Shown here in pieces: positions 1 through 64,000 of a DNA stretch of 64,000 nucleotides (its first letter is position 1; each line of letters starts with the position of its first letter). The notes under the pieces were generated by a model that made no database searches, was not told the origin of the DNA, and saw only the letters and a program-made list of their open reading frames with translations. Position numbers and translations under genes: made by a program. The stretch comes from Limosilactobacillus caviae (GTDB lineage Bacteria; Bacillota; Bacilli; Lactobacillales; Lactobacillaceae): positions 1-64,000 of the forward strand of contig NZ_BMDS01000004.1 of assembly GCF_014635905.1 (NCBI RefSeq). The letters are read 5' to 3'.

Positions 1-195
1 CCGGCAGCGCCTGAAGCACCAGCTGCGCCAAAGGCAGCAACACCTGCTAAGGCAACGCCAGCTGCTAATCAAGAAGCTAAGAAGCTACCACAAACAGGTA
101 ACGAAAACAGCAGTTCTGCAGCAGCCCTTGGATTAGCTGCATTAGGATTAACCGGACTTTTGGCTGCTGGAAAGAAGCGTCGGAAAGAAGATTAA
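1..195 (+). CDS. C-terminal fragment of an LPQTG cell-wall-anchored surface protein
   Basis: The gene enters from the left edge, so only the last 64 residues are visible. They show a Pro/Ala-rich wall-spanning stretch, then LPQTG, a hydrophobic Ala/Leu/Gly helix and the basic tail KKRRKED. This is the standard sortase A sorting signal, so the protein is cleaved between T and G and attached to peptidoglycan. The functional part lies outside the window, so the ligand cannot be named. A strong terminator follows at 333-366. Confidence 0.9.
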   Translation, partial: PAAPEAPAAPKAATPAKATPAANQEAKKLPQTGNENSSSAAALGLAALGLTGLLAAGKKRRKED

Positions 196-332
196 TAAAA
201 CGTTGAACGGATAAGATAAGCTATGCGGAGAGTTGTGGTTAATTTGAAGATGGTTTATTGCAACGACTTAACAACGTAATGCAATGGATATAGTGGCTTA
301 ACAGATTCATAGCAACAAACTCGAAGCAGAAG

Positions 333-366
333 AAAAAGCCCATGCTAGAAATAGCATGGGCTTTTT
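333..366 (+). terminator. Rho-independent terminator of the LPQTG gene
   Basis: AAAAAGCCCATGCT and AGCATGGGCTTTTT form a perfect stem around a six-base loop, ending in a T run. The stem also carries A residues on the left, so it could work in both directions. Confidence 0.85.
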
Positions 367-384
367 GAATTGAAGGTATGGTTA

Positions 385-922
385 AAATAAAAGCAATTCC
401 AATGTCGAAGGGGGCAAGGGAATTGCTTTTAAAATTAGAAAGTTTAATTAAATAGAGATTGCTTTGTAACTGTGTATTAATGAATATTCTATCTATTAGG
501 ACTAAACAACAGCGTTTCTAAAGGGTAAGAGAAACACCAAAAGAGATCCCAATGTTAAGTTAATAGTACCGGCCCATGCCAACAAGTAATTTAATCATTT
601 ATAAGTAAAGGAAGAAAAGTAGCTTGTGGGGTTAAGATAAATTAAATTAGCTGTAATTGATGCTGCCGATAAGGTTAACAAAACAAAATTAAAATATCTC
701 TTAGATCGACTCCTTTCTAATGAAAAATGATAAATAAAAAACGATGAATGATAGCAGCTAGAAGATAGCTATTAGATTCAAGGCAACTGAACCAAGTGGG
801 GGGATCAGAAAGAATAAATTCATTTCTTTTAAATAAATTTATTAAATTTTATTTATCACCCTTATATTACCTTTTTTTCAACACCAAGCACATAAAAATA
901 TTTATTTTTAAAAGTTATATTT
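385..922. repeat. Dispersed 0.54 kb intergenic repeat, copy 1
   Basis: This 538-base stretch recurs almost unchanged at 23938-24473 in the same orientation. Differences seen by eye are about ten substitutions, small homopolymer changes and a five-base deletion in copy 2. The left end holds a hairpin (AAAAGCAATTCC paired with GGAATTGCTTTT) that can act as a terminator in either direction. No transposase or terminal inverted repeat is visible. The minus strand holds a possible decayed membrane-peptide gene (502-702). Together with flanks this accounts for most of the gene-free kilobase 196-1196. Confidence 0.9.
502..702 (-). pseudogene. Possible decayed two-helix membrane peptide gene inside repeat copy 1
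   Basis: On the minus strand an AAAGGAG motif is followed seven bases later by AAG, where a start codon is expected. A 67-codon frame then encodes two hydrophobic helices (residues about 4-22 and 38-62), ending ...FRNAVV and a stop. Codon 36 is TGA. If real, the gene has lost both its start and its continuity. The copy at 24054-24249 carries the same AAG, has TAA at the codon-36 position, and adds a frameshift. It could instead be a structured RNA. No family recognised. Confidence 0.3.
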
Positions 923-1036
923 ACGGGCTGTCGGATATAGCAGAAATTACTAGCTAAACCGATAAAAGTAAATAAAGCATTTCATATTAACATGGCGTTT
1001 AAATAAATTGTTAGTTTCTTCTTAAGAAAATATTTA

Positions 1037-1050
1037 CAAAAACGCTTACT
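1037..1050 (+). promoter_or_regulatory. cre-like site upstream of the PTS-type gene
   Basis: CAAAAACGCTTACT matches 12 of 14 positions of the CcpA operator consensus TGWAARCGYTWNCW. Its position 150 bases upstream of a PTS-type membrane gene fits carbon catabolite control. A TATAAT at 1120 could be the -10, but I see no good -35 at normal spacing. Confidence 0.4.
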
Positions 1051-1196
1051 TTAACGCTGCAAGAAACCCTAAATTTAATAAAACAAATCCTTTGATTATG
1101 ATTAAAGTTTAATTAGAAATATAATTGACTTTTAATTCTATCTTAGATAAACTGACAACAATCATTAATCAAAAAATAAATTACAAGGAGGCGTTA

Positions 1197-2306
1197 ATGA
1201 TGGAAAATCAAGTTAGCAGTTCTAAAGCTAATGCAACTTATCAAAATTCATCAAAAGTCAAGGAAGCGGCTTATCGAATTTTTGCGGCGGTGGCTAACGC
1301 TATTTTAGTCGTCCTGGGAGGCGGACTATTAACCCAAACAATTGGTAACTTGACGGGCATTCATGTTCTAACATTAATTGGCGGGGAAGCCCAAGCATTA
1401 TTAGCGCCTGCAATTGGGGTGGCGGTTGCTTCACAGATGAACACTAATACCCTTGTAACTTTTGCATCAATGGTTGCGGCAACGGTAGGATCTAATGGGG
1501 TTCACTTTACTAATGTTGCTGTTAAGGGATTGACGGCAACTGGTCAAGCAACTGTTTCCACAGTAGGAGCACCTGTATTTACCACTGGACAGCCGCTCTC
1601 TGCAGTTCTTGCTGCGGTGGTGGCAGTTTTAGTTGGTAAATATTTAACTGGGAAAACACCGTTAGATATGGTTCTGGTACCATTTGGCGCGCTAGCTGTT
1701 GGAATTGGTTTTGGACTAGTGGTTGCTGTGGTTGTTACACCAGCATTACTTGCGGTTTCTGCGTACATTGCGCATAGTATGCAAGTTTCACCAGTTCTAG
1801 GATCAATGGTAATTTCCGTTGTGTGGGCCCTATTTCTGATGACACCAGCATCCTCTGCAGCCTTAGCCGTTGCACTGATGCTTGATCCGGTCTCCTCAGC
1901 CGCCGCTTTGATCGGTACGACTGCTCAATTTGTTGGTTTCACCGCAATGTCATTCCGCCAAAATGATCTTGGCGCAAACATCGCCCAGGGACTAGTTACG
2001 CCTAAAGTCCAATTCCCTAACCTTCTCATTAATCCTTATCTCTTGGTTCCAACGGTTGTCTCTGCAGCTGTTTGTGCGCCAATTGCAACGGTTCTGTTTA
2101 ATTTCCGTTCGACATCTACTTTAGGGGGATTGGGACTAAACTCCTTGATTGCACCAATCGCTTATCTTTCACGTGGCTGGGCTCAGTTCAGCACATACAT
2201 GGTCTTTGGGGTTGTTGTACCTGCTATCTTATCCGTAACTCTCTATCTTGTCTTAAAACGAGCAGGTTTCATCGGTGAAAAGCAATTACATCTTGAGCTA
2301 GTTTAA
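1197..2306 (+). CDS. PTS_EIIC_2-type membrane protein
   Basis: A 369-residue protein with about nine hydrophobic helices and long Ala/Val/Gly-rich stretches, resembling the PTS sugar transporter subunit IIC type 2 family (regulator-like EIIC without EIIA/EIIB). The start is ATG 1197 or the adjacent ATG 1200, both just after AAGGAGG (1185-1191); the open frame upstream has no ribosome binding site. No cytoplasmic PTS domains or partner genes are nearby, so sugar phosphotransfer is not shown. Members of this group are often annotated as regulators or orphan transporters. A cre-like box lies upstream and a terminator follows. The substrate is unknown. Confidence 0.75.
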   Translation: MMENQVSSSKANATYQNSSKVKEAAYRIFAAVANAILVVLGGGLLTQTIGNLTGIHVLTLIGGEAQALLAPAIGVAVASQMNTNTLVTFASMVAATVGSNGVHFTNVAVKGLTATGQATVSTVGAPVFTTGQPLSAVLAAVVAVLVGKYLTGKTPLDMVLVPFGALAVGIGFGLVVAVVVTPALLAVSAYIAHSMQVSPVLGSMVISVVWALFLMTPASSAALAVALMLDPVSSAAALIGTTAQFVGFTAMSFRQNDLGANIAQGLVTPKVQFPNLLINPYLLVPTVVSAAVCAPIATVLFNFRSTSTLGGLGLNSLIAPIAYLSRGWAQFSTYMVFGVVVPAILSVTLYLVLKRAGFIGEKQLHLELV

Positions 2307-2321
2307 TAATACTGATCAAAT

Positions 2322-2369
2322 AAAAACTGTTTGCTTATTGAAAATTACTCAGTAAGCAAACAGTTTTTT
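2322..2369 (+). terminator. Terminator after the PTS-type gene
   Basis: AAAAACTGTTTGCTTA pairs with TAAGCAAACAGTTTTTT across a short loop, giving a long stem and a T run. Confidence 0.9.
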
Positions 2370-2398
2370 CAATTGATAAAACATGCTGAGAAGCGCTA

Positions 2399-2426
2399 TT
2401 GTCGTGGTTAGTGAATGTGATACAAT
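2399..2426 (+). promoter_or_regulatory. Probable efp promoter
   Basis: TTGTCG and TACAAT are separated by 16 bases. A leader of about 130 bases follows before the efp ribosome binding site and contains a short ATGGC/GCCAT hairpin near 2468. Confidence 0.55.
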
Positions 2427-2559
2427 AGACTGTGAATGTAAATTGTGAATGATAATTATTCATAATTAATGGCGGGGAACGAAGCCATAGATTAAGGCTA
2501 CTCATAAGCATCATTAATCTGTAAAAGAGTTCAGTTTTTATATGAAGGAGTTTTATACT

Positions 2560-3117
2560 ATGATTCAAACAATTGATTTGAAAAAAGGTATGGTTTTTGA
2601 ACGTGACGGTAAGTTATTAAAGGTTCTTCAAATCAACCACCACAAGCCTGGTAAGGGTAACACTTTAATGCAAATGGACATCCAAGACCTTCGCTCAGGT
2701 TCAATTGTCCACACTACAATGCGTCCATCTGAAAAGGTTGAACAAGTTAACGTTGACAAGCGTTCTGCTCAATACCTTTACGATGAAGGTGATTCAGCCG
2801 TATTTATGGACCTTGAAAGTTACGAACAATACAGCTTAAGTCATGACTTGCTTGGTGACGACAAGAACTACCTTGTTGAAAACATGAAGGTTATTTTAAA
2901 CTTTGTTAACGGCGACATTATCGGTGTTGAATTACCAACTACTGTTGAATTAACTGTTGCTGAAACTGAACCGATGATTAAGGGTGCTACTATTGATGGT
3001 GGTGGTAAGCCTGCAACCATGGAAACTGGTTTGGTTGTTAACGTTCCTGCATTTATCAAGAACGGTGACAAGTTGATCATCAACACCACTGATGGTAGTT
3101 ACAAGTCACGGGCTTAA
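2560..3117 (+). CDS. efp: Elongation factor P
   Basis: A 185-residue EF-P of normal length with the three beta-barrel domains of the family. It binds between the ribosomal P and E sites and relieves stalling at polyproline stretches. The domain I loop reads KPGKGN, placing the usual modification or contact lysine at K32. The C-terminal half carries the family pattern GATIDGGGKPATMETGLVVNVP. ATG 2560 is chosen because GAAGGAG lies nine bases upstream; the earlier in-frame ATG overlaps that site. The gene is transcribed alone, between a promoter at 2399 and a terminator at 3129. Confidence 0.97.
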   Translation: MIQTIDLKKGMVFERDGKLLKVLQINHHKPGKGNTLMQMDIQDLRSGSIVHTTMRPSEKVEQVNVDKRSAQYLYDEGDSAVFMDLESYEQYSLSHDLLGDDKNYLVENMKVILNFVNGDIIGVELPTTVELTVAETEPMIKGATIDGGGKPATMETGLVVNVPAFIKNGDKLIINTTDGSYKSRA

Positions 3118-3128
3118 TTAATAAGTAG

Positions 3129-3164
3129 AAATGCTCTTTGTACACGTTACAGAGAGCATTTTTT
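3129..3164 (+). terminator. efp terminator
   Basis: AAATGCTCT pairs with AGAGCATTT and is followed by T residues. It ends just before the ribosome binding site of the next gene, so that gene probably has its own promoter or depends on readthrough. Confidence 0.75.
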
Positions 3165-3179
3165 ATGGGGAGAATCGGT

Positions 3180-4229
3180 ATGGATAAGAAAATAGGTTTT
3201 TTAATGGTTACCGGGCTTAGTCTATTATTGGCTGGTTGTGGCAATCAAAATAATAGTAAGAGTGTTTCTTCATCTTCATCAAGCAGTAGTCTGTTGGTTG
3301 CTAAGAGTAATGTTAAAATTAATAGTGATAACTTAAGTCCGCAGGAAGCAGTTAGCTTGATTAGCACTTATTGCGGATTACGCTATGGCGGAAATTGGGC
3401 AGCTATGGTTAAACAAGCTCAAAAAGATGGACTACAAGTGAATCTTTATCCGAGTTCCAAATATCAATTGAGTGATGGCGGTCAGGGAGTAGCTTATGAT
3501 GTAACAGCTGGCGGCGCGTCACAGGGATTGATGTACACTGTTAACAATGATAATGTAAATATCTACCAAAACGTTAAGCAGAATAAGAAGAGTACGAAGC
3601 TCGCGACTATTTCAAAGGCGGAAATGGCTGAGTATGTTAACAAAAATGGGCAGGGGAAGCTCGTTAATGATTTAGCCGCCCACGCCCAGGTTGTTGACAA
3701 GCGGAGCGGGAATAATAATGCTTCATCAAGCATAAGTAGTACAGAAAATGATCACAAGTATGGCCGCGCAGGAATCATTGATGTGCCAAGTGAGATGCAG
3801 GGTACATGGTACTCGGCTGATAATGATTCTGATTCGACGATTGTTTTTGGTGCCCATTCGCTTACATTTGCAGAAGGCGACGATCATGAAACAACCCAGC
3901 TTTATAAACAAGATCCACAATTTGGCGAAGATGAGGATAATTACACAAGCGAAGATGTCCAAAACGCCACAAAGAACTGGGGAAAGGTAAGTTTTTATAA
4001 TGTTAATGGTTCACGGTGGCTAAATCTCCGTGGCTGGACACAATCGGCAGGGGATGGCTCATCTTATACTGTAAAAATTGAAACAATTGATGGTAAGCAG
4101 GTTAAGGTTTTAGTCCAAGCAGGCGGTGCTGAAAATTGGACGCAAGCGGTATATTACCAATCCAAGGATATGGCGCAACAAAACGCAGATAAGAAATTTG
4201 ATGACCTTCATTATGAAGACGATGATTAA
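3180..4229 (+). CDS. Lipoprotein of unknown function with a lipocalin-like C-terminal region
   Basis: 349 residues. The signal peptide ends in a lipobox (LLLAGC near residue 18), so the protein should be lipidated and exposed on the outer face of the membrane. A Ser-rich linker follows, then a region around residues 45-165 and an acidic second domain that starts with the phrase GTWYS, reminiscent of lipocalin-like folds. ATG 3180 is preferred because GGGGAG lies seven bases upstream; earlier in-frame starts fall in the efp terminator. No enzyme motif seen. This type is common in lactobacilli without an assigned role. Confidence 0.8.
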   Translation: MDKKIGFLMVTGLSLLLAGCGNQNNSKSVSSSSSSSSLLVAKSNVKINSDNLSPQEAVSLISTYCGLRYGGNWAAMVKQAQKDGLQVNLYPSSKYQLSDGGQGVAYDVTAGGASQGLMYTVNNDNVNIYQNVKQNKKSTKLATISKAEMAEYVNKNGQGKLVNDLAAHAQVVDKRSGNNNASSSISSTENDHKYGRAGIIDVPSEMQGTWYSADNDSDSTIVFGAHSLTFAEGDDHETTQLYKQDPQFGEDEDNYTSEDVQNATKNWGKVSFYNVNGSRWLNLRGWTQSAGDGSSYTVKIETIDGKQVKVLVQAGGAENWTQAVYYQSKDMAQQNADKKFDDLHYEDDD

Positions 4230-4255
4230 ATAACAAAGCTTGGTAAAACACAAAT

Positions 4256-4298
4256 AAGGGCTTCACTGCTCGGTAAAACCGAACACTGAAGCCCTTTT
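4256..4298. terminator. Bidirectional terminator between convergent genes
   Basis: AAGGGCTTCACTG pairs with the CTGAAGCCCTT region; A and T runs on both sides let it serve both the lipoprotein and the small secreted protein gene. Confidence 0.75.
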
Positions 4299-4305
4299 CT
4301 GCATC

Positions 4306-4584
4306 TTACTTAATTGTTTGCTCCTGTTCTAGTTGTCTTTTAGAACGTAAGTCAACATAATTGTTTTTTAAGAGATCATTAGTGTGAATAATTTTGATAG
4401 GGGAAACCTTGGATTCAAATGGCTTTGCAACCGTAATCTTTGCAGGTTCGGCAGTAGTTGTATCAGCAGAAGCACGTTGACTGGTACCGAAGATGATAAA
4501 AAGACTTAGCGTAATTGAAACGATAATAAAGCTTACTTTGTTTAGGAAGCCTTTATGGTTTTGAATGTTGTTGCTAGTAGTCAT
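4306..4584 (-). CDS. Small secreted or membrane-tethered protein
   Basis: 92 residues with an ideal ribosome binding site (AAGGAGG, seven bases before ATG). A basic N-terminus, a hydrophobic helix (about residues 17-33) and the sequence SQRASADTTT suggest a Sec signal with cleavage after ASA. The mature part of about 50 residues is Lys-rich and ends in a charged helix. No family recognised. Confidence 0.65.
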   Translation of the reverse strand: MTTSNNIQNHKGFLNKVSFIIVSITLSLFIIFGTSQRASADTTTAEPAKITVAKPFESKVSPIKIIHTNDLLKNNYVDLRSKRQLEQEQTIK

Positions 4585-4745
4585 GAGAATCCCTCCTTGT
4601 TTATTGAAGAAACTAAGCTTTTTGAGTTGTTTTCTAGAATATCATTTTCTTAGTTAGTGGGGTAGGTTATTGTTGGTGGTTAAACTAATTATTAAATCTT
4701 TTAGGATATCCTTAAAAGATTTATCCACAAAAATTCTTAAAGTAA

Positions 4746-4790
4746 ATAAAAAGCTGAATTAGACCGCTTATCCTTAGTCCATTCAGCTTA
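4746..4790 (-). terminator. Terminator of the GNAT gene
   Basis: Read on the minus strand, AAGCTGAAT pairs with ATTCAGCTT and is followed by TTTTATTT. Confidence 0.7.
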
Positions 4791-4803
4791 TATTAAACAT
4801 CTT

Positions 4804-5334
4804 CTATTGAATCAACCAGCCTAGTGGCCAAGAGAACCATTCAAAAATCTTGTCCACTTTATGTTGGCTGATTTTTTTATTTGTTGCTAAAACTTGAAAA
4901 GTGACTTTTTCCTCTTTGAATAGTTTTGGAGTCGGGAAGAAGCCATTGCGCTTATAGAAGTTAAGCCGACGTAATCGTTGCTGATTATTAGCGGCATGGG
5001 GATCCGGCTGCTCAATATCGAGGGCAAGCGAATCTTCAGGGTAAAGGTCACGAAGCTCATCGATAATCCGTGTCCCGTATCCTTGTGAACGAATCTGATC
5101 ATTAACTGCAAGATATAAAATATAGTGCATACCATGACTGTGGATAACGTAAGCAAAGCCGACAAACTGGTCTTGGTCATAAAAAGCCATGAAATCAGCT
5201 TGGCGGTACCTGCTCTTAATGCGGAGCCACGACCATGGTTCTCGTTCATACTTCGGAAACGCGCGCATATATAGTTGTTTGACCTGTCTATATTCTTTTA
5301 AACTCAACCTCACGGGCTGTATGTCTAAATCCAA
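4804..5334 (-). CDS. GNAT-family N-acetyltransferase
   Basis: 176 residues. The acetyl-CoA binding motif A is visible as LYLAVNDQIRSQGYGTRIIDEL (about residues 75-96, with RSQGYG as the pyrophosphate loop). The later NFYKRNGF is the usual motif B phrase. The start is TTG at 5334, nine bases after AAGGAG; the next Met, at residue 23, would remove the first strand and helix. The substrate cannot be told. Monocistronic, with its own terminator. Confidence 0.88.
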   Translation of the reverse strand: MDLDIQPVRLSLKEYRQVKQLYMRAFPKYEREPWSWLRIKSRYRQADFMAFYDQDQFVGFAYVIHSHGMHYILYLAVNDQIRSQGYGTRIIDELRDLYPEDSLALDIEQPDPHAANNQQRLRRLNFYKRNGFFPTPKLFKEEKVTFQVLATNKKISQHKVDKIFEWFSWPLGWLIQ

Positions 5335-5448
5335 AAAATATCACTCCTTATGAATAAATATTTTACCAGAAAATAAGATAATAAACAATTTGAAATCAAA
5401 CATTTGTTCTGCTATAGTGGAAAGGTATTTTTAGAAGGGGAGAAAACC

Positions 5449-6450
5449 ATGGATAAGATCATTGCCTTAACGCACCAACAACGAACAGCTATTCTTCGCC
5501 AGTTAACGGTTGAACAAATAAAAGCGCTTAGTGAGTTTACCCGCTACGCTATGCTATCACGCTTTCATACTCGTCATTATCTTTCACACACAGATTGGGA
5601 ATTTCAGGGGATGGTGATCGATCCATGGTACCAACGTTCTCATGATCATTCTGGAGAAAATCTTTATTGTGATTGCGGCCGCCGACTAAAAAATCAATTT
5701 ATTCTCCGATCACGGACTACGGGACAGCAATTATCGCTTGGCATTTCACACTTTCAACAACATGCAAGTATTCCAGCGAAAGTTACTCGTGAGATCCAAT
5801 CGGGGATTAACGAGATTAATCTTTATATGGATAGTATTTTATTAGCGTATCAGGCTGGTCAACGGTTTCCCCAGACAATGTTTCAGTTTGTCCTTGATCA
5901 TCAAGGGTTTAAGAACCATGAGGGGACAGTTTTATATCAACGCTGTAACCTATTCAGCCAGGTTGACCTTCCCCTTCATCGGCGTGATTATGAAGAGTTG
6001 AAAGGGCTATCTGCTCGTCTAAATAACGGTCGGCCACATCGGCTTACGAAAGAAGAAATCAATCAGTTACTTGCAGAACTTGCGACTGATTGGCGCCAAA
6101 TTGACCAGCAGATTACGATGTTTAATTACCTATTACGGCAAAAAGTGATTACTAGTCAGGATATTCACCGGATTAAGAGCAACTCAGTGAATTATGCATT
6201 GCAGAGACGCAAAACACGCTTCTTCATTCAAAATTATAAACAGATGTTAAACCTAACATTGACTAAAGCGCGGAGCCAGTTAGCGATTAAATTACGCCAA
6301 TTATCTTTTTATGCCCAAGTATGCCAAGAATTACCTGCAGCTAAGATTCAGTGTGAACAAGCCAAACAGGTAATGATTGCTCACAAGACACCGAACCCTG
6401 TTTCACATTTTTATGGGATAAAAGAAGCGAAGAGTTTACTAAAAAAGTAA
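5449..6450 (+). CDS. Unknown protein with a CxC motif
   Basis: 333 residues, starting at ATG 5449 with AAGGGGAG just upstream; the open frame reaches back to 5404 but has no binding site there. Residues 60-110 contain HDHSGENLYCDCGRRLKNQF, a His- and Cys-bearing segment that could bind a metal, followed by a conserved-looking LGISHFQQH. The rest is basic and helix-rich. No known family is recognised; nucleic acid binding is only a guess from the charge. Confidence 0.6.
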   Translation: MDKIIALTHQQRTAILRQLTVEQIKALSEFTRYAMLSRFHTRHYLSHTDWEFQGMVIDPWYQRSHDHSGENLYCDCGRRLKNQFILRSRTTGQQLSLGISHFQQHASIPAKVTREIQSGINEINLYMDSILLAYQAGQRFPQTMFQFVLDHQGFKNHEGTVLYQRCNLFSQVDLPLHRRDYEELKGLSARLNNGRPHRLTKEEINQLLAELATDWRQIDQQITMFNYLLRQKVITSQDIHRIKSNSVNYALQRRKTRFFIQNYKQMLNLTLTKARSQLAIKLRQLSFYAQVCQELPAAKIQCEQAKQVMIAHKTPNPVSHFYGIKEAKSLLKK

Positions 6451-6553
6451 TTATACTAAAAATATTTATAAGTATTTTTAGTATTACTATAATATACTAT
6501 TATCCATCTTGTGTACTTTTATTAAAGAGCTGATAAATAAAATAGTGTTATCT

Positions 6554-6583
6554 TTTGAGCGCTTTCATTTTCCATGATATAAT
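6554..6583 (+). promoter_or_regulatory. Promoter with an overlapping cre-like site, upstream of the HxlR-like regulator
   Basis: TTGAGC (6555-6560) and TATAAT (6578-6583) are 17 bases apart. TTTGAGCGCTTTCA (6554-6567) matches 12 of 14 cre positions and covers the -35, so CcpA binding would repress. Confidence 0.65.
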
Positions 6584-6629
6584 TTATTATATAGTAATAT
6601 AAATTTTTTTGTTTGGGGTGGAGCTAATA

Positions 6630-7022
6630 ATGGATCAAGAAAATAATCAAGGAATTGCCTATTCATTAAGTTTTTTACGTAAAAATGATTATCCGCGAGC
6701 CCTATTTTGGCTTGGTGTTAAACCACTCGATTTTAAGGACCTTCAAGAATTGTTAGCAGGAATTTCTAGTAATCGTTTGATAACAATAATTGAGGACCTA
6801 CAAGAAAAATATATAATTAGCCCAATTCAAGAGGCTGGCTGCTTTGTTTTAACGACTGGCGGTGAAGAGCTGGCGCGGATTGTAACGGCTCTTGGTGTCT
6901 GGGGTCGTCAGCAAATGGATGAATATAATGGTGAAGATAGCGACCAAGTTGTTTTACCTGATTCATCAATGGAACAAAAAGAACTTTTAAGCTATCAAAA
7001 TGTAATTGGCCGTTATGTTTGA
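6630..7022 (+). CDS. HxlR-like winged-helix transcriptional regulator
   Basis: 130 residues, ATG after GGGGTGGAG. The pattern KPLDFKDLQELLAGISSNRLITIIEDLQEK...FVLTTGGEELARIVTALGVWG follows the HxlR winged helix: recognition helix, wing, then the terminal Leu-x-x-Trp-Gly helix used for dimerisation. The N-terminal Cys common in HxlR proteins is absent. It sits directly upstream of amtB-ureIABC, with its own promoter and a terminator after it, so it is a good candidate regulator of nitrogen or urease genes. The signal is not known. Confidence 0.75.
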   Translation: MDQENNQGIAYSLSFLRKNDYPRALFWLGVKPLDFKDLQELLAGISSNRLITIIEDLQEKYIISPIQEAGCFVLTTGGEELARIVTALGVWGRQQMDEYNGEDSDQVVLPDSSMEQKELLSYQNVIGRYV

Positions 7023-7071
7023 TTTATATTTTATTCTTGCTGTTAATAAAACTAAATGTAATATACGGATA

Positions 7072-7108
7072 TTTGCCTATGAAAAATATAATTTTCATGG
7101 GCTTTTTT
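7072..7108 (+). terminator. Terminator after the HxlR-like gene
   Basis: TTTGCCTATGAAA pairs imperfectly with TTTCATGGGCTTTTTT, with a T run. Confidence 0.7.
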
Positions 7109-7147
7109 ATTCTAATTATATTTTTATGAAAATAAAAGCCTCTTTTC

Positions 7148-7175
7148 TTGTAATAATTAATATCAATAGTATTAT
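7148..7175 (+). promoter_or_regulatory. Candidate promoter of the amtB-urease operon
   Basis: TTGTAA and TATTAT are 16 bases apart, about 100 bases before amtB. AAGCCT (near 7136) and AGGCTT (near 7196) flank it as an inverted repeat that could be an operator. Confidence 0.45.
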
Positions 7176-7277
7176 AAAAAGTAAATATTAGTGGAAAGGC
7201 TTTAATAATCATTTTGCTTTTTTATGTTTATTATCGGTGCTTCATTAATAAATTATTAGTTAAAGGAGGAATTACAT

Positions 7278-8486
7278 TTGCATATTAATAGTGGTGATAC
7301 GGCTTTTATGATGCTTTGCACAGCTATGGTTTGTTTAATGACACCAGGTCTTGCTTTCTTCTATGGCGGATTAGCTCGGAAGAGAAGCGTCTTATACATT
7401 ATGATGCAATCATTTATTTCAATGGGAATTGTAACCTTGATTTGGGTCTATGGAGGCTTTGGCTTGGCATTTGGCAAAGATGAAGGCGGCGTGATTGGAC
7501 GTATTTCTGATTACTTTGCCCTTGCTCATGTTGGCTTAGTTCCTAACGCTGTTCATGCAGCTTCAATTCCCTTTGCGCTATTTTTCTTATTCCAGTTAAT
7601 GTTCTGTGTAATTACTGTTCCGCTAATTAGTGGGGCATTTGCAGAACGGCTTAACATGAAAGGGTACATTTTGCTATTGATTTTCTGGACATACCTCGTT
7701 TATATTCCGGTTTGTCACTGGGTATGGGGCAATGGATTCCTTGCAAAATGGGGCTTCGTTGACTTTGCTGGTGGTACCGTTATTCACACCACAGCTGGTT
7801 TTGCTGCCTTAGCAAGTATTATCGTTCTTGGAAAACGAAAGCTAAAGCAGAGCGGAATGAAGCCAAGCAATCTGATGGCAGCCGCTATTGGGACCGGTCT
7901 TCTTTGGTTCGGCTGGTTTGGTTTTAATTCAGGCGGGGCCTTAAAAGCCGGTGCATTAGCAACAAAGGCTTTTACTAATACGGCCATCGGATTAGCGAGC
8001 GGAATGATTGTTTGGATCTTATACGCAAAGTTTGTTCGTGGAAAGTTTGACTTTATTGATGTTTTAACTGGTTCAGTAGCTGGTTTAGCGACGATTACAC
8101 CTTGTGCGGGTTATATTAATCCATCTGCTGCGGTTCTAGTGGGCTTAGCTGCTGGTATTATTTGTAACTTAGCAGTTAGTTTGCAAGAAAAGATTGGCTG
8201 GGACGACGCACTCGGTGTTTGGGGTGTCCACGGAATTGGTGGATTTACCGGAACGATGTTAATTGGTATCCTCGCTGATCGAACAGTTAATGGAATCGGT
8301 GCTAGTGGTCATCAATTCTTGATCCAAGCTGGCGGTGTTATTTTAGTTGCCGTCTATTCATTTGTAATCACGTTTATTTTACTTAAGTTACTAGGTGCGC
8401 TTACTAACATTCGTCCAACAGATAAGGTTATTTCTGAAGGACTCGATCATACGTTGTTAAATGAAACAACATACGATATTAATTAA
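7278..8486 (+). CDS. amtB: Ammonium transporter AmtB
   Basis: 402 residues with eleven predicted membrane helices, the normal Amt size. The twin histidines of the conduction pore are in HTTAGFAAL (about residue 170) and GVWGVHGIGG (about 315). The gate Phe region FALFFLFQLMF is present. TTG 7278 is the start, eight bases after AAAGGAGG. The usual partner glnK is missing. Being first in the urease operon, it may retrieve or release the ammonia made by urease. Confidence 0.95.
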   Translation: MHINSGDTAFMMLCTAMVCLMTPGLAFFYGGLARKRSVLYIMMQSFISMGIVTLIWVYGGFGLAFGKDEGGVIGRISDYFALAHVGLVPNAVHAASIPFALFFLFQLMFCVITVPLISGAFAERLNMKGYILLLIFWTYLVYIPVCHWVWGNGFLAKWGFVDFAGGTVIHTTAGFAALASIIVLGKRKLKQSGMKPSNLMAAAIGTGLLWFGWFGFNSGGALKAGALATKAFTNTAIGLASGMIVWILYAKFVRGKFDFIDVLTGSVAGLATITPCAGYINPSAAVLVGLAAGIICNLAVSLQEKIGWDDALGVWGVHGIGGFTGTMLIGILADRTVNGIGASGHQFLIQAGGVILVAVYSFVITFILLKLLGALTNIRPTDKVISEGLDHTLLNETTYDIN

Positions 8487-8533
8487 ATTTCTTGATTATC
8501 AAACTCGTCTCAACGAAAGGAGGCGAAAATGAA

Positions 8534-9052
8534 TTGTTAGGTTGTATATTGCTTTATGTCGGCATGGTATTAATGAGCAATGGCTTTTATGCTGTTGAGG
8601 GCATAAAGGATAAATCGATTGTGGTTATGAACTTCTTTACTGGCGGACTTAGCTTAATTCTTAACGTTGTTGCTTTATCGTGGGGAATTATTAATGATAA
8701 GCCAGCAAGTTGGTTCTATGCTAGTGCCACTGGATTGCTATTCGCATTTACTTATCTCTATGTAGCGTTTAACACTCTTTGTGATTTTGACCAGCGTCTG
8801 TATGGTTGGTTCAGTCTATTTGTTGCGATTAACTCAATTCCAGCCGGGATCCTTTGTTTCCAAGGTTATGGCGGCAATTGGATTTACGGCATCATCTGGT
8901 GGGCCTGGGGAATTCTTTGGTTAACGGGATTCCTAACCAACAATCTAAAAATGAATCTTGGTAAGTTCCCTGGATATTTAGGAATCATTGAAGGAATTTG
9001 TACAGCATGGATTCCGGGATTCCTAATGCTCCTAAACTACTGGCCTAACTAA
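8534..9052 (+). CDS. ureI: Urea channel UreI (AmiS/UreI family)
   Basis: 172 residues, six membrane helices. The start is TTG 8534, ten bases after AAAGGAGG; it gives an N-terminus (LLGCILLYVGMVLMSNG) that aligns residue for residue with the start of Helicobacter UreI. The earlier ATG at 8529 runs into a stop. FFTGGLS and the Trp-rich IIWWAWGILWLTGF segment are also family features. The protein is shorter than Helicobacter UreI (195), mainly in external loops, so pH gating may differ. It lets urea reach cytoplasmic urease. Confidence 0.93.
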   Translation: MLGCILLYVGMVLMSNGFYAVEGIKDKSIVVMNFFTGGLSLILNVVALSWGIINDKPASWFYASATGLLFAFTYLYVAFNTLCDFDQRLYGWFSLFVAINSIPAGILCFQGYGGNWIYGIIWWAWGILWLTGFLTNNLKMNLGKFPGYLGIIEGICTAWIPGFLMLLNYWPN

Positions 9053-9085
9053 AATCTATTTAGCTAGAGAAAGGAAGGATAGATA

Positions 9086-9388
9086 ATGAGGCTCACAAAG
9101 CGTGAACAAGAAAAAATGATGATTAGCTTAGCCGGAATGATCGCAGAAAAGCGGAAGGATCGTGGCTTAAAGCTAAACCAGCCAGAAGCAGTTGCCCTAA
9201 TTACCAGTCGCCTGTTGGAAGGCGCTCGTGATGGCAAGACTGTTGGTGAGTTAATGAATGAAGGCGCAACTTGGCTAACTAAGGATGATGTTATGGAAGG
9301 AATTCCAGAAATGATTCCAATGATTCAAGTTGAAGCAACATTCCCTGATGGCACGAAGCTAATCACTGTTACTGACCCAATTCGCTAA
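9086..9388 (+). CDS. ureA: Urease subunit gamma
   Basis: 100 residues, exact family size. Contains [25 protein letters not shown] at the start and EGARDGKTV, standard for UreA. It forms the urease core with UreB and UreC, hydrolysing urea to ammonia and carbamate. Good binding site GGAAGGA before ATG. Confidence 0.97.
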
Positions 9389-9418
9389 TTTTTAGCATCT
9401 AAAGAAGGAGGAAACAAA

Positions 9419-9793
9419 ATGGTTCCTGGAGAATATAAGTTACAACCAGACAAAGTACCATACAATGTTGGTTACGATGATATCTCACTCAAAGTAAAAA
9501 ACGTTGGTGACCGTCCTGTCCAAGTTGGTTCAGAATACCACTTTTACGAAGCAAACGAGCAAGGTCTACAATTTGATCGTAGCCAGGCATGGGGTAAGCA
9601 CCTTGACATACCAGCCGGAACTGCTATTCGTCTAGAAGCTGGTGAAGAGCGGACCGTTAAACTCATTGACTTTGGTGGAAAACGCCGGGTATTCGGCTTT
9701 AACAATAAAGTTAATGGTTGGCTTGATGTTGATAAGAAAGCTGACACATACAATGGGTACCCGCTTGAGAAGAGTTATCCCGAAGAAAAGTAA
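9419..9793 (+). CDS. ureB: Urease subunit beta
   Basis: 124 residues. Starts with MVPGEY and contains the family core [18 protein letters not shown] and [14 protein letters not shown]. It is a structural subunit packing against UreC. AAGGAGG lies seven bases before the ATG; 15 bases separate it from ureC. Confidence 0.97.
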
Positions 9794-9808
9794 AGAGGAG
9801 GTAAAGTT

Positions 9809-11530
9809 ATGAGTTTTGATATGGATCACGAGCAGTTTGCCTCATTTTACGGACCAACTACTGGCGATAGCGTACGACTAGGCGATACAGACTTATTTGC
9901 CAAAGTCGAAAAAGACCTAACAGTTCATGGTCAAGAAAGTTTATTCGGTGGTGGAAAAGTCCTTCGTGATGGAATGGGTGTTAGTGCCACTGAAACCCGT
10001 GCCGGAAATCCAATGGTTGCCGATACAATTATTTCTGATGCACTTATTATTGATTGGACTGGAATTTATAAGGCGGATATTGGTATTCGTGACGGTAAGA
10101 TCCTTGCCATTGGTAAAGGTGGTAACCCAGACGTCATGGATAACGTTGATTTCATTGTCGGGGCAAGTACTGAAGCCATTTCTGGTGAAGGAATGATTGT
10201 TACCGCTGGTGGAATTGACCTCCACGTTCACTACATTACCCCATCCATTGCTCAAGCTGCTTTGGATAACGGTATTACAACCTTATTTGGTGGTGGTACC
10301 GGTCCTGCTAATGGTACTCGTTCCGCTACTTGTAACCCTGGAGCATGGTACACTCACCGGATGCTTCAAGCGGTTGATAACGCTCCTATTAACTATGGTT
10401 TGATGGCTAAGGGTTCTGGTTCACGTCCAGAATTGATTGGTGAACAAATCGAAGCCGGATGTGCTGCCATTAAGACTCACGAAGACTGGGGTGCTACTGC
10501 TGCCGGAATTGAAAATTCAATTGCTGCGGCTAATAAGTATGATGTTCAATACGCCGTCCACACTGACTCGTTAAACGAAGGTGGATTCGTTGAAAACACC
10601 ATCAATGCCTTTAACGGCAATACAGTTCACACATTCCACACTGAAGGTGCCGGTGGTGGACACGCTCCTGACATTATGGTTGTTGCTGGTCAAGATAATG
10701 TTCTTCCATCATCAACAACTCCAACTAACCCATATTGTAAGAACACCCTTGATGAATTGTTCTACATGACAATGGTTTGCCACAACCTTAACCCTAAGAT
10801 TCCTGACGATGTTGCCTTTGCTGAATCACGTATTCGGAAACAAACTGAAGCTGCCGAAGACGTGCTCCAAGATATGGGTGCCCTCAGTATGATGACTTCT
10901 GATGCGCAAGCCATGGGACGTGTTGGTGAAGTTGCTATGCGTTGTTGGCAATTAGCAAGCAAGATGAAGAAGGTTCGCGGACCGCTTGAAGGTGATTCCA
11001 AGTACGATGATAACAACCGGATCAAGCGTTACGTTGCTAAGTACACAATTAACCCAGCTATCTGTAACGGTATTTCAGATTATGTTGGTTCAATTGAAGT
11101 TGGTAAGTACGCTGACTTGAATATCTGGGATCCTAAATACTTCGGTACCAAGCCTGACATGGTTATTAAGAACGGTATGATCACATACGGTATTGCTGGT
11201 GATCCAAGCTCAAGTCTTCCAACACCAGAACCAGTTCTTGAACGTTACCTTTACGGTGCTGAAGGCCGTGCTGTTAACCACACATGTGTAACCTACGTAT
11301 CTCAATATGCTTACGACCACGGTATTAAAGAACAACTTGGCTTGAACAAGACTATCCTTCCTGTTCACAATACCCGGAGCATTACTAAGGCTAACATGAA
11401 GCTTAATAATTACACGCCAAAGACAATTGAAATTGATCCACAAACATATGACGTTAAGATTGATGGCAAGCTGATCACCTGTGATGCAGCGCCAACACTA
11501 CCATTAACTCAACGTTACTACCTATTCTAA
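9809..11530 (+). CDS. ureC: Urease subunit alpha (catalytic)
   Basis: 573 residues. Nickel ligands are visible: HVH at 139-141, the lysine that becomes carbamylated at K222 (AIKTHEDWG), and the histidines of YAVHTD and HTEGAGGGH. The mobile flap carries MVCHNL, with the usual flap Cys and His. All catalytic features are intact, so the enzyme should be active once matured by UreEFGD. A strong hairpin lies directly after the stop codon. Confidence 0.98.
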
Positions 11531-11548
11531 TCTTAAATTAGATTTACC

Positions 11549-11583
11549 AAGGGGATTGGGAGCCGTGCCCCAATCTCCTTTTA
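11549..11583 (+). terminator. Terminator-like hairpin between ureC and ureE
   Basis: AAGGGGATTGGG pairs with CCCCAATCTCCTTTT, giving a GC-rich stem with a T run inside the operon. It should stop part of the transcripts after ureC, so structural subunits would be made in excess over accessory proteins. A stabilising 3' hairpin is the alternative. Confidence 0.75.
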
Positions 11584-11615
11584 TAAAAATTAAATAAAAA
11601 AGAGGTTTTATAGTT

Positions 11616-12065
11616 ATGGTTTTAACAGAAGTTTATCGTAATGTAGATGACATTCCTAACATTGGCAGCTATCATATCGAGACGGCAATGGTTAAGAGCG
11701 ATGATTTGATGAAGAATATTTTGCGGGTTAAGACTGACCATGGAAATGAATATGGTATCCGGCTTGATAATGAAGACCAAATTCTGGAAAATGGTTCTGC
11801 TTTCAAACTTGGCGATAAGAAACTGCTTGTCTTAAGCGTAATCGCTGATGAAATGATTGAAATAACTCCGCGTGATATTAATGAAATGGGTCTCGTTGCC
11901 CACTTCCTTGGTAATTTGCACAAGCCGGTTCAAATTAAGGATGGGAAGATTTCATTATTGCTCGATAAAGTCGTTGTTAAGATGCTTGATAAGCATGATA
12001 TTAATTACGAATTAAAGAAGGTTCAATTAGACCAACCGCTTGAATATTTAGACTTAACAAAGTAA
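11616..12065 (+). CDS. ureE: Urease accessory protein UreE (nickel metallochaperone)
   Basis: 149 residues. The sequence has a UreE N-terminal domain and the metal-binding C-terminal domain with [18 protein letters not shown], where the GNLH histidine is the interface nickel ligand. The His-rich tail of some UreE proteins is absent, so nickel storage is unlikely. First gene after the internal hairpin, with its own AAGAGG site. Confidence 0.95.
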
Positions 12066-12078
12066 GTAGGGATAGAAG

Positions 12079-12789
12079 ATGGAAAATGAATTAACAAAGA
12101 AACTAAATTATCTTGAAGTTTTCCAAATTTGTGATTCTACCTTCCCAATCGGTACTTTTAACCACTCGTTCGGAATGGAAAATTATCTCCGGACAAACGT
12201 GATTAAAAAGGCTCCCGAATTTCGAATTTGGCTTGAAAACTATTACCGGTCGCAATTTCGGTTTGGTGAAGGTCTTCTCGTGAAATTGTGCTATGAGGCA
12301 ATTAAGCAGCATGATTTTGATAAGCTGATTGAATATGATGATCAAATTACTAAATCTACATTGGCTATTGAAACGCGGAATGGTACAAAGCTGATTGCTC
12401 ACCAGATGATTGTCCTTATTCAAAAAATATATGGTGACAAAGTTCCACACTTAAAGGAATATGCGCAGGCAATTGATGATGGCAAAGCTTATGGTAACCC
12501 TGCAATCGTCTTTTCAATGTTTGCTCATTATAAGGGGGTTCCATTGCTCGATGCTTTCTTAATGTATGGCTATAGTGTTGCCTCAACCTTAGTGTTAAAC
12601 GCAGTGCGGGCAATTCCCCTTGGTCAGCGGCAGGGGCAGGTTATCTTAAATGACCTTATTAAGCTGCTTAAGCCTTTATACAAACAAGTGATGAAGCTTG
12701 ACGCATCTTATCTTGGTGCAAATGCTCCTGGCCTCGAAATGGCGCAAATTAATCACGAAACACAAGAATCACGGCTATTTATGTCTTAA
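12079..12789 (+). CDS. ureF: Urease accessory protein UreF
   Basis: 236 residues. [23 protein letters not shown] near the start is the UreF signature, and the all-helical remainder fits. UreF joins UreD and gates the UreG GTPase during nickel delivery. 13 bases after ureE. Confidence 0.95.
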
Positions 12790-12815
12790 TAATTTTGGAA
12801 GGGAAGTTAAAAATT

Positions 12816-13442
12816 ATGAAACGTGCAGTACGAATTGGTGTTGGTGGTCCTGTTGGTTCAGGAAAGACCCAGTTGATTGAACGACTTACCCGGCAAATTC
12901 ATAATGACTACAATATTGGTGTTATTACCAATGATATTTATACCAAGTGGGATGCTGAATATATGGCAAAACACTCAGTACTTGATGAAGACCGGATTAT
13001 TGGTGTTGAAACTGGTGGCTGCCCCCACACAGCTATTCGTGAAGATGCCTCAATGAATATGGCTGCTGTTGAAGAACTAGAGCAACGGTTCAACAATGAC
13101 CTGGACCTAATCTTCATCGAAAGTGGTGGTGATAATCTAGCCGCAACGTTTAGCCCAGAACTAGTTGACTTTTCGATTTACATTATTGATGTGGCTGAAG
13201 GGGAAAAGATTCCTCGAAAGGCTGGTCAAGGAATGATTAAGTCTGATCTCTTCATCATTAATAAGACTGACTTGGCAAAGTATGTCGGTGCGGATCTTGA
13301 CCGGATGAAGGCAGACTCAGAAAAATTCCGTAACGATGGCAACTTCCTCTTTACCAATTTGAAGACTGATGAAGGTCTTGATGGTGTAATTAACTGGTTG
13401 AAGAAGGACGTATTACTTGAGGACTTGGAAGATGAAAAGTAA
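12816..13442 (+). CDS. ureG: Urease accessory GTPase UreG
   Basis: 208 residues. P-loop [13 protein letters not shown] (about 7-19), the metal-binding [15 protein letters not shown], and the guanine motif NKTDL are all present. ATG 12816 is used because GGAAGGG sits before it; a TTG at 12795 overlaps that site. It couples GTP hydrolysis to nickel insertion. Its 3' end overlaps ureD. Confidence 0.96.
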
Positions 13443-14286
13443 AGATTATGATGGCATGATTGACCTGGAATTTACTCACAAGAATGGTCGTGACTTTGCT
13501 AAGCGGACCTTTCGTAAGGGAAATTCATGGTTATCATTTTGCCAACCAAACAAGGACAATATCCCATATTATTTCCTCATCACTACTGGTGGAGGATATG
13601 TAGAAGGCGAAAGTTATCATCACCAAATTACTTTAGATGATAACAGTCACGCAATCGTTACTACGCAATCGCCAACTTATGTCTACAAATGTGAACATCA
13701 TAAAACAACCACGCAACAGGATGACTTCAAGCTTGGCAAAAATGCGATTTTGGAATTTTACCAAGATGAAACAATTCCGTATAAGGATGCCCGCTACCGT
13801 CAAAAGACAACAATTGACATGCAAAAGGGTGCTAAGTTAATCCTTACTGATGGTCTTTCAAAGGGTTGGTCTCCAGATGGCGCGCCGTTTCAATATGATG
13901 AAGTTGGCTTGCAGACGAAGATTAACTACGATGGTCACCTCGTTTACAATGACTTCCTCCTTGTCGACCCAGAGACTGATCCAATGCAAGAGATCGGTTA
14001 TTTTGAAGGAAAATTAAACTTCAATTCAGTAGTAATTATTGATGAAAATATTACTCAAGACACGGTTGAGGAATTACGGAAATACTTGTCCCAATTCGAT
14101 GTTGATATTCACTATGGAATTTCATTGCTTGAACAGGATGGGTTGGTTTTCCGTCTGTTAAGTAATAGTGCGTTTGAAAATCACAAGTTAATGTGGAAGT
14201 TCATCAGCTATTACCGTGAAAAGAAGCTTCATCTTTCCGAACTTAACTTACGGAAGAGTGAGCACCTTGAGCGAGAACAGGCATAA
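13432..14286 (+). CDS. ureD: Urease accessory protein UreD
   Basis: 284 residues, beginning at ATG 13432 inside the end of ureG (11-base overlap, translational coupling). [30 protein letters not shown] and the later [11 protein letters not shown] are typical of UreD/UreH, the scaffold that docks UreF and UreG on apo-urease. Placed last of the ure genes, as in the Streptococcus salivarius order IABCEFGD followed by nickel transport. Confidence 0.95.
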
Positions 14287-14306
14287 AAAAATGAGGAGAT
14301 AAGAGA

Positions 14307-14687
14307 ATGAATATTATTATTACTGACTTGCTTGCGGCCGGAGTAGGCGCATTCTTTGGTGGTGGATTACGTAGTCTCTTATCTGACGTATTAAACACAG
14401 ATTATGACCATTACCGTTGGGGCACCATTATGGCAAACTTAATTGGCTCATTACTAATTGGAGTTTTTGCCGGCATGGTAACAAGTGATGAATTGCGGAA
14501 TACGATGAATGTATTACTAGCAACCGGATTTTGTGGCGGATTAACGACTTTTTCTACCTTTTCCCTAGAAACATTAAAATATTTCAAATCTGGTAAGAAG
14601 CTTTTAGCGTGGACTTACTGGGTAGGAAGTGTTATTGCATGCATTTGTTGTGTGTACTTAGGATTATGGTTCCACTCATGGCTGTAG
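14307..14687 (+). CDS. crcB: CrcB/Fluc fluoride channel, subunit 1
   Basis: 126 residues, four membrane helices. GAFFGGGLRSLL in helix 1, NLIGSLLIG in helix 2 and the TGFCGGLTTFSTFS break of helix 3 (fluoride path and central sodium site) are all intact. It follows ureD by 20 bases with AGGAG before the ATG. With the next gene it probably makes a heterodimer of opposite topologies. Confidence 0.92.
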   Translation: MNIIITDLLAAGVGAFFGGGLRSLLSDVLNTDYDHYRWGTIMANLIGSLLIGVFAGMVTSDELRNTMNVLLATGFCGGLTTFSTFSLETLKYFKSGKKLLAWTYWVGSVIACICCVYLGLWFHSWL

Positions 14688-14703
14688 AAAGGAAGAGTGT
14701 AGA

Positions 14704-15114
14704 ATGTCAAATGGGTTAAAGTTACTCGTAATCGGTGTCGGTTGTTTCTTCGGTGGCGTTCTCCGGTATGCGTGTGAAATAGTTTCCGACTTATGGATAA
14801 AGCCACCTTTTGCTGATCCGCTTGCTGTTTTGATTGTTAACGCGGTTGGTTGCTTCATTATTGGTTTATTTACAGCATGGTTTTTGAAGAAAATTGTCCC
14901 TAAAGACTGGCACACGATTATTACGACTGGTTTTTGTGGTGGTTTAACGACTTTCTCATCTTTTGCCCAGGGTATTACCGTTTTATTTATGGACGGTCAA
15001 GTTTGGATTGGGATTGTATATATTCTTGCTGATATGATCTGCGGGTTATTTGCAGTATATGCAGGTCTCTTCCTCGTGCTGGGGAAAGATTATGCTAAAG
15101 AATTATTAAAGTGA
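14704..15114 (+). CDS. crcB: CrcB/Fluc fluoride channel, subunit 2
   Basis: 136 residues with GCFFGGVLRYA, NAVGCFIIG and TGFCGGLTTFSSFAQG, the same functional motifs as its neighbour 16 bases upstream. Paired small CrcB genes usually encode antiparallel partners. Fluoride is a known competitive-type inhibitor of urease, which may explain its place inside this operon; that link is inference. Confidence 0.92.
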   Translation: MSNGLKLLVIGVGCFFGGVLRYACEIVSDLWIKPPFADPLAVLIVNAVGCFIIGLFTAWFLKKIVPKDWHTIITTGFCGGLTTFSSFAQGITVLFMDGQVWIGIVYILADMICGLFAVYAGLFLVLGKDYAKELLK

Positions 15115-15144
15115 CGCATAGTAAATTAAAGGAGCGGGATTTTA

Positions 15145-16158
15145 GTGCATATTCCAGATAACTATTTGAGTCCGGGAACTTGTGCGGTAATGTTTGCAGT
15201 GGCTGCACCGGTTATCGCTGTCTCAGCTAAAAAAGTAAAAGTTCAGTTAAAAGAACATAAGGAGCTTGCGCCGATGCTTGGAATTGCGGCCTCATTATCT
15301 TTCTTAATGATGATGTTTAACGTGCCGGTACCGGGCGGAACTAGTGCTCACGCGGTTGGAGGTACGCTGCTTGCAATCCTGATTGGGCCATACGCGGCCA
15401 GTATTGCAGTGACGGTTGCGTTAATTCTGCAAGCGTTCCTATTTGGCGATGGTGGAATTTTAGCGTTAGGAGCTAATATCTTTAATATGGCAATTATCAT
15501 GCCGTTTACTGGTTATTGGATCTATAACTTTTTGCGAAAGCACCACCATCCTAGTATTGGGACAGTCGTTGGTTCCTATTGCGGAATTAACTTGGCGGCT
15601 TTGATGGCGGGACTAGAACTAGGGATTCAGCCGCTAATTGCTCATACAGCAAGCGGTGCGCCCTTGTATAATCCATACCCGCTAGCAGTTACGATTCCCG
15701 CAATGGCCTTTGCTCACTTAGCTGTTGCCGGTTGGATTGAAGCGTTCTTTACGTACGTTGTTTATTCGTTCGTCAAGCGAGTGGCACCAAATGAGATTTA
15801 TCAAAATACCATGGTAAAGGATACAAAAAAGGGTTCAATTAAATACCTCATCTATGTAATTATCGGATTAGCTGTTCTGTCACCGATCGGCCTGCTTACA
15901 ACAGGAACTGCTTTTGGTGAATGGGATAACGCTGAACTATTGCAGCGGTTGAAGGTTGAGCACATTTCTAGTACGGTTCCTACGGGGATGAGCCATGGAT
16001 TTAACTATACTGCCTTATTTGGAGATTATACGATTCCAGGGACGTCTTTACCGATTGGCTATATTTTGAGCGCTATTACCGCAATTTTAATTTTCTTCCT
16101 AATAAGTAAGGTGCTGATGTCAATTTATGGCTCAACAAATAAAGCCGCAAATAAGTAA
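15145..16158 (+). CDS. Nickel ECF transporter, fused substrate-binding and NikN-like subunit (NikMN/CbiM)
   Basis: 337 residues, GTG start after AAAGGAG. The mature N-terminus MHIPDNYLSP is the CbiM/NikM signature, in which the His near the N-terminus coordinates the metal. Residues 1-210 are the S component. The last about 110 residues add two helices around GLLTTGTAFGEWD, resembling the NikN/CbiN auxiliary subunit. Linked to urease, nickel is the likely metal rather than cobalt. Confidence 0.9.
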   Translation: MHIPDNYLSPGTCAVMFAVAAPVIAVSAKKVKVQLKEHKELAPMLGIAASLSFLMMMFNVPVPGGTSAHAVGGTLLAILIGPYAASIAVTVALILQAFLFGDGGILALGANIFNMAIIMPFTGYWIYNFLRKHHHPSIGTVVGSYCGINLAALMAGLELGIQPLIAHTASGAPLYNPYPLAVTIPAMAFAHLAVAGWIEAFFTYVVYSFVKRVAPNEIYQNTMVKDTKKGSIKYLIYVIIGLAVLSPIGLLTTGTAFGEWDNAELLQRLKVEHISSTVPTGMSHGFNYTALFGDYTIPGTSLPIGYILSAITAILIFFLISKVLMSIYGSTNKAANK

Positions 16159-16972
16159 AAAAAACAAAGCGGTGCCGACAAAATTGCCAGTTTGGTTAAT
16201 GAATTCAGAGCGGCACCAGGTACAATTAACTAAAGGCCGGTTAGTACAAGATAATTTAACAAGGTTTGCGACACTTGTTGCTTTTCTTACGCGAATAACG
16301 CCGGTTTATAAAGCTAAAAATTCACCGTGGGTACGAATTATTGAGCTGATTGGGTTAACGATTTTAATTGTTTTATCATCACAGGTTATGTTTTTATGGC
16401 TAATTTTAATTCTTCTATTAACGCACCTCATTATTTTGCCGGGGTCTGTAATTATTACAATCACCAAAAAGCTGGTCAAATTGATGGCGGTTTCGTTGCT
16501 TGTATTATTACCGAGTCTCTTATTGCAGGCTAATAATATTAGTTTGCTTCTGACACGAGTTGCATTAATTATGCTAAACATTTCCATATTCTTAAGTATT
16601 ACTTCATGGCCCCAGTTTATTCAGGGACTAGAGCAGTTACATTTACCGAGTGTCATAATTTTAACTCTTGATATTACAATGAAGTATGTTTATACCCTTG
16701 GCGTTTATATTCAGGAGCTGCTCAGCAGTATTAAGTTGCGAACATTTGGACAACATGTAAATCGCCGAGTTCTTGGGGTTATTATTGGTCAGGTTTACTT
16801 GTCGGCAAAAAAACGAATGGGCGACCTTTATCAGGCAATGTTATTACGAGGATATAATAATAGCAGCATTGCGAGGAGAAAGCTTAGCTGGAATAAATAT
16901 GACTTGATTAGTATGGGTGAATTGTTATTTGCAGTGGCAGCATACTTTGTAACACAAGGAGTGGTGGCATGA
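16127..16972 (+). CDS. ECF transporter transmembrane (T) component CbiQ/NikQ
   Basis: 281 residues, several membrane helices and the coupling motifs RTFG and the late Ala-Met-x-x-Arg-Gly segment (YQAMLLRGY). It overlaps the previous gene by 32 bases, which indicates coupled translation. It links the S component to the ATPase. The first 70 residues are basic and longer than usual. Confidence 0.88.
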   Translation: MAQQIKPQISKKNKAVPTKLPVWLMNSERHQVQLTKGRLVQDNLTRFATLVAFLTRITPVYKAKNSPWVRIIELIGLTILIVLSSQVMFLWLILILLLTHLIILPGSVIITITKKLVKLMAVSLLVLLPSLLLQANNISLLLTRVALIMLNISIFLSITSWPQFIQGLEQLHLPSVIILTLDITMKYVYTLGVYIQELLSSIKLRTFGQHVNRRVLGVIIGQVYLSAKKRMGDLYQAMLLRGYNNSSIARRKLSWNKYDLISMGELLFAVAAYFVTQGVVA

Positions 16973-17694
16973 TTAAAATAGCTAACGGTGCGTACACTTA
17001 TGGAACACAGACCGGTTTTCACGATGTCAATATTGAGATTAATCGTGGTGATGCCGTTTGTATTATGGGCCCAAATGGTTCTGGTAAGTCGACGCTATTA
17101 AAAACGATTGTTGGATTATATAGTTTAGAAAACGGCCGGTATACTTTTGACGATTTGGTAATTGATAAGAAGTTCCTAAAAGATTCAACAAAAACAGGGC
17201 CATTTTATCAAAAGTTCGGCTTTGTATTTCAAAATAGTGATATCCAACTCTTTAATACTAGTGTGACTGATGAGATAGCATTTGGCCCAGAACATCTCGG
17301 CTTACCGCAGCATGAAATTGAACAGCGTGTAAATGATTGTTTAAAGCTATTGAAGATTGAGCGGCTCCGCGACCGTGTTCCTTATCACTTATCCGGTGGT
17401 GAGCAAAAATTAGTAGCGATTGCCAGTGTACTAACGATGAACCCGGACATTATGATTTTTGATGAGCCGTTTAATGGGTTGTCGCCCAAGTATCGGACAC
17501 TGATTACGCAAATAATTAATCAGTTACATCAAGCGGGAAAAACAATTATTATTTCAAGTCACCATTTTAATCAGATTAGGTCGTTGGTTGACCGTGTTTA
17601 TGTATTTTCAGAGGATCATACGATTACCCGGGAAATAACAGCCGATCAGTTAGAAGAAATGCCGCGATTTATCGATTATTTGGATAATTTATAG
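16969..17694 (+). CDS. ECF transporter ATP-binding protein CbiO/NikO
   Basis: 241 residues, complete ABC ATPase: Walker A GPNGSGKST (about 34-42), Q-loop FVFQNSDIQLF, signature LSGGEQKLVA, Walker B IMIFDEPFNGL and the switch His in ISSHH. ATG overlaps the cbiQ stop by four bases. Last gene of the block that begins with amtB. Confidence 0.93.
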   Translation: MIKIANGAYTYGTQTGFHDVNIEINRGDAVCIMGPNGSGKSTLLKTIVGLYSLENGRYTFDDLVIDKKFLKDSTKTGPFYQKFGFVFQNSDIQLFNTSVTDEIAFGPEHLGLPQHEIEQRVNDCLKLLKIERLRDRVPYHLSGGEQKLVAIASVLTMNPDIMIFDEPFNGLSPKYRTLITQIINQLHQAGKTIIISSHHFNQIRSLVDRVYVFSEDHTITREITADQLEEMPRFIDYLDNL

Positions 17695-17734
17695 AAAAGT
17701 AATTTATTATAAGATGTTTAAAATTAAATAGAGA

Positions 17735-17780
17735 AAATAGAAGACCGAAAAGAGATGTACTTTTCAGCCTTCTATTTTTT
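17735..17780. terminator. Bidirectional terminator after the nickel transporter
   Basis: AAAATAGAAGACCGAAAAG pairs with TTTTCAGCCTTCTATTTTTT with two mismatches. It serves the urease block and the convergent regulator gene, whose stop codon it touches. Confidence 0.8.
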
Positions 17781-18489
17781 AAACAAATTTATAACCGAAC
17801 CCGCGGACAGTAAGAAGATGGGTGGGATGTTGTGAATCATCCTCAAGTTTATCGCGAAGATGGCTGATATGAATATCAACAATTCGTGAAGTATCAAGGA
17901 TATCATACCCCCATACACCGTTAACAAGCTGGTCGCGACTTAATACTTGTCCTTGATGGTCAACTAAGTAGGATAATAGTTGGAATTCTTTTGGAGTTAA
18001 AGCAATTGTTTCGCCGTTCTTGGTAACTGTATAGGATTCCTGATTGATTTGCCACGCACCAGCAGTCATGACCGTATCTTCCGTTGCCTTTTCCTGGTCG
18101 GCTAGTGAATGTAGTTGCGGATAGTGGTAAGTCCATAACCGCTGTTCAATTAAGGGACGGAAAATGGAAGGGATAATAGGGGTGGCGAGGACATCATCGA
18201 CACGTGCACGGTAGAGTTTACGTTGGATCCGTTCCGTAAGCCGCGGGGTAAAGATAGTAATCGGTCCTTGAACCTGGTGGCGGATAAGGGTCATTGTCGC
18301 AATAGTCGTATCCAAACTTACTTCGGTCATATCCCACCAGATACCGCTGATTTTTTCTTTTTCTAAGGCAACCACAAGACCGGTCGGCGTAGTTACTAAC
18401 TCGAATTTCCAGTGGGCCTTTTTACATATATTTTGTAATTCTTGTACCAGAGTATCTTGCTGACTCATTAGCAAAAATTTATTGGTCAT
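17779..18489 (-). CDS. OmpR/PhoB-type response regulator with degenerate receiver
   Basis: 236 residues. The C-terminal winged helix is normal (TPKEFQLLSYLVDHQGQVLSRDQLVNGVWGYD...RIVDIHISHLRDKLEDD...VRGFGYKF). The receiver is weak: D53 stands at the phosphorylation position (GIWWDM), but the N-terminal acidic pair is replaced by Gln10-Gln11 and the conserved Lys of the KP motif by Thr (LATP). No histidine kinase gene is nearby. It is divergent from pstSCAB and faces the PHO-box array, so it probably controls phosphate uptake, perhaps without normal phosphorylation. Confidence 0.85.
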   Translation of the reverse strand: MTNKFLLMSQQDTLVQELQNICKKAHWKFELVTTPTGLVVALEKEKISGIWWDMTEVSLDTTIATMTLIRHQVQGPITIFTPRLTERIQRKLYRARVDDVLATPIIPSIFRPLIEQRLWTYHYPQLHSLADQEKATEDTVMTAGAWQINQESYTVTKNGETIALTPKEFQLLSYLVDHQGQVLSRDQLVNGVWGYDILDTSRIVDIHISHLRDKLEDDSQHPTHLLTVRGFGYKFV

Positions 18490-18504
18490 AATATTTCTCC
18501 AAAA

Positions 18505-18544
18505 TTTACATAACCTTTACATTATAAAGATTAAAACTTTACAT
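18505..18544 (+). promoter_or_regulatory. PHO-box array upstream of pstS
   Basis: TTTACAT occurs at 18505, 18516 and 18538, on an 11-base period (the 18527 position is a degenerate repeat). Helically phased TTTACA-type repeats are how PhoP-like regulators bind in low-G+C Gram-positives. The array lies in the divergent region and could serve both directions. The downstream TATTTG at 18560 may be the -10 for pstS. Confidence 0.7.
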
Positions 18545-18614
18545 CGACTTGTTATTCTCTATTTGTACCATACGAGATATGCGAAAACAACTAATAAACA
18601 GGTAGGAAATAGCA

Positions 18615-19487
18615 ATGAAAAAAATAGTTATCAGCATTGTTTTGCTTGTAATGGGGTGCTGGCTAGGCGGGTCGTGGGTCCTTGCTAGGCAGCAGCCATC
18701 ACAGGAAAAAATTACAATTGTTGGGTCAACAGCTTTACAGCCTCTTGCTGAAGCAGTTGCCAATGATTATCGGATTAATCACCCGCAAACAAGTATTATT
18801 GTCCAAGGTGGCGGGTCGGGAACAGGTCTTAGCCAGGTTCAAGCAGGCGCAGTGAATATTGGATCAGCTGATATCTTTGCTGACCAGCAAGATGGCATTA
18901 ATGCTGGAAAGTTAAATGATAATATCGTTGCTGTTTCTGGAATTGTACCAATTGTTAATGAGCATCTTGGCATTAAGAATTTGACAATGGATCAGTTACA
19001 ACAAATTTTTACAGGTCAAATTACTAATTGGCAAGAACTTGGCGGACCAGATTTACCGATTACAGTTATCAACCGGGCGCACGGAAGCGGGACCCGCGTT
19101 GCTTTTGAACAGACGGTTTTAAAACCGGGAATGCAAGCTGTTAATGCGCAGGAACAAGATTCAAACGGGACGGTTAAGGAGATTATCAGGAACACGCCAG
19201 GAGCAATTAGCTATATTGCCTTTGCTTATCTTAATGACCAAGTACAGGCAATCAATCTTGATGGAGTAGCACCAACTGCAGCGAATGTTACGACTAATAA
19301 GTGGCAATTATGGTCGTATGAGCATATGTATACGCAAAAGCACCCATCGAATGCAACGACAGAGTTTATCAAGTATATGCAAAGCGAAAAAGTTCAAAAA
19401 ACACTTGTAACTGATGCTCACTATATTAGTATTCATGATATGAAAGTTGCAAAAACACCAAGCGGGAAAGTAACTGAAAGGAAATAG
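18615..19487 (+). CDS. pstS: Phosphate ABC transporter, substrate-binding protein PstS
   Basis: 290 residues. The signal segment contains LLVMGC, which may be a lipobox, or the protein may stay as a membrane anchor. The mature part starts ITIVGSTALQPLAEAV and has the phosphate-binding features GGGSGTGLSQV and RAHGSGTRVAF. Shorter start region than typical PstS but all binding loops are present. First gene of the pst operon. Confidence 0.95.
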   Translation: MKKIVISIVLLVMGCWLGGSWVLARQQPSQEKITIVGSTALQPLAEAVANDYRINHPQTSIIVQGGGSGTGLSQVQAGAVNIGSADIFADQQDGINAGKLNDNIVAVSGIVPIVNEHLGIKNLTMDQLQQIFTGQITNWQELGGPDLPITVINRAHGSGTRVAFEQTVLKPGMQAVNAQEQDSNGTVKEIIRNTPGAISYIAFAYLNDQVQAINLDGVAPTAANVTTNKWQLWSYEHMYTQKHPSNATTEFIKYMQSEKVQKTLVTDAHYISIHDMKVAKTPSGKVTERK

Positions 19488-19489
19488 AT

Positions 19490-20392
19490 ATGATGGAAGA
19501 CTTACGACAACGGTTGACTCAGCCCTCTGCCGAGAGTAAGCAGGAAGTTTCGGGAAAAATAATTAGCTACCTTGCAATTACCCTAATTGGGGGATTAGTC
19601 GCAACGATTTTAATCTTTCTAACCTTAAAAGGAATTGCCTTATTTACCGGCAATCACTACTCTTTATGGAATTTTTTAACGGGAATAAACTGGCAGCCAA
19701 GCCACCATTTATTTGGGGCATTGCCAATGATTGCGACTTCTTTTAGCGTTACCCTCTTGTCGGGAATAGTCGCACTGCCGTTAGCACTAGTAGTCGCAAT
19801 TGCAATTACTGAAATGCTGCCATCAACAGCATACAAATTTTTACAACCAGTTATTGAATTGCTAGTTGGTATTCCGTCAGTGGTCTACGGATACGTTGGT
19901 TTGACCATCGTTGTACCTTTCTTACGACAGTCATTTGGCGGAACAGGCTTTGGTATTTTGGCAGCAACATGTGTATTGTTTCTGATGATTTTACCGACAA
20001 TGACTTCAATGACAATTGATAGTTTTAAAGCTGTTCCTCAGCAGTACCGCAATGCTTCAGCAGGATTAGGGGCAACCCGGTGGCAAACTATTTCCCGGGT
20101 AATTATTCCGAGCGCGAAAAGCGGTATTTTAACGGCAATGGTTTTTGGAATGGCCCGTGCGTTTGGTGAGGCCTTAGCTGTTCAAATGGTAATCGGAAAT
20201 ACAACGGTGATGCCAACCGGGCTAATGCATTCAGCTGCTACCCTAACAAGTGTGTTAACGACGGGGATCGGGAACACAGTAATGGGGACAATTTCTAATA
20301 ATGCGTTATGGTCCTTAGCTTTAATCCTTTTAGTAATGTCCTTAGCATTTAATCTGTTGATGCGGCTTATTAGTCGGAAAGGGGTAAAATAA
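19490..20392 (+). CDS. pstC: Phosphate ABC transporter permease PstC
   Basis: 300 residues, six helices. The permease loop with the EAA-type motif reads NASAGLGATRWQTISRVIIPSAKSGI. Two bases after pstS and overlapping pstA by one base. ATG 19490 is followed at once by a second ATG; the first has better spacing to AAAGGA. Confidence 0.95.
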   Translation: MMEDLRQRLTQPSAESKQEVSGKIISYLAITLIGGLVATILIFLTLKGIALFTGNHYSLWNFLTGINWQPSHHLFGALPMIATSFSVTLLSGIVALPLALVVAIAITEMLPSTAYKFLQPVIELLVGIPSVVYGYVGLTIVVPFLRQSFGGTGFGILAATCVLFLMILPTMTSMTIDSFKAVPQQYRNASAGLGATRWQTISRVIIPSAKSGILTAMVFGMARAFGEALAVQMVIGNTTVMPTGLMHSAATLTSVLTTGIGNTVMGTISNNALWSLALILLVMSLAFNLLMRLISRKGVK

Positions 20393-21273
20393 TGCGTCCA
20401 GAAAAAATTGATCGGCTAGCAACCGTAATAATTCTAACTTTAACCGGATTAGTGGGGGTGGTTTTATTTGCTTTGTTAGCTTACCTATTATTATCAGGAA
20501 TTCCGCACATATCTTGGCACTTCCTAACTTCAAGCGCAGAATCATTTAGAAGCGGCGGAGGAATTCGTGATCAGCTATTTAATTCGCTATACCTCGTAGT
20601 TTTAACGCTTTTAGTCTCAGTCCCATTGGCGTTGTGTGCAGCAATCTATCTTAGTGAATATGCGCCGGATAATCGTTGGACAAACCTTTTACGATTAGCG
20701 ATTGAAGTTTTAAGTTCCTTGCCATCGGTTGTTGTTGGGCTATTTGGCTACCTGATTTTTGTATTGCAATGGGGATTAGACTTTTCCCTACTTGCCGGAG
20801 CACTAGCATTAACAATTTTGAACCTGCCAATGCTAACGCGAGCGTGTGAAGATGCCCTTCGTCAGGTTCCTTATCTTCAGCGGCAGGCCGGATTAGGACT
20901 GGGAATGTCTAAGTGGCGTGTAACGACTAAAATAGTTTTACCAGCAGCTTTACCGGGAATTATCACTGGGGCTATTCTAAGTGCCGGCCGAATCTTTGGT
21001 GAGGCAGCAGCATTGATTTACACTGCCGGACAAAGCTCGCCTGCCATTAGTTATACTGACTGGAATCCGTTTAGTCCAACCAGTTTTTTAAATCCTTTAC
21101 GACCTGCGGAAACACTTGCTGTTCATATTTGGAAAGTTAATAGTGAAGGACTGGTACCGGATGCCCGTGCCGTATCAAATGGTTCGGTGGCAGTTTTGAT
21201 TTTAACGATTTTGATTTTTAATTTACTTGCCAGATACATTGGTTACTTAATTAAGCGACGACTTGCAAAGTGA
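20392..21273 (+). CDS. pstA: Phosphate ABC transporter permease PstA
   Basis: 293 residues, six helices, EAA-type loop QAGLGLGMSKWRVTTKIVLPAALPGIITG. The ATG overlaps the pstC stop, so translation is coupled. It pairs with PstC in the membrane. Confidence 0.95.
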   Translation: MRPEKIDRLATVIILTLTGLVGVVLFALLAYLLLSGIPHISWHFLTSSAESFRSGGGIRDQLFNSLYLVVLTLLVSVPLALCAAIYLSEYAPDNRWTNLLRLAIEVLSSLPSVVVGLFGYLIFVLQWGLDFSLLAGALALTILNLPMLTRACEDALRQVPYLQRQAGLGLGMSKWRVTTKIVLPAALPGIITGAILSAGRIFGEAAALIYTAGQSSPAISYTDWNPFSPTSFLNPLRPAETLAVHIWKVNSEGLVPDARAVSNGSVAVLILTILIFNLLARYIGYLIKRRLAK

Positions 21274-21283
21274 GGATAAGAGA

Positions 21284-22039
21284 ATGGAAAATTCAATTGC
21301 TCTTGAAGTGAAGAACTTACAGGTACTATATGGCGATAAACACGTTGTTCACGATGTTTCCATGAAGTTCCCTAAAAATAAGATTACAGCGATGATTGGC
21401 GCGTCTGGTTCGGGGAAATCAACGTTATTGCGGAGCCTAAACCGGATGAATGATGATTTAGCAACGGTCAAAGGTGAAATTAATTTTCATAATTTGAATA
21501 TTAACCAGGCAAAAGTGAATGTCTATCGTATTCGTCAGCAGATTGGGATGGTTTTTCAGCAGCCGACTCCTTTTCCGCTATCAATCTATGAAAATGTTAT
21601 TTACGGATTACGGCTTGCGGGGGTTAAGGATCGTCAAACACTTGACCGGCGAGTGGAGGAAAGTCTTCGCCAAGCAGCCTTATGGGAAGAAGTTAAGGAT
21701 CATTTAAAAGAAAGCGCCTTAGCATTATCCGGTGGTCAGCAGCAGCGTCTTTGCATTGCGCGAACACTTGCCGTTGAACCAGAGATTATTTTAATGGATG
21801 AGCCGACGAGTGCATTAGACCCGGTTTCAACTTCGCAAATTGAAGATACTTTAGTACAATTAAAAGAGAAATTTACTATTATTATGGTAACCCATAACAT
21901 GCAGCAGGCATCGCGGTCGGCCGATTGGACAGCGTTTATGCACCAAGGAAAATTAATTGAATTTAATCAGACGGCTGAAGTATTTATGAACCCGCAGCAG
22001 CAGCAAACAGCTGATTATCTGAGCGGCAAGTTTGGCTAG
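21284..22039 (+). CDS. pstB: Phosphate ABC transporter ATP-binding protein PstB
   Basis: 251 residues. Walker A IGASGSGKSTLLRSLNRMND, signature LSGGQQQRLCIARTLA, Walker B IILMDEPTSALDP and switch MVTHNM. The RSLNRMND tail after the P-loop is specific for PstB. ATG 21284 has GAGG in front; the open frame extends back seven codons without a site. Only one pstB copy is here, while many lactobacilli have two. Confidence 0.95.
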   Translation: MENSIALEVKNLQVLYGDKHVVHDVSMKFPKNKITAMIGASGSGKSTLLRSLNRMNDDLATVKGEINFHNLNINQAKVNVYRIRQQIGMVFQQPTPFPLSIYENVIYGLRLAGVKDRQTLDRRVEESLRQAALWEEVKDHLKESALALSGGQQQRLCIARTLAVEPEIILMDEPTSALDPVSTSQIEDTLVQLKEKFTIIMVTHNMQQASRSADWTAFMHQGKLIEFNQTAEVFMNPQQQQTADYLSGKFG

Positions 22040-22051
22040 GAGGTAAAGAAA

Positions 22052-22756
22052 ATGGGAGCAATTTTTGACGACGAGTTAAAACGTTTACGCAGCCATTTTA
22101 TGGAAATGGGAATTGACGCAAGCGAACAGATCTATCAAGCAACAAAAGCGTTTACTGATCATGACGCGACCCTGGCAGATAAAGTGCTAAATGCTGATAT
22201 GAAGATTAATGATGAAGAAGTTAGTTTAGAAAAGCAGGCCCTTAAACTGATGGCATTGCAAAATCCCGTTGCAACTGATTTTCGTAAAATCATTAGTATC
22301 TTAAAGGCTAGTACGGATATTGAACGTTTAGGGGACTATTCAACCCATATTGCGCGGGCAGCGATTACGTTAAGTAAGTTTGAACATCATGAAGAAATTG
22401 AACAGCCGATTGAGCAGATGATGATGATTGTCCGGAAGATGCTGGAACGAATCCTTGATGCTTATGTATATACTGATGAGCAGGTTGCTTATGAAGTTGC
22501 TAATGACGATTTGAAAGTTGATTTACTCTATGTGAAGCTTCAAAAAGAGATTATGAAGGCGCTGGTTAAGGGTGGCGAAGATGTCAAAGCTTATGAAAGC
22601 TACCTCGCAGTTATCCGTAATTTAGAACGAGCAGGGGACCATATTGTTAATTTAGCCGAATGGATTATTTACAGCGGGTCGGGAAAACTAGTAGAATTGA
22701 ATCCAGGGAAAGCAGATCCCACATTAGTTCGTCGTAAATTAACAAAAGATAAGTAA
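22052..22756 (+). CDS. phoU: Phosphate uptake regulator PhoU
   Basis: 234 residues with the two PhoU helical repeats; the metal-binding-type motifs appear as ERLGDYSTHIARA and ERAGDHIVNLAEW. It dampens phosphate uptake and signalling through Pst. AGGAGG before the ATG, 12 bases after pstB. Confidence 0.94.
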   Translation: MGAIFDDELKRLRSHFMEMGIDASEQIYQATKAFTDHDATLADKVLNADMKINDEEVSLEKQALKLMALQNPVATDFRKIISILKASTDIERLGDYSTHIARAAITLSKFEHHEEIEQPIEQMMMIVRKMLERILDAYVYTDEQVAYEVANDDLKVDLLYVKLQKEIMKALVKGGEDVKAYESYLAVIRNLERAGDHIVNLAEWIIYSGSGKLVELNPGKADPTLVRRKLTKDK

Positions 22757-22771
22757 AAGAGGTAACTGGAT

Positions 22772-23938
22772 TTGAGTAACGAGCAGGAGATATTTTCATT
22801 CAATGATAAGGTAAGCCGGGAAAAACAGCAGCAAATGGTAGCGAGGATTCTTGCCCGCCATCTCCTAATTGTTGGACAAACCGGAAGCGGTAAGACAACT
22901 ACTACGCTGTCGTTATTGAATTATCTTCAGCACCGTAACCAAACGACAATCGTTCTCGATCCGACAGGCGAATATGCCCAATTACCAAATGCAATTACGT
23001 ATAAACTGGGAGTTAATGCCTATCTTGAAGCGGGCTCCTTATCAGCTAACGAACTTCAAGAAGTTTTGCAACTAGCCCCTTCGCCTGATTTTCAAGATAA
23101 ATTAAATCAGGCGATTACTGCTCTTCGGATCCAACATAACCTTGTTGAACAAGATAAAGCCTATATAAAATGCGGACAGAAAATTCAAAATTACCAGCAC
23201 TATCTTGAACAATTAGGGAGCTGGGCGGTTGATTATGATCTTTCACAATTGGTTAATCAATTAATTGAAGAGTTTATTATTCCGTTCGCGGATGACCGGG
23301 CCGATTATCACTTGCTGGGACAACAGTATGACCGCTTAGCTATTAATCATAATTGGGGGATGCTGACAACTCTTCGCGAGCGTATTAATAGTGAAATGTT
23401 TAAAACTGTTTTTGATACGGTTTCACATCCGGGAAGTTTCAAAACGGAGCTTAGCTTTATCCTAAAAATGTTCCTAACTCAACGCAGTACCCACCGTACC
23501 CTAGTAATTGACCTATCCCTTCTAAAAAGATACGAAGATAGTCAGCGGGCTTTAATCTCGTTTTTAATGAAAAAGATATTAAATATGCGGTTCCAAGCGC
23601 CCCAACAACTTCCTGTTAACATTGTGATTGATGAAGCTCACCGCTATTTGCCACAAGACCAGAAGAAATTGCCTGATAATGGGATTTTTCAGGTCTTAAG
23701 AGAAGGAAGAAAACTGCATTTAAAGGTGATTTTGACTACTCAATCCCCGCTTGATCTGCCCGCAAAATTGCGTTCACAGTTTAGTAACGGGATTATTCAT
23801 TGTTTGATTGATGATAATGAAATAAGAAGTCTGGAAATGAATGATTTAGGTGTGAAAGGACTTAATGTCGGAGAAGCGTACTTGAAGGTCAGCGACCAAA
23901 CTGTTCCAGTGACGGTTACCAAACCTAATTGGTGGTGA
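22772..23938 (+). CDS. HerA/VirD4-like ATPase
   Basis: 388 residues. Walker A VGQTGSGKTTTT (about 34-45), a downstream VLDPTGEYA typical of HerA-like (DUF87) proteins, and Walker B NIVIDEAHRYLP followed by REGRKLHLKVILTTQSPLDLP. These form hexameric DNA or peptide translocases. TTG start, 16 bases after phoU, so it looks co-transcribed with pst. NurA, its usual nuclease partner, is absent. The stop codon runs straight into the 0.54 kb repeat. Confidence 0.82.
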   Translation: MSNEQEIFSFNDKVSREKQQQMVARILARHLLIVGQTGSGKTTTTLSLLNYLQHRNQTTIVLDPTGEYAQLPNAITYKLGVNAYLEAGSLSANELQEVLQLAPSPDFQDKLNQAITALRIQHNLVEQDKAYIKCGQKIQNYQHYLEQLGSWAVDYDLSQLVNQLIEEFIIPFADDRADYHLLGQQYDRLAINHNWGMLTTLRERINSEMFKTVFDTVSHPGSFKTELSFILKMFLTQRSTHRTLVIDLSLLKRYEDSQRALISFLMKKILNMRFQAPQQLPVNIVIDEAHRYLPQDQKKLPDNGIFQVLREGRKLHLKVILTTQSPLDLPAKLRSQFSNGIIHCLIDDNEIRSLEMNDLGVKGLNVGEAYLKVSDQTVPVTVTKPNWW

Positions 23939-24473
23939 AATAAAAGCAATTCCAATGTCGAAGGGGCAAGGGAATTGCTTTTAAAATTAGAAAGTTTAAT
24001 TAAATAGAGATTGCTTTGTAACTGTGTATTAATGAATATTCTATCTATTAGGACTAAACAACAGCGTTTCTAAAGGGTAAGAGAAACACCAAAAGAGATC
24101 CCAGTGTTAAGTTAATAGTACCGGCCCATGCCAACAAGTAATTTAATTATTTATAAGTAAAGGAAGAAAAGTAGCTTGTGGGGTTAAGATAAATTAGCTG
24201 TAATTGATGTTGCCGATAAGGTTAACAAAACAAAATTAAAATATCTCTTAGATCCACTCCTTTTTAATGAAAAATGATAAATAAAAAACGATGAATGATA
24301 GCTGCTAGAGGATAGCTGTTAGATTCAAGGCAACTGAACCAAGTGGGGGGATCAGAAAGAATAAATTCATTTCTTTTAAATAAATTTATTAAATTTTATT
24401 TATCACCCTTATATTACCTTTTTTTTTTTCAACATCAAGCACATAAAAATATTTATTTTTGAAAGTTATATTT
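23938..24473. repeat. Dispersed 0.54 kb intergenic repeat, copy 2
   Basis: Same orientation and nearly the same sequence as 385-922. It begins on the last base of the ATPase stop codon. Its first 40 bases (AAAAGCAATTCC ... GGAATTGCTTTT) form the only visible terminator for that operon. Changes from copy 1 include loss of TAAAT in the middle and two extra T residues near the right end. Confidence 0.9.
24054..24249 (-). pseudogene. Possible decayed membrane peptide gene inside repeat copy 2
   Basis: Counterpart of 502-702. It has the same AAAGGAG motif and AAG in the start position, TAA where copy 1 has TGA, and a five-base deletion that shifts the frame. Two copies with shared defects suggest duplication after decay, or a non-coding function. 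Confidence 0.3.
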
Positions 24474-24505
24474 GTGGAATGGCAAATTTAGTAGTTGTTT
24501 TACTA

Positions 24506-24523
24506 TTGTGATATAAATCACTG
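24506..24523. promoter_or_regulatory. Rex/FNR-like dyad
   Basis: TTGTGATATAAATCACTG resembles TTGTGA-N6-TCACAA, the operator type bound by Rex or CRP/FNR-family regulators, with the last two positions off. It lies about 100 bases upstream of a related palindrome at 24604. Confidence 0.35.
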
Positions 24524-24595
24524 GTGATAAATTGATGCTAATGGCTAATTAATCAATTATTACTTTATTATTTTTGAATAATTCAAGATATTAGT

Positions 24596-24624
24596 TAACT
24601 TTTTCACAATTATTGTGATATAAT
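24596..24624 (+). promoter_or_regulatory. Promoter with an embedded 15-base palindrome
   Basis: TATAAT at 24619-24624 directly follows the perfect palindrome TCACAATTATTGTGA (24604-24618). A weak -35 (TAACTT, 17-base spacing) lies at 24596. A protein on this palindrome would sit between -35 and -10, so repression is likely. The TATTGTGATATAA string is shared with 24504-24516. Confidence 0.6.
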
Positions 24625-24630
24625 ACATAA

Positions 24631-24794
24631 GAACAAGAAATCCACTTGTTTATTTTAAGTTAGATATTAGAAAAACTCGTCAGTGGAACAGCACATCCCT
24701 TTATCCAATTAATATCAACAACATTATTTGTTTCATGATTGAGTTTACTAAGTTGAAGTCTGATCTCTCCTGCACTAAGAGATCAGACTTTTTT
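24631..24794 (+). ncRNA. Candidate small RNA of about 165 nt
   Basis: A good -10 with an operator lies just upstream, a strong terminator closes the unit (AAGTCTGATCTCT with AGAGATCAGACTT and six T), and no start codon with a ribosome binding site lies between. The 5' end can fold as AACAAG/CTTGTT. It is unlike any RNA family I can recognise by eye. It could be a free regulatory RNA or a prematurely terminated leader of the downstream transporter. Confidence 0.5.
24756..24794 (+). terminator. Terminator of the candidate small RNA
   Basis: A perfect 13-base stem with a nine-base loop and a T run. Confidence 0.88.
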
Positions 24795-24899
24795 AGTTAA
24801 TTAGAATTTAAAATTAAAAATAAATTAGAAAACTTATTGAAATGTAATTTTATTCATGGTAATATTTTATTCATCGAAAAAAGAAAAGAGGACAAAGAT

Positions 24900-24956
24900 A
24901 TGCTTTTTGCTACAAACACACAACAAAACATTATTATTATTCGGGTCATTATTTAG
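24900..24956 (+). CDS. Isoleucine-rich leader peptide of an attenuator
   Basis: The peptide MLFATNTQQNIIIIRVII has six Ile in 18 residues, including four in a row, and is followed by TAG. GAGG lies eight bases before the ATG. It sits upstream of competing hairpins and a terminator ahead of the transporter gene. This is the layout of ribosome-mediated attenuation sensing charged tRNA-Ile (as in ilv leaders): slow Ile decoding would allow readthrough. Confidence 0.75.
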   Translation: MLFATNTQQNIIIIRVII

Positions 24957-25080
24957 GTGATGCGGATAATTTAATGTTGTTCGCATTACCTGAGATTAAA
25001 GGCAGTGCGAACAGTGAAACGGTAGCGCAATATCTTTGGCAGCCAGTTAACTGTTTAGCAGTTAGCTGGTTTTTATTTTT
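24956..25080 (+). promoter_or_regulatory. Transcription attenuator (hairpins plus terminator) for the 25170 transporter
   Basis: Segment 24956-24964 (GGTGATGCG) pairs with 24982-24990 (CGCATTACC). Segment 24978-24985 (TGTTCGCA) can instead pair with 25006-25013 (TGCGAACA). These two hairpins exclude each other. The terminator is CCAGTTAACTG/CAGTTAGCTGG (25043-25069), followed by TTTTTATTTTT. How the middle hairpin disturbs the terminator is not clear by eye. Confidence 0.7.
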
Positions 25081-25099
25081 GAAAGGGTGATGAACTAAA

Positions 25100-25141
25100 A
25101 TGGAAAGCGACATTTTAACTGAAAGAGATGACAGACGCTAG
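25100..25141 (+). CDS. Possible 13-residue peptide between the attenuator and the transporter
   Basis: MESDILTERDDRR and a stop, with AAAGGGTGATG in front. It could be a translated leader, a relic of a lost gene, or chance. It ends 28 bases before the transporter start. Confidence 0.25.
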   Translation: MESDILTERDDRR

Positions 25142-25169
25142 TATTAAATAATTGAGAGAGGTAAGAGAA

Positions 25170-26483
25170 ATGGAAAATACAGTTACAGCAACACAAACTA
25201 GACCAAAATTACGACGCGACCCGGTTAAAACAGTTATTTTAGCATCAATGATGGGAACAGCGATTGAATTTTTTGATTTTTATGCTTATGGAACTGCATC
25301 AGCTGCCTACTTCCCCAAAGTTTTCTTTCCCCAGATGACGCCATTGTTAGCTACATTACTTAGTCTATTGACATTTGGAGTTGCATTTGTTGCCCGGCCG
25401 GTTGGATCATTCCTTTTTGGTCATTTTGGTGACCGCCTTGGCCGAAAAAAGACGTTAGTGGTTTCATTACTCGTCATGGGTGTTTCAACTGTGACAATTG
25501 GTTTTATCCCCGGATACCAATCAATCGGTGTATGGGGAGCACTATTGCTATGCTTATGCCGGTTTGTTCAAGGGATCGGACTTGGTGGCGAATGGTCAGG
25601 TGCGGTCCTTGTTGCAACTGAAAACGCTCCGGCAGATAAGCGGGCCTTATACGGTTCCTTCCCTGAGGTCGGTGCACCAATTGGTTTCTTCCTATGTAAC
25701 GGACTCTTCTTCGTTTTAGAACGAGTTTTAACGCCAGCACAAATGATGAGTTATGGTTGGCGGATTCCATTTTGGGCATCAGCAGTCTTAGTATTTATCG
25801 GTTTATATGTTCGTCGCCGTTTACAAGAAACCCCATTGTTTAAGTTAGCACAGGAAAAGGATAATACGACTAAGTCTCCATTGCGGGAAGTTTTCCGTAC
25901 GAATTGGCGAGAAATCCTTAAAGGGACATTTATCATGGCTGCTACTTATGCTTTATTCTTTACTTTAACGACCTGGTCATTATCTTATGCAACGACTGCT
26001 CTTGGGTTTAGTCCATCTGAGTTTTTACTTCTTTTAATGGGGGCCATTGTTGAATTTGCGGTTCTTATTGTTTTAACTTCTGTTTTAGCGGATAAGGTTG
26101 GCCGAAAGAAAGTGCTATTAACGGCTTCAGTAGCATTAGTAGTTTACTCCCTTGTTTTCCCAATGTTCCTTACCGGACAGCATAATCTTACCGGAATGCT
26201 GTTATTCCTTGGTGTTGGTTTCTTAGTGATGGGTACCTTATATGGCCCTGTTGGCGCAGTTTTACCAGAACTCTTTCCAACTAAGGTTCGTTATTCTGGT
26301 GCGGGAATTACATATAACCTTGCTGCCGTGGTTGGTGCCGCGGTTGCTCCAACGATGACTACTTGGCTAATCGCACATTATGGTCTCCACTCGGCCGGAT
26401 ACTACATGCTCGCATTAGCTGTATTAGCAGTTGTATCGTGGCTTACGACCAAAGAAACAAAGAACGTTGACTACACAAAGTAA
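25170..26483 (+). CDS. MFS transporter, metabolite:H+ symporter (MHS) family
   Basis: 437 residues, twelve helices. MHS features are GTAIEFFDFYAYGTASA at the start, the loop motif GHFGDRLGRKKTL, RFVQGIGLGGEWSGAVL in helix 4 and PELFPTKVRYSG near the end. The family carries organic acids and zwitterions (shikimate, ketoglutarate, proline-betaine). The Ile attenuator upstream suggests uptake of something that relieves Ile shortage, such as a branched-chain amino acid or keto-acid precursor. ATG 25170 chosen over an upstream in-frame start for its GAGAGGT site. Confidence 0.85.
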   Translation: MENTVTATQTRPKLRRDPVKTVILASMMGTAIEFFDFYAYGTASAAYFPKVFFPQMTPLLATLLSLLTFGVAFVARPVGSFLFGHFGDRLGRKKTLVVSLLVMGVSTVTIGFIPGYQSIGVWGALLLCLCRFVQGIGLGGEWSGAVLVATENAPADKRALYGSFPEVGAPIGFFLCNGLFFVLERVLTPAQMMSYGWRIPFWASAVLVFIGLYVRRRLQETPLFKLAQEKDNTTKSPLREVFRTNWREILKGTFIMAATYALFFTLTTWSLSYATTALGFSPSEFLLLLMGAIVEFAVLIVLTSVLADKVGRKKVLLTASVALVVYSLVFPMFLTGQHNLTGMLLFLGVGFLVMGTLYGPVGAVLPELFPTKVRYSGAGITYNLAAVVGAAVAPTMTTWLIAHYGLHSAGYYMLALAVLAVVSWLTTKETKNVDYTK

Positions 26484-26523
26484 TATTTTAATCGATATTA
26501 TTCATAATTATTATCATGATAGC

Positions 26524-26560
26524 GGAATCGGCAAATTGGATTGCTGATTCTGTTTTTGTT
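26524..26560 (+). terminator. Terminator after the MHS transporter
   Basis: GAATCGGCAA pairs with TTGCTGATTC (one G-T pair) and is followed by TGTTTTTGTTT. Confidence 0.7.
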
Positions 26561-26796
26561 TAAAACGATAATTTGCTTATCAAACTACAAAAATAAACAA
26601 AATTATTTTATTTGTTTATAAATTTAAATATCATCAAAAGGCGATTTTATGATGGTAAATAACGCAATATAAAATGATAAGTAAATTCACAAGGCGGCTT
26701 TAAATGCTACTCTACCAAGACTTTAAACTAGTGAAAACTAGCAACAGGTATGCTAATATATTATCTGCTCATTTTATCAGAGAGGAAGAGAGTTAT

Positions 26797-27657
26797 ATGA
26801 TTCGACGCCATGTTGTAGAAGCGGGTCTTGCCACACTTTGTTCACTGGTCATAATTGTTGTCCTGATGATGTGGTGGGCTGGGCAATATGCACATTTTGT
26901 TATGACGGCAATGATGGTGATGATTATTTTGGGGTTAGTTGTTGGCAGCCTTATTCCTAGCATTGCCGTTACATGGTTAGTTATCGGTTTGACAACAATT
27001 GGCAGTGCAATTTTATTGTTAGGATACATAGTAATGGAGACCCCGTTAAAGCTAATGCTCCTCGCTGCATTTCCCCTGACAGCAGCGTTAGCTTATTTTA
27101 GTCGTTATGTGATTGGTGAGTTAGGCTGGTTAGATCGTAATCGTAAAGATATTGAGAGTTATGCTGCCAACTATAACCAGGTTGTAAAACTACAAACGGG
27201 GTATAACGCCAACAAAATTTATCAAAAAGAAGTTCGCTTTATTATTAAAGAACAAATAGCGGACTTGTGGATCGATGTTACCGCTATTCATTGGGTTCAT
27301 AACCAGCAGTTTCGCCAGTTTCATCATGATGATTATAATCAGGCGTTGCAACAAATTGCCCACGTATTAAAAGAGCGCAGGCTACCGTCAGAGGCATTAT
27401 ATTTCCTGGGAAATGGTACTTTTTTAATTTTGTCGTATCATTTGCCCAATATCACATTTGCCTATCAAAACCAAAGTACCCGTGAAGGCCTAGCAGATTT
27501 ACTAATCGGTAAGGCAACGCCGCAATTTAAATGGGGACACTTAAAAGTAGATGATATTAACGTAACGTCGTTTGAGACATTAGAAAGTGTAATGCGCCAT
27601 ATTGAGAGAGATATGGAAACAGATATCGTTGTTGAATACTTAAGAAGGGAGTCATAA
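26797..27657 (+). CDS. Membrane protein with degenerate GGDEF domain (YdaK-like)
   Basis: 286 residues. Four hydrophobic helices occupy residues 1-115, then a cytoplasmic region that follows the GGDEF layout (IDVTAIHW...DDYNQALQQIAHVL...ALYFLGNGTFLIL). GGDEF is replaced by GNGTF and the I-site Arg-x-x-Asp is not seen, so it should not make cyclic di-GMP and may not bind it in the usual way. In Bacillus, YdaK is a degenerate GGDEF protein controlling the YdaM glycan synthase; the neighbours here match. ATG 26797 follows GAGGAAGAG. Confidence 0.72.
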   Translation: MIRRHVVEAGLATLCSLVIIVVLMMWWAGQYAHFVMTAMMVMIILGLVVGSLIPSIAVTWLVIGLTTIGSAILLLGYIVMETPLKLMLLAAFPLTAALAYFSRYVIGELGWLDRNRKDIESYAANYNQVVKLQTGYNANKIYQKEVRFIIKEQIADLWIDVTAIHWVHNQQFRQFHHDDYNQALQQIAHVLKERRLPSEALYFLGNGTFLILSYHLPNITFAYQNQSTREGLADLLIGKATPQFKWGHLKVDDINVTSFETLESVMRHIERDMETDIVVEYLRRES

Positions 27658-27661
27658 ATAA

Positions 27662-27805
27662 ATGGTACGGACGTTTTTTTGGTTGGCAATTGTTGTTACC
27701 CTTATCTTTTTTATCCTCGCAATGGTTTTTGCGGTTCTTCAATGGATAATTTATTTCCGTATTGAGCAGACAACCTTAAATACTGATAGAAACGAGAAAA
27801 GATAA
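27662..27805 (+). CDS. 47-residue single-helix membrane protein in the polysaccharide operon
   Basis: It starts MVRTFFWLAIVV, has one hydrophobic helix (about 5-30) and a short charged tail ending DRNEKR. AAGGGAG precedes the ATG. The stop TAA shares a base with the ATG of the glycosyltransferase, so the two are translationally coupled. It may be a small helper subunit of the synthase, comparable in position to PgaD/PssD-type proteins. Confidence 0.7.
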   Translation: MVRTFFWLAIVVTLIFFILAMVFAVLQWIIYFRIEQTTLNTDRNEKR

Positions 27806-29112
27806 TGCAAGAATTTGTAATGATTGTGACACTGCTATCAATTTGGAGTTCATTACTAATGGCTTCGCTAACCCTTGCCGGGGCTGTTCATTTTTGGCTA
27901 ACACATAGCAAAAAAGTAGTTGATATTGAACCATTAGAACATTATCCATCAGTTACGATTATTGTTCCTGCGCATAATGAAGAAGTTGTTATCGCACAGA
28001 CAACTAGGGCAATTCTGGACCTAAACTATCCGACAGAAAAGGCCGAATTGTTGATTTATGCTGATAATTGTGGTGATCAGACTGCTAGACGTGCACAGGC
28101 TGTATTACAGATGATCAAATATAAGCACCGTAATGCACGTGTGATTGAACGTCACGGTCAGGGTGGCAAGGCTGGTGTCTTAAATGATGCTCTCAAAGTT
28201 GCCAAGGGTGAATACATTGCAGTTTATGATGCCGATGCGATGCCAGAAAAAAATGCCTTGTACTTCTTAGTGCGTAAAGGGCTAGAAAATCCGCTAAAAT
28301 ATGTGGCAGTATTTGGTCGTAATAAAACGAGAAATGCTAAGCAAAACTTTTTAACCCGTTGTATTAATCAAGAGATCGTTGTCACTCAACGAATCCAACA
28401 TTGTGCAATTTGGCATTTATTTAAAATTGGTCGGATACCCGGAACGAACTTTATTATTAAACGAGAATACGTGAAGTCAATTGGGGGATGGGAGAATGGC
28501 GCTTTAACCGAGGATACGGATATCTCGTTTAAAATTATGCAAAGCGGGAAATTAATTGCGCTAGCTTATAATTCGGAGGCTTTCCAGCAAGAACCTGAGC
28601 AGCTTAGGGATTACTATTTTCAACGATTAAGGTGGGCTAAGGGTAATTATCAGGTAGTCTTAAAAAATTTTAGGCACTTATTTGATCGTAGCAATTGGCG
28701 GGTGAAACTAGAAACATTTTACTATTCCTGTACATTTTTCTGGTTTAATGCTGCAATTGTTCTTTCAGACATTATTTTTATCACGAATATTATCTTCTGG
28801 TTTATTCATCTTTTTAAGCCACACGTACTGATTCCATTTACATTCGGTGAGAGTAATATCCTAATTGCCCAATTATTGCTATTTAACTGGTTGTTAATGA
28901 TTATTCTTTACGTTTTACAAATTACAACTGCTTCCGCAACTCAATTTGGTCAAGCAACCAATAAACAAATTTGGTTAGCCCTTGCATCATATTTTACATA
29001 TTCACAATTGTTTATCATTGTTTCAATTAATGCAGTGATTTCAGTAGGAATTGATAAGTTAATGCACCGTGATGGGACCAAATGGGTAAAGACCAAACGA
29101 TTTGCGGACTAA
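27805..29112 (+). CDS. Processive family 2 glycosyltransferase (YdaM/BcsA-like polysaccharide synthase)
   Basis: 435 residues. An N-terminal helix, then a GT2 domain with VPAHNEE, ADNCGDQT, HGQGGKAGVLNDAL, the DxD (DADAMP), TEDTDISFK and QRLRWAKGN (Q-x-x-R-W, polymer-binding), then three or four C-terminal helices. These motifs mark processive beta-glycan synthases that extrude the polymer through the membrane. No PilZ domain is seen, so control may come from the GGDEF-like neighbour. Confidence 0.88.
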   Translation: MQEFVMIVTLLSIWSSLLMASLTLAGAVHFWLTHSKKVVDIEPLEHYPSVTIIVPAHNEEVVIAQTTRAILDLNYPTEKAELLIYADNCGDQTARRAQAVLQMIKYKHRNARVIERHGQGGKAGVLNDALKVAKGEYIAVYDADAMPEKNALYFLVRKGLENPLKYVAVFGRNKTRNAKQNFLTRCINQEIVVTQRIQHCAIWHLFKIGRIPGTNFIIKREYVKSIGGWENGALTEDTDISFKIMQSGKLIALAYNSEAFQQEPEQLRDYYFQRLRWAKGNYQVVLKNFRHLFDRSNWRVKLETFYYSCTFFWFNAAIVLSDIIFITNIIFWFIHLFKPHVLIPFTFGESNILIAQLLLFNWLLMIILYVLQITTASATQFGQATNKQIWLALASYFTYSQLFIIVSINAVISVGIDKLMHRDGTKWVKTKRFAD

Positions 29113-29139
29113 AATATTAAGTGAGGAGCGAATGCGGGA

Positions 29140-30270
29140 ATGAAACGCCCAGGATATATTTGGCTGCTAGCAACGATAGTAGCATTCATGTACATTACGA
29201 CATTGGTGCTAGTTCGAGCAAAAAATCCGGAACATATCCAACGACAGGCTTATGAACGATGGCAGAGCGGATACTTGGTAGCAAAGAATGATCAACAGGC
29301 TTTTGTTAATACAAGCAATAACAAGACACGGCCAATTGCCTTATCAGAAGCGCAGGGATATGGTCTTCAACTCATCGCCAAAGCCGGCGAGAAGGGATGG
29401 GCAAGGCAAGCCGATTTTGAAAAGTTATTAAATTATTATTTAGCCCATCGTGACTATGTAAATGGTCGTCAAACCTATTTAATGGCATGGCGTCAAAAAT
29501 ATAATAAGCATGGAAAGTGGGTAACTGACTATAACAGTGCTACAGATGGCGATTTATACATTGCGGCAGCATTGCATCACGCAGCTGTAGTATGGCCTAA
29601 TCGGTCGGCCTATTACCAAAAAATAGAACGTAATATTGCAGCGGATATTTTAAGATACGAATATAACCCAACCACGCAAACATTAACTGTTGGTGATTGG
29701 GTTACCAAAGAATCAAAATACTATTATTTGTTACGGACATCGGATGTTATGCCAGATGTATTCGACGACCTTTATGAAACAAGTCATGACATTCAATGGC
29801 AGATTGTTAAAGACAATATGCTAGACCGGCTTGTTATATTAAGCAGCCAGCATCGGACAGGGCTTGTACCGGATTTCGCGTGGGCAGATGAAAAGACTAC
29901 TAGTGCAGTAAAGGCACGGACAGTTGCAAGTATTCATGATGGTGATTACGGGGCCAATGCTTGTCGGGTTCCGATGATGCTTGCCCAAAGTGATGATCCC
30001 CGCGCTCAAAAGGTCTTAAATAAGATGATGAGGTTTTTTAGTGACCAATATTATGTTACGGCAGGGTATTCGTTAGAAGGTCGCCGCTTGGTCAAGTACC
30101 AGTCAAATAGCTTCAGCGCACCGATATTTTATGCTGTTAGCTGTAATCGTAATAAGGGGTATGACAATTTATTTGTTAGTCAAAAGTATATTTTCAGCAA
30201 ACCAGTGACGACAAGAAATTATTATGATGCGACTTTAACAACGTTAGCTGCCTTAGAGGGGATGAATTAA
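29140..30270 (+). CDS. Glycoside hydrolase family 8 enzyme (secreted or membrane-anchored)
   Basis: 376 residues. A signal anchor (residues 5-25) is followed by a GH8 barrel. The proton-donor Glu is in LSEAQGYGLQL, the second acid is in SATDGDLYIAAAL, and the aromatic/Arg pattern DYGANACRVPMML is present. Such glycanases (BcsZ, PssZ, YdaJ type) trim the polymer made by the linked synthase. Preceded by GTGAGGAG; its end overlaps the convergent nitroreductase by four bases. Confidence 0.85.
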   Translation: MKRPGYIWLLATIVAFMYITTLVLVRAKNPEHIQRQAYERWQSGYLVAKNDQQAFVNTSNNKTRPIALSEAQGYGLQLIAKAGEKGWARQADFEKLLNYYLAHRDYVNGRQTYLMAWRQKYNKHGKWVTDYNSATDGDLYIAAALHHAAVVWPNRSAYYQKIERNIAADILRYEYNPTTQTLTVGDWVTKESKYYYLLRTSDVMPDVFDDLYETSHDIQWQIVKDNMLDRLVILSSQHRTGLVPDFAWADEKTTSAVKARTVASIHDGDYGANACRVPMMLAQSDDPRAQKVLNKMMRFFSDQYYVTAGYSLEGRRLVKYQSNSFSAPIFYAVSCNRNKGYDNLFVSQKYIFSKPVTTRNYYDATLTTLAALEGMN

Positions 30271-31025
30271 ATCTCTTCGTCAGTGCAGAGACCTTGTTGG
30301 TGCAATACCTTCATGATCTCATCACGCTTGGTATAATGATGGTCAAGCTTAGCTCCGGCAATTTGATTGGTGAATGAATCAATCCGCCGATTTGCGTCAC
30401 GCAAGTCATAGTAAGTAGTAACTTCTTGGTCATAATCTGCTAAGTCAGCAAGTTTAATTTCTCGATGATAATCGTTGTCGAATGCAATAAATTTTAGTGG
30501 AAGACGGGGCTTTAGTTGTGGCTGTTGATCAGGAATACCGATTTGCAGACCTAAAACGGGGAAAGTCATTTTAGGAAGATCGAGAACATCAATAATCTTT
30601 TGCGGATCATTCTTGATCGAGCCAAGAGGAACCACGCCGAGATTCATACTTTCAGCGGCGGTAATCACATTTTGGGCGGCCATAATTGCATCATCAACAC
30701 CCTGGAAGAAGATATCAGCAGTATGGAGCCGGCCATCATCTTTACCTTTTTGTTGCCGAATTTGTTGGTTGCGATAAAGGTCAACTAGGAAGATTAAAAG
30801 ATCGCCATTTGCTCCTACGTATGGCTGTTTGCTTACTTCCCTAATGGCTGCGCGCTTATCTGGATCGGTAATGTGCATGATTGACATTTGCTGCATAAAC
30901 ATGCTGGTTGGCGTATGACTGGCAACGGAATAAAGGGTGGTTAGCTGTTCTTTGGAGAGGGTTGTTGGCTTAAAAGCACGAATTGTCCGGTGGTTTAATT
31001 GCTGTTCAACAGTATTATTTTTCAT
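30267..31025 (-). CDS. NfsA-type flavin nitroreductase
   Basis: 252 residues. NHRTIRAFKPTTLS at the start binds FMN phosphate, and the segment GVVPLGSIKNDPQ is typical of NADPH-dependent NfsA/FRP oxidoreductases. It reduces nitro compounds, quinones or flavins; the physiological substrate is not known. GAGGAG precedes the ATG. Lies downstream of oleate hydratase on the same strand. Confidence 0.88.
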   Translation of the reverse strand: MKNNTVEQQLNHRTIRAFKPTTLSKEQLTTLYSVASHTPTSMFMQQMSIMHITDPDKRAAIREVSKQPYVGANGDLLIFLVDLYRNQQIRQQKGKDDGRLHTADIFFQGVDDAIMAAQNVITAAESMNLGVVPLGSIKNDPQKIIDVLDLPKMTFPVLGLQIGIPDQQPQLKPRLPLKFIAFDNDYHREIKLADLADYDQEVTTYYDLRDANRRIDSFTNQIAGAKLDHHYTKRDEIMKVLHQQGLCTDEEI

Positions 31026-31054
31026 AGTAATAACTCCTCTAAGTGTAATTAGTG

Positions 31055-31100
31055 AAGGGAGTGGAGCAAAAGTTAAGGATAACTTGCGCCCTACTCCCTT
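31055..31100. terminator. Inverted repeat between oleate hydratase and nitroreductase
   Basis: AAGGGAGTGGAGC faces GCCCTACTCCCTT with one mismatch. A T-rich tail follows only on the plus strand, so it may be a weak terminator or an mRNA-stabilising hairpin for the minus-strand genes. Confidence 0.45.
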
Positions 31101-31112
31101 ATTTTGATATTT

Positions 31113-32885
31113 CTAAAGCAGATGTTGTTCTTCCATCAACTCACCAATCCAGTTCTTCTTAACTTTCTTAAGTAATGGTTTCTCAATGACCTTTGGAATT
31201 GGCAAGTCCATTTCTTCGAGTGGCTTTTTATCATTCATGTAATACATTGCCCGCATTAATTCCCGAATATCATAGATTGAATTAAATACCTCTGGAACAC
31301 CGCGATCAACATTAAGGAGACTATAAACGGCTTCCATTGCAGTCCGAACTGAATATTCAGTTGTAAAGACAGTATCACGAGTTGGCGATTCAGCAAAGTT
31401 ACCAATAAAGGCAAGGTTAGCAGAGACTTCTGGGACAACAGCAGGACGGTCACCCTTAACCCGTGGCATAAAGTAACTGGTAACAAATGGCATATAAACT
31501 GGAACAGTATTAATCGATTCTTCTTTTGCTAAATCATCAATTAGGGCTTCTGGAACGCCGAGGTGGTAGAGCCATTCTTTAGTAATTTCTTCGCCGGTAC
31601 AATCAACAATCCGTTTTTTAATGTAATTACCTTCTGTGTCAGAGTAGAGGCCATAGATCCAGACAATTGTTTCATTTGGCTTTTGGCTCTTAAAGTGTGG
31701 CTGACGGTGGATTGTCCAGCTTAGCATCCAGTTGGAGTCGGTAACGGTAATAATTCCACCAGTATTTACTTTCCCGTCATGAAGATCACGCTTAGTTAAA
31801 CGTTCAATATATGGCTCAACTTGTGGATTTTCAATAGTTGCGGTTGCAGAAATAAACCAGCTACGGTTAGGGATGTTTTTGCAGAAGACATCTGGATGAC
31901 CAAATGCCGGTGATTGTTTAGCGATGTTTTCCCATAATTTCCAGCTGCCGCCCAGTGCACGAGTTGGTTGTGCAATCTGATGATGACTACCATAGTTGGA
32001 ACTTTCGGTAATCGATCCATTAGTGACAAATACGAGGTCATTATCGGTTAAATCGATAGTTTTATCTTCGCCATTTTGTTTGAGGATGATCTTTTTGGCG
32101 TGCTTCTCACCATTCTTGGTATCAACTAGGACATTTTGAACCTGTGTATCATACTCAAACTTTACGCCGTGGTCCTTGAGGTAGGCAAGCAATGGTTTAG
32201 TCATTGATTCATATTGGTTATATTTATTAAATTTAAGAGCTGTAAAGTCGGGCAAGCCGTCAATATGGTGGATAAACCGCATTGCATATCGGCGCATTTC
32301 AGCTAAAGAGTGCCACTTTTCAAAGGCAAACATGGTTGACCAGTAAATCCAAAAGTTACTCTTGAAGAAATTCTCAGAGAAGTAATCACCGATAGTTAAG
32401 TCACCAAGCTGATCTTCAGGTGTCAGAATTAGTTTCATTAATTCCTTAGTAGATTTGCCAAGAAGGTACTTACCATCTGTTGGAACTTCATTACCGCGCT
32501 TGTAGGTTAGTCGGCAATTTGAACTGTTTGGATCATCCTTATCTAACCAGTAATATTCATCAAGGTAAGAGGCACCTGGAATCTCTAGTGATGGTATTGA
32601 GCGGTACATGTCCCACATACATTCAAAGTGATTTTCCATTTCACGACCGCCACGAGTAACAAAGCCAACGTCTGGACGATCTTGACCATCTAAAGAACCA
32701 CCAGCAATTGGTAATTCTTCAAAAATATGGATATTTTTACCTGGCATTTGTGCGTCCCGAATTAAAAAGACGGCAGCAGAAAGACCAGCTAAACCAGCAC
32801 CGACAATATACGCTTTCTTATTATCAACTCCCGCTGGTTTACGCGGACGAGCGAATGCTTCATAGTTCCCGTTTGAATAGTACAT
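31113..32885 (-). CDS. ohyA: Oleate hydratase
   Basis: 590 residues, the normal size of the myosin-cross-reactive-antigen family. The FAD-binding loop is AYIVGAGLAGLSAAVFLIRD (about 31-50), followed by EELPIAGGSLDG, and the family's RGGREMENHFECMWD is intact. It hydrates oleic acid to 10-hydroxystearic acid, a detoxification step in gut lactobacilli. ATG 32885 has AAAGGAG in front; six codons further upstream are open but overlap the binding site. Confidence 0.95.
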   Translation of the reverse strand: MYYSNGNYEAFARPRKPAGVDNKKAYIVGAGLAGLSAAVFLIRDAQMPGKNIHIFEELPIAGGSLDGQDRPDVGFVTRGGREMENHFECMWDMYRSIPSLEIPGASYLDEYYWLDKDDPNSSNCRLTYKRGNEVPTDGKYLLGKSTKELMKLILTPEDQLGDLTIGDYFSENFFKSNFWIYWSTMFAFEKWHSLAEMRRYAMRFIHHIDGLPDFTALKFNKYNQYESMTKPLLAYLKDHGVKFEYDTQVQNVLVDTKNGEKHAKKIILKQNGEDKTIDLTDNDLVFVTNGSITESSNYGSHHQIAQPTRALGGSWKLWENIAKQSPAFGHPDVFCKNIPNRSWFISATATIENPQVEPYIERLTKRDLHDGKVNTGGIITVTDSNWMLSWTIHRQPHFKSQKPNETIVWIYGLYSDTEGNYIKKRIVDCTGEEITKEWLYHLGVPEALIDDLAKEESINTVPVYMPFVTSYFMPRVKGDRPAVVPEVSANLAFIGNFAESPTRDTVFTTEYSVRTAMEAVYSLLNVDRGVPEVFNSIYDIRELMRAMYYMNDKKPLEEMDLPIPKVIEKPLLKKVKKNWIGELMEEQHLL

Positions 32886-32933
32886 AAAAACGTCTCCTTT
32901 CAAGGAAAAGCAATATTAATAATCCTACTTATA

Positions 32934-32947
32934 TTGTAGCGCTTTCT
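32934..32947 (-). promoter_or_regulatory. cre-like site upstream of oleate hydratase
   Basis: On the minus strand AGAAAGCGCTACAA matches 12 of 14 cre positions and abuts a TATAAG -10, so carbon control of the gene is possible. Confidence 0.35.
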
Positions 32948-33040
32948 CAAGATGATTTCCTGGGAAATAAAAAAGGGTTTAGAATTTAACAAAAACGCTT
33001 ATAATTAGTTGAGTAATCTTTAATACGAGGAGGGATAAAA

Positions 33041-34384
33041 GTGATTGAAATAAATAAACACAAATATACATTTCCCAAAATTCTTACATTCGGTTTTTTA
33101 ATTGTTATTTTTATGGGAACAATTTTGCTCTCCTTACCGTTTGCAACACGACCTGGAGAAACAACCAACTTTATGACCGCTTTCTTTACGTCAACCAGTG
33201 CAACTTGTGTAACGGGATTAACATTAGTTAGCACCGCCCATCATTGGACATTATTTGGGCAAATTGTAATTGCAATTTTAATGGAAGTTGGTGGTCTGGG
33301 ATTTATGACATTTGCGGTTATGATGTCGCTTCTTGTCCGTCAACGAATGCGGATGTCCACGAGACTTTTAACTCAGGAGGCACTCAACCTTGACCATCTC
33401 TCTCAGTTAAATATTGTATATCTTATTATTCGACTATCATTACTGATCCAGTTAGCAGGAGGGATTTTTCTATTTTTTGATTTTTACCCTCGCTATGGTC
33501 TGAGGAAGGGGATTTGGTTTAGCATTTTTCACTCGATATCGGCGTTTTGTAATGCTGGCTTTGACCTGTTTGATAACAGCATGGCAAACTACGCGAATGA
33601 TCCGTATATGTTATGTGTATTAGCGGTCTTGATCATTGCGGGTTCACTTGGTTTCTTGGTATGGAAAGATATCCTTAATTATCCTAAATACCACCGTTTA
33701 TCATTACATACGCAGTTAGCATTACGAACCGGAGCGGTTTTATTTGTTCTATCGGTTATTGTTTACTTTATTACGGAGAAAAATTTAGCTCAGTTAAGCG
33801 ATAAATTAACTTTTACTAACCGTATCATCAATACCGTTTTTATGGCAATAACTCCCCGTACTGCTGGGCTGGTTACTTTTCCTTACACTGACCTAAGTGC
33901 TGCTGGTATTGCTTTTACAGTTATTTTAATGTTTATTGGTGGAACGCCGGGATCAACTGCCGGGGGTGTTAAAACAACTACTATTGGCTTATTAACTATT
34001 CAAAGCTTTGCAACGTTAAGAGGACGACGCGATACAACGTTTGCTCATCGTCGTTTTACACAAGAAAATATTTATCGTGCTTTGACGTTGTTGTTTGTTG
34101 CTTTATTTATTCTGCTTGTTGCAATCTTGGTTCTTGTAGAAACTCAAGATTTACCAAAGCATGATTCATTGGCTTATGTTACCTTTGAAGCGGTGGCAGC
34201 GTTTGGAACAACAGGAATTTCTCTAGGGATTACCACGCACCTGAATTTATTAGGACAATTTATTATTATGTTTCTAATGTTTGTTGGACGGGTGGGAATT
34301 TATACTGTTATGTTCTCAATTTTGAATGCTAGTACAACAGCGAAAAATTATCGTTATCCAGAGGAGAGTGTGTTAATTGGCTAA
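33041..34384 (+). CDS. ktrB: KtrB/TrkH-type potassium channel subunit
   Basis: 447 residues with four membrane-pore-membrane repeats. The selectivity filter glycines are in CVTGLTLV, CNAGFDLF, TPRTAGLVT and FGTTGISLG. GTG start after GAGGAGG. It forms a sodium-dependent K+ uptake system with the following RCK subunit, whose gene overlaps it. Confidence 0.93.
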   Translation: MIEINKHKYTFPKILTFGFLIVIFMGTILLSLPFATRPGETTNFMTAFFTSTSATCVTGLTLVSTAHHWTLFGQIVIAILMEVGGLGFMTFAVMMSLLVRQRMRMSTRLLTQEALNLDHLSQLNIVYLIIRLSLLIQLAGGIFLFFDFYPRYGLRKGIWFSIFHSISAFCNAGFDLFDNSMANYANDPYMLCVLAVLIIAGSLGFLVWKDILNYPKYHRLSLHTQLALRTGAVLFVLSVIVYFITEKNLAQLSDKLTFTNRIINTVFMAITPRTAGLVTFPYTDLSAAGIAFTVILMFIGGTPGSTAGGVKTTTIGLLTIQSFATLRGRRDTTFAHRRFTQENIYRALTLLFVALFILLVAILVLVETQDLPKHDSLAYVTFEAVAAFGTTGISLGITTHLNLLGQFIIMFLMFVGRVGIYTVMFSILNASTTAKNYRYPEESVLIG

Positions 34385-35045
34385 AAAAGAAAGTTACGCA
34401 GTTATTGGAATTGGACAATTTGGCGCATCAATATGTGAAGCGTTAGTACAGGCAGGACAAGAGGTATTAGCGATTGATTCCAGCGAAGAAGTGGTTAACG
34501 AGTTTGCTGGTTCTGTTATGCGGGCAGTAATTGCGGACGCACAAGATGAAGACGCCTTGCGTGACCTTGACATTGGTAGTTTTGATCATGTATACATTTC
34601 AATCGGAAAAAACGTCGAAGCTAGTATCATGGCGACCCTGATTGCTAAGGAACTAGGTGCACCGGATGTAATATGCCGGGCAGAGAATGTGAACCATGCG
34701 CGAGTTCTTGAGCGAGTCGGCGCTGACATGGTGGTTCGTCCTGAACATGACTTGGCAGAACGGCTGATTTTTCAGCAATTAAATCCCAGTGTGATCGACT
34801 ATGTAACCCTTAGTAAGGAGATTACACTGGCAGAAGTTAATATCAATAATCCTAAGTTTTTTGGTAAGACCCTTGATGATTTAGACTTTCGTAACCGATA
34901 TAATGTTAATGTGATTATCATCGTTAGCCAAGATGATGAAGTCAACCAGATGCCGCAAGCTAATGATGTAATTCAACCACATGATAAGATTACAGTCGTA
35001 GGGAATTTAAAAGATATTCGAAAATTAAACGATATTGTTAGTTAA
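34377..35045 (+). CDS. ktrA: KtrA/TrkA RCK regulatory subunit
   Basis: 222 residues. An RCK-N Rossmann domain (VIGIGQFGASICEALVQAGQEVLAID) binds nucleotides, and an RCK-C domain lies at about 135-220. It gates KtrB. TTG start, overlapping ktrB by eight bases. Confidence 0.93.
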   Translation: MAKKESYAVIGIGQFGASICEALVQAGQEVLAIDSSEEVVNEFAGSVMRAVIADAQDEDALRDLDIGSFDHVYISIGKNVEASIMATLIAKELGAPDVICRAENVNHARVLERVGADMVVRPEHDLAERLIFQQLNPSVIDYVTLSKEITLAEVNINNPKFFGKTLDDLDFRNRYNVNVIIIVSQDDEVNQMPQANDVIQPHDKITVVGNLKDIRKLNDIVS

Positions 35046-35062
35046 ATAATAGGTGAAGAGAA

Positions 35063-35611
35063 TTGAGAGTTGTAATTGGAATAGTTATTGTTGTAGTTGC
35101 TTTGGGAATAATTTATTGGTTTATCCAACGGCGACGCGAATGGGATAGAATAGGTGCTGACCTAAACATGACGGGGAATGTTCAGGTCCTTGATATGAGT
35201 GTCAGCAATGGAAAAGCTTTTATTAATTTTGCCAAGCGATTAACTAATCCGGGCAAGATCATTGGTGTCGTAGCAAATGAGAAACAGGAGCAAAGATTGA
35301 AAGGGTTGATCAAAGAAGCTGCAGTAGCTGATCGTGCTAAAGCTGTGTTGACTGATGTTACTAATTTATCATTTGCCGATCATTGTTTTGATTATGTGAT
35401 TATTACAGGACTTCAACAGGTAAAGCCTGCGATTACACGAGGCCGTGTTCTTCAGGAAGCAGTACGGGTATTGGCAGCCCGCGGCACGTTAGCGATTATT
35501 GATTCTGGTAATATGCAGCGGTATGAACAACTCTTGGAATATTATGGCATTAAGAATATTTCAGTTAGAAAAATTAATGGGCAAAAAGTAATAGTGGCGA
35601 AAAGAATTTAA
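35063..35611 (+). CDS. Membrane-anchored SAM-dependent methyltransferase-like protein
   Basis: 182 residues. One N-terminal helix (about 2-20) is followed by a class I methyltransferase fold: VQVLDMSVSNGKAFI is motif I (without the usual GxGxG), then the FDYVIITGLQQV region and a late ALAARGTLAIID strand. TTG start with GGTGAAGAG. Co-transcribed with ktrBA, 17 bases after ktrA. The substrate is unknown and the divergent SAM loop leaves activity in doubt. Confidence 0.65.
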   Translation: MRVVIGIVIVVVALGIIYWFIQRRREWDRIGADLNMTGNVQVLDMSVSNGKAFINFAKRLTNPGKIIGVVANEKQEQRLKGLIKEAAVADRAKAVLTDVTNLSFADHCFDYVIITGLQQVKPAITRGRVLQEAVRVLAARGTLAIIDSGNMQRYEQLLEYYGIKNISVRKINGQKVIVAKRI

Positions 35612-35615
35612 TATT

Positions 35616-35663
35616 AAAAATGGTGGTTAGTAATTGGAAGATTCCAAGCTAACCACCATTTTA
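35616..35663. terminator. Bidirectional terminator after the ktr operon
   Basis: AAAAATGGTGGTTAG and CTAACCACCATTTT form a perfect stem with A and T runs on both sides. Confidence 0.88.
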
Positions 35664-35664
35664 T

Positions 35665-36825
35665 TTAGTTGCTAAAATATTTCTGTAATTGTTTATTATC
35701 CAGCTTATAACTAGTTTTGACACACTCTTTTATCGCTGCCTCATTAATTCCTATTTTTTGTAATTTTACAATAAGCGCTTTAATATCCTTCTCTTGAACA
35801 TTATTTATTTCATGCCACTTGCTCTTTAGCTTATCTTGTTCGTTTTGTAATTTAGCTTGATCTTCAACTAGTTTGCTTTTACTCTCATTTAGTTTAGTTT
35901 GATCTTCAGCCAATCTACTTCTATCTTCATTTAACTTAGCTTGATTTTCAGCTAATCTACTTCTGTCTTCATCTAACTTAGCTCGGTTTTCAGCTAATCT
36001 ACTTCTGTCTTCATTTAATTTTGCTTGATTTTCGGCTAATATACTTTTGCCTTTATTTAACTCGATTTGCCCTTCTTCTAACTTGGCTTGTCCCTCTTTT
36101 AGTTTACTTTTCGCTTCGTTAACTTTTGCCTGCATTTCCTGTATCTTTCGTTCTCGAATTTGCTGGTCCATTTCATACATTGAGAGTCGCATATATTCCG
36201 CCCTCCATTTCCGATTTTGCTTGACTTTTCGCATCCTTTCCCTTAATTTTACGACAAAAGCATCAGGTTCTTCAATATTCCGCTGGGCAATCATATCAAG
36301 AACTGCCTGCATTTTAGGGGTTACGTCATGGTTGGTTGATGGAATGTTGAATAAGATGTCAGTTTGCCCATCTCTAATGATATGTTCTGGGGCATTATCG
36401 ATATGCTTATGCAGTGTGTAACATTGAAAGCCGAGATTAAAGGGATCGAAGTTGCAAAAGAAAATTACATAGGAATCATCAGCAAAATCATATGTTTTTC
36501 CCTTATCATATGCTTCCATTGTGCTAGCGGCTTGGTAATAACGAATTCGCTTAGCAAGGTTATGTTCGTTAACGACTTGCATTTCAATGTCGTAGTGATT
36601 ATTCCGCTCATCAGTTGTGTAGATATCAAATCGTACTGCTTTTGCATCCGGTGCGAGTGAGAGTTCTTGCTGGTTATTGGGATATTGAATATCTTTTATA
36701 TTTAAGTCTGGTAAAATCCTTCGCAATAGCTCTAGACAAATCTCCTTATCTAGCATCACCTTATTAAAGATATAGTCATCTGTTAAATCGGCATCGTCCC
36801 ACTTTTTGCGTAATTCGTTGTTCAT
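35665..36825 (-). CDS. Rpn/PD-(D/E)XK nuclease family protein with coiled-coil repeats
   Basis: 386 residues. Residues 1-215 match the transposase-like PD-(D/E)XK family: DYIFNKVMLDKEICLELLRRILP at the start and the active-site spacing FDIY...YDIEMQV. Residues 225-345 form a highly charged coiled coil with a 14-residue repeat of the type AKLNEDRSRLAENQ present about five to seven times (DNA near 35870-36090). A short C-terminal domain follows. Such genes are associated with recombination but are not insertion sequences themselves. Repeat number may vary by slippage. Confidence 0.8.
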   Translation of the reverse strand: MNNELRKKWDDADLTDDYIFNKVMLDKEICLELLRRILPDLNIKDIQYPNNQQELSLAPDAKAVRFDIYTTDERNNHYDIEMQVVNEHNLAKRIRYYQAASTMEAYDKGKTYDFADDSYVIFFCNFDPFNLGFQCYTLHKHIDNAPEHIIRDGQTDILFNIPSTNHDVTPKMQAVLDMIAQRNIEEPDAFVVKLRERMRKVKQNRKWRAEYMRLSMYEMDQQIRERKIQEMQAKVNEAKSKLKEGQAKLEEGQIELNKGKSILAENQAKLNEDRSRLAENRAKLDEDRSRLAENQAKLNEDRSRLAEDQTKLNESKSKLVEDQAKLQNEQDKLKSKWHEINNVQEKDIKALIVKLQKIGINEAAIKECVKTSYKLDNKQLQKYFSN

Positions 36826-36950
36826 GCTTATTCTCCTTGAATAAAAATTCGGATGAGATCTCTCCTATATTTTATATACGCAATAAATTGGAGATTGCAT
36901 TATTTTATTTAAGGATTATTTACTGAAATTAACGATAGAACAGTGAAAAA

Positions 36951-38255
36951 CTAAAATAGAACAAGTAAATTTAGTCCTGTTACTACACTAGCTAAAACAT
37001 ATCCAAGCACAGTTTGCCAAGGTGCATTAACGTGTTGCCCCATCATCTTTTTGCTGCCGGTTAGTGCGACTAGTGGATACAAAGTGAACGGCAGGGCGAT
37101 ACTTAAAACAATCTGCGCGTAAATGATTAATTGCTCAAACTGTTCCTCATTAAAGTTAATCATAAAGCCGATAATTAAAATCGGCACCAGGGTAACTGCC
37201 CGCGTCAATAATCGCCGTTGCCATAATGGTAAGCGGATATTAATAAAGCCTTCCATTACAATTTGCCCAGCTAGCGTACTAGTGATGGAAGAAATTAGCC
37301 CCGTTACTAATAAGGCAAAAGCAAAGAGCCAACTCATTAATGGACTGGCAAGGCTACCAACAATATGCGGATTCTTAAGCCCATAAAAGACATCTTCCAG
37401 GCTGCCGAGACTGGCAGCATGGAAGAAAAGGGTGCCACCAAGGACAAGTAATAACGCATTGACGATAAAGGCAGCAAAAAGGTGAATTAAAGAATCCCAA
37501 TTAGCAAAACGGAGCGTTTCCTTAACTTGTTTGGGGTCATGTTCATCATAGCGGCGACTTTGGGCGAGAGATGAGTGCAGGTAGATATTATGGGGCATAA
37601 TTGTCGCTCCAACGATTCCGAGACTGATTAGTAATTCACTGTGATTGGTAAAGATAACAGATCGTGGAATAAATCCATCCATAATTGCAGCAAAGTGGGG
37701 ATGGGCACGACATACTTCAATGGCAAAGATTATCCCGACAATCAAAATTGCACTAAGGACGATAAACTCAATCCGTCGAATCCCAAAGTGGAGGAAAAAG
37801 AGGACTACTAAAACGTCTGCAATTGTTAAAATCACCCCAATTAAGAGCGGCAATCGGAATAACATATTTAACGCTACAGCTGTCCCCACAACTCCTGTTA
37901 GGTCGGTAGCCATCATTGCGACCTCATTGAGTAGCCAGAGTACAATTCTAAGTGGTTTTGGCAACCGACCGGCAATAGCTTGTGCAAGGTCAGTACGGGT
38001 GGTGACACCAAGTTTAATTGACAATGATTGCATGAACATGGCAATTAGAATCGCGGTGAATAGGATTACAAGTAGCTGGTAGCGGTATTGGCTTCCCCCA
38101 GCAAGGGATGTCAGCCAGTTACCAGGGTCCATATACCCGACCGCTACTAAGGCTCCGGGGCCGCTATATGCAAGAAATTTCTGCCAGAATGCACTTTCGT
38201 AAACATTTGGTACGTCAACACTCCCGTTGATTTCATCTAAGCTTTTATGTTGCAT
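36951..38255 (-). CDS. mntH: Nramp-family Mn2+/H+ symporter
   Basis: 434 residues, eleven helices. The metal-binding DPGN of helix 1 (VGYMDPGNW) and the helix 6 phrase ATIMPHNIYLHSSLAQ are intact. AAAGGAG before the ATG. It follows ferrochelatase with a gap of two bases, so they form one operon. Manganese is central to oxidative-stress defence in lactobacilli. Confidence 0.94.
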   Translation of the reverse strand: MQHKSLDEINGSVDVPNVYESAFWQKFLAYSGPGALVAVGYMDPGNWLTSLAGGSQYRYQLLVILFTAILIAMFMQSLSIKLGVTTRTDLAQAIAGRLPKPLRIVLWLLNEVAMMATDLTGVVGTAVALNMLFRLPLLIGVILTIADVLVVLFFLHFGIRRIEFIVLSAILIVGIIFAIEVCRAHPHFAAIMDGFIPRSVIFTNHSELLISLGIVGATIMPHNIYLHSSLAQSRRYDEHDPKQVKETLRFANWDSLIHLFAAFIVNALLLVLGGTLFFHAASLGSLEDVFYGLKNPHIVGSLASPLMSWLFAFALLVTGLISSITSTLAGQIVMEGFINIRLPLWQRRLLTRAVTLVPILIIGFMINFNEEQFEQLIIYAQIVLSIALPFTLYPLVALTGSKKMMGQHVNAPWQTVLGYVLASVVTGLNLLVLF

Positions 38256-38257
38256 TA

Positions 38258-39190
38258 TTATCTCCTTTGCTTTACTAATCCCGCTATAAATTGTGCAAAT
38301 TCCGATGAATCGTTGAGAGAAGGAACCATTGTTAAGTTATCACCGCCGTTTTCCCGAAAATACTGATAATTTTGAACTTGATCTTCTTCGAGGGTTTCTA
38401 AACAGTCAGCAACAAAGGATGGTGCAACAACTAACACATTGCGGTGGCCGAGTTGGGCCTCATTAAGCAGGGTGTTACGTAGGTAGGGTTTGAGCCATGG
38501 CATTGGGCCGAATTTTGATTGGTAGGCCATTTTAATTTTTTCTTCTGGAATATCAAGGCGTTTAACTAGTTCAGCGGTTGCTGCTTCTGTTTCATCACGA
38601 TAAGGGTCGCCATGATTAACCATTGCCGTTGGAATACCGTGGTATGAGATAAGCAGCTTATCATAATCTCCTTTATCCCAGGCAGCTTGAATTTGCTTTG
38701 TGAGTAACGATAGGTATCCCTCTTCAGTCGAAAACCGGTCGATAATTTTAGCGCTGGGATCGGTTGCGGTAACCTTATCAATAACGGTTTGAGTTGTACT
38801 TTTAGTGAAGAATGGAAATAACGGAAGAACGGTTAAGTGCTGACATTCTTTTTTCATTGCTGTGATTGTATCGCTGATTGCCGGGTGGCCGTAATTCATT
38901 GCCATTTTGACCGTCCAATCGGGCAGCAAGGCTTGTACTTTTTTAACGAGCCGTTCAGTATGGACAATTAGTGGTGAGCCTTCTGTTGTCCAACAATTTC
39001 GGTAAAAGGTTGCTGACCGCCATGACCGCATTGGAATGATAATCCCGCGTAGTAAAGGCTGCCATAATGCAGGTGGCATTTCAATAACGTTGCGATCGCT
39101 TAAAAATTCTTTTAAATAACGTTTAACATCGGGCGTGGTCGGGGTGTCTGGTGAACCTAAATTAACAAGTAACAGTCCGTTTTCTTTCAT
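38258..39190 (-). CDS. hemH: Ferrochelatase (HemH/CpfC)
   Basis: 310 residues. The catalytic His is in LISYHGIP, and the family phrases QSKFGPMPWL and VVAPSFVADCLETLEE, with its Glu-rich acidic triad, are present. In Gram-positives this enzyme usually inserts iron into coproporphyrin III. No other heme synthesis gene is in the window, so it may use imported porphyrin or work in metal handling. It leads the operon with mntH. Confidence 0.93.
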   Translation of the reverse strand: MKENGLLLVNLGSPDTPTTPDVKRYLKEFLSDRNVIEMPPALWQPLLRGIIIPMRSWRSATFYRNCWTTEGSPLIVHTERLVKKVQALLPDWTVKMAMNYGHPAISDTITAMKKECQHLTVLPLFPFFTKSTTQTVIDKVTATDPSAKIIDRFSTEEGYLSLLTKQIQAAWDKGDYDKLLISYHGIPTAMVNHGDPYRDETEAATAELVKRLDIPEEKIKMAYQSKFGPMPWLKPYLRNTLLNEAQLGHRNVLVVAPSFVADCLETLEEDQVQNYQYFRENGGDNLTMVPSLNDSSEFAQFIAGLVKQRR

Positions 39191-39208
39191 GAATCTCGCT
39201 CCTGGGTT

Positions 39209-39242
39209 ATAGAATAATTCTTTTTTATTTTACACCTGTCAA
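39209..39242 (-). promoter_or_regulatory. hemH-mntH promoter with a PerR/Fur-like box
   Basis: On the minus strand TTGACA (39242-39237) is 17 bases from AATTAT (39219-39214). AGAATTATTCT (39221-39211), a perfect palindrome resembling the core of PerR boxes (TTAGAATNATTCTAA), covers the -10. Repression by a PerR or Fur-family regulator and release by peroxide or metal shortage would fit the genes. Confidence 0.6.
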
Positions 39243-39253
39243 CATAAATTTTC

Positions 39254-39282
39254 TTGACAACTTACTTTTTGCTAGTTATGAT
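39254..39282 (+). promoter_or_regulatory. Promoter of the cysK leader
   Basis: TTGACA and TATGAT are exactly 17 bases apart, with transcription expected to begin about 20 bases before the leader-peptide ATG. Confidence 0.7.
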
Positions 39283-39312
39283 AACTATAATTTGAAATAC
39301 GAGGGAATACTG

Positions 39313-39399
39313 ATGAAAAACAATTATTTTGTTAACGCAAATACTTGTTGTTGTGAATCGCGTCTTATGCGACTCACTTTTTGGTATACTCATTTTTAA
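39313..39399 (+). CDS. Cysteine leader peptide of the cysK attenuator
   Basis: 28 codons with three Cys in a row (TGT TGT TGT, codons 12-14: NANTCCCESR). GAGGGA lies six bases before the ATG. It is followed by alternative hairpins and a terminator ahead of cysteine synthase. Stalling at the Cys codons when charged tRNA-Cys is low would expose the antiterminator segment. Confidence 0.82.
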   Translation: MKNNYFVNANTCCCESRLMRLTFWYTHF

Positions 39400-39469
39400 T
39401 TGAATTACTATTAAGCTGATATCACATAAGGCACAGATCCAAGAACATTTCTTGAGTTTGCGCCTTTTT
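39353..39469 (+). promoter_or_regulatory. Cysteine-responsive transcription attenuator of cysK
   Basis: Three structures compete. The local hairpin is GTGAATCGC (39353-39361) with GCGACTCAC (39369-39377). The antiterminator pairs GTCTTATG (39362-39369, the hairpin loop) with CATAAGGC (39425-39432), eight pairs including one G-T. The terminator (39428-39469) pairs AAGGCACA with TGCGCCTT around an inner CAAGAA/TTCTTG stem, then TTTTT. A ribosome stalled on Cys codons would cover the left arm of the first hairpin and free the loop for antitermination. Confidence 0.8.
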
Positions 39470-39497
39470 CGTATACTTTGAGAAAGAAGGATTTTTG

Positions 39498-40412
39498 ATG
39501 CTAGTTGAAAATACGTATGATTTGATTGGTCACACCCCGTTAATGCACTTGCCAATGGAAACACCTAATAATGTTAATATTTATGCCAAACTTGAAATGT
39601 TTAACCCTGGAGGCAGTATTAAAGATCGTTTAGGAATGGCCTTGATTCAGCGCGGGATTGAAGAGGGAAAAGTAAAATCAACAACGACGATTATTGAACC
39701 AACTGCGGGGAATACGGGAATTGGTGTTGCACTAGCGGCGTTAAAGCACCATTTATCAGTTAAACTAGTAGTCCCAGAGAAGTTTAGTTATGAAAAACAA
39801 ACTTTGATGCGGGCATTGGGAGCAGAAGTAGTTAATACGCCAAGTGAGGAAGGAATTAAAGGGGCAATTGCCAGGGCAAAGGAACTAGCAGCTGAAATTG
39901 GGGATGCTTATGTGCCATTGCAATTTCAAAATCAGGCAAATCCAGATGTATATCAGCATACCCTTGGACCAGAAATTTTAGCTGACCTCGCTAATAAGCC
40001 AATTGCCGCCTTTGTTGCTGGTGCCGGAAGCGGGGGAACGTTTGCCGGAATTCAAAAATCGTTAAAGGATGCCTATCCTGACCTTAAAGGCTATGTTGTT
40101 GAGCCAGCGGGATCAATACTAAATGGTGGACCCGCTCACAGTCACCGGACAGAAGGAATCGGCGTTGAATTTATTCCGCCTTTCTTTAAGAGTTTGGACT
40201 ATACAGGGGTAAAGACGATTAGTGATGATGATGCCTTTTACTATGTACGGTGGGCTGCTAAACATCTTGGCCTATTCATCGGTAGTTCTAGCGGAGCAGC
40301 CTTAGCGGCAAGCCTAGAAGTAGCAAAGGAATTACCAGCAAAGGCTAATTTGGTAACTGTTTTCCCTGATTCTAGCGAACGCTACTTGAGTGAACATATA
40401 TATGAGGTTTAG
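39498..40412 (+). CDS. cysK: Cysteine synthase (O-acetylserine sulfhydrylase)
   Basis: 304 residues, fold-type II PLP enzyme. The PLP lysine is in [11 protein letters not shown] (about residue 43), the substrate loop is [10 protein letters not shown], and the phosphate-binding [10 protein letters not shown] is present. The C-terminal half contains [11 protein letters not shown]. It makes cysteine from O-acetylserine and sulfide, though some lactobacillus relatives act in methionine-to-cysteine conversion. AAGAAGG precedes ATG 39498. Confidence 0.93.
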
Positions 40413-40415
40413 AAC

Positions 40416-40514
40416 ATGAATATTTTTCATTTCATTACGGACCGCTCATATATTAAGGAAGGGCGAAATTCTTACCATTTTGATTGGCTAAAGCTTCTCA
40501 TTTGGTGGCGTTAA
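40416..40514 (+). CDS. Possible 32-residue peptide after cysK
   Basis: It starts four bases after the cysK stop, with GAGG eight bases upstream, and begins MNIFHFITDRS and ends LLIWWR. Spacing suits an operon member, but no family is recognised and it may be chance. Confidence 0.3.
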   Translation: MNIFHFITDRSYIKEGRNSYHFDWLKLLIWWR

Positions 40515-40604
40515 TGCACTTTAACTATGCTTTCATATACAGGTTTTCTATTTTTAATTTAACTTGATTATTACTATAATTAAGTAAGAAAGGATGCGGT
40601 AGTA

Positions 40605-41141
40605 ATGAAAATTGTCGTACTAACAGGAAGTCCACACCCTCCGGGCACCTCGGAACAATTAGCAGATGCCTTTATTAAAGGAGCTTCTGAGGCTGGAAAT
40701 GAAGTTTATCGATTTGATGCAGGTCGGCGAGTCAATGAATTTTCGATGATTAAGTTAGCGGATAACCACCCGGGACAAGAGGTGGCGGTTGAACCAAAAG
40801 ATATAATTACCAGTGAAGTGATGCCGAAGCTACTAGACGCCGATATGGTTGTCCTCGTTAGTTCGCTTTATTATTATGGGATTAACGCAGCACTAAAGGC
40901 GGTAATAGATCGTTTTTACAACTATAACCACGAACTTCATGGTAATAAAAAAGCAGTTACTTTAGTGAGCGGGTATGGTCAAGAAGACGCCTTTGCTTCC
41001 CTTAATCTCTATTTTGACCAATTATTAAATTATATGCGGTGGGACAAAGTAGGCAGTGTTTTGGCAGCCGATTCATGGAATGAACAAAAATTGGCTAAAC
41101 ACGTTGAAGAAGCGTATGACTTAGGCAAATCAATTAGATAA
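40605..41141 (+). CDS. NADPH-dependent FMN reductase-like flavodoxin-fold oxidoreductase
   Basis: 178 residues. The flavin phosphate loop is GSPHPPGTSEQLADAF, and SSLYYYGINAALKAVIDRFY is the usual helix of NAD(P)H-dependent flavin reductases. The start is ATG 40605 after AAAGGATG. Possible TATAAT at 40575. The electron acceptor is unknown. Confidence 0.85.
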   Translation: MKIVVLTGSPHPPGTSEQLADAFIKGASEAGNEVYRFDAGRRVNEFSMIKLADNHPGQEVAVEPKDIITSEVMPKLLDADMVVLVSSLYYYGINAALKAVIDRFYNYNHELHGNKKAVTLVSGYGQEDAFASLNLYFDQLLNYMRWDKVGSVLAADSWNEQKLAKHVEEAYDLGKSIR

Positions 41142-41143
41142 TG

Positions 41144-41193
41144 AAAAAACGTTAAATCGGGGGACTAATAATAATCCTTGATTTAACGTTTTG
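41144..41193. terminator. Bidirectional terminator
   Basis: AAAAAACGTTAAATC and GATTTAACGTTTT form a stem between the convergent flavin reductase and YeiH genes. Confidence 0.8.
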
Positions 41194-41200
41194 TTAGTTT

Positions 41201-42229
41201 TTAGAAGAATAACTTGCTCATTACAATCATAAATACTAATAAGCAAACTGAACTAATTGCGGCAGCTCCGAAAACAGCACCGCCACGCTTAAAGATAACC
41301 TTAAAGTTAACGGAAACACCAAGAGCAGCCATGGCCATTCCCAAGAAAATATAAGCAGCTTGTACAAGCGCGTCGAGAAAGGCAGGAGAGAAAGGAAGAA
41401 ATGTTCCTAATACACTCGTTAGGATAAAACCGCCTAAGAACCATGGAATAGGAAGTTTCTTTGGTTCTTTAGTGTGTTCTTCTTCACTTTCTTTGACTAG
41501 GCGATGTTGATACCAGTAACCGACAATTAATGCAACCGGTGCAAGTAAAAGGACCCGTGAAAGCTTCATAATTAAAGCATTATCGAGACTTGCTTCGCCA
41601 AATGCACCACCGGCAGCAACAGCATGAGCAATTTCGTGTAATGATCCTCCGGCAACGATTCCAAATTGCGGATCACTTAGTCCAAGCAGTGGCTTTATTC
41701 CAATTTCGATTAGGGTAAAAACTGTTCCCATTACACAAACAACGGCAACTGCAAGAACTTCATTTTCGCGTTTTCGTTCTTCATCAGTTGTTTCAATTTG
41801 TGGTGAAACTCCCATTACGGCAGCAGCACCACAGATTCCGCAACCACACGCTGATAAGATAGCCAATTCATCTTCAGCACCAAACTTACGGCTTAACCAG
41901 TAAGTAAGGATAATGGTTCCAGTAACGCCGACAGCTGCAACTAAAATCGTTTTAACACCTGCAGCAGCTAGTTTTTCAAGGTTCAAACGAAAACCGAGTA
42001 AGATAATTCCCAGTCGTAAGAACTTATTTGAGATAAACCCAATTCCGCCTGCAGCTTCAGTCCTAATACTCGATGGTACTACTTGCATTGCAATACCTAG
42101 GAGTAAGGCGATAACCAAGGCCCCAATAAGATTAACGTAGGGGAGCTTAGCTAAAAGTACTCCCGCAACGGAACAGATTAAAGTCATTACAGCAGCTAGC
42201 CAAAATGACCTAGTCTTCATGATACTCAT
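41201..42229 (-). CDS. YeiH/UPF0324-family putative sulfate exporter
   Basis: 342 residues, about ten helices. The family phrases LRLGIILLGFRLNLEKL, CGCGICGAAAVMG and GGSLHEIAHAVAAG are all visible. The family is predicted to export sulfate or related anions; nearby cysteine synthesis makes a sulfur link plausible but unproved. The start may be ATG 42229 or ATG 42220. Confidence 0.85.
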   Translation of the reverse strand: MSIMKTRSFWLAAVMTLICSVAGVLLAKLPYVNLIGALVIALLLGIAMQVVPSSIRTEAAGGIGFISNKFLRLGIILLGFRLNLEKLAAAGVKTILVAAVGVTGTIILTYWLSRKFGAEDELAILSACGCGICGAAAVMGVSPQIETTDEERKRENEVLAVAVVCVMGTVFTLIEIGIKPLLGLSDPQFGIVAGGSLHEIAHAVAAGGAFGEASLDNALIMKLSRVLLLAPVALIVGYWYQHRLVKESEEEHTKEPKKLPIPWFLGGFILTSVLGTFLPFSPAFLDALVQAAYIFLGMAMAALGVSVNFKVIFKRGGAVFGAAAISSVCLLVFMIVMSKLFF

Positions 42230-42470
42230 AAGATTCTCTAACCCCCATAAAATAATGTCCTTTATAACTTTAACAAAAGTGGCTTAATAAACAAGGGGAA
42301 AACAAGGAGAAAGCCTTTTCATTGCAAATAAAATTTACTAGTAGATTGTTAATATAGTTAAATTATTTTTTAGCAATGTGTTTTACTAATCTTTACCGAT
42401 TTTATGTTTATACTATAAGGTATAGTATTGCTTTGTGCTTAAAATAGTAGAAATAAACAGAGGTGTAAAA

Positions 42471-43187
42471 ATGGATTTTCAAAATATAAAATTGACACAA
42501 CCACACTCTTCTCTTGATATTTACCATAGTAAAACGGACCGTGCATTGCCAGCAATCGTGATTTTGCCTGGTGGGAGCTATAACCAGATTATGGAACGTG
42601 ACTCTGAACGTGTTGCGTTAACTTTTGCAACTCATGCATGGCAATCATTTGTCGTTCGCTACCCAGTACTTGAACATAAAAATTATGAACAAGCAAAGAT
42701 TGCTGTTGCTCAAGCGTTTGATTATATTACAACTCATGCGGAAGAATTAGATGTTAACACTCAGCAACTGGGGATCATCGGTTTCTCGGCTGGTGGGCAG
42801 GTTGCAGCGGCTTACAGTAATGCGTCAGCTTCAAAAGCAAAATTTGCTGCATTAGGATATCCGGTTATCCAACCTACAATTGATGAACGGATGGGGGTAA
42901 CAACGGAGAATGTTGCAAAACTAGTTACGACTCAAACACCGCCAACATTTATGTGGGGATCAATTAAGGACAAGGTGACACCATTTGTGGATCATTTACA
43001 CGTTTACGTCGACGCCTTGGTTAAGCATGATGTGCCATTTGAACTTCACGAATTTAGTACGGGCGGACACGGAATTGCCTTGGCTAATGAGTATACGGGA
43101 ATCGTTAATAATGACCGTGTTGATGAACACATGGGTAAATGGTTCCCGCTGTTTTTAGAGTGGTTTGCAGAATTACATTTAGGATAA
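42471..43187 (+). CDS. Alpha/beta hydrolase (acetyl-esterase-like)
   Basis: 238 residues. The oxyanion strand is AIVILPGGSYNQI, the nucleophile elbow is GIIGFSAGGQVAA (Ser in GFSAG), and the catalytic Asp and His are probably in SIKDKVTP and GGHGIAL. It resembles the BD-FAE/xylan acetylesterase-type hydrolases of lactobacilli. ATG 42471 follows AGAGGTG. The substrate is unknown. Confidence 0.85.
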   Translation: MDFQNIKLTQPHSSLDIYHSKTDRALPAIVILPGGSYNQIMERDSERVALTFATHAWQSFVVRYPVLEHKNYEQAKIAVAQAFDYITTHAEELDVNTQQLGIIGFSAGGQVAAAYSNASASKAKFAALGYPVIQPTIDERMGVTTENVAKLVTTQTPPTFMWGSIKDKVTPFVDHLHVYVDALVKHDVPFELHEFSTGGHGIALANEYTGIVNNDRVDEHMGKWFPLFLEWFAELHLG

Positions 43188-43190
43188 GGA

Positions 43191-43234
43191 AAAGAGATTG
43201 GGATAATAAGCACTATTCCAATCTCTTTATTATT
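43191..43234. terminator. Terminator between the esterase and ABC-F genes
   Basis: AAAGAGATTGG pairs with CCAATCTCTTTAT, with T residues on the plus side and A residues on the other. Confidence 0.75.
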
Positions 43235-43244
43235 TCCTGGGAAA

Positions 43245-44717
43245 TTAAATTTGAATTTTCCGTGTTGCAACATGATCAATAAAGTGTTTATCGTGCTCGA
43301 TGATTATCATTGGCGGACGAACTTCTTGAATTAATTTTATAATTTGCTCTTGATTATAAGTATCAAGGTAGTTTAGTGGTTCGTCCCATAAGTACAGGTG
43401 GGCGGGTTGCGCCAAAGAACGGGCGAGTTCAACTTTCTTTTGCTGCCCCATACTCATTTGCTCAATCGGAACATTAAATGTTGATCGCGCCATTCCGAGT
43501 TTACGGAGAAGGTTAAGAAAGGTATCATAATCAATCTTGTTATTTTTGGCAAAATCTTGAAGGCTGCCATGGTTATATAGATAATTTTGCCGAACAACAC
43601 TAATTTTAATATTACTGCCAATGGTGATTTGTCCATCCTGCGTACCGTTAAAATCACCAAGAATAGCATGAAATAAGCTTGATTTCCCATTTCCATTGTT
43701 ACCGCAAAGGATGACTTGTTCATGATTGCCGACTTTTAATGAAAGGTTGTTATAAAGAGGATGTCCAGGAAAGCTTAGGGAAAGTTTATCGATACTAAGT
43801 AAAGTCTGATGATGAGTAGGCTGAAGGTTGATTGTAAGCGGGACGACCTTTTCAACCTCTTGCAAAAGGCCTTGCCGATCTTCAATTGCTTTATCAAGGC
43901 GGCCCTTCATAATTGTTGACTTTTTCATCATCTTAGCAGCTTTCGCACTAATGAACCCCTTATCTGCGTGTGAATTATTTTTCTTTTCGTTTTCGGCTTG
44001 TTGGGCCCATTGCTGTTTTGTTTGGCGGACCTGTTTAAGATGGTGGATATCTTTTAAAAGCTGTTCATTAGTACTAATTGCTGTATTATCCCGTCGTTGT
44101 TTTTGAGCAAAGTAATTACTGTAATTTCCCTTGGCGAGAACTAGTTGATGCTGCTCAATCACTAATGTATGATCAATAATTTCATCGAGAAATGTTTGAT
44201 CGTGACTAGTAATAATGAACCCGCCCTTCTTTTGTTTAAGGTACTGGGCGATCAATGACCGTCCTGCTTGATCAAGGTGATTTGTCGGTTCATCAAGCAG
44301 GGGGAAGATCCCTTCTTGAGCAAATAAGCAAGCGAGCATTACTCGTGTTTGTTCACCGCCACTAAGGGTGTTAAATGGCTGCCATAATAAAGCAGAATCG
44401 GTGTGCATCAAATTAAGCTCTCGTTCGACTTGCCATTGTTCAAGCTGGGGAACCATGTTGCTTAGGTTATTCCAAACAAAATCATCAGGATCTGCAACAT
44501 CAAATGGATAATAACCGAATTTTAAATTTGTTTGAACCTGACCTCGATAGTCAAGGCAGTTTTGTAATATCTTGAAAAAGGTTGTTTTGCCGCGCCCATT
44601 TCGTCCTAATAGCCCTAGCTTCCAATCACTGCTGAGATTTAAACTGCAATCCTTAAAGAGCGGTGCTTGTCCGGGATAGGCAAAAGTTAAGTTGTTAATC
44701 GTAATTGGTTCTATCAA
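43245..44717 (-). CDS. ABC-F ribosome-protection-type ATPase (Lsa/Vga-like)
   Basis: 490 residues with two ABC domains and no membrane part. P-loops are GLLGRNGRGKTTFFK and LCGNNGNGKSSLFH; signatures LSGGEQTRVML and MSMGQQKKVELARSL; the EQ2-type residues are in LLDEPTNHLD and LWDEPLNYLD. The linker (about 190-290) is long and basic. WKLGLLGRNGRGKTTF and the WQVERELNLM segment resemble Lsa(A), which displaces lincosamides, pleuromutilins and streptogramin A from ribosomes. Resistance is not proved. TTG 44717 is the start, six bases after AAAGGGTG. Confidence 0.85.
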   Translation of the reverse strand: MIEPITINNLTFAYPGQAPLFKDCSLNLSSDWKLGLLGRNGRGKTTFFKILQNCLDYRGQVQTNLKFGYYPFDVADPDDFVWNNLSNMVPQLEQWQVERELNLMHTDSALLWQPFNTLSGGEQTRVMLACLFAQEGIFPLLDEPTNHLDQAGRSLIAQYLKQKKGGFIITSHDQTFLDEIIDHTLVIEQHQLVLAKGNYSNYFAQKQRRDNTAISTNEQLLKDIHHLKQVRQTKQQWAQQAENEKKNNSHADKGFISAKAAKMMKKSTIMKGRLDKAIEDRQGLLQEVEKVVPLTINLQPTHHQTLLSIDKLSLSFPGHPLYNNLSLKVGNHEQVILCGNNGNGKSSLFHAILGDFNGTQDGQITIGSNIKISVVRQNYLYNHGSLQDFAKNNKIDYDTFLNLLRKLGMARSTFNVPIEQMSMGQQKKVELARSLAQPAHLYLWDEPLNYLDTYNQEQIIKLIQEVRPPMIIIEHDKHFIDHVATRKIQI

Positions 44718-44758
44718 AAAAATCACCCTTTCATGTACGCGGAGAAAGGGTGGGTAGT

Positions 44759-44857
44759 AAAAAAAGCCCACCACTCTGGGCAGACTTTTAAACTAGTGGT
44801 AATTAATATCGCACTAGGTTCATTACGATCAGTCATTGAATTTAATTCTACCCAGAG
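44759..44857 (-). promoter_or_regulatory. Attenuator of the ABC-F gene
   Basis: On the minus strand a terminator, GCCCA-GAGTGG-TGGGC followed by seven T (44781-44759), lies about 40 bases before the ABC-F start. CTCTGGG (44857-44851) can pair perfectly with CCCAGAG (44780-44774), which contains the left arm of the terminator. CTCTGGG overlaps the last codons of a leader ORF, so a ribosome finishing the ORF favours termination while one stalled earlier favours readthrough. This is the known logic of antibiotic-responsive ABC-F leaders. Confidence 0.72.
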
Positions 44858-44919
44858 TATCTCCCCGTGTTAATCCACAGTAAGCGATACGTTAAATTGT
44901 GTAGAATTAAAATTTCAAT
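44848..44919 (-). CDS. Candidate leader ORF of the ABC-F attenuator
   Basis: 23 codons in frame from an ATT placed seven bases after a strong GGAGGG, reading EILILHNLTYRLLW after the start and ending YSG-stop. No ATG, GTG or TTG exists in this frame at the right distance. ATT initiation is rare (as in infC) and would make the leader poorly translated. If wrong, the true leader ORF differs, but the hairpins still stand. Confidence 0.5.
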   Translation of the reverse strand: MEILILHNLTYRLLWINTGRYSG

Positions 44920-44981
44920 GGATGATCCCTCCTAAAATTCAATGCACTAAATATAGCAAGTTAAAAATAAATTGTCAATAA

Positions 44982-45926
44982 TTAATTTAATTCGCCATCA
45001 GCAATTTGATCTAACATCGGGCGTGATGGGATAAAGAATAGTTGTCCGCCAAGAATGTTAGAGAAAGTTAATAAGTAGTCATTTTGATCCAGCATGTTTT
45101 CCAGCATTTTCTTAGTAACATTCCAATGACGCGAGTAACCGATGAAGAATGTTCCGGTGTTACCTGATGCAGGGTCAGAATATGGGACGTTCATACGAAC
45201 AATCTTTTGCTCAACGCCGTCAATTTCAGCTTGGGAAGCGACATTGTGGGCGTTCTTAAACTTTTCTTGTTCACTTAGTTCAAGATCGGAAAACTTCTTT
45301 CGGCCAACTGCTTTTTCTTGATCTTCAGTAGTTAGTTTATTCCAAATATCCATGTTATGGCGCCATTTTTGTGCAAAGGCATATGAACCATTCTCAAAAG
45401 TGGGATCTTCATCGCCAATAATTGCGTAATCAGCAGCATCTTGCGGCTCAGGATTTTCGGTACCATCGATAAAGCCAATAATTGCGCGGCCTTCAAAATA
45501 GCGGAATCCTTTTGTTTCATCAACAACGTTAGTAATATCTTTAATAAAAAGCATAATTTGAGCCATAAACTCATAAACAACTGCTTCATCATTAGCACGA
45601 ATGTGGAGGAAGATATCTCCTTCAGCTGCAGGCATTTTATATTTTGGACCGGTGAGTGTTTGATATGTCTCTAGTTCCTTAGGCTTAGGGGCGTTAGGAA
45701 AGAGGTAGTCCCATGCATCGCTACTAAAACCAAGAGCGACTTTTAAATTACCTTTATTATCACGAATCCGAAGAGAACGGGTAATAGCCTGGAAACGATC
45801 AACGAATTCCTTAATTGCTTCCTGTTCTTTTGCCCGATCCTGGCGCTTTAATTCTAAAACAGTGAATTGAACATGCTCACCAGCATCTTTCCAAACATCT
45901 TGAGCTTTATTTGGGTTCATTACCAT
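44982..45926 (-). CDS. DyP-type heme peroxidase
   Basis: 314 residues. The distal GFIDGTENP (Asp of the GxxDG motif) is intact, with the heme-pocket Arg in FIGYSRHWNVT. No signal or Tat peptide is present, so it is cytoplasmic unless exported by another route. It oxidises dyes or porphyrins; the family also includes deferrochelatase activity, interesting next to a genome with ferrochelatase. AAGGAGG lies before the ATG. Confidence 0.92.
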   Translation of the reverse strand: MVMNPNKAQDVWKDAGEHVQFTVLELKRQDRAKEQEAIKEFVDRFQAITRSLRIRDNKGNLKVALGFSSDAWDYLFPNAPKPKELETYQTLTGPKYKMPAAEGDIFLHIRANDEAVVYEFMAQIMLFIKDITNVVDETKGFRYFEGRAIIGFIDGTENPEPQDAADYAIIGDEDPTFENGSYAFAQKWRHNMDIWNKLTTEDQEKAVGRKKFSDLELSEQEKFKNAHNVASQAEIDGVEQKIVRMNVPYSDPASGNTGTFFIGYSRHWNVTKKMLENMLDQNDYLLTFSNILGGQLFFIPSRPMLDQIADGELN

Positions 45927-46019
45927 GAGATGATCTCCTCCTTATAAAGAGTATTATATTATCACAAGACAATTATAGCATTCTTTCACGATTTAATTGT
46001 AATAGTTATCACATTAAGT

Positions 46020-46033
46020 TGAAGCCGCTTTCA
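46020..46033 (+). promoter_or_regulatory. cre-like site upstream of the YfcC-type transporter
   Basis: TGAAGCCGCTTTCA matches 12 of 14 cre positions and is nearly symmetric with flanking T and A. It is 50 bases before the transporter start. Confidence 0.45.
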
Positions 46034-46082
46034 AACTGCCTTAAAATAAAGGGTGTAATTATTTTTATAAAGGGGTGGTTTT

Positions 46083-47600
46083 ATGCAGGAAACACAGGCA
46101 AAGAAAAAGCATCGGTTCCATATGCCTACTGCGTTTACGATTTTATTTTTAATTATTATTTTAATTGCAATTTTAACGTGGATTATTCCAGCAGGGACAT
46201 ATGAGACAGATAAGGCAGGAAATATTATTTCCGGTACATATAAGACGGTGGCAAATAAGCCTCAAGGAATTTGGGATATCTTTATGGCACCGGTTATCGG
46301 GATGGTTGGTGACAAGCAAACTGATGGTGCAATTTCTGTTTCGCTTTTTATTCTCGTTATTGGGGGCTTTTTAGGGGTCATCAATAAGACAAATGCTCTA
46401 AATGAAGGAATTACTTCAATTGTTCGGCGCTATAAAGGACGTGAAAAACGATTGATTCCAATCCTCATGCTTTTATTTGCCCTCGGTGGTTCAACTTATG
46501 GAATGGGTGAAGAAACGATTGCGTTTTATCCGTTATTAATCCCTGTTATGATGGGGGTAGGATTTGACTCAATTGTTGCCGTGGCGATTGCCTTAGTTGG
46601 AAGTCAAGTAGGGTGCTTGGCTTCAACCGTTAACCCATTTGCCACCGGTGTTGCTTCTCAAACGTTGAATATTTCACCGGGTGATGGCTTAGTTTCCCGG
46701 GTAATACTTTTAATTATTACAATTACTATTAGTATTCTTTATGTTTATCATTATGCTTCAGTAATTGAGAAGGATCCGACTAAGTCTTTGGTTTACAATC
46801 AACGGGCAGAAGATGAAAAGCATTTCTTAGTAAAGGCTAGTCCAAATGATGACCACAAAATGACTGGTCGGCAAAAGACCGTTATCTGGTTATTTGGGAT
46901 TACTTTTGTTGTAATGATTCTTGGTTTGATCCCATGGTCTAATCTTAATAGTCATTGGACATTCTTCGATAAATTCACAAAGTGGCTAGTTAACATTCCG
47001 TTTTTAGGTGATTTATTGGGTCACGATATGGCACCTCTTGGGACATGGTACTTCAATGAAATTACAATGCTATTTCTTTTTATGTCAGTCTTAATTATGG
47101 CGGTTTATCATATGAAGGAAAGCGAATTTGTTGATGCCTTTATGTCTGGAATGAGTGATTTCTTGAGTGTTGCAATTATTGTTGCAGTTGCTCGGGGAAT
47201 TCAAGTAGTAATGAATAACGGGATGATTACTGGGACTGTCCTTCACTGGGGAGAATTAGGCCTTCATGGATTATCGCAAACAGTATTTATTATTCTGACA
47301 TATATTTTCTATATTCCAATGTCATTCTTAATCCCATCAACATCCGGCCTAGCAGCAGCAACAATGGGAATTATCGGACCAATGGGACATTTTGCTCATG
47401 TTTCGGGGAGCCTGGTAATTACTGCTTACCAAGCGGCTTCCGGTTGGGTTAACTTAATTACGCCTACATCAGGAGTTGTTATGGGAGCTTTAGCAATTGC
47501 CCACATTAATGTCGGTATTTGGTGGAAGTGGATGCTAAAATTAATGATTTATCTCTTTATTGCTACTTGTGTATTCTTAGGAATTGCAGCATTACTGTAG
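46083..47600 (+). CDS. YfcC-family transporter (ArcD/DcuC-like)
   Basis: 505 residues, about twelve helices. LTWIIPAGTYE near the N-terminus, GGSTYGMGEETIAFYPLLIPVMMGVGFD and LIPSTSGLAAATMGIIGP are family landmarks. Members carry amino acids or dicarboxylates; with the dipeptidase gene 12 bases downstream, uptake of peptides or amino acids is likely. AAAGGGGTGG precedes the ATG. Confidence 0.85.
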   Translation: MQETQAKKKHRFHMPTAFTILFLIIILIAILTWIIPAGTYETDKAGNIISGTYKTVANKPQGIWDIFMAPVIGMVGDKQTDGAISVSLFILVIGGFLGVINKTNALNEGITSIVRRYKGREKRLIPILMLLFALGGSTYGMGEETIAFYPLLIPVMMGVGFDSIVAVAIALVGSQVGCLASTVNPFATGVASQTLNISPGDGLVSRVILLIITITISILYVYHYASVIEKDPTKSLVYNQRAEDEKHFLVKASPNDDHKMTGRQKTVIWLFGITFVVMILGLIPWSNLNSHWTFFDKFTKWLVNIPFLGDLLGHDMAPLGTWYFNEITMLFLFMSVLIMAVYHMKESEFVDAFMSGMSDFLSVAIIVAVARGIQVVMNNGMITGTVLHWGELGLHGLSQTVFIILTYIFYIPMSFLIPSTSGLAAATMGIIGPMGHFAHVSGSLVITAYQAASGWVNLITPTSGVVMGALAIAHINVGIWWKWMLKLMIYLFIATCVFLGIAALL

Positions 47601-47612
47601 GAGGAGAATTTA

Positions 47613-48947
47613 ATGGATAAGATTATTACAGAAGATGAACAGAAAGCAGCCGTTAAGACTTTAGAACGATTGATCTCTGTACCATCATATAATCAACAAG
47701 CAGAAGATGGTGCGCCATTTGGACGGGGGATTCGCAATGCCCTTGATGAAATGATGAAGATTTGTGACGAACTAGGATTTAAAACTTACGAGGATCCTGA
47801 CGGGTACTATGGTTATGCAGAAGTCGGCAGCGGCGATAAGCTCTTTGGGATAATTTGTCACCTTGATACGGTTCCGGCAGGTGATTTAGGAAAATGGCAA
47901 CACAATCCGTTTAAGGGAACAGTAATTGATAATGCGGTTTATGGACGTGGCTCGCAAGATGATAAGGGTCCTGGAATTGCAGCTTTATATGCTGTTAAAG
48001 CACTAATGGATCAAGGGTACCATTTTAACCAGCGGATTCGGTTTATTTATGGAACTGATGAGGAAATCTTGTGGCGGGGAATTGCTGAATATAATAAGAA
48101 GGAAGCACCAATTGATAGCGGTATTTCTCCAGATGCAGAATTCCCGCTAATTTATGCCGAAAAAGGCCTTCAGCAGTCTTATCTTGTTGGTCCGGGAACC
48201 AATCAGTTGAAGCTTAAATTGAAGAATGCTTTTAATGCTGTTCCAGATAGTGCAGTATATGATGGACCAAAACAGGATGAGGTTAAAGCAGCCTTAGATA
48301 AGCATGGTTTTGAATATACTAGTGATGATAATTCAATTACTGTTATTGGTAAGTCAGTTCATGCCATGATGGCCCCTGAAGGAACAAATGCCGTATTACG
48401 GTTAGCAATTGCCCTTGATGATGTTTTTGATTTTAAGCCTCTTGACTTTATCGGAAAGCTATTTAAGGAAGACGCAACAGGAAGCAATGTGCTTGGCGAT
48501 GTTCATGATGAATCCGGACAACTCACTTTCAATATCTCTAGTCTCGAAATTAATGAAGATGAAACGCGGATGCAAATTGATTTGCGGATTCCGGTAACAG
48601 TTGATCGTGATAAATTATTGGAGAAGTTAAGTAAGCAAGTAGCTGAATATGATCTTAAGTACGTCCACTTCGATTATTTAGCTCCGTTGTATGTTCCTAA
48701 GGATAGTAAATTAGTTCAGACATTAATGGAAGTTTATAAAGAACAAACAGGTGATGTTGATGCTGAACCACAAATTTCAGGCGGTGCAACATTTGCGCGG
48801 ACAATGAATAACTGTGTTGCCTTTGGCGGAATGTTACCGACAACGCCAGACTACATGCATCAGGCAAATGAACAGTGGCCATTACCGGATATGTATAAAG
48901 CGATGGAGATTTATGCACAGGCAATTAAGAAATTGTGTGTTGACTGA
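47613..48947 (+). CDS. pepV: Dipeptidase PepV (M20 family)
   Basis: 444 residues. Zinc ligands are in ICHLDTVPAG and GRGSQDDKGPG, with the catalytic Glu in GTDEEILWRG. Insert domain at about 185-380, GATFARTMNNCVAFGG near the end. It cleaves dipeptides in the cytoplasm, including beta-Ala-His-type substrates in relatives. GGAGGAG before the ATG; operon with the YfcC transporter. Confidence 0.93.
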   Translation: MDKIITEDEQKAAVKTLERLISVPSYNQQAEDGAPFGRGIRNALDEMMKICDELGFKTYEDPDGYYGYAEVGSGDKLFGIICHLDTVPAGDLGKWQHNPFKGTVIDNAVYGRGSQDDKGPGIAALYAVKALMDQGYHFNQRIRFIYGTDEEILWRGIAEYNKKEAPIDSGISPDAEFPLIYAEKGLQQSYLVGPGTNQLKLKLKNAFNAVPDSAVYDGPKQDEVKAALDKHGFEYTSDDNSITVIGKSVHAMMAPEGTNAVLRLAIALDDVFDFKPLDFIGKLFKEDATGSNVLGDVHDESGQLTFNISSLEINEDETRMQIDLRIPVTVDRDKLLEKLSKQVAEYDLKYVHFDYLAPLYVPKDSKLVQTLMEVYKEQTGDVDAEPQISGGATFARTMNNCVAFGGMLPTTPDYMHQANEQWPLPDMYKAMEIYAQAIKKLCVD

Positions 48948-48962
48948 TTGTTAAATTTAAGG

Positions 48963-49004
48963 AGAGTAAAGCAGTAATTTACCTGAAATGCTTTACTCTT
49001 TTTT
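48963..49004 (+). terminator. Terminator after pepV
   Basis: AGAGTAAAGCA pairs with TGCTTTACTCT and is followed by six T. The rest of the gap 49005-49164 is AT-rich with no gene. Confidence 0.88.
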
Positions 49005-49164
49005 AATAAATTAATTCCAAAGCGATAATGTGTATCTTTGCACAATTTTTTAAAAAGCAGCCCGAAATAGCGCCACCATCTGTTTTCATTTACTTTCATT
49101 TAAATCGCGTTACAATAATAATGAAATGGATTACAATTTTTAAGGAAAAATCTTTGTTAATCGT

Positions 49165-49224
49165 TTGACATTTTGAAATACTCATTGTATATTATTGATG
49201 TACAGTAATGATAAACGTTTATCA
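49165..49224 (+). promoter_or_regulatory. Promoter and LacI-type operator of the sucrose phosphorylase operon
   Basis: TTGACA (49165) and TATATT (49188) are 17 bases apart. TGATAAACGTTTATCA (49209-49224), a perfect 16-base palindrome with the central CG of LacI/GalR-family operators, lies over the expected start region. A sugar repressor encoded elsewhere would block transcription here. Confidence 0.75.
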
Positions 49225-49254
49225 ATAATCCTATAGAAAGAGTACCTACTAATT

Positions 49255-50472
49255 ATGAATAACAAAAATTCTATTGTTACAAAATTGGCATTCTTGTCAG
49301 TTTCTTTCATGGTTACGAGTGCTTATGCCATTCAAGGTTCTTTACCGCAATTAAAGGCGGCACTCGGAATCTCACAAACACAGTCAGAATATTTAGTTAC
49401 AACCCCATCATTTGCCGTAATGATTTTCGTTGTTCTTTCACCATTACTCCAACAATGGTTTAACATTTCTGATAAAAAGATCATTATGGCCGGAGTTACT
49501 ATCGTTGGTCTTGCAGGGATTGTACCGATGTTTGCTAACGACTACACCACGATTTTAATTTCCCGGTTAGTCTTGGGAGCAGGATTTGGTTTATACAACT
49601 CTCAAGCTATTTCAATGATTTCGGTTTGGTATGAAGGTACTACCCGCGCTCAAATGCTTGGTTGGCGTGCTGCTGCTGAACAAATTGGTCAGGCATGTAC
49701 CCTTGCTATTGCTGGTTTAATCCTTAGCTACGCCGGCTGGCATGCATCATTTGCCGTATATCTTCTTGCCTTTATCGTTCTCTTCTTCTTTGCAATCCGT
49801 GTTCCTGACGACAGTAAAGCTCAAGATAATCATGTTGCTGAAGATGACCTTGCTGCAGAATTAACTGAAGAAGACGAACCGATTAAAAAGATTAGTCCGG
49901 TAGTTTACTTGCTTGTTCTCTTTGCTTTCTTGCTAGTTGTTGATTATGTTGGAATGGAAAATCGTTTCCCTGGTTTAGCAGTTGCAATTAAGGGAAACAA
50001 CTATACCGGGTCTTCAATGTTCCTTTCGTTAATGTTAATCGGAGCAACACTCGGTGGCTTATTCTACGGATCAATTAATAAGGTTCTTGGTTTTAATACT
50101 GTTTACCTTGGTCTCGGATTAATGGCCATTTCAAATTTCTTGTTTGCTTTTGCTAACGGTAACTTTGTAATGCTGGTAATTGGTTTGCTCTTAATCGGTT
50201 TCCCATTACAATTAGTTTCTCCATTGATTTTCAACTTGTTGCCAGACCTAGCTCCTGCTAAACGTCAGCCTTTAGTAACATCAATGGTACTTATTGGTTT
50301 TAACTTTGGAGCTTTCTTCTCACCAACAATTGCTGAATGGATGAACCGGTTAATGGGACGTCCACTTAGCGGAATGGATCTTGCTGCTCCGTTCCCTATC
50401 TATGGGGTAATGCTAATAGTTATTGCCTTGATTATTTTCTTTGCAACTCGTCGCTCAAAACAAGCTAACTAA
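49255..50472 (+). CDS. MFS transporter linked to sucrose phosphorylase
   Basis: 405 residues, twelve helices with an acidic central loop (about 185-210). [25 protein letters not shown] resembles the loop motif region of drug or sugar MFS porters. The operon context suggests import of sucrose or a related glucoside such as glucosylglycerol without phosphorylation, which would suit phosphorolysis. No substrate residues can be assigned by eye. Confidence 0.75.
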
Positions 50473-50492
50473 ATTTATTGGAGGTTTTTATT

Positions 50493-51950
50493 ATGCCAAT
50501 CAAAAATGAAGCAATGTTAATTACTTACTCTGACTCAATGGGTAAAGACATTAAGGAAACTCATGAAGTATTAAAGAAGTACATTGGTGATGCTATTGGT
50601 GGAGTTCACTTGCTTCCATTCTTCCCGTCAACTGGTGACCGTGGATTTGCACCTTACCGTTACGATGTTGTTGATTCAGCATTTGGTGACTGGAACGATG
50701 TTGAAGCGCTTGGTGAAGATTACTACTTAATGTTTGACTTTATGATTAACCATATTTCAAAGAAGTCAGAAATGTACCAAGACTTTAAGAAGAAGCATGA
50801 TGATTCTAAGTACAATGATTTCTTTATTCGTTGGGAAAAGTTCTGGGAAAAGGCTGGTAAAAACCGCCCAACTCAAGAAGATGTTGACTTAATCTACAAG
50901 CGGAAGGATAAAGCCCCTAAGCAAGAAATTACCTTTGATGACGGCACGACTGAAAACTTGTGGAATACATTTGGTGAAGAACAGATTGACATCAATGTTA
51001 AGAGCAAGGTTGCCAATGAATTCTTCAAGGAAACATTAATCGATATGGTTAAGCATGGTGCTGATATGATCCGTCTTGATGCATTTGCTTACGCTATCAA
51101 GAAAGTTGGTACTAATGACTTCTTCGTTGAACCTGAAATTTGGGACCTCTTAAATGAAGTTCAAGACATTTTAGCACCATACAAGGCAATCATTCTTCCT
51201 GAAATTCATGAACACTACACTATTCCACAAAAGATTTCAGAACATGACTTCTTTATTTATGACTTCACCTTGCCAATGACTACTCTTTACACCCTTTATT
51301 CTGGTAAGACTAACCGCCTTGCTAAGTGGTTAAAGATGTCACCAATGAAGCAATTCACTACCCTTGACACTCATGATGGTATTGGAGTTGTTGATGCAAA
51401 GGATATTTTGACTGATGACGAAATTGAATATGCATCAAACGAATTGTACAAGGTCGGTGCTAATGTTAAGCGGAAGTACTCAAGTGCAGAATACAATAAC
51501 TTGGATATTTACCAAATCAATTCTACTTACTACTCTGCTTTAGGTGACAATGACAAAGCTTACTTGCTTTCTCGTGCATTCCAAATCTTTGCTCCTGGTA
51601 TTCCAATGGTTTACTACGTTGGTTTACTCGCTGGTTCAAACGATCTTGAATTACTTGAAAAGACTAAGGAAGGTCGTAACATTAATCGTCACTATTACAC
51701 TAAAGAAGAAGTTGCCAAGGAAGTTCAACGGCCAGTAGTTAAGAACCTCTTAGACTTACTTGCATGGCGGAACAAATTTGCAGCATTTGATCTTGATGGC
51801 TCAATTGAAGTTGAAACACCAACTGAAACTACTATCAAGATTACGCGGAAAGACAAGGATGGCAAGAATGTTGCTGTTCTTGACGCCGATGCCGCTAACA
51901 AGACTTTTACTGTTACTGCTAACGGCGAAAAGGTTATGGAACAAAAATAG
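50493..51950 (+). CDS. gtfA: Sucrose phosphorylase (GH13)
   Basis: 485 residues, the usual length. The nucleophile is D196 (MIRLDAFAY), the acid/base E237 (LPEIHEH) and the third acid is in [10 protein letters not shown]. The N-terminus LITYSDSMG and [19 protein letters not shown] are specific to this group. It splits sucrose with phosphate to glucose-1-phosphate and fructose. ATG 50493 follows GGAGG; earlier in-frame codons lie in the binding site. Confidence 0.95.
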
Positions 51951-52032
51951 TAGTTCATAGTTCATAATCTCTCTCAAAATAGGCAGTGTTCCTTTCCAAA
52001 AACGCTTAATTCTCTCTTAATAAACTGCCTAT

Positions 52033-52079
52033 AAAAAGAGCGAGGCTAGAAATTGAAAGTTTCTAGTCTCGCTCTTTTT
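52033..52079. terminator. Bidirectional terminator
   Basis: AAAAAGAGCGAGGCTAGAAA pairs perfectly with TTTCTAGTCTCGCTCTTTTT except one G-T pair. It separates the convergent phosphorylase and beta-lactamase-like genes. A further AGGCAGT/ACTGCCT repeat flanks 51981-52030. Confidence 0.9.
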
Positions 52080-52082
52080 GCA

Positions 52083-52880
52083 TTAATCTAAAATTGGCTT
52101 TGTTACACGGGCAAGCTGCTCAATTACTTGTTGACCGGCTGCCATCGTTTGATTCTTATCGGTATATACAGCAATCGTGTAGTCTGTTCCATTACTATTT
52201 TTTACATAACCAATACTATTTACAATCCATTCGTCTTTACCATAATTTAGCCAGCCATTTTTCAAAGCAAAGTTATCGCTGCTAGCTGAGATACCCCAAG
52301 ATTGATCATTTTCAACATTACTCATTAAGTCGCGGATTTCACTTCTATCCTCATCAGATAAGATCTTAGACTTATAGAAAATGTTGTTTAGCAGTTTAAC
52401 CTGATCTTTAGGCGTCGTAACAGTTAATCCCCAACTGCTGTTTGCTTTGGACTGGTTCATCCCGAACTTCTCAAACGTTTGTTGAAGGCCGTTTTTTCCT
52501 CCGAGGTAGTTTTCAAATAATTCGCTTGTCGAATCATTATCACTTTGTTCAATCATTTTAGTTGCTAATGATTTTTGGTGACTAGTTAACGGTCCTTTTT
52601 GATTAGCAATGATTCCCGCTAAGATACTAACTTTAACTGTACTAGCTGTTCGGAATTTATGCTGAGGTGCATTACTAGAAGTATAAATCTGATGGGTCTT
52701 AGGGGAATATACCGCAATACTGACGTTGTTATTAGAGGTGAAGATAATTTTATTCCATGCGGATTTTAACCGGGCGTTTGTTGAGGTAAAATGATGGACT
52801 CCCATTATAATAAGCAGGATAGCGATAATAATTAGGATAAGCTTACCAGGTTTACGCCGATGATGCTGCGATCTCTGCAT
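52083..52880 (-). CDS. Class A beta-lactamase-like serine hydrolase
   Basis: 265 residues. A basic N-terminus and helix (about 12-30) anchor it outside the membrane. The active-site Ser-x-x-Lys is STVK, the second motif is SDN (EQSDNDS), and the third is KNG (ALKNGW) in place of Lys-Thr-Gly. The fold is that of class A beta-lactamases, but the changed third motif makes real lactam hydrolysis doubtful; a cell-wall peptidase role is possible. Confidence 0.8.
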   Translation of the reverse strand: MQRSQHHRRKPGKLILIIIAILLIIMGVHHFTSTNARLKSAWNKIIFTSNNNVSIAVYSPKTHQIYTSSNAPQHKFRTASTVKVSILAGIIANQKGPLTSHQKSLATKMIEQSDNDSTSELFENYLGGKNGLQQTFEKFGMNQSKANSSWGLTVTTPKDQVKLLNNIFYKSKILSDEDRSEIRDLMSNVENDQSWGISASSDNFALKNGWLNYGKDEWIVNSIGYVKNSNGTDYTIAVYTDKNQTMAAGQQVIEQLARVTKPILD

Positions 52881-53075
52881 TCTTTAACGACCCTTTCTAA
52901 TTAAAAATTAGCATACTTAATTAATGATACAAGTAATTTAAAAAAATAAAAGATACAATTTATTTTTTTAATGAAAAATAAGACTTTCAGTCAAAATTTA
53001 ATCAAATCGTCATGTTTTTTGGGGTAAGGATAGGATATGATAGTTAGGTATGTATAAGGAGAGAAAGTAGTTCTA

Positions 53076-54320
53076 ATGAAGAAAGTTAAATCTTTTTTTG
53101 CCAAATTATTATTGGTAATTGCAACAGTTAATATAATTTTAGGCGGACTAAGCATCTTTGCGCGAGTTCATGCAGAAACAGCGGCGTTTAATATGGATGC
53201 GCGGGCAGCTTATGCAATTGATGCAGAAAGCGGTCAAGTCCTCTATCAAAAAAATGCGACAAAATTGTACCCGATTGCTTCAGTTATTAAAATTTTGACT
53301 TTAGGGGTAATTGAACAGGATGTCCGTAACCATCATTTGAAATGGGATCAAAAAATTAAAATAACGCCAGCAGTTGCCAAAATGGCCGATGACTGGCATT
53401 TCTCAAATGTGCCCTTAGTAAAGGGACAAGAATATACGGTCCGCCAGCTGGTTGATTCTATGATGCTCGTGTCAGCAGATGGCAGTACCGAAGCGCTTGC
53501 CTTAGCAGACGCTGGTAGTACTGAGGCGTTTAATAAAAAGATGCAGGCTTTTGCGAAAAAAGCTGGTGTAACTGATGCTAAGATTTATAATATGATCGGG
53601 TTGCCTAATGGTGATTTAGGAAAGCATAAGCTTAAGGACGTCGATAAAGATGCGGAGAACTTATTATCTGCTAAAGACGTAGCACTTATTTCAAAATATC
53701 TCGTTGAAAAATATCCGGAGACTCTTGAAATTACAAAACAGAAATTCGCTAACTTTGATGTAACAAAAGATCAGCAATATCTAATGACAAATGTAAATGC
53801 TTTGTTACCCCAAAATGGTTTTGCCCCTAAAGAGGGAGAAATTGATGGGTTAAAGACAGGTAATACTGATCGTGCGGGTAAATGTATTGTTTCAACAGGG
53901 ACATTTTCCGGTCGGCGAGTAATTCTAGTTGCATTGCATACTAAAGGTGAATGGAATGACCAATCAAAGATGCAACAAGATTTTTATAATAAGCTTGTTG
54001 ATGAATATCAGCCTGTCCAAGCAAAGAAAATTAGTGATATTTCCACCAAAATTAAAGCTGTAAAAGTTACTAACGGCAAGGATAAGAAGAACACTCAGAT
54101 AGAACTGAACAAGGCAACAACGGTTTGGCTTCCTAAGAACGTTAAACTAGGAGCAACCAAGCCAACCTTAAAATTAAACGGTGGTCAACAAAGCCTTGAA
54201 GCACCAATTAAAAAGGGTCAGCAGGTTGGTAAACTTGTTTTACATATACCGGGGCTGCCAGACTTTGACATGTCGGTGTATGCAAGTCAAAATATTGCTA
54301 AAAAATCAATTTTTAACTAA
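53076..54320 (+). CDS. dacA: D-alanyl-D-alanine carboxypeptidase (PBP5/DacA type)
   Basis: 414 residues. Signal peptide ends at VHAETA. Active site Ser in PIASVIKI (S-x-x-K) and KTG in DGLKTGNTDRAG. The second motif reads SAD where Ser-x-Asn is expected. The C-terminal beta domain (about 290-400) is present, but the terminal amphipathic anchor is short. It trims pentapeptides in peptidoglycan. Confidence 0.88.
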   Translation: MKKVKSFFAKLLLVIATVNIILGGLSIFARVHAETAAFNMDARAAYAIDAESGQVLYQKNATKLYPIASVIKILTLGVIEQDVRNHHLKWDQKIKITPAVAKMADDWHFSNVPLVKGQEYTVRQLVDSMMLVSADGSTEALALADAGSTEAFNKKMQAFAKKAGVTDAKIYNMIGLPNGDLGKHKLKDVDKDAENLLSAKDVALISKYLVEKYPETLEITKQKFANFDVTKDQQYLMTNVNALLPQNGFAPKEGEIDGLKTGNTDRAGKCIVSTGTFSGRRVILVALHTKGEWNDQSKMQQDFYNKLVDEYQPVQAKKISDISTKIKAVKVTNGKDKKNTQIELNKATTVWLPKNVKLGATKPTLKLNGGQQSLEAPIKKGQQVGKLVLHIPGLPDFDMSVYASQNIAKKSIFN

Positions 54321-54335
54321 TACTAGGTGTTAAAA

Positions 54336-54365
54336 GTGAGTAGGGATAAAGCCTGCTCATTTTTT
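54336..54365 (+). terminator. Terminator after dacA
   Basis: GTGAGTAGG pairs with CCTGCTCAT (one G-T), then TTTTTTATT. Confidence 0.7.
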
Positions 54366-54503
54366 ATTATTTATATAATGTCTTTGTAATCTTATTTTAC
54401 CTTCGCATAATATATAAGCCGTATCATTTGTATAATTTAAATTATAAAAATATAATAAAGATGAATTAGGAATTATAGCTATTGTATTAGGAGGTAATTA
54501 TTT

Positions 54504-54944
54504 ATGGCTGATTATGCAAAGCGTCAACTTAAGGCTTTAGACCGAATTGCAAAGAAGATTGCAGATGCTGAAGGACACTTAACAAAGATTGAAGATAGTG
54601 TTGACAACGAAAAGCACCGTACCGCACAACACGAAACAATCAAGGATATTAAGTCAATTCTTAAGCACGCTTGGAAAGTAGATAAGGACTCAATAAAGCT
54701 TGAAGAACGTGCTGGTGAAGGTCACAAAGATCCAGCAGAAAATCATTATGTTTACATGGAAGACGAAGAAGGAGTTATTAAGGACCTTAATAATGCCTTT
54801 AAGGAACTCGATGAGAAGTTAGCAGCTCTTACCGATGATGAAGGCGGTAAGATCAAGGCATTCCGTGCAGAACACCATTACCTTGAAAAGGCAAAGGATA
54901 TTCTTCAAAAGGCTGGTAAGTACAATCCAGATGAAAAAGATTAA
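54504..54944 (+). CDS. Charged helical protein of unknown function
   Basis: 146 residues, nearly all helix, rich in Lys, Glu and Asp, with no signal or membrane segment. AGGAGG before the ATG and codons like highly expressed genes (AAG, GAA, CTT). No family recognised. Its layout resembles small cytoplasmic stress-type proteins, but that is only an impression. Confidence 0.7.
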   Translation: MADYAKRQLKALDRIAKKIADAEGHLTKIEDSVDNEKHRTAQHETIKDIKSILKHAWKVDKDSIKLEERAGEGHKDPAENHYVYMEDEEGVIKDLNNAFKELDEKLAALTDDEGGKIKAFRAEHHYLEKAKDILQKAGKYNPDEKD

Positions 54945-54961
54945 TTTATAATTCCTAACAA

Positions 54962-55003
54962 CTAATAAAAGAGGTCAGAGTAAAATCCGACCTCTTTTAT
55001 TAG
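54962..55003. terminator. Terminator after the charged helical protein
   Basis: CTAATAAAAGAGGTC pairs with GACCTCTTTTATTAG apart from the base next to the loop. Confidence 0.85.
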
Positions 55004-55027
55004 TAACATTGAAAGATAAAAATAGTT

Positions 55028-55064
55028 GAGGCCGAGAAAAACTTTTTGCTTTCTCAGCCTCTTT
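55028..55064 (-). terminator. Probable galM terminator
   Basis: On the minus strand GAGGCTGAGAAA pairs with TTTCTCGGCCTC (one mismatch); the T run after it is weak. Confidence 0.5.
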
Positions 55065-55088
55065 GTGTATTTCACTATTATTTACTAA

Positions 55089-56126
55089 TTAATATTCGAC
55101 ATGCCACTTAATAGTGTAAGTTTTTTCTTCACCAGGATGTAGTGTGATATCACCAAATTCTGGGTGGTGTGGTGCATCTGAAAGATTTTGTGCTTCCATG
55201 GCGAGACCTAAGTGGGGATGAACTTGTCCATGATTGTAAACAGCAGCGTCATCCGAGTTCATTGTGTACATAACCAATCCATTGCGGTCAGAGTAAAGGC
55301 TCATTTTACGACCGCTTTCTGGATCTTCAAGTGTAGCAACGGGCTTTGTAAGACTAGGAGTTACTTCCCAAATATCATCAAAACCGTTTTCTTTTGTAGA
55401 ACTCATCTTTTCTAGGGCATCACCTAGGCGGGTAGGAGTACCAAAGTCAAATGGAGTCCCTTCATTAGCAACCTTTTCACCAGTTGGAATCTTTCCATCA
55501 TCAACTGCTAAGTGATTTTCTGAGTTAACATAAAGCTTTAATTGGTCAATGGTTGGAACATTCGCTGCTGCCATATTCCAGTATGTGTGATTAGTAGGGT
55601 TAAATAATGTGTCAGCGTCGGTAGTTGCTGAAATCTTAAGTGAAAGATAATCGTCATTATTTAAGGTATACGTTGCAGTTATATGCATTTTACCAGGATA
55701 AGTATCAACTTCTGGGCTTAATGTTAAACTAAGAGTGATTGAAACAGAGTCGGCAGTTGCTTCAGTACTATCAACGTGCCAAATATGACTGTAAAAGCCA
55801 TTCGTACCACCATGCAAGGCATTTTTTCCTTCGTTTTGTTCAATCTGATAATCTTTACCATTGATACTAAACTTACCGTCAGCAATTCGTCCTGCAACCC
55901 GACCAATTAAACGATTAGTACAGAAACCATTGTTGGTAAAGTTGTCAAGATTTTCAGATGTTAAGATCATATCTGCTTTTCCACCATCTTTTGTCGGCAC
56001 TTTGAAAGATTGTAATAGACCAGCAAAATCTAAAATTCCGGCTTGAACACCGTTGTCATTAGTTAAAATATATTTTGTTACCGGTTCACCTTTATATGTT
56101 CCGAATGGTACTTTAGAAATTTCCAT
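55089..56126 (-). CDS. galM: Aldose 1-epimerase (mutarotase)
   Basis: 345 residues. The catalytic His pair lies in LHGGTNGFYSHIW and FNPTNHTYWNMA, and the general base Glu in LAMEAQNLSDAPHHPEFG. It interconverts alpha and beta anomers of glucose and galactose. AAGGAGG before the ATG. Monocistronic, with a cre-like site upstream. Confidence 0.94.
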   Translation of the reverse strand: MEISKVPFGTYKGEPVTKYILTNDNGVQAGILDFAGLLQSFKVPTKDGGKADMILTSENLDNFTNNGFCTNRLIGRVAGRIADGKFSINGKDYQIEQNEGKNALHGGTNGFYSHIWHVDSTEATADSVSITLSLTLSPEVDTYPGKMHITATYTLNNDDYLSLKISATTDADTLFNPTNHTYWNMAAANVPTIDQLKLYVNSENHLAVDDGKIPTGEKVANEGTPFDFGTPTRLGDALEKMSSTKENGFDDIWEVTPSLTKPVATLEDPESGRKMSLYSDRNGLVMYTMNSDDAAVYNHGQVHPHLGLAMEAQNLSDAPHHPEFGDITLHPGEEKTYTIKWHVEY

Positions 56127-56144
56127 AAATTCGTTCCTCCTTGA

Positions 56145-56158
56145 AGTAAGCGCTTTAT
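56145..56158 (-). promoter_or_regulatory. cre-like site upstream of galM
   Basis: The segment around AGTAAGCGCTTTAT matches 12 of 14 cre positions when read on either strand, suggesting CcpA control. Confidence 0.45.
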
Positions 56159-56271
56159 TACAGTTACTATTTTACCACAATTTTATTTTAAAATCGTGCA
56201 ATCGTTTGCACAAGTTTGAATATGCTAGAATAAAAGTTGAAGTTTACAGTGAAATTTATGAGGGATAGTAA

Positions 56272-56451
56272 ATGACTAAAAATAAGTGGGATAAATTCAA
56301 GAAGAGTTTTAGTAAAAATTTTATCGACTTTTTAATGATTTTTGCAGCTGAGCAAGATTTTATTAACAAGCACCGCCATAAGAGCAGTATTATCAAGGAA
56401 CAAGATCGTTATGGGAACGATCAGCGAAATAAACATGAAAATAAAGGGTAG
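56272..56451 (+). CDS. 59-residue basic protein
   Basis: It starts MTKNKWDKFKKSFSKNF, has a short hydrophobic patch (IDFLMIFAAEQDF) and a basic, hydrophilic tail ending HENKG. AGGGA before the ATG, divergent from galM. No family recognised; the amphipathic start could bind membrane. Confidence 0.55.
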   Translation: MTKNKWDKFKKSFSKNFIDFLMIFAAEQDFINKHRHKSSIIKEQDRYGNDQRNKHENKG

Positions 56452-56539
56452 TATCCTTAATGGCCTTTGGCAAACTTATCTTTAATGCTGAATAAGTAAT
56501 TTTACATATCGTATGATTTATATATATTGATAGCCAATA

Positions 56540-56711
56540 TTGACTTTATTAGCAATCGTATTGTTATATGAATTATCTCTTTTTTATATTCGGTTATCAA
56601 TCGATATCAATAAATAGATATTTAATCTATTGAAAAATAAAATTTATCTAATTTAAAAATCGATAATTATAGAATAAACGTTGATACGACAATAATAAGG
56701 TCGTTTTTTTT
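56540..56711 (+). promoter_or_regulatory. Possible promoter and terminated leader upstream of the LPQTG gene
   Basis: The 368-base gap 56452-56819 is very AT-rich. TTGACT (56540) and TTATAT (56564) are 18 bases apart. A short hairpin ACGAC/GTCGT followed by eight T (56686-56711) lies about 110 bases downstream, before the surface-protein gene. This may be an attenuated leader or a small RNA; no leader ORF is evident. Confidence 0.35.
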
Positions 56712-56819
56712 ATCAATCGAAAGATAAACGAAAATAGCTTGAAATGGTAAGGACGATTACATAAAATGAGGGTGTTGTAAGACAAATATTTTGAAGTTTT
56801 TATTTTGGGAGGGTTATTT

Positions 56820-59591
56820 ATGAAAAATAATCAAGTACATTACAAAATGTATAAAGCTAAAAAGAATATTGTATACGCTGGTTTAATGACCACTGCTACT
56901 TTAGCTGGTCTTACATTAGCAAATGTAAATAATAATGAAGTTCACGCTGATGTTGTTGCTCAACCCGCAATTACTGCAACAACTAACACGAGTGCTGCTT
57001 CAAACGTTTCATCTGATGTAGTTTCACAAGCTCAAGAAAAAGTAAATGCTGCTAGTGATGCAGTTACAGCTGCTTCTAGTGCTGTTGTTGCCACAAGTGT
57101 TGCTAACAGTACTGCTCAAGAAAACGTAGCAGCTGCTAAGAGTGCGGCAACCTCAACTGCTCAAAGTAACGCTAACTCAACTTCTGCTGTTGCAAGTTCA
57201 GCATTCAACGATTACAGTGCAGCTAAGTCAACTGCTAGTGCGGCAACCAATGTTTCAACTAATATTGCAAACGCCTACAATGAATTTAAGGATGGCAAAA
57301 CCGACAATGCCTTAAATGCTGCTCAATCAGCTGTTAGCCAAGCCCAAAAGCTTTATGGCAATAACAGTTCACAAGAGCAAACTGCTGAAAATGTAATTAA
57401 TGCAATTAACGAATACAACCAAAACCCAACTGTTTCCAACAAGGGTAAGGCTGTTGATGCTCTTAATGCATACGAAAAGTACGCTAATGATCAAATTGTT
57501 TCAGCACAAAAGGCACTTGACGAAGCAAATGCTAACCAAGCTAACCTTCAAAAACAATTAGATGCAGCTGTTAGCGCACAAAAGACTGCTAAGACTGCTC
57601 TTGATAATGCTAAGTTAGCTGTTAACATCGATGCATTAAAGAAAGCATATCAAGATGCTTCTGCTACTGCTGAAAAGGCAGCAACTGCTTTGAACACTGC
57701 TAATGAAGCATTAGCTAATGCGCAAAAGGCACTTGATGAAGCACGTAATGCTCAAACTGATGCAGCAACTAAGCTGGGCACTACTAACCCAGACATGACA
57801 GCTCTCCAAAAGGCTGCTAATGATGCTCAAACTAAGGTAAACGAAACAGGTAACTCCTTAGAAGAAGCAAATGCTGACCTTAAGGATGCTCAGGATAACT
57901 ATGATGTTGCTGCAAACCGTCAAACAACTGCATCAGAAGCTTACACTAAGGCAGAAGCAGCATTAAACAATGCAAAGGCTGCCGAACAAAAAGCTAAAGA
58001 TGCCTATGACGCTGCTGCACAAGACAACATCAACGAACCAAATGAATGGAATGATGCAGCAGAACAACAAGCAAAAACAGATTGGGATAAAGCTTCCGCT
58101 GCTTTAACTAAGGCTCAACAAGCATTTGATGAAGCTAACACTGCATTGAATGGTGCTCAAGCAGAAGTAAACGCGGCTGGTGAAACCCTTGAACACGCAC
58201 AGGCACGTCAAAAGGCTGCTCAAGATGCACATGATGCTGCTGTAAATGCACAAACAGCTGCAGCGAATAAGTTAGCTGCTGCTAAGGCTTACCAAAGTGC
58301 AACTGCTAATGTAAACAAGGCAAGTGAAGACTTTGGCAATGCACAAGCTGCTCAGCAAAAGGCCCAAGCAGCATTTGATGAAGCCATGAATGCTCAAACA
58401 GACGCTGCTAAAAAGTTAGGTACAACTAACCCAGATATGGCAGCCCTTCAAAAGGCATACGATGACGCTTCAACTGCTGCTAACCAAGCAGGTGCAAAGC
58501 TTGAAGATGCTAAGGCTGCTCTTGCAAAGCAAAACCAAAAAGTTGCTGATGCTCAAAAGGCATATGATGACGCAACTACTAAGGTTAACAATGCAACTAA
58601 GGCATTAGAAGATGCTAAGGCTGCTACTAAGAAGGCTCAAGATACCTTCAACCAAAATAATGAATTCGCTACTGATGCTGCTGCAGCATACAACGAATTG
58701 AACGCTGACCACGCTGAAAATGCTTTGAACACTGCCCAAGGTTTACTTAATAAGGTTCAAAAAGTTTATGGTTACAATGCACCACAAACTGATGCTGCCG
58801 AAGCATTGGTAAGTGCTCTTAAGGATTACTACCTTAACCCAACCACTCCAGCTGATAAGACTGCTACCTTGGATAAGATTCAAGCAGCACAAAACGTATT
58901 CAACGACCTCGTTAAGAATGCTAACGAAGCCAAGGATGCTGCTGAAGCTAAGTACCAAGACGCTCAAAAGAACGCTGATGCTGCTAAGGCAATTCTTGAC
59001 CGTGTAAATAATGGTGACTTTAGCGACTTCCCAGCCGTTAAGGATGCAGAAGAAGCTCAAAAGCTTGCTCAAACCAACTACGACAACGCTTTGGCTAACT
59101 TGAAGAATGCCCAAGCTAACTTAGATATGGCTAACGCAAACCTTGAAGCTGCCAAGAAGGCTGCTAGTGAAAAGCCAGCTGATAAGCCATCAACTGGTGA
59201 TGACAACACTAATAAGGGTGAAGACAACACCAACAAAGGTGACGACAACGCTAATAAAGGCGAAGATAACACCAACAAAGGTGACGACAACGCTAATAAG
59301 GGCGAAGACAACACCAACAAAGGTGATAACAACGCTGCTAAGAATGATAATGCAGGTGTTGTAAACGACACTAAGAAGAGTGAAGCTACTACTGCTGTAA
59401 CTGCTGACAAGAAGGCTGCTGCAACTACTAACTTAACTCGTGCAGAATACAAGACTGCTAATAAGCAAAACAATGCTAAGGCAGAAACATTACCACAAAC
59501 TGGTAACGAAAGTGGTGTTGCTGCTGTTGCCTTAGGAGCAGCTGCTGCTATGTTTGGCCTTGGTTTAGCTGGTAAGAAGCGCGAATACTAA
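56820..59591 (+). CDS. LPQTG-anchored alanine-rich coiled-coil surface protein
   Basis: 923 residues. A KxYKxxK-type signal (HYKMYKAKKNIVYAGLM) with cleavage probably after VHA at 43, then a long Ala/Asn/Lys-rich coiled coil to about 790. Two divergent domain copies are visible, starting AYNEFKDGKTDNALNAAQ and AYNELNADHAENALNTAQ. A shorter repeat contains NAQTDAA-KLGTTNPDM twice. Six heptads of type EDNTNKG span the wall, and LPQTG is at 891-895 before a helix and KKREY. Adhesion or aggregation is likely but the ligand is unknown. ATG follows GGGAGGG. Confidence 0.9.
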   Translation: MKNNQVHYKMYKAKKNIVYAGLMTTATLAGLTLANVNNNEVHADVVAQPAITATTNTSAASNVSSDVVSQAQEKVNAASDAVTAASSAVVATSVANSTAQENVAAAKSAATSTAQSNANSTSAVASSAFNDYSAAKSTASAATNVSTNIANAYNEFKDGKTDNALNAAQSAVSQAQKLYGNNSSQEQTAENVINAINEYNQNPTVSNKGKAVDALNAYEKYANDQIVSAQKALDEANANQANLQKQLDAAVSAQKTAKTALDNAKLAVNIDALKKAYQDASATAEKAATALNTANEALANAQKALDEARNAQTDAATKLGTTNPDMTALQKAANDAQTKVNETGNSLEEANADLKDAQDNYDVAANRQTTASEAYTKAEAALNNAKAAEQKAKDAYDAAAQDNINEPNEWNDAAEQQAKTDWDKASAALTKAQQAFDEANTALNGAQAEVNAAGETLEHAQARQKAAQDAHDAAVNAQTAAANKLAAAKAYQSATANVNKASEDFGNAQAAQQKAQAAFDEAMNAQTDAAKKLGTTNPDMAALQKAYDDASTAANQAGAKLEDAKAALAKQNQKVADAQKAYDDATTKVNNATKALEDAKAATKKAQDTFNQNNEFATDAAAAYNELNADHAENALNTAQGLLNKVQKVYGYNAPQTDAAEALVSALKDYYLNPTTPADKTATLDKIQAAQNVFNDLVKNANEAKDAAEAKYQDAQKNADAAKAILDRVNNGDFSDFPAVKDAEEAQKLAQTNYDNALANLKNAQANLDMANANLEAAKKAASEKPADKPSTGDDNTNKGEDNTNKGDDNANKGEDNTNKGDDNANKGEDNTNKGDNNAAKNDNAGVVNDTKKSEATTAVTADKKAAATTNLTRAEYKTANKQNNAKAETLPQTGNESGVAAVALGAAAAMFGLGLAGKKREY
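59199..59324 (+). repeat. Six tandem 21-base repeats in the wall-spanning region
   Basis: Each unit encodes (E/D)DN(T/A)NKG. The array is exactly 126 bases and in frame, so unit number can change without breaking the gene. Confidence 0.92.
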
Positions 59592-59655
59592 TAACTTAAT
59601 TAAGAGTTAATTATTGGTTAAGAATCTAATATTATATTTTGTTCGGACATACTAG

Positions 59656-59692
59656 AGGGTTGTGACAAAGGGTTGCTTTGCCACAACCTTTT
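59656..59692 (+). terminator. Terminator after the LPQTG gene
   Basis: AGGGTTGTGACAA pairs with TTGCCACAACCTTTT with one mismatch. Confidence 0.8.
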
Positions 59693-59724
59693 AGTTTATT
59701 TACAGGATTAGTGAGGTAAATGGT

Positions 59725-60204
59725 ATGGCTGATCTAAAAGCAGCATTAACGCAAGCCCAGAAAACTTATGAACAGGCGCAGAAGTCGTATGAAAAACTTA
59801 ACCAGAAGTATCACGATGCAAAGGCGGCAGTGATCTCTGCACAGAATACCTTTGCAGGGGTACAAACAATTGGCGATCGGACGACTATTACTACCAGTAG
59901 TCAATTGCTGAAAAACGTTCAAGATAATTTAGACCGTATTTCTGCTAATTTATTAGTAGCAAGAGGAAACTTGAAAGCAGCACGTAATAATTTAGAAAAT
60001 GCTAAAAAAGCAGTTGAAGTAGAAAAGGAAAATAACCAGCCGTTTAAACAATCAACTTTCACTACTATTTCAACAAGCTATGGGAAAATTAAACTCTCAA
60101 AGGAGCCGGAGCCAGCTAAACCGACCCCTAAAAAGCAGTCGGATGCTGAAACAGTTAAGATGACAAGAGCTGAATACCGTAAAAGGATGAATCAACGAAA
60201 ATAA
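59725..60204 (+). CDS. Coiled-coil protein related to the adjacent surface protein
   Basis: 159 residues. Residues 1-45 and 70-105 are Ala/Gln/Lys coiled coil like the upstream LPQTG protein. The end MTRAEYRKRMNQRK matches the LTRAEYKTANKQN that precedes LPQTG there. It has neither signal peptide nor sorting motif, so it should stay in the cytoplasm. It may be a paralogue, a regulator, or a piece split from a larger surface gene. GTGAGG before the ATG region. Confidence 0.65.
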   Translation: MADLKAALTQAQKTYEQAQKSYEKLNQKYHDAKAAVISAQNTFAGVQTIGDRTTITTSSQLLKNVQDNLDRISANLLVARGNLKAARNNLENAKKAVEVEKENNQPFKQSTFTTISTSYGKIKLSKEPEPAKPTPKKQSDAETVKMTRAEYRKRMNQRK

Positions 60205-60288
60205 GAGTGGGATAGAGCTAGTTTGCCTAGTGTCTCATCGCCTAAAGGATAGCTACTACGCTGTTGCATTACTATCTTTAAAATAATT

Positions 60289-60318
60289 AAAGGACTGGGT
60301 TAATTCCCAGCCCTTTTT
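60289..60318 (+). terminator. Terminator after the coiled-coil gene
   Basis: AAAGGACTGGG pairs with CCCAGCCCTTTTT with one mismatch. It faces the convergent DUF2252 gene. Confidence 0.75.
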
Positions 60319-60328
60319 AGATCCATTA

Positions 60329-61726
60329 TTAACTTATTAATTTTCCTTCCATAATGGCATGTTTGAATTGTTCAAAATCAACTGTTACCTGTTCAACATA
60401 TTTTAATGCCCAATCAGCTAAGAGTGTGTCAAGCTTTTTTTGATGCTTTAAATAACCACGAATCATTGGGGCAGTTGGACTTTGAAAATGAGCCATTGCA
60501 AGTAGGTAAGCACATGTCTGACAATAAAACTGAAAACTCTCAAAATCAAGTTTATTAACATTGATGGATTCTTTCATGTCACGGAACTGACGAATATAAT
60601 AACTTCGCCCGCCAAAATTGGTGCTTCCTAAAAAACGATCTGACGAAGATTGCAAAACACGTTGGGCTGTCACAATCCGTTGCCCAGCAATGCCACCGTT
60701 TTTGATTACTTGCTGAACAGGGAGCGAGAGCATGTTATAACGGAGCGGCATTGCTTCTTTAACCTGTAAAACAAGATGACTGCCATCATTACCAGTAAGC
60801 ATTATTAAGTAACAGCGCGTTCCAAAGCTTCCTACTCCAACACTATAACGGATAATATCTGAAATATGGAAATTGGCTAACAGTACACGAACGTCTTGAC
60901 GAACATTTTCGCAGTATTGCTGATAGCCCTTAACGATTTGCTGATAGCGAATAGCACTAAGATGGCGGGCACGTGGTGGATTATCGCGGAAGACCAAGTG
61001 TCCCTGGTTATTGACTGTCGCCATTTTTTGAATTATTTCTTCTGAATTACTGCGTTGACTCTTTTTCAGAACCTTATTAAGAACGGTTTGCATTTGGGTT
61101 GAAATATCGCCAAAGGACTCAATTGCTTTACCCATGTCCTCATATGCAAACGAGAAGTAAAATAATTGTAAAAGACTCATCTTATTGGCACTTTTAATGG
61201 TATGACGATATGTTTTAGTGGTGACTTGAAGCAGACGATAAAGGTCGGCACGATCGAAATCGTTTTCTTCTCCGGCTAGTTCTGCACTAACTAAGAGTCT
61301 TTTTAGATCGCTTTCCCAATTACCGATTCTTGCTTCATCAAAATCGTTTAAACCAAAAAGAAGCTTTCGTTCGGGAGAGGCATAAAAACCAAAATTATTT
61401 ACATGGGCATCTCCGCAAATAATAATAGGAAGATTGCTCTGAGATTGATGCTTAAGGTCGTGCTCCATTAATTCGGCTGTCCCGCGAAAAAAAGCAAACC
61501 GGCTTGCAAGCATACGTTGATGGCGGAGGGCTAGCAATTCGCGAATCATATTCGCTTCTGTTATTTGAATTGTTCGAACTGGATTACGATTAACAGGAAT
61601 AAAAGTCCCTAGCATTTCACTAGTGATATCCTTTTGTCGTTGTTTTCCAGCATTTTCAAGTTCTGCTTTTGTTTTATTTATTTGAATTTTTTTAAGGTCA
61701 AAGATATCAAGTTTTTGATTGATCAA
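60329..61726 (-). CDS. DUF2252 family protein
   Basis: 465 residues. FAFFRGTAELMEHDL, IICGDAHVNNFGFYASPE and GLNDFDEARIGNWESDLKRLLVS are the family landmarks; the CGDAH-x-x-N and NDFDE motifs resemble the catalytic and metal loops of kinase-like phosphotransferases. The biological role is unknown. TTG 61726 is the start, ten bases after AAAGGA. Confidence 0.85.
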   Translation of the reverse strand: MINQKLDIFDLKKIQINKTKAELENAGKQRQKDITSEMLGTFIPVNRNPVRTIQITEANMIRELLALRHQRMLASRFAFFRGTAELMEHDLKHQSQSNLPIIICGDAHVNNFGFYASPERKLLFGLNDFDEARIGNWESDLKRLLVSAELAGEENDFDRADLYRLLQVTTKTYRHTIKSANKMSLLQLFYFSFAYEDMGKAIESFGDISTQMQTVLNKVLKKSQRSNSEEIIQKMATVNNQGHLVFRDNPPRARHLSAIRYQQIVKGYQQYCENVRQDVRVLLANFHISDIIRYSVGVGSFGTRCYLIMLTGNDGSHLVLQVKEAMPLRYNMLSLPVQQVIKNGGIAGQRIVTAQRVLQSSSDRFLGSTNFGGRSYYIRQFRDMKESINVNKLDFESFQFYCQTCAYLLAMAHFQSPTAPMIRGYLKHQKKLDTLLADWALKYVEQVTVDFEQFKHAIMEGKLIS

Positions 61727-61868
61727 AAGAGGCGCATCCTTTCAAAGACAGTACATTATACCCTATTTTAAATCTTTTATTTTGTTTGTAAATATGGTTT
61801 GATTGAGTTGATAAATAATGTTTTTTAAAATAAAATTAATATAAGTTAAGTAATAAAAAGGAGTTGAT

Positions 61869-63410
61869 ATGGTGATTATTGCAGTGGAAAATTCACTTGC
61901 CCAACATTTGCACATTAACTCACAAATAATGTCACCCTCTGAGTTATTAGATACCAATGCTTGGACAATTCGGGTTGCTGGTGAATTCATGATTATAATG
62001 AATAATTTGATGTCGTTTCCTGTTATTGTTCGTCATCCCCAACGTTTTAATGATTCGCGATCGTTCATGACAGCATTTAAACGTGAATTTTTACAATTAT
62101 TAGAAATATCGCCAATTCCGCATGCAAAAATTAGAATGATCCGTGATGCTCAATTCGGTAAGGTGGCATTCACACGGCAGATTCAGCCAGAAACACAACA
62201 GCAGCTACAAAAATACCAGAACTTAATGATAGGACCTAATTCGATCATTGACTGGGAGAAGAATCCTAGTAATGCCGAAATCGCCCTTCAATTAGCTGAA
62301 CAAACACAAATTATTAACCAGGCAACTGATGAAGAATATGTAGTAATGGATATCTTTGAGGATTATTCCATCACTGATTTTAAAGTTCCGTCCCATCCCG
62401 AACTTAATGAGCATAATCGTCGTTACCTTTATCGTTCACTTTCAATTAACGATATTATGAATGCAACAGCAGTCGGTGAAAAGATTCTTGATGATTATGA
62501 AGAGTATCTTGAAGAACGAAATAAGAGTGAAAGTATTATTGACCGTGACCTTGATTGTGCAGCTGATTATATTGGCTATTGTGAAGCACTAGGTGAATCT
62601 GTTCTTGATGATTTGACATTAATCTATCACTATTTTATTAATTATGAAAAATTGCATAATGAGCGACCAACTGATACTAGTTTTCGTTCAAAGAGCGATG
62701 CCTTTCGTGAATTTGGTAAGTTTTTACGAGCCGAGGATCTTTTTTCAAGTGAAGACTATGACAAATTTGTTCAAGCGGTTAATCAAGGAATCAAAGACCT
62801 GAATTCCAAACAACGAATGTATCATCTCCAACGAATTATTCGTGATATGCAGCGACAAGTACGGAACCAACGAGAACATGCAATTCAGTATGTTAATAAA
62901 CAATATACTATTTATGTTGAGTTAAGCAACTATACTCCAAAAATGTGGCGGCGGTTTACTGTTAGCGGTGATACTCGGTTAGATACGCTATGTTTTACAG
63001 TCTTAGCCGCTTTTAATGCCGATGGTAATCACTTATTTGAGCTTCAACAAGGGTCGGTACGTTACCAGCTGCCTATTTTTGATAGCGGTTTCGGTCAGAC
63101 GAAGGATATTACGCAAAGTTGGGTTGGCGATTGTGATATATCGCATGACTTCCACCTAATATATGATTTTGGCGATATGTGGGATTTTAAAATAAAATTT
63201 GAGGAAATTACACCCAAACGGATTCCTGCCCATACTAGCCCAGAGATTATTGACGGCTTTGGTTATGGGATTTTGGAAGATATTGGCGGAGTAACCGGAC
63301 TTGCACAAGTGGCTAAAGATGATGGATCAATTAATAGCCAATTAAACATAACTGAATTCAAGAAAAAATGGCCACGACAAATTGAGAAAATTCATAACTG
63401 TTATGAATAA
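61869..63410 (+). CDS. Two-domain protein with a C-terminal pRiA4b ORF-3-like domain
   Basis: 513 residues. Residues about 345-505 match the plasmid pRiA4b ORF-3 (TnpR-like) family: IYVELSNYTPKMWRRFTV...NHLFEL and YDFGDMWDFKIKFEEI. The first 340 residues are helical, acidic in parts, and unfamiliar. Despite the family name, no resolvase active site or mobile element borders are seen. AAGGAG before the ATG. It may be a nucleic-acid-binding accessory gene. Confidence 0.75.
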   Translation: MVIIAVENSLAQHLHINSQIMSPSELLDTNAWTIRVAGEFMIIMNNLMSFPVIVRHPQRFNDSRSFMTAFKREFLQLLEISPIPHAKIRMIRDAQFGKVAFTRQIQPETQQQLQKYQNLMIGPNSIIDWEKNPSNAEIALQLAEQTQIINQATDEEYVVMDIFEDYSITDFKVPSHPELNEHNRRYLYRSLSINDIMNATAVGEKILDDYEEYLEERNKSESIIDRDLDCAADYIGYCEALGESVLDDLTLIYHYFINYEKLHNERPTDTSFRSKSDAFREFGKFLRAEDLFSSEDYDKFVQAVNQGIKDLNSKQRMYHLQRIIRDMQRQVRNQREHAIQYVNKQYTIYVELSNYTPKMWRRFTVSGDTRLDTLCFTVLAAFNADGNHLFELQQGSVRYQLPIFDSGFGQTKDITQSWVGDCDISHDFHLIYDFGDMWDFKIKFEEITPKRIPAHTSPEIIDGFGYGILEDIGGVTGLAQVAKDDGSINSQLNITEFKKKWPRQIEKIHNCYE

Positions 63411-63465
63411 TAAAAAGCATTACAATAAATAGTGAAAACTTTATTTTAATCGAGGTCTTTAAATA

Positions 63466-64000
63466 ATGATGAAACGAGAAGATGCTATTCCAAAAACGAT
63501 GAAAGCATGGGCGGTTACTAAACCAGGACCGATTGATGGAAAAGAGTCGCCAATTAAATTCGTTGAAAAACCAGTTCCTACTCCTAACCGTGGTGAAGTC
63601 CTTGTAAAAGTACTGACTTGCGGTGTCTGTCATACGGACCTGCATGTTACTGAAGGAGATTTACCTGTCCATCATCAAAATGTTACCCCTGGGCATGAAA
63701 TCGTCGGAAAAGTGGTAGGCTTTGGTCCAGAAACACAACGATTTAAGCTAGGGGAACGGATTGGTATTCCGTGGTTTCGTCACGCTTGCGGAGTTTGTAA
63801 ATTCTGTCGTTCGGGTCACGAAAACCTTTGTCCCCACTCGGTTTATACAGGATGGGATCACGATGGCGGTTATGCGGAATACGTAACGGTTCCAGAAGGT
63901 TTTGCCTATCGTCTGCCTGAAAAGTTTGACTCACTAGAGGCGGCCCCATTACTATGTGCAGGTATTATTGGTTATCGGGCATTTGAACGCGCTAATATCC
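63466..64000 (+). CDS. Zinc-dependent alcohol dehydrogenase (5' part)
   Basis: The gene runs off the right edge; 178 residues are visible. The catalytic zinc site shows TCGVCHTDLHV and GHEIVG, and the structural zinc site CGVCKFCRSGHENLC has four Cys. VKVLTCGVC and RIGIPW are standard for medium-chain alcohol dehydrogenases. ATG 63466 (followed at once by another ATG) has GAGG ten bases upstream. The coenzyme-binding half is outside the window. Confidence 0.92.
   Translation, partial: MMKREDAIPKTMKAWAVTKPGPIDGKESPIKFVEKPVPTPNRGEVLVKVLTCGVCHTDLHVTEGDLPVHHQNVTPGHEIVGKVVGFGPETQRFKLGERIGIPWFRHACGVCKFCRSGHENLCPHSVYTGWDHDGGYAEYVTVPEGFAYRLPEKFDSLEAAPLLCAGIIGYRAFERANI

Follow-up and report, generated by a model that had tools for sequence, protein, structure and literature searches.

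The cysK gene of Limosilactobacillus caviae is preceded by a leader that very probably acts as a ribosome-mediated transcription attenuator sensing Cys-tRNA(Cys), as judged from comparative analysis and computed folding. This leader lies in the window, by which we mean the whole stretch of 64,000 nucleotides of DNA that was analysed. The parts of the proposed switch, their mutual exclusion, their conservation and covariation, and their spacing can be read from the sequence. Translation of the leader, stalling of the ribosome, termination and the response of cysK to cysteine would be expected from this arrangement. The mechanism is a classic one; what sets this case apart is the amino acid, the clade and the regulon.

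Architecture of the cysK leader

All features of the locus are on the plus strand. A sigma-70-type promoter-like site, TTGACA-17-TATGAT (39254 to 39282), has 11 of 12 matches in a rule scan, and TTGACA is found at most 85 nucleotides 5' of the start codon in 63 of the 76 distinct family leaders. Downstream is a Shine-Dalgarno-like GAGGG (39301 to 39305), read directly and with similar sites at the leaders of relatives, followed by an open reading frame of 28 codons plus TAA (39313 to 39399) for the leader peptide MKNNYFVNANTCCCESRLMRLTFWYTHF. Its ATG (39313 to 39315) and its stop codon (39397 to 39399) were also read directly. The putative regulatory codons are TGT TGT TGT at codons 12 to 14 (39346 to 39354), and this run is conserved in the family, where 65 of the 76 distinct leaders have CCC, 7 have CCx and 4 have CxC. 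The presumed regulated gene (39498 to 40412) encodes a 304-amino acid member of the cysteine synthase family. Its best profile match is TIGR01139 cysK (E 2.4e-89), and because the score of 299.5 bits is below the curated cut-off of 350.95, exact equivalence to cysK is uncertain.

Between the Cys codons and cysK there are three predicted hairpins that compete for bases. The local (protector) hairpin at 39353 to 39377, supported by folding and covariation, overlaps Cys codon 14 and the 5' arm of the antiterminator. That arm, GUCUUAUG (39362 to 39369), forms eight pairs with the 3' arm CAUAAGGC (39425 to 39432), as indicated by folding, duplex computation and pair changes. An intrinsic terminator (39428 to 39469), supported by folding and covariation, has its stem at 39428 to 39466 and its U tract at 39465 to 39469, and nucleotides 39428 to 39432 are common to its 5' arm and the antiterminator. 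A first-pass annotation made from the letters alone had described a 28-codon leader with Cys-Cys-Cys, a local hairpin after it and an eight-pair antiterminator sharing bases with a terminator. All of these were found, and the antiterminator is exactly as claimed.

Folded alone, the local hairpin has an energy of -9.9 kcal/mol (z -3.85; 1 of 200 shuffles equally good), the stretch from 39362 to 39432 has -18.8 kcal/mol (z -5.7; 0 of 200) and the terminator has -16.3 kcal/mol (z -5.2; 0 of 200). The totals of the rule scan are near the level of shuffled sequence (9 promoter-like sites versus 7.2; 3 terminator-like sites versus 3.2), and the cysK terminator is missing from the list of that scan, with the local hairpin in its place. 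We take the elements to exceed chance because relatives have kept the leader, the hairpins and the terminator, with compensatory changes. Of the features that characterize an attenuator, four are present: a short open reading frame with a ribosome-binding site 5' of a structural gene, consecutive codons for the amino acid that the regulated gene helps to make (three TGT codons before a gene of the cysteine synthase family), an intrinsic terminator between leader and cysK, and an antiterminator that excludes this terminator through the shared bases.

Conservation in the genus and a second copy in the same genome

A search of 50 genomes of the genus gave 35 that match at E ≤0.001, and an orthologue set of 20 loci (L029-L048) was assembled whose CysK proteins are 63-100% identical. 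A leader with a Cys run and a Shine-Dalgarno-like site is located upstream of cysK at 18 of these 20 loci, and there is no leader nearby at the other two (L037 and L038). One leader (L045) carries CCR. At three loci (L033, L034 and L035; minus strand, about 2410-2620) the leader and the antiterminator arms are kept and the terminator is replaced by an insert, about 140 bases long, that brings a hairpin and a U tract of its own. At L041 the frame is shifted 3' of the Cys codons while the nucleotides are still alike, a pattern that speaks for selection acting on the RNA. A plasmid of Limosilactobacillus fermentum DR9 carries a leader (L356) that is almost the same as another one of the genus group (L044).

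A pattern search of the L. caviae assembly found TGTTGTTGTGGATCGCG at G000:C7:26735. It belongs to a paralogous leader, MFNNQYVNATVCCCGSRLMRPTVWRAYF (L060, 1468-1640), in which the RNA elements of the cysK leader recur. Downstream of it are a gene of the cystathionine gamma-synthase/lyase family, whose matches are below the cut-offs, and then the start of a permease-like open reading frame. In Limosilactobacillus reuteri, cgl and cyuABC are described as a cysteine-dependent stress pathway (PMC6722424), and the L060 cluster would be its counterpart. A dyad, AACTTAT-N5-ATAAGTT, is situated between the -35 and -10 boxes at L060 (1414-1432) and occurs in 5 of the 76 family leaders; the cysK promoter in the window has only a looser form of it, as judged by eye. 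This dyad is possibly an operator.

The L. caviae genome also carries a second CysK paralogue (G000:C1:389726-390622). At ten loci of relatives (L049-L058; 40-43% identity), there is no such leader within 340 nucleotides of this paralogue, which by eye stands after a MetA-like gene at related loci. A gene named metA in Lacticaseibacillus paracasei is described as coding for serine acetyltransferase (PMC6004538). In the L. caviae genome there is no CysE match over the cut-off. Elsewhere in the window (9970-10253, minus strand) there is an Rfam match to 5_ureB_sRNA (84.3 bits), which may reflect only conserved urease coding sequence.

Distribution and covariation in the family Lactobacillaceae

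A covariance model (R1) was built from 16 leaders and searched in 396 genomes of the family, of which 86 matched at E ≤0.001. From the 102 places listed, 94 sequences were taken and eight low-scoring ones were left out. The 70 matches that score 38.8 bits or more come from 61 genomes in nine genera, and all of them contain a leader with Cys codons. The first-pass annotation had called such a system unusual for a lactobacillus, which understates its spread, for these leaders are widespread. The genes 3' of the 70 strong matches comprise 36 CysK, 22 cystathionine-lyase-like, 7 permeases, 2 MetA-like and 3 unassigned, where the first two classes were called by BLAST comparison with CysK of the window and with the protein of L060, and the permeases and MetA-like proteins by eye. 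One of the seven permeases was profiled and its best match is the cystine permease NF011680, below cut-off; likewise, the best match of the one MetA-like protein profiled is NF047918, below cut-off. Among the 24 matches under 38.8 bits, 7 have an open reading frame with a Cys run (6 of them before CysK) and 17 have none; one of the former (G077) lacks a Shine-Dalgarno-like site. All 24 weak places were excluded from the statistics, and one of them (G101) came back as L262 via another search.

For the folding statistics, 10 stretches without a leader, 3 in which no terminator was found, and G033 and G037, whose terminator is replaced, were excluded. Removal of identical sequences took the set from 126 to 115.

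Covariation supports the local hairpin and the terminator. In an alignment of 76 rows (75 distinct) that, unlike the 16-row alignment, was fitted to the structure of the covariance model, 21 of 24 pairs have changed on both sides and 92.8% of cells are paired, compared with 32-58% when slid. In the unfitted 16-row alignment the corresponding values are 12 of 24 pairs and 93.9% of cells, compared with 28-54%. The first-pass annotation had proposed the cysK leaders of relatives as a check, and in these the Cys codons are conserved and the stems change in a compensatory manner.

Antiterminator pairing and its distance from the Cys codons

The antiterminator was examined in 76 distinct family leaders, a set different from the 76 alignment rows. 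For each leader, we computed the best duplex that the stretch after the Cys codons can form with the 5' flank of the terminator. The mean duplex energy is -18.5 kcal/mol for a leader's own arms and -12.5 kcal/mol for foreign terminator arms less than 70% identical, and the leader's own arms are the better ones in 69 of 76 cases. Pair types vary: at +19, for example, there are 46 UA, 9 CG, 9 UG, 6 AU and 3 GC, counts that lean towards pairing because the best duplex was chosen for each sequence, a bias from which the swap between own and foreign arms is free. In columns of a MAFFT alignment the evidence is modest, with two-sided changes in 3 of 8 pairs and 87.3% of cells paired, compared with 83.6% in shuffles and 69.0% when slid by +2. 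The duplexes of individual sequences were used alongside this column count because MAFFT, as seen by eye, misplaces the antiterminator arm in L044, L046 and L048.

Counted from the first base of Cys codon 1, the first paired base of the antiterminator is at +14 in 51 of the 76 leaders and at +13 in another 10. The front edge of a ribosome usually lies about 15-16 nucleotides from the P-site codon. Given this general value, a ribosome with Cys codon 1 in its A site leaves the RNA accessible from +13/+14 onwards.

Folding with a ribosome on the leader

The proposed switch was explored by a masking scan of 76 leaders, in which pairing was barred under a 30-nucleotide footprint, the RNA ended before the 3' arm of the terminator, and folding was at equilibrium. 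The readout is the mean probability that the 5' base of the terminator pairs upstream. While the A site is still one to eight codons short of the first Cys codon (Cys1), this probability is 0.85-0.92; it is then 0.91 at Cys1, 0.77 at Cys2 and 0.47 at Cys3. Further downstream it is 0.34-0.39 at codons +3 to +11, 0.67 at +13 and 0.85 at +14. With shuffled spacers, the values are 0.56 at Cys1 and 0.53 at codon +6. These values imply that a stall at Cys1 or Cys2 favours read-through and that moving just past favours the terminator. The first-pass annotation had the hairpin positions fitting a stall at codons 12 to 14. In this equilibrium scan codons 12 and 13 fit best, and the antiterminator is mostly lost past the third Cys codon.

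RNA free of ribosomes also prefers the antiterminator at equilibrium (family mean 0.72; window 0.95), and the window RNA does so with a ribosome near the stop codon (0.94-0.95). Equilibrium folding alone does not explain the off state. Since RNAs that are free, or that carry a ribosome upstream or at the stop codon, all favour the antiterminator, shut-off would have to be kinetic, with the local hairpin being the first to form and then persisting. A ribosome delayed before the Cys codons could give read-through as well.

From these data, a mechanism can be proposed. When cysteine is plentiful, the ribosome would cross the three Cys codons and either cover 39362-39369 or leave this arm to return to the local hairpin; the terminator (39428-39466) would then form, and transcription would end upstream of cysK. 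When cysteine is short, the ribosome would wait with Cys codon 12 or 13 in the A site. Its front edge, by the usual edge distance, would be at about 39358-39361, such that the ribosome covers the first half of the local hairpin. The freed nucleotides 39362-39369 would pair with 39425-39432 and break the base of the terminator, and RNA polymerase would read into cysK.

Alternative explanations

Other readings of the same features can be imagined. Perhaps the terminator palindrome is a binding site for a transcription factor, as a palindromic motif published for L. paracasei (discussed below) may be read, and the leader open reading frame is incidental. A factor may also bind in the promoter spacer, as the dyad seen there in 5 of the 76 leaders hints. 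We nonetheless judge an incidental leader very unlikely, in that the palindrome is not conserved as sequence (both sides of its pairs have changed), leads into a U tract and best matches the arm of its own leader, and the Cys codons are kept in every strong match. A further possibility is direct sensing of uncharged tRNA(Cys), or of a metabolite, by a T-box or other riboswitch, independently of translation. T-boxes are frequent in the L. caviae genome, and L. paracasei is described as having a cysteine T-box before a transporter (PMC6004538). The first-pass remark that T-boxes usually do this job in lactobacilli holds in part: there are 28 T-box matches in the genome, counted whatever their specifier codon, and none at this cysK. 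Against such a sensor, the T-box covariance model (RF00230) has no match at the cysK leader, the region 39200-39600 has no Rfam match at E ≤1 save a snoRNA at E 0.75, and no Rfam match of gathering score occurs in L060, L153-L155 or L356-L358. The conserved reading frame, Shine-Dalgarno-like site and Cys codons are also at odds with it, and we regard direct sensing as extremely improbable. There is likewise no T-box match on the contig with the genome's only cysS match over the cut-off.

A different signal is conceivable if ribosome arrest is caused by the nascent CCC peptide as such, for example by binding metal or by oxidation, so that metal or redox state is sensed and not cysteinyl-tRNA. 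Cysteine side chains could act in this way, and cysK of L. reuteri is listed among the genes induced by hypochlorous acid (PMC6722424). However, the part of the peptide ahead of the Cys codons is 9 to 15 codons long in the 76 family leaders and, by eye, variable in its residues, and variants such as CCS, CCY, CCR, CLC and CPC exist. Moreover, the spacing between the first Cys codon and the antiterminator corresponds to the distance to the ribosome edge, as expected of a codon awaiting its tRNA in the A site, and the identified targets concern cysteine, cystine or transsulfuration. Peptide arrest is thus highly improbable in our estimation, and attenuation by a ribosome waiting for Cys-tRNA(Cys) is the reading pursued here.

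Relation to known systems and to published expression in L. paracasei

Classic ribosome-mediated attenuators control the trp, his, leu and thr operons. The cysK leader resembles them in its short leader open reading frame, its run of codons for the product amino acid and its mutually exclusive antiterminator and intrinsic terminator. It differs in having Cys codons, in matching no Rfam family and in having paralogous copies at several cysteine-supply genes. Cysteine-responsive poly-cysteine open reading frames have reportedly been described in mycobacteria by Canestrari (2020). Those are leaderless; the open reading frame here is preceded by a Shine-Dalgarno-like site and followed by an intrinsic terminator with an antiterminator. 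A leaderless start is absent at this locus, where the predicted promoter ends at 39282 and the Shine-Dalgarno-like site stands before the ATG at 39313, given a transcription start deduced from that promoter. T-boxes are alike in controlling terminator read-through by an amino acid and in being used at lactobacillar amino acid genes, and unlike in having no match at the cysK locus.

Rli60 of Listeria (ilv-leu) shows that ribosome-mediated attenuators exist in Firmicutes (PMC8079631), and histidine leader peptides have been predicted in bacilli (PMC2965389). The cys leader peptides described for Actinobacteria have runs of Cys codons before cysteine genes, and those of Mycobacterium spp. are described as having no conserved terminator hairpin (PMC1262725). 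Also similar is uORFC-8-2, located before cysS in Rhodobacterales, where tandem Cys codons in a uORF are followed by a terminator stem (PMC8632094). On its published description it is set apart by its occurrence in Alphaproteobacteria, by its association with a tRNA synthetase gene and by two Cys codons inside the first stem. The gene here is of the cysK family, not cysS. Searches of open-licence literature gave no paper that names a cysteine leader peptide for lactobacilli, subscription papers being mostly outside this scope. A lactobacillar cysteine attenuator appears to be unpublished so far, which is not certain.

The most relevant expression data are from L. paracasei FAM18149, in which RNA-seq is reported to show cysK2, ctl1 and cysE2 raised by log2 2.9-3.2 in cysteine-deficient versus methionine-deficient medium (PMC6004538). 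Read coverage of the 5'-UTR of this operon was high, no T-box or S-box was found, and the 5'-UTR contains a rho-independent terminator motif, AAGGGCGCGAAA-N16-TTTCGCGCCCTT (PMC6004538). The authors proposed premature termination, with the regulator reported as unidentified, and also reported an antisense RNA; another operon, cysE-cysK, gave no significant change in RT-qPCR (PMC6004538). The terms 'leader peptide' and 'attenuation' are absent from the main text of that paper. A companion paper describes the cysK2-ctl1-cysE2 cluster as highly mobile, and a search of that paper by term gave no mention of a leader (PMC6200037).

A protein search of plasmids gave 38 records, three of which were examined (L356-L358); a blastn search of plasmids with the leader gave no match. 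Two of these plasmids, pLC1 of Lacticaseibacillus rhamnosus Lc 705 (L357) and one of L. paracasei CAUH35 (L358), carry the cysK2-ctl1-cysE2 operon and have the exact FAM18149 motif at 1383-1422, after a leader MSQSMFNAINCCCRTTRFWRCSAC. This CCC leader has its own antiterminator of -22 kcal/mol with the first pair at +16, and it has no entry in the gene tables of those records, which are incomplete. The FAM18149 system is thus like the one proposed here in that the operon is of the same type, the terminator motif is identical in L357 and L358, and induction occurs without cysteine. It is unlike in that the authors, in their main text, named no leader peptide, and the likeness is drawn via L357 and L358, not via the FAM18149 sequence. 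By this analogy, the published RNA-seq agrees with the attenuator prediction, and the data support, for this family, premature termination that depends on cysteine; they do not bear directly on the cysK of the window.

Leaders beyond the family

A CysK alignment (A4) was searched against 295 Lactobacillales genomes, of which 58 matched at E ≤1e-90. A leader with at least CC and a Shine-Dalgarno-like site is upstream of 48 of these 58 cysK orthologues and is lacking at 10. Cases include Ligilactobacillus apodemi, Enterococcus hermanniensis and Marinilactibacillus psychrotolerans. A scan of named genomes with the CysK alignment, confined to the best 80 of 594 candidates, gave mostly distant CysK proteins plus three leaders (L153-L155). 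The other 77 loci of these best 80 serve as a control, and under the same rule they contain no CCC and 6 CC; three of them are, by name, second CysK paralogues of Lactobacillales. In the class Bacilli outside the order, 29 loci (the best-scoring of 135 matched genomes, the L. caviae genome excepted), with at most two open reading frames considered at each, gave one CCC (L314) and one CC. At L314, whose genome is assigned to a group outside Lactobacillales, cysK is preceded by a CCC leader with an enterococcus-like terminator, which may reflect either transfer or the placement of the genome.

Outside the family, a leader's own antiterminator arms are better in 24 of 39 cases, and the drop in the masking scan is 0.17 versus 0.02 in shuffles; this group of 39 includes L153, a member of Lactobacillaceae by name, and L314. 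A second model (R2) has matches in 31 of 395 genomes of the order, and the best one outside the family scores 48.5 bits. The leader and the terminator are clear outside the family, and the attenuator switch is likely, with less support than inside it. Many leaders of other families (f2 and f7; L268-L304) have longer Cys runs such as CCCLCC and CCCTCC, and several have a TCATG-type stretch that is complementary to the terminator arm and lies farther from Cys1.

Implications

We lean towards a broader interpretation, in which a Lactobacillales-wide family of Cys-codon attenuators, spread by duplication before genes for biosynthesis, transsulfuration, cystine transport and acyltransferases, serves these T-box-rich bacteria as their main cysteine sensor. 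This family would explain the control by cysteine of the mobile cysK2-ctl1-cysE2 cluster, and the published palindrome would be its terminator. Leader-peptide attenuation would exist beside the 28 T-box matches in one genome, and therefore two sensors of tRNA charging could be compared in one cell. The spacing of +14 shared by most family leaders would amount to a natural experiment on the edge position of a waiting ribosome. Finally, the attenuator would offer a concrete account of how genes of lactic acid bacteria are controlled by cysteine, the methionine-to-cysteine operon of L. paracasei among them.
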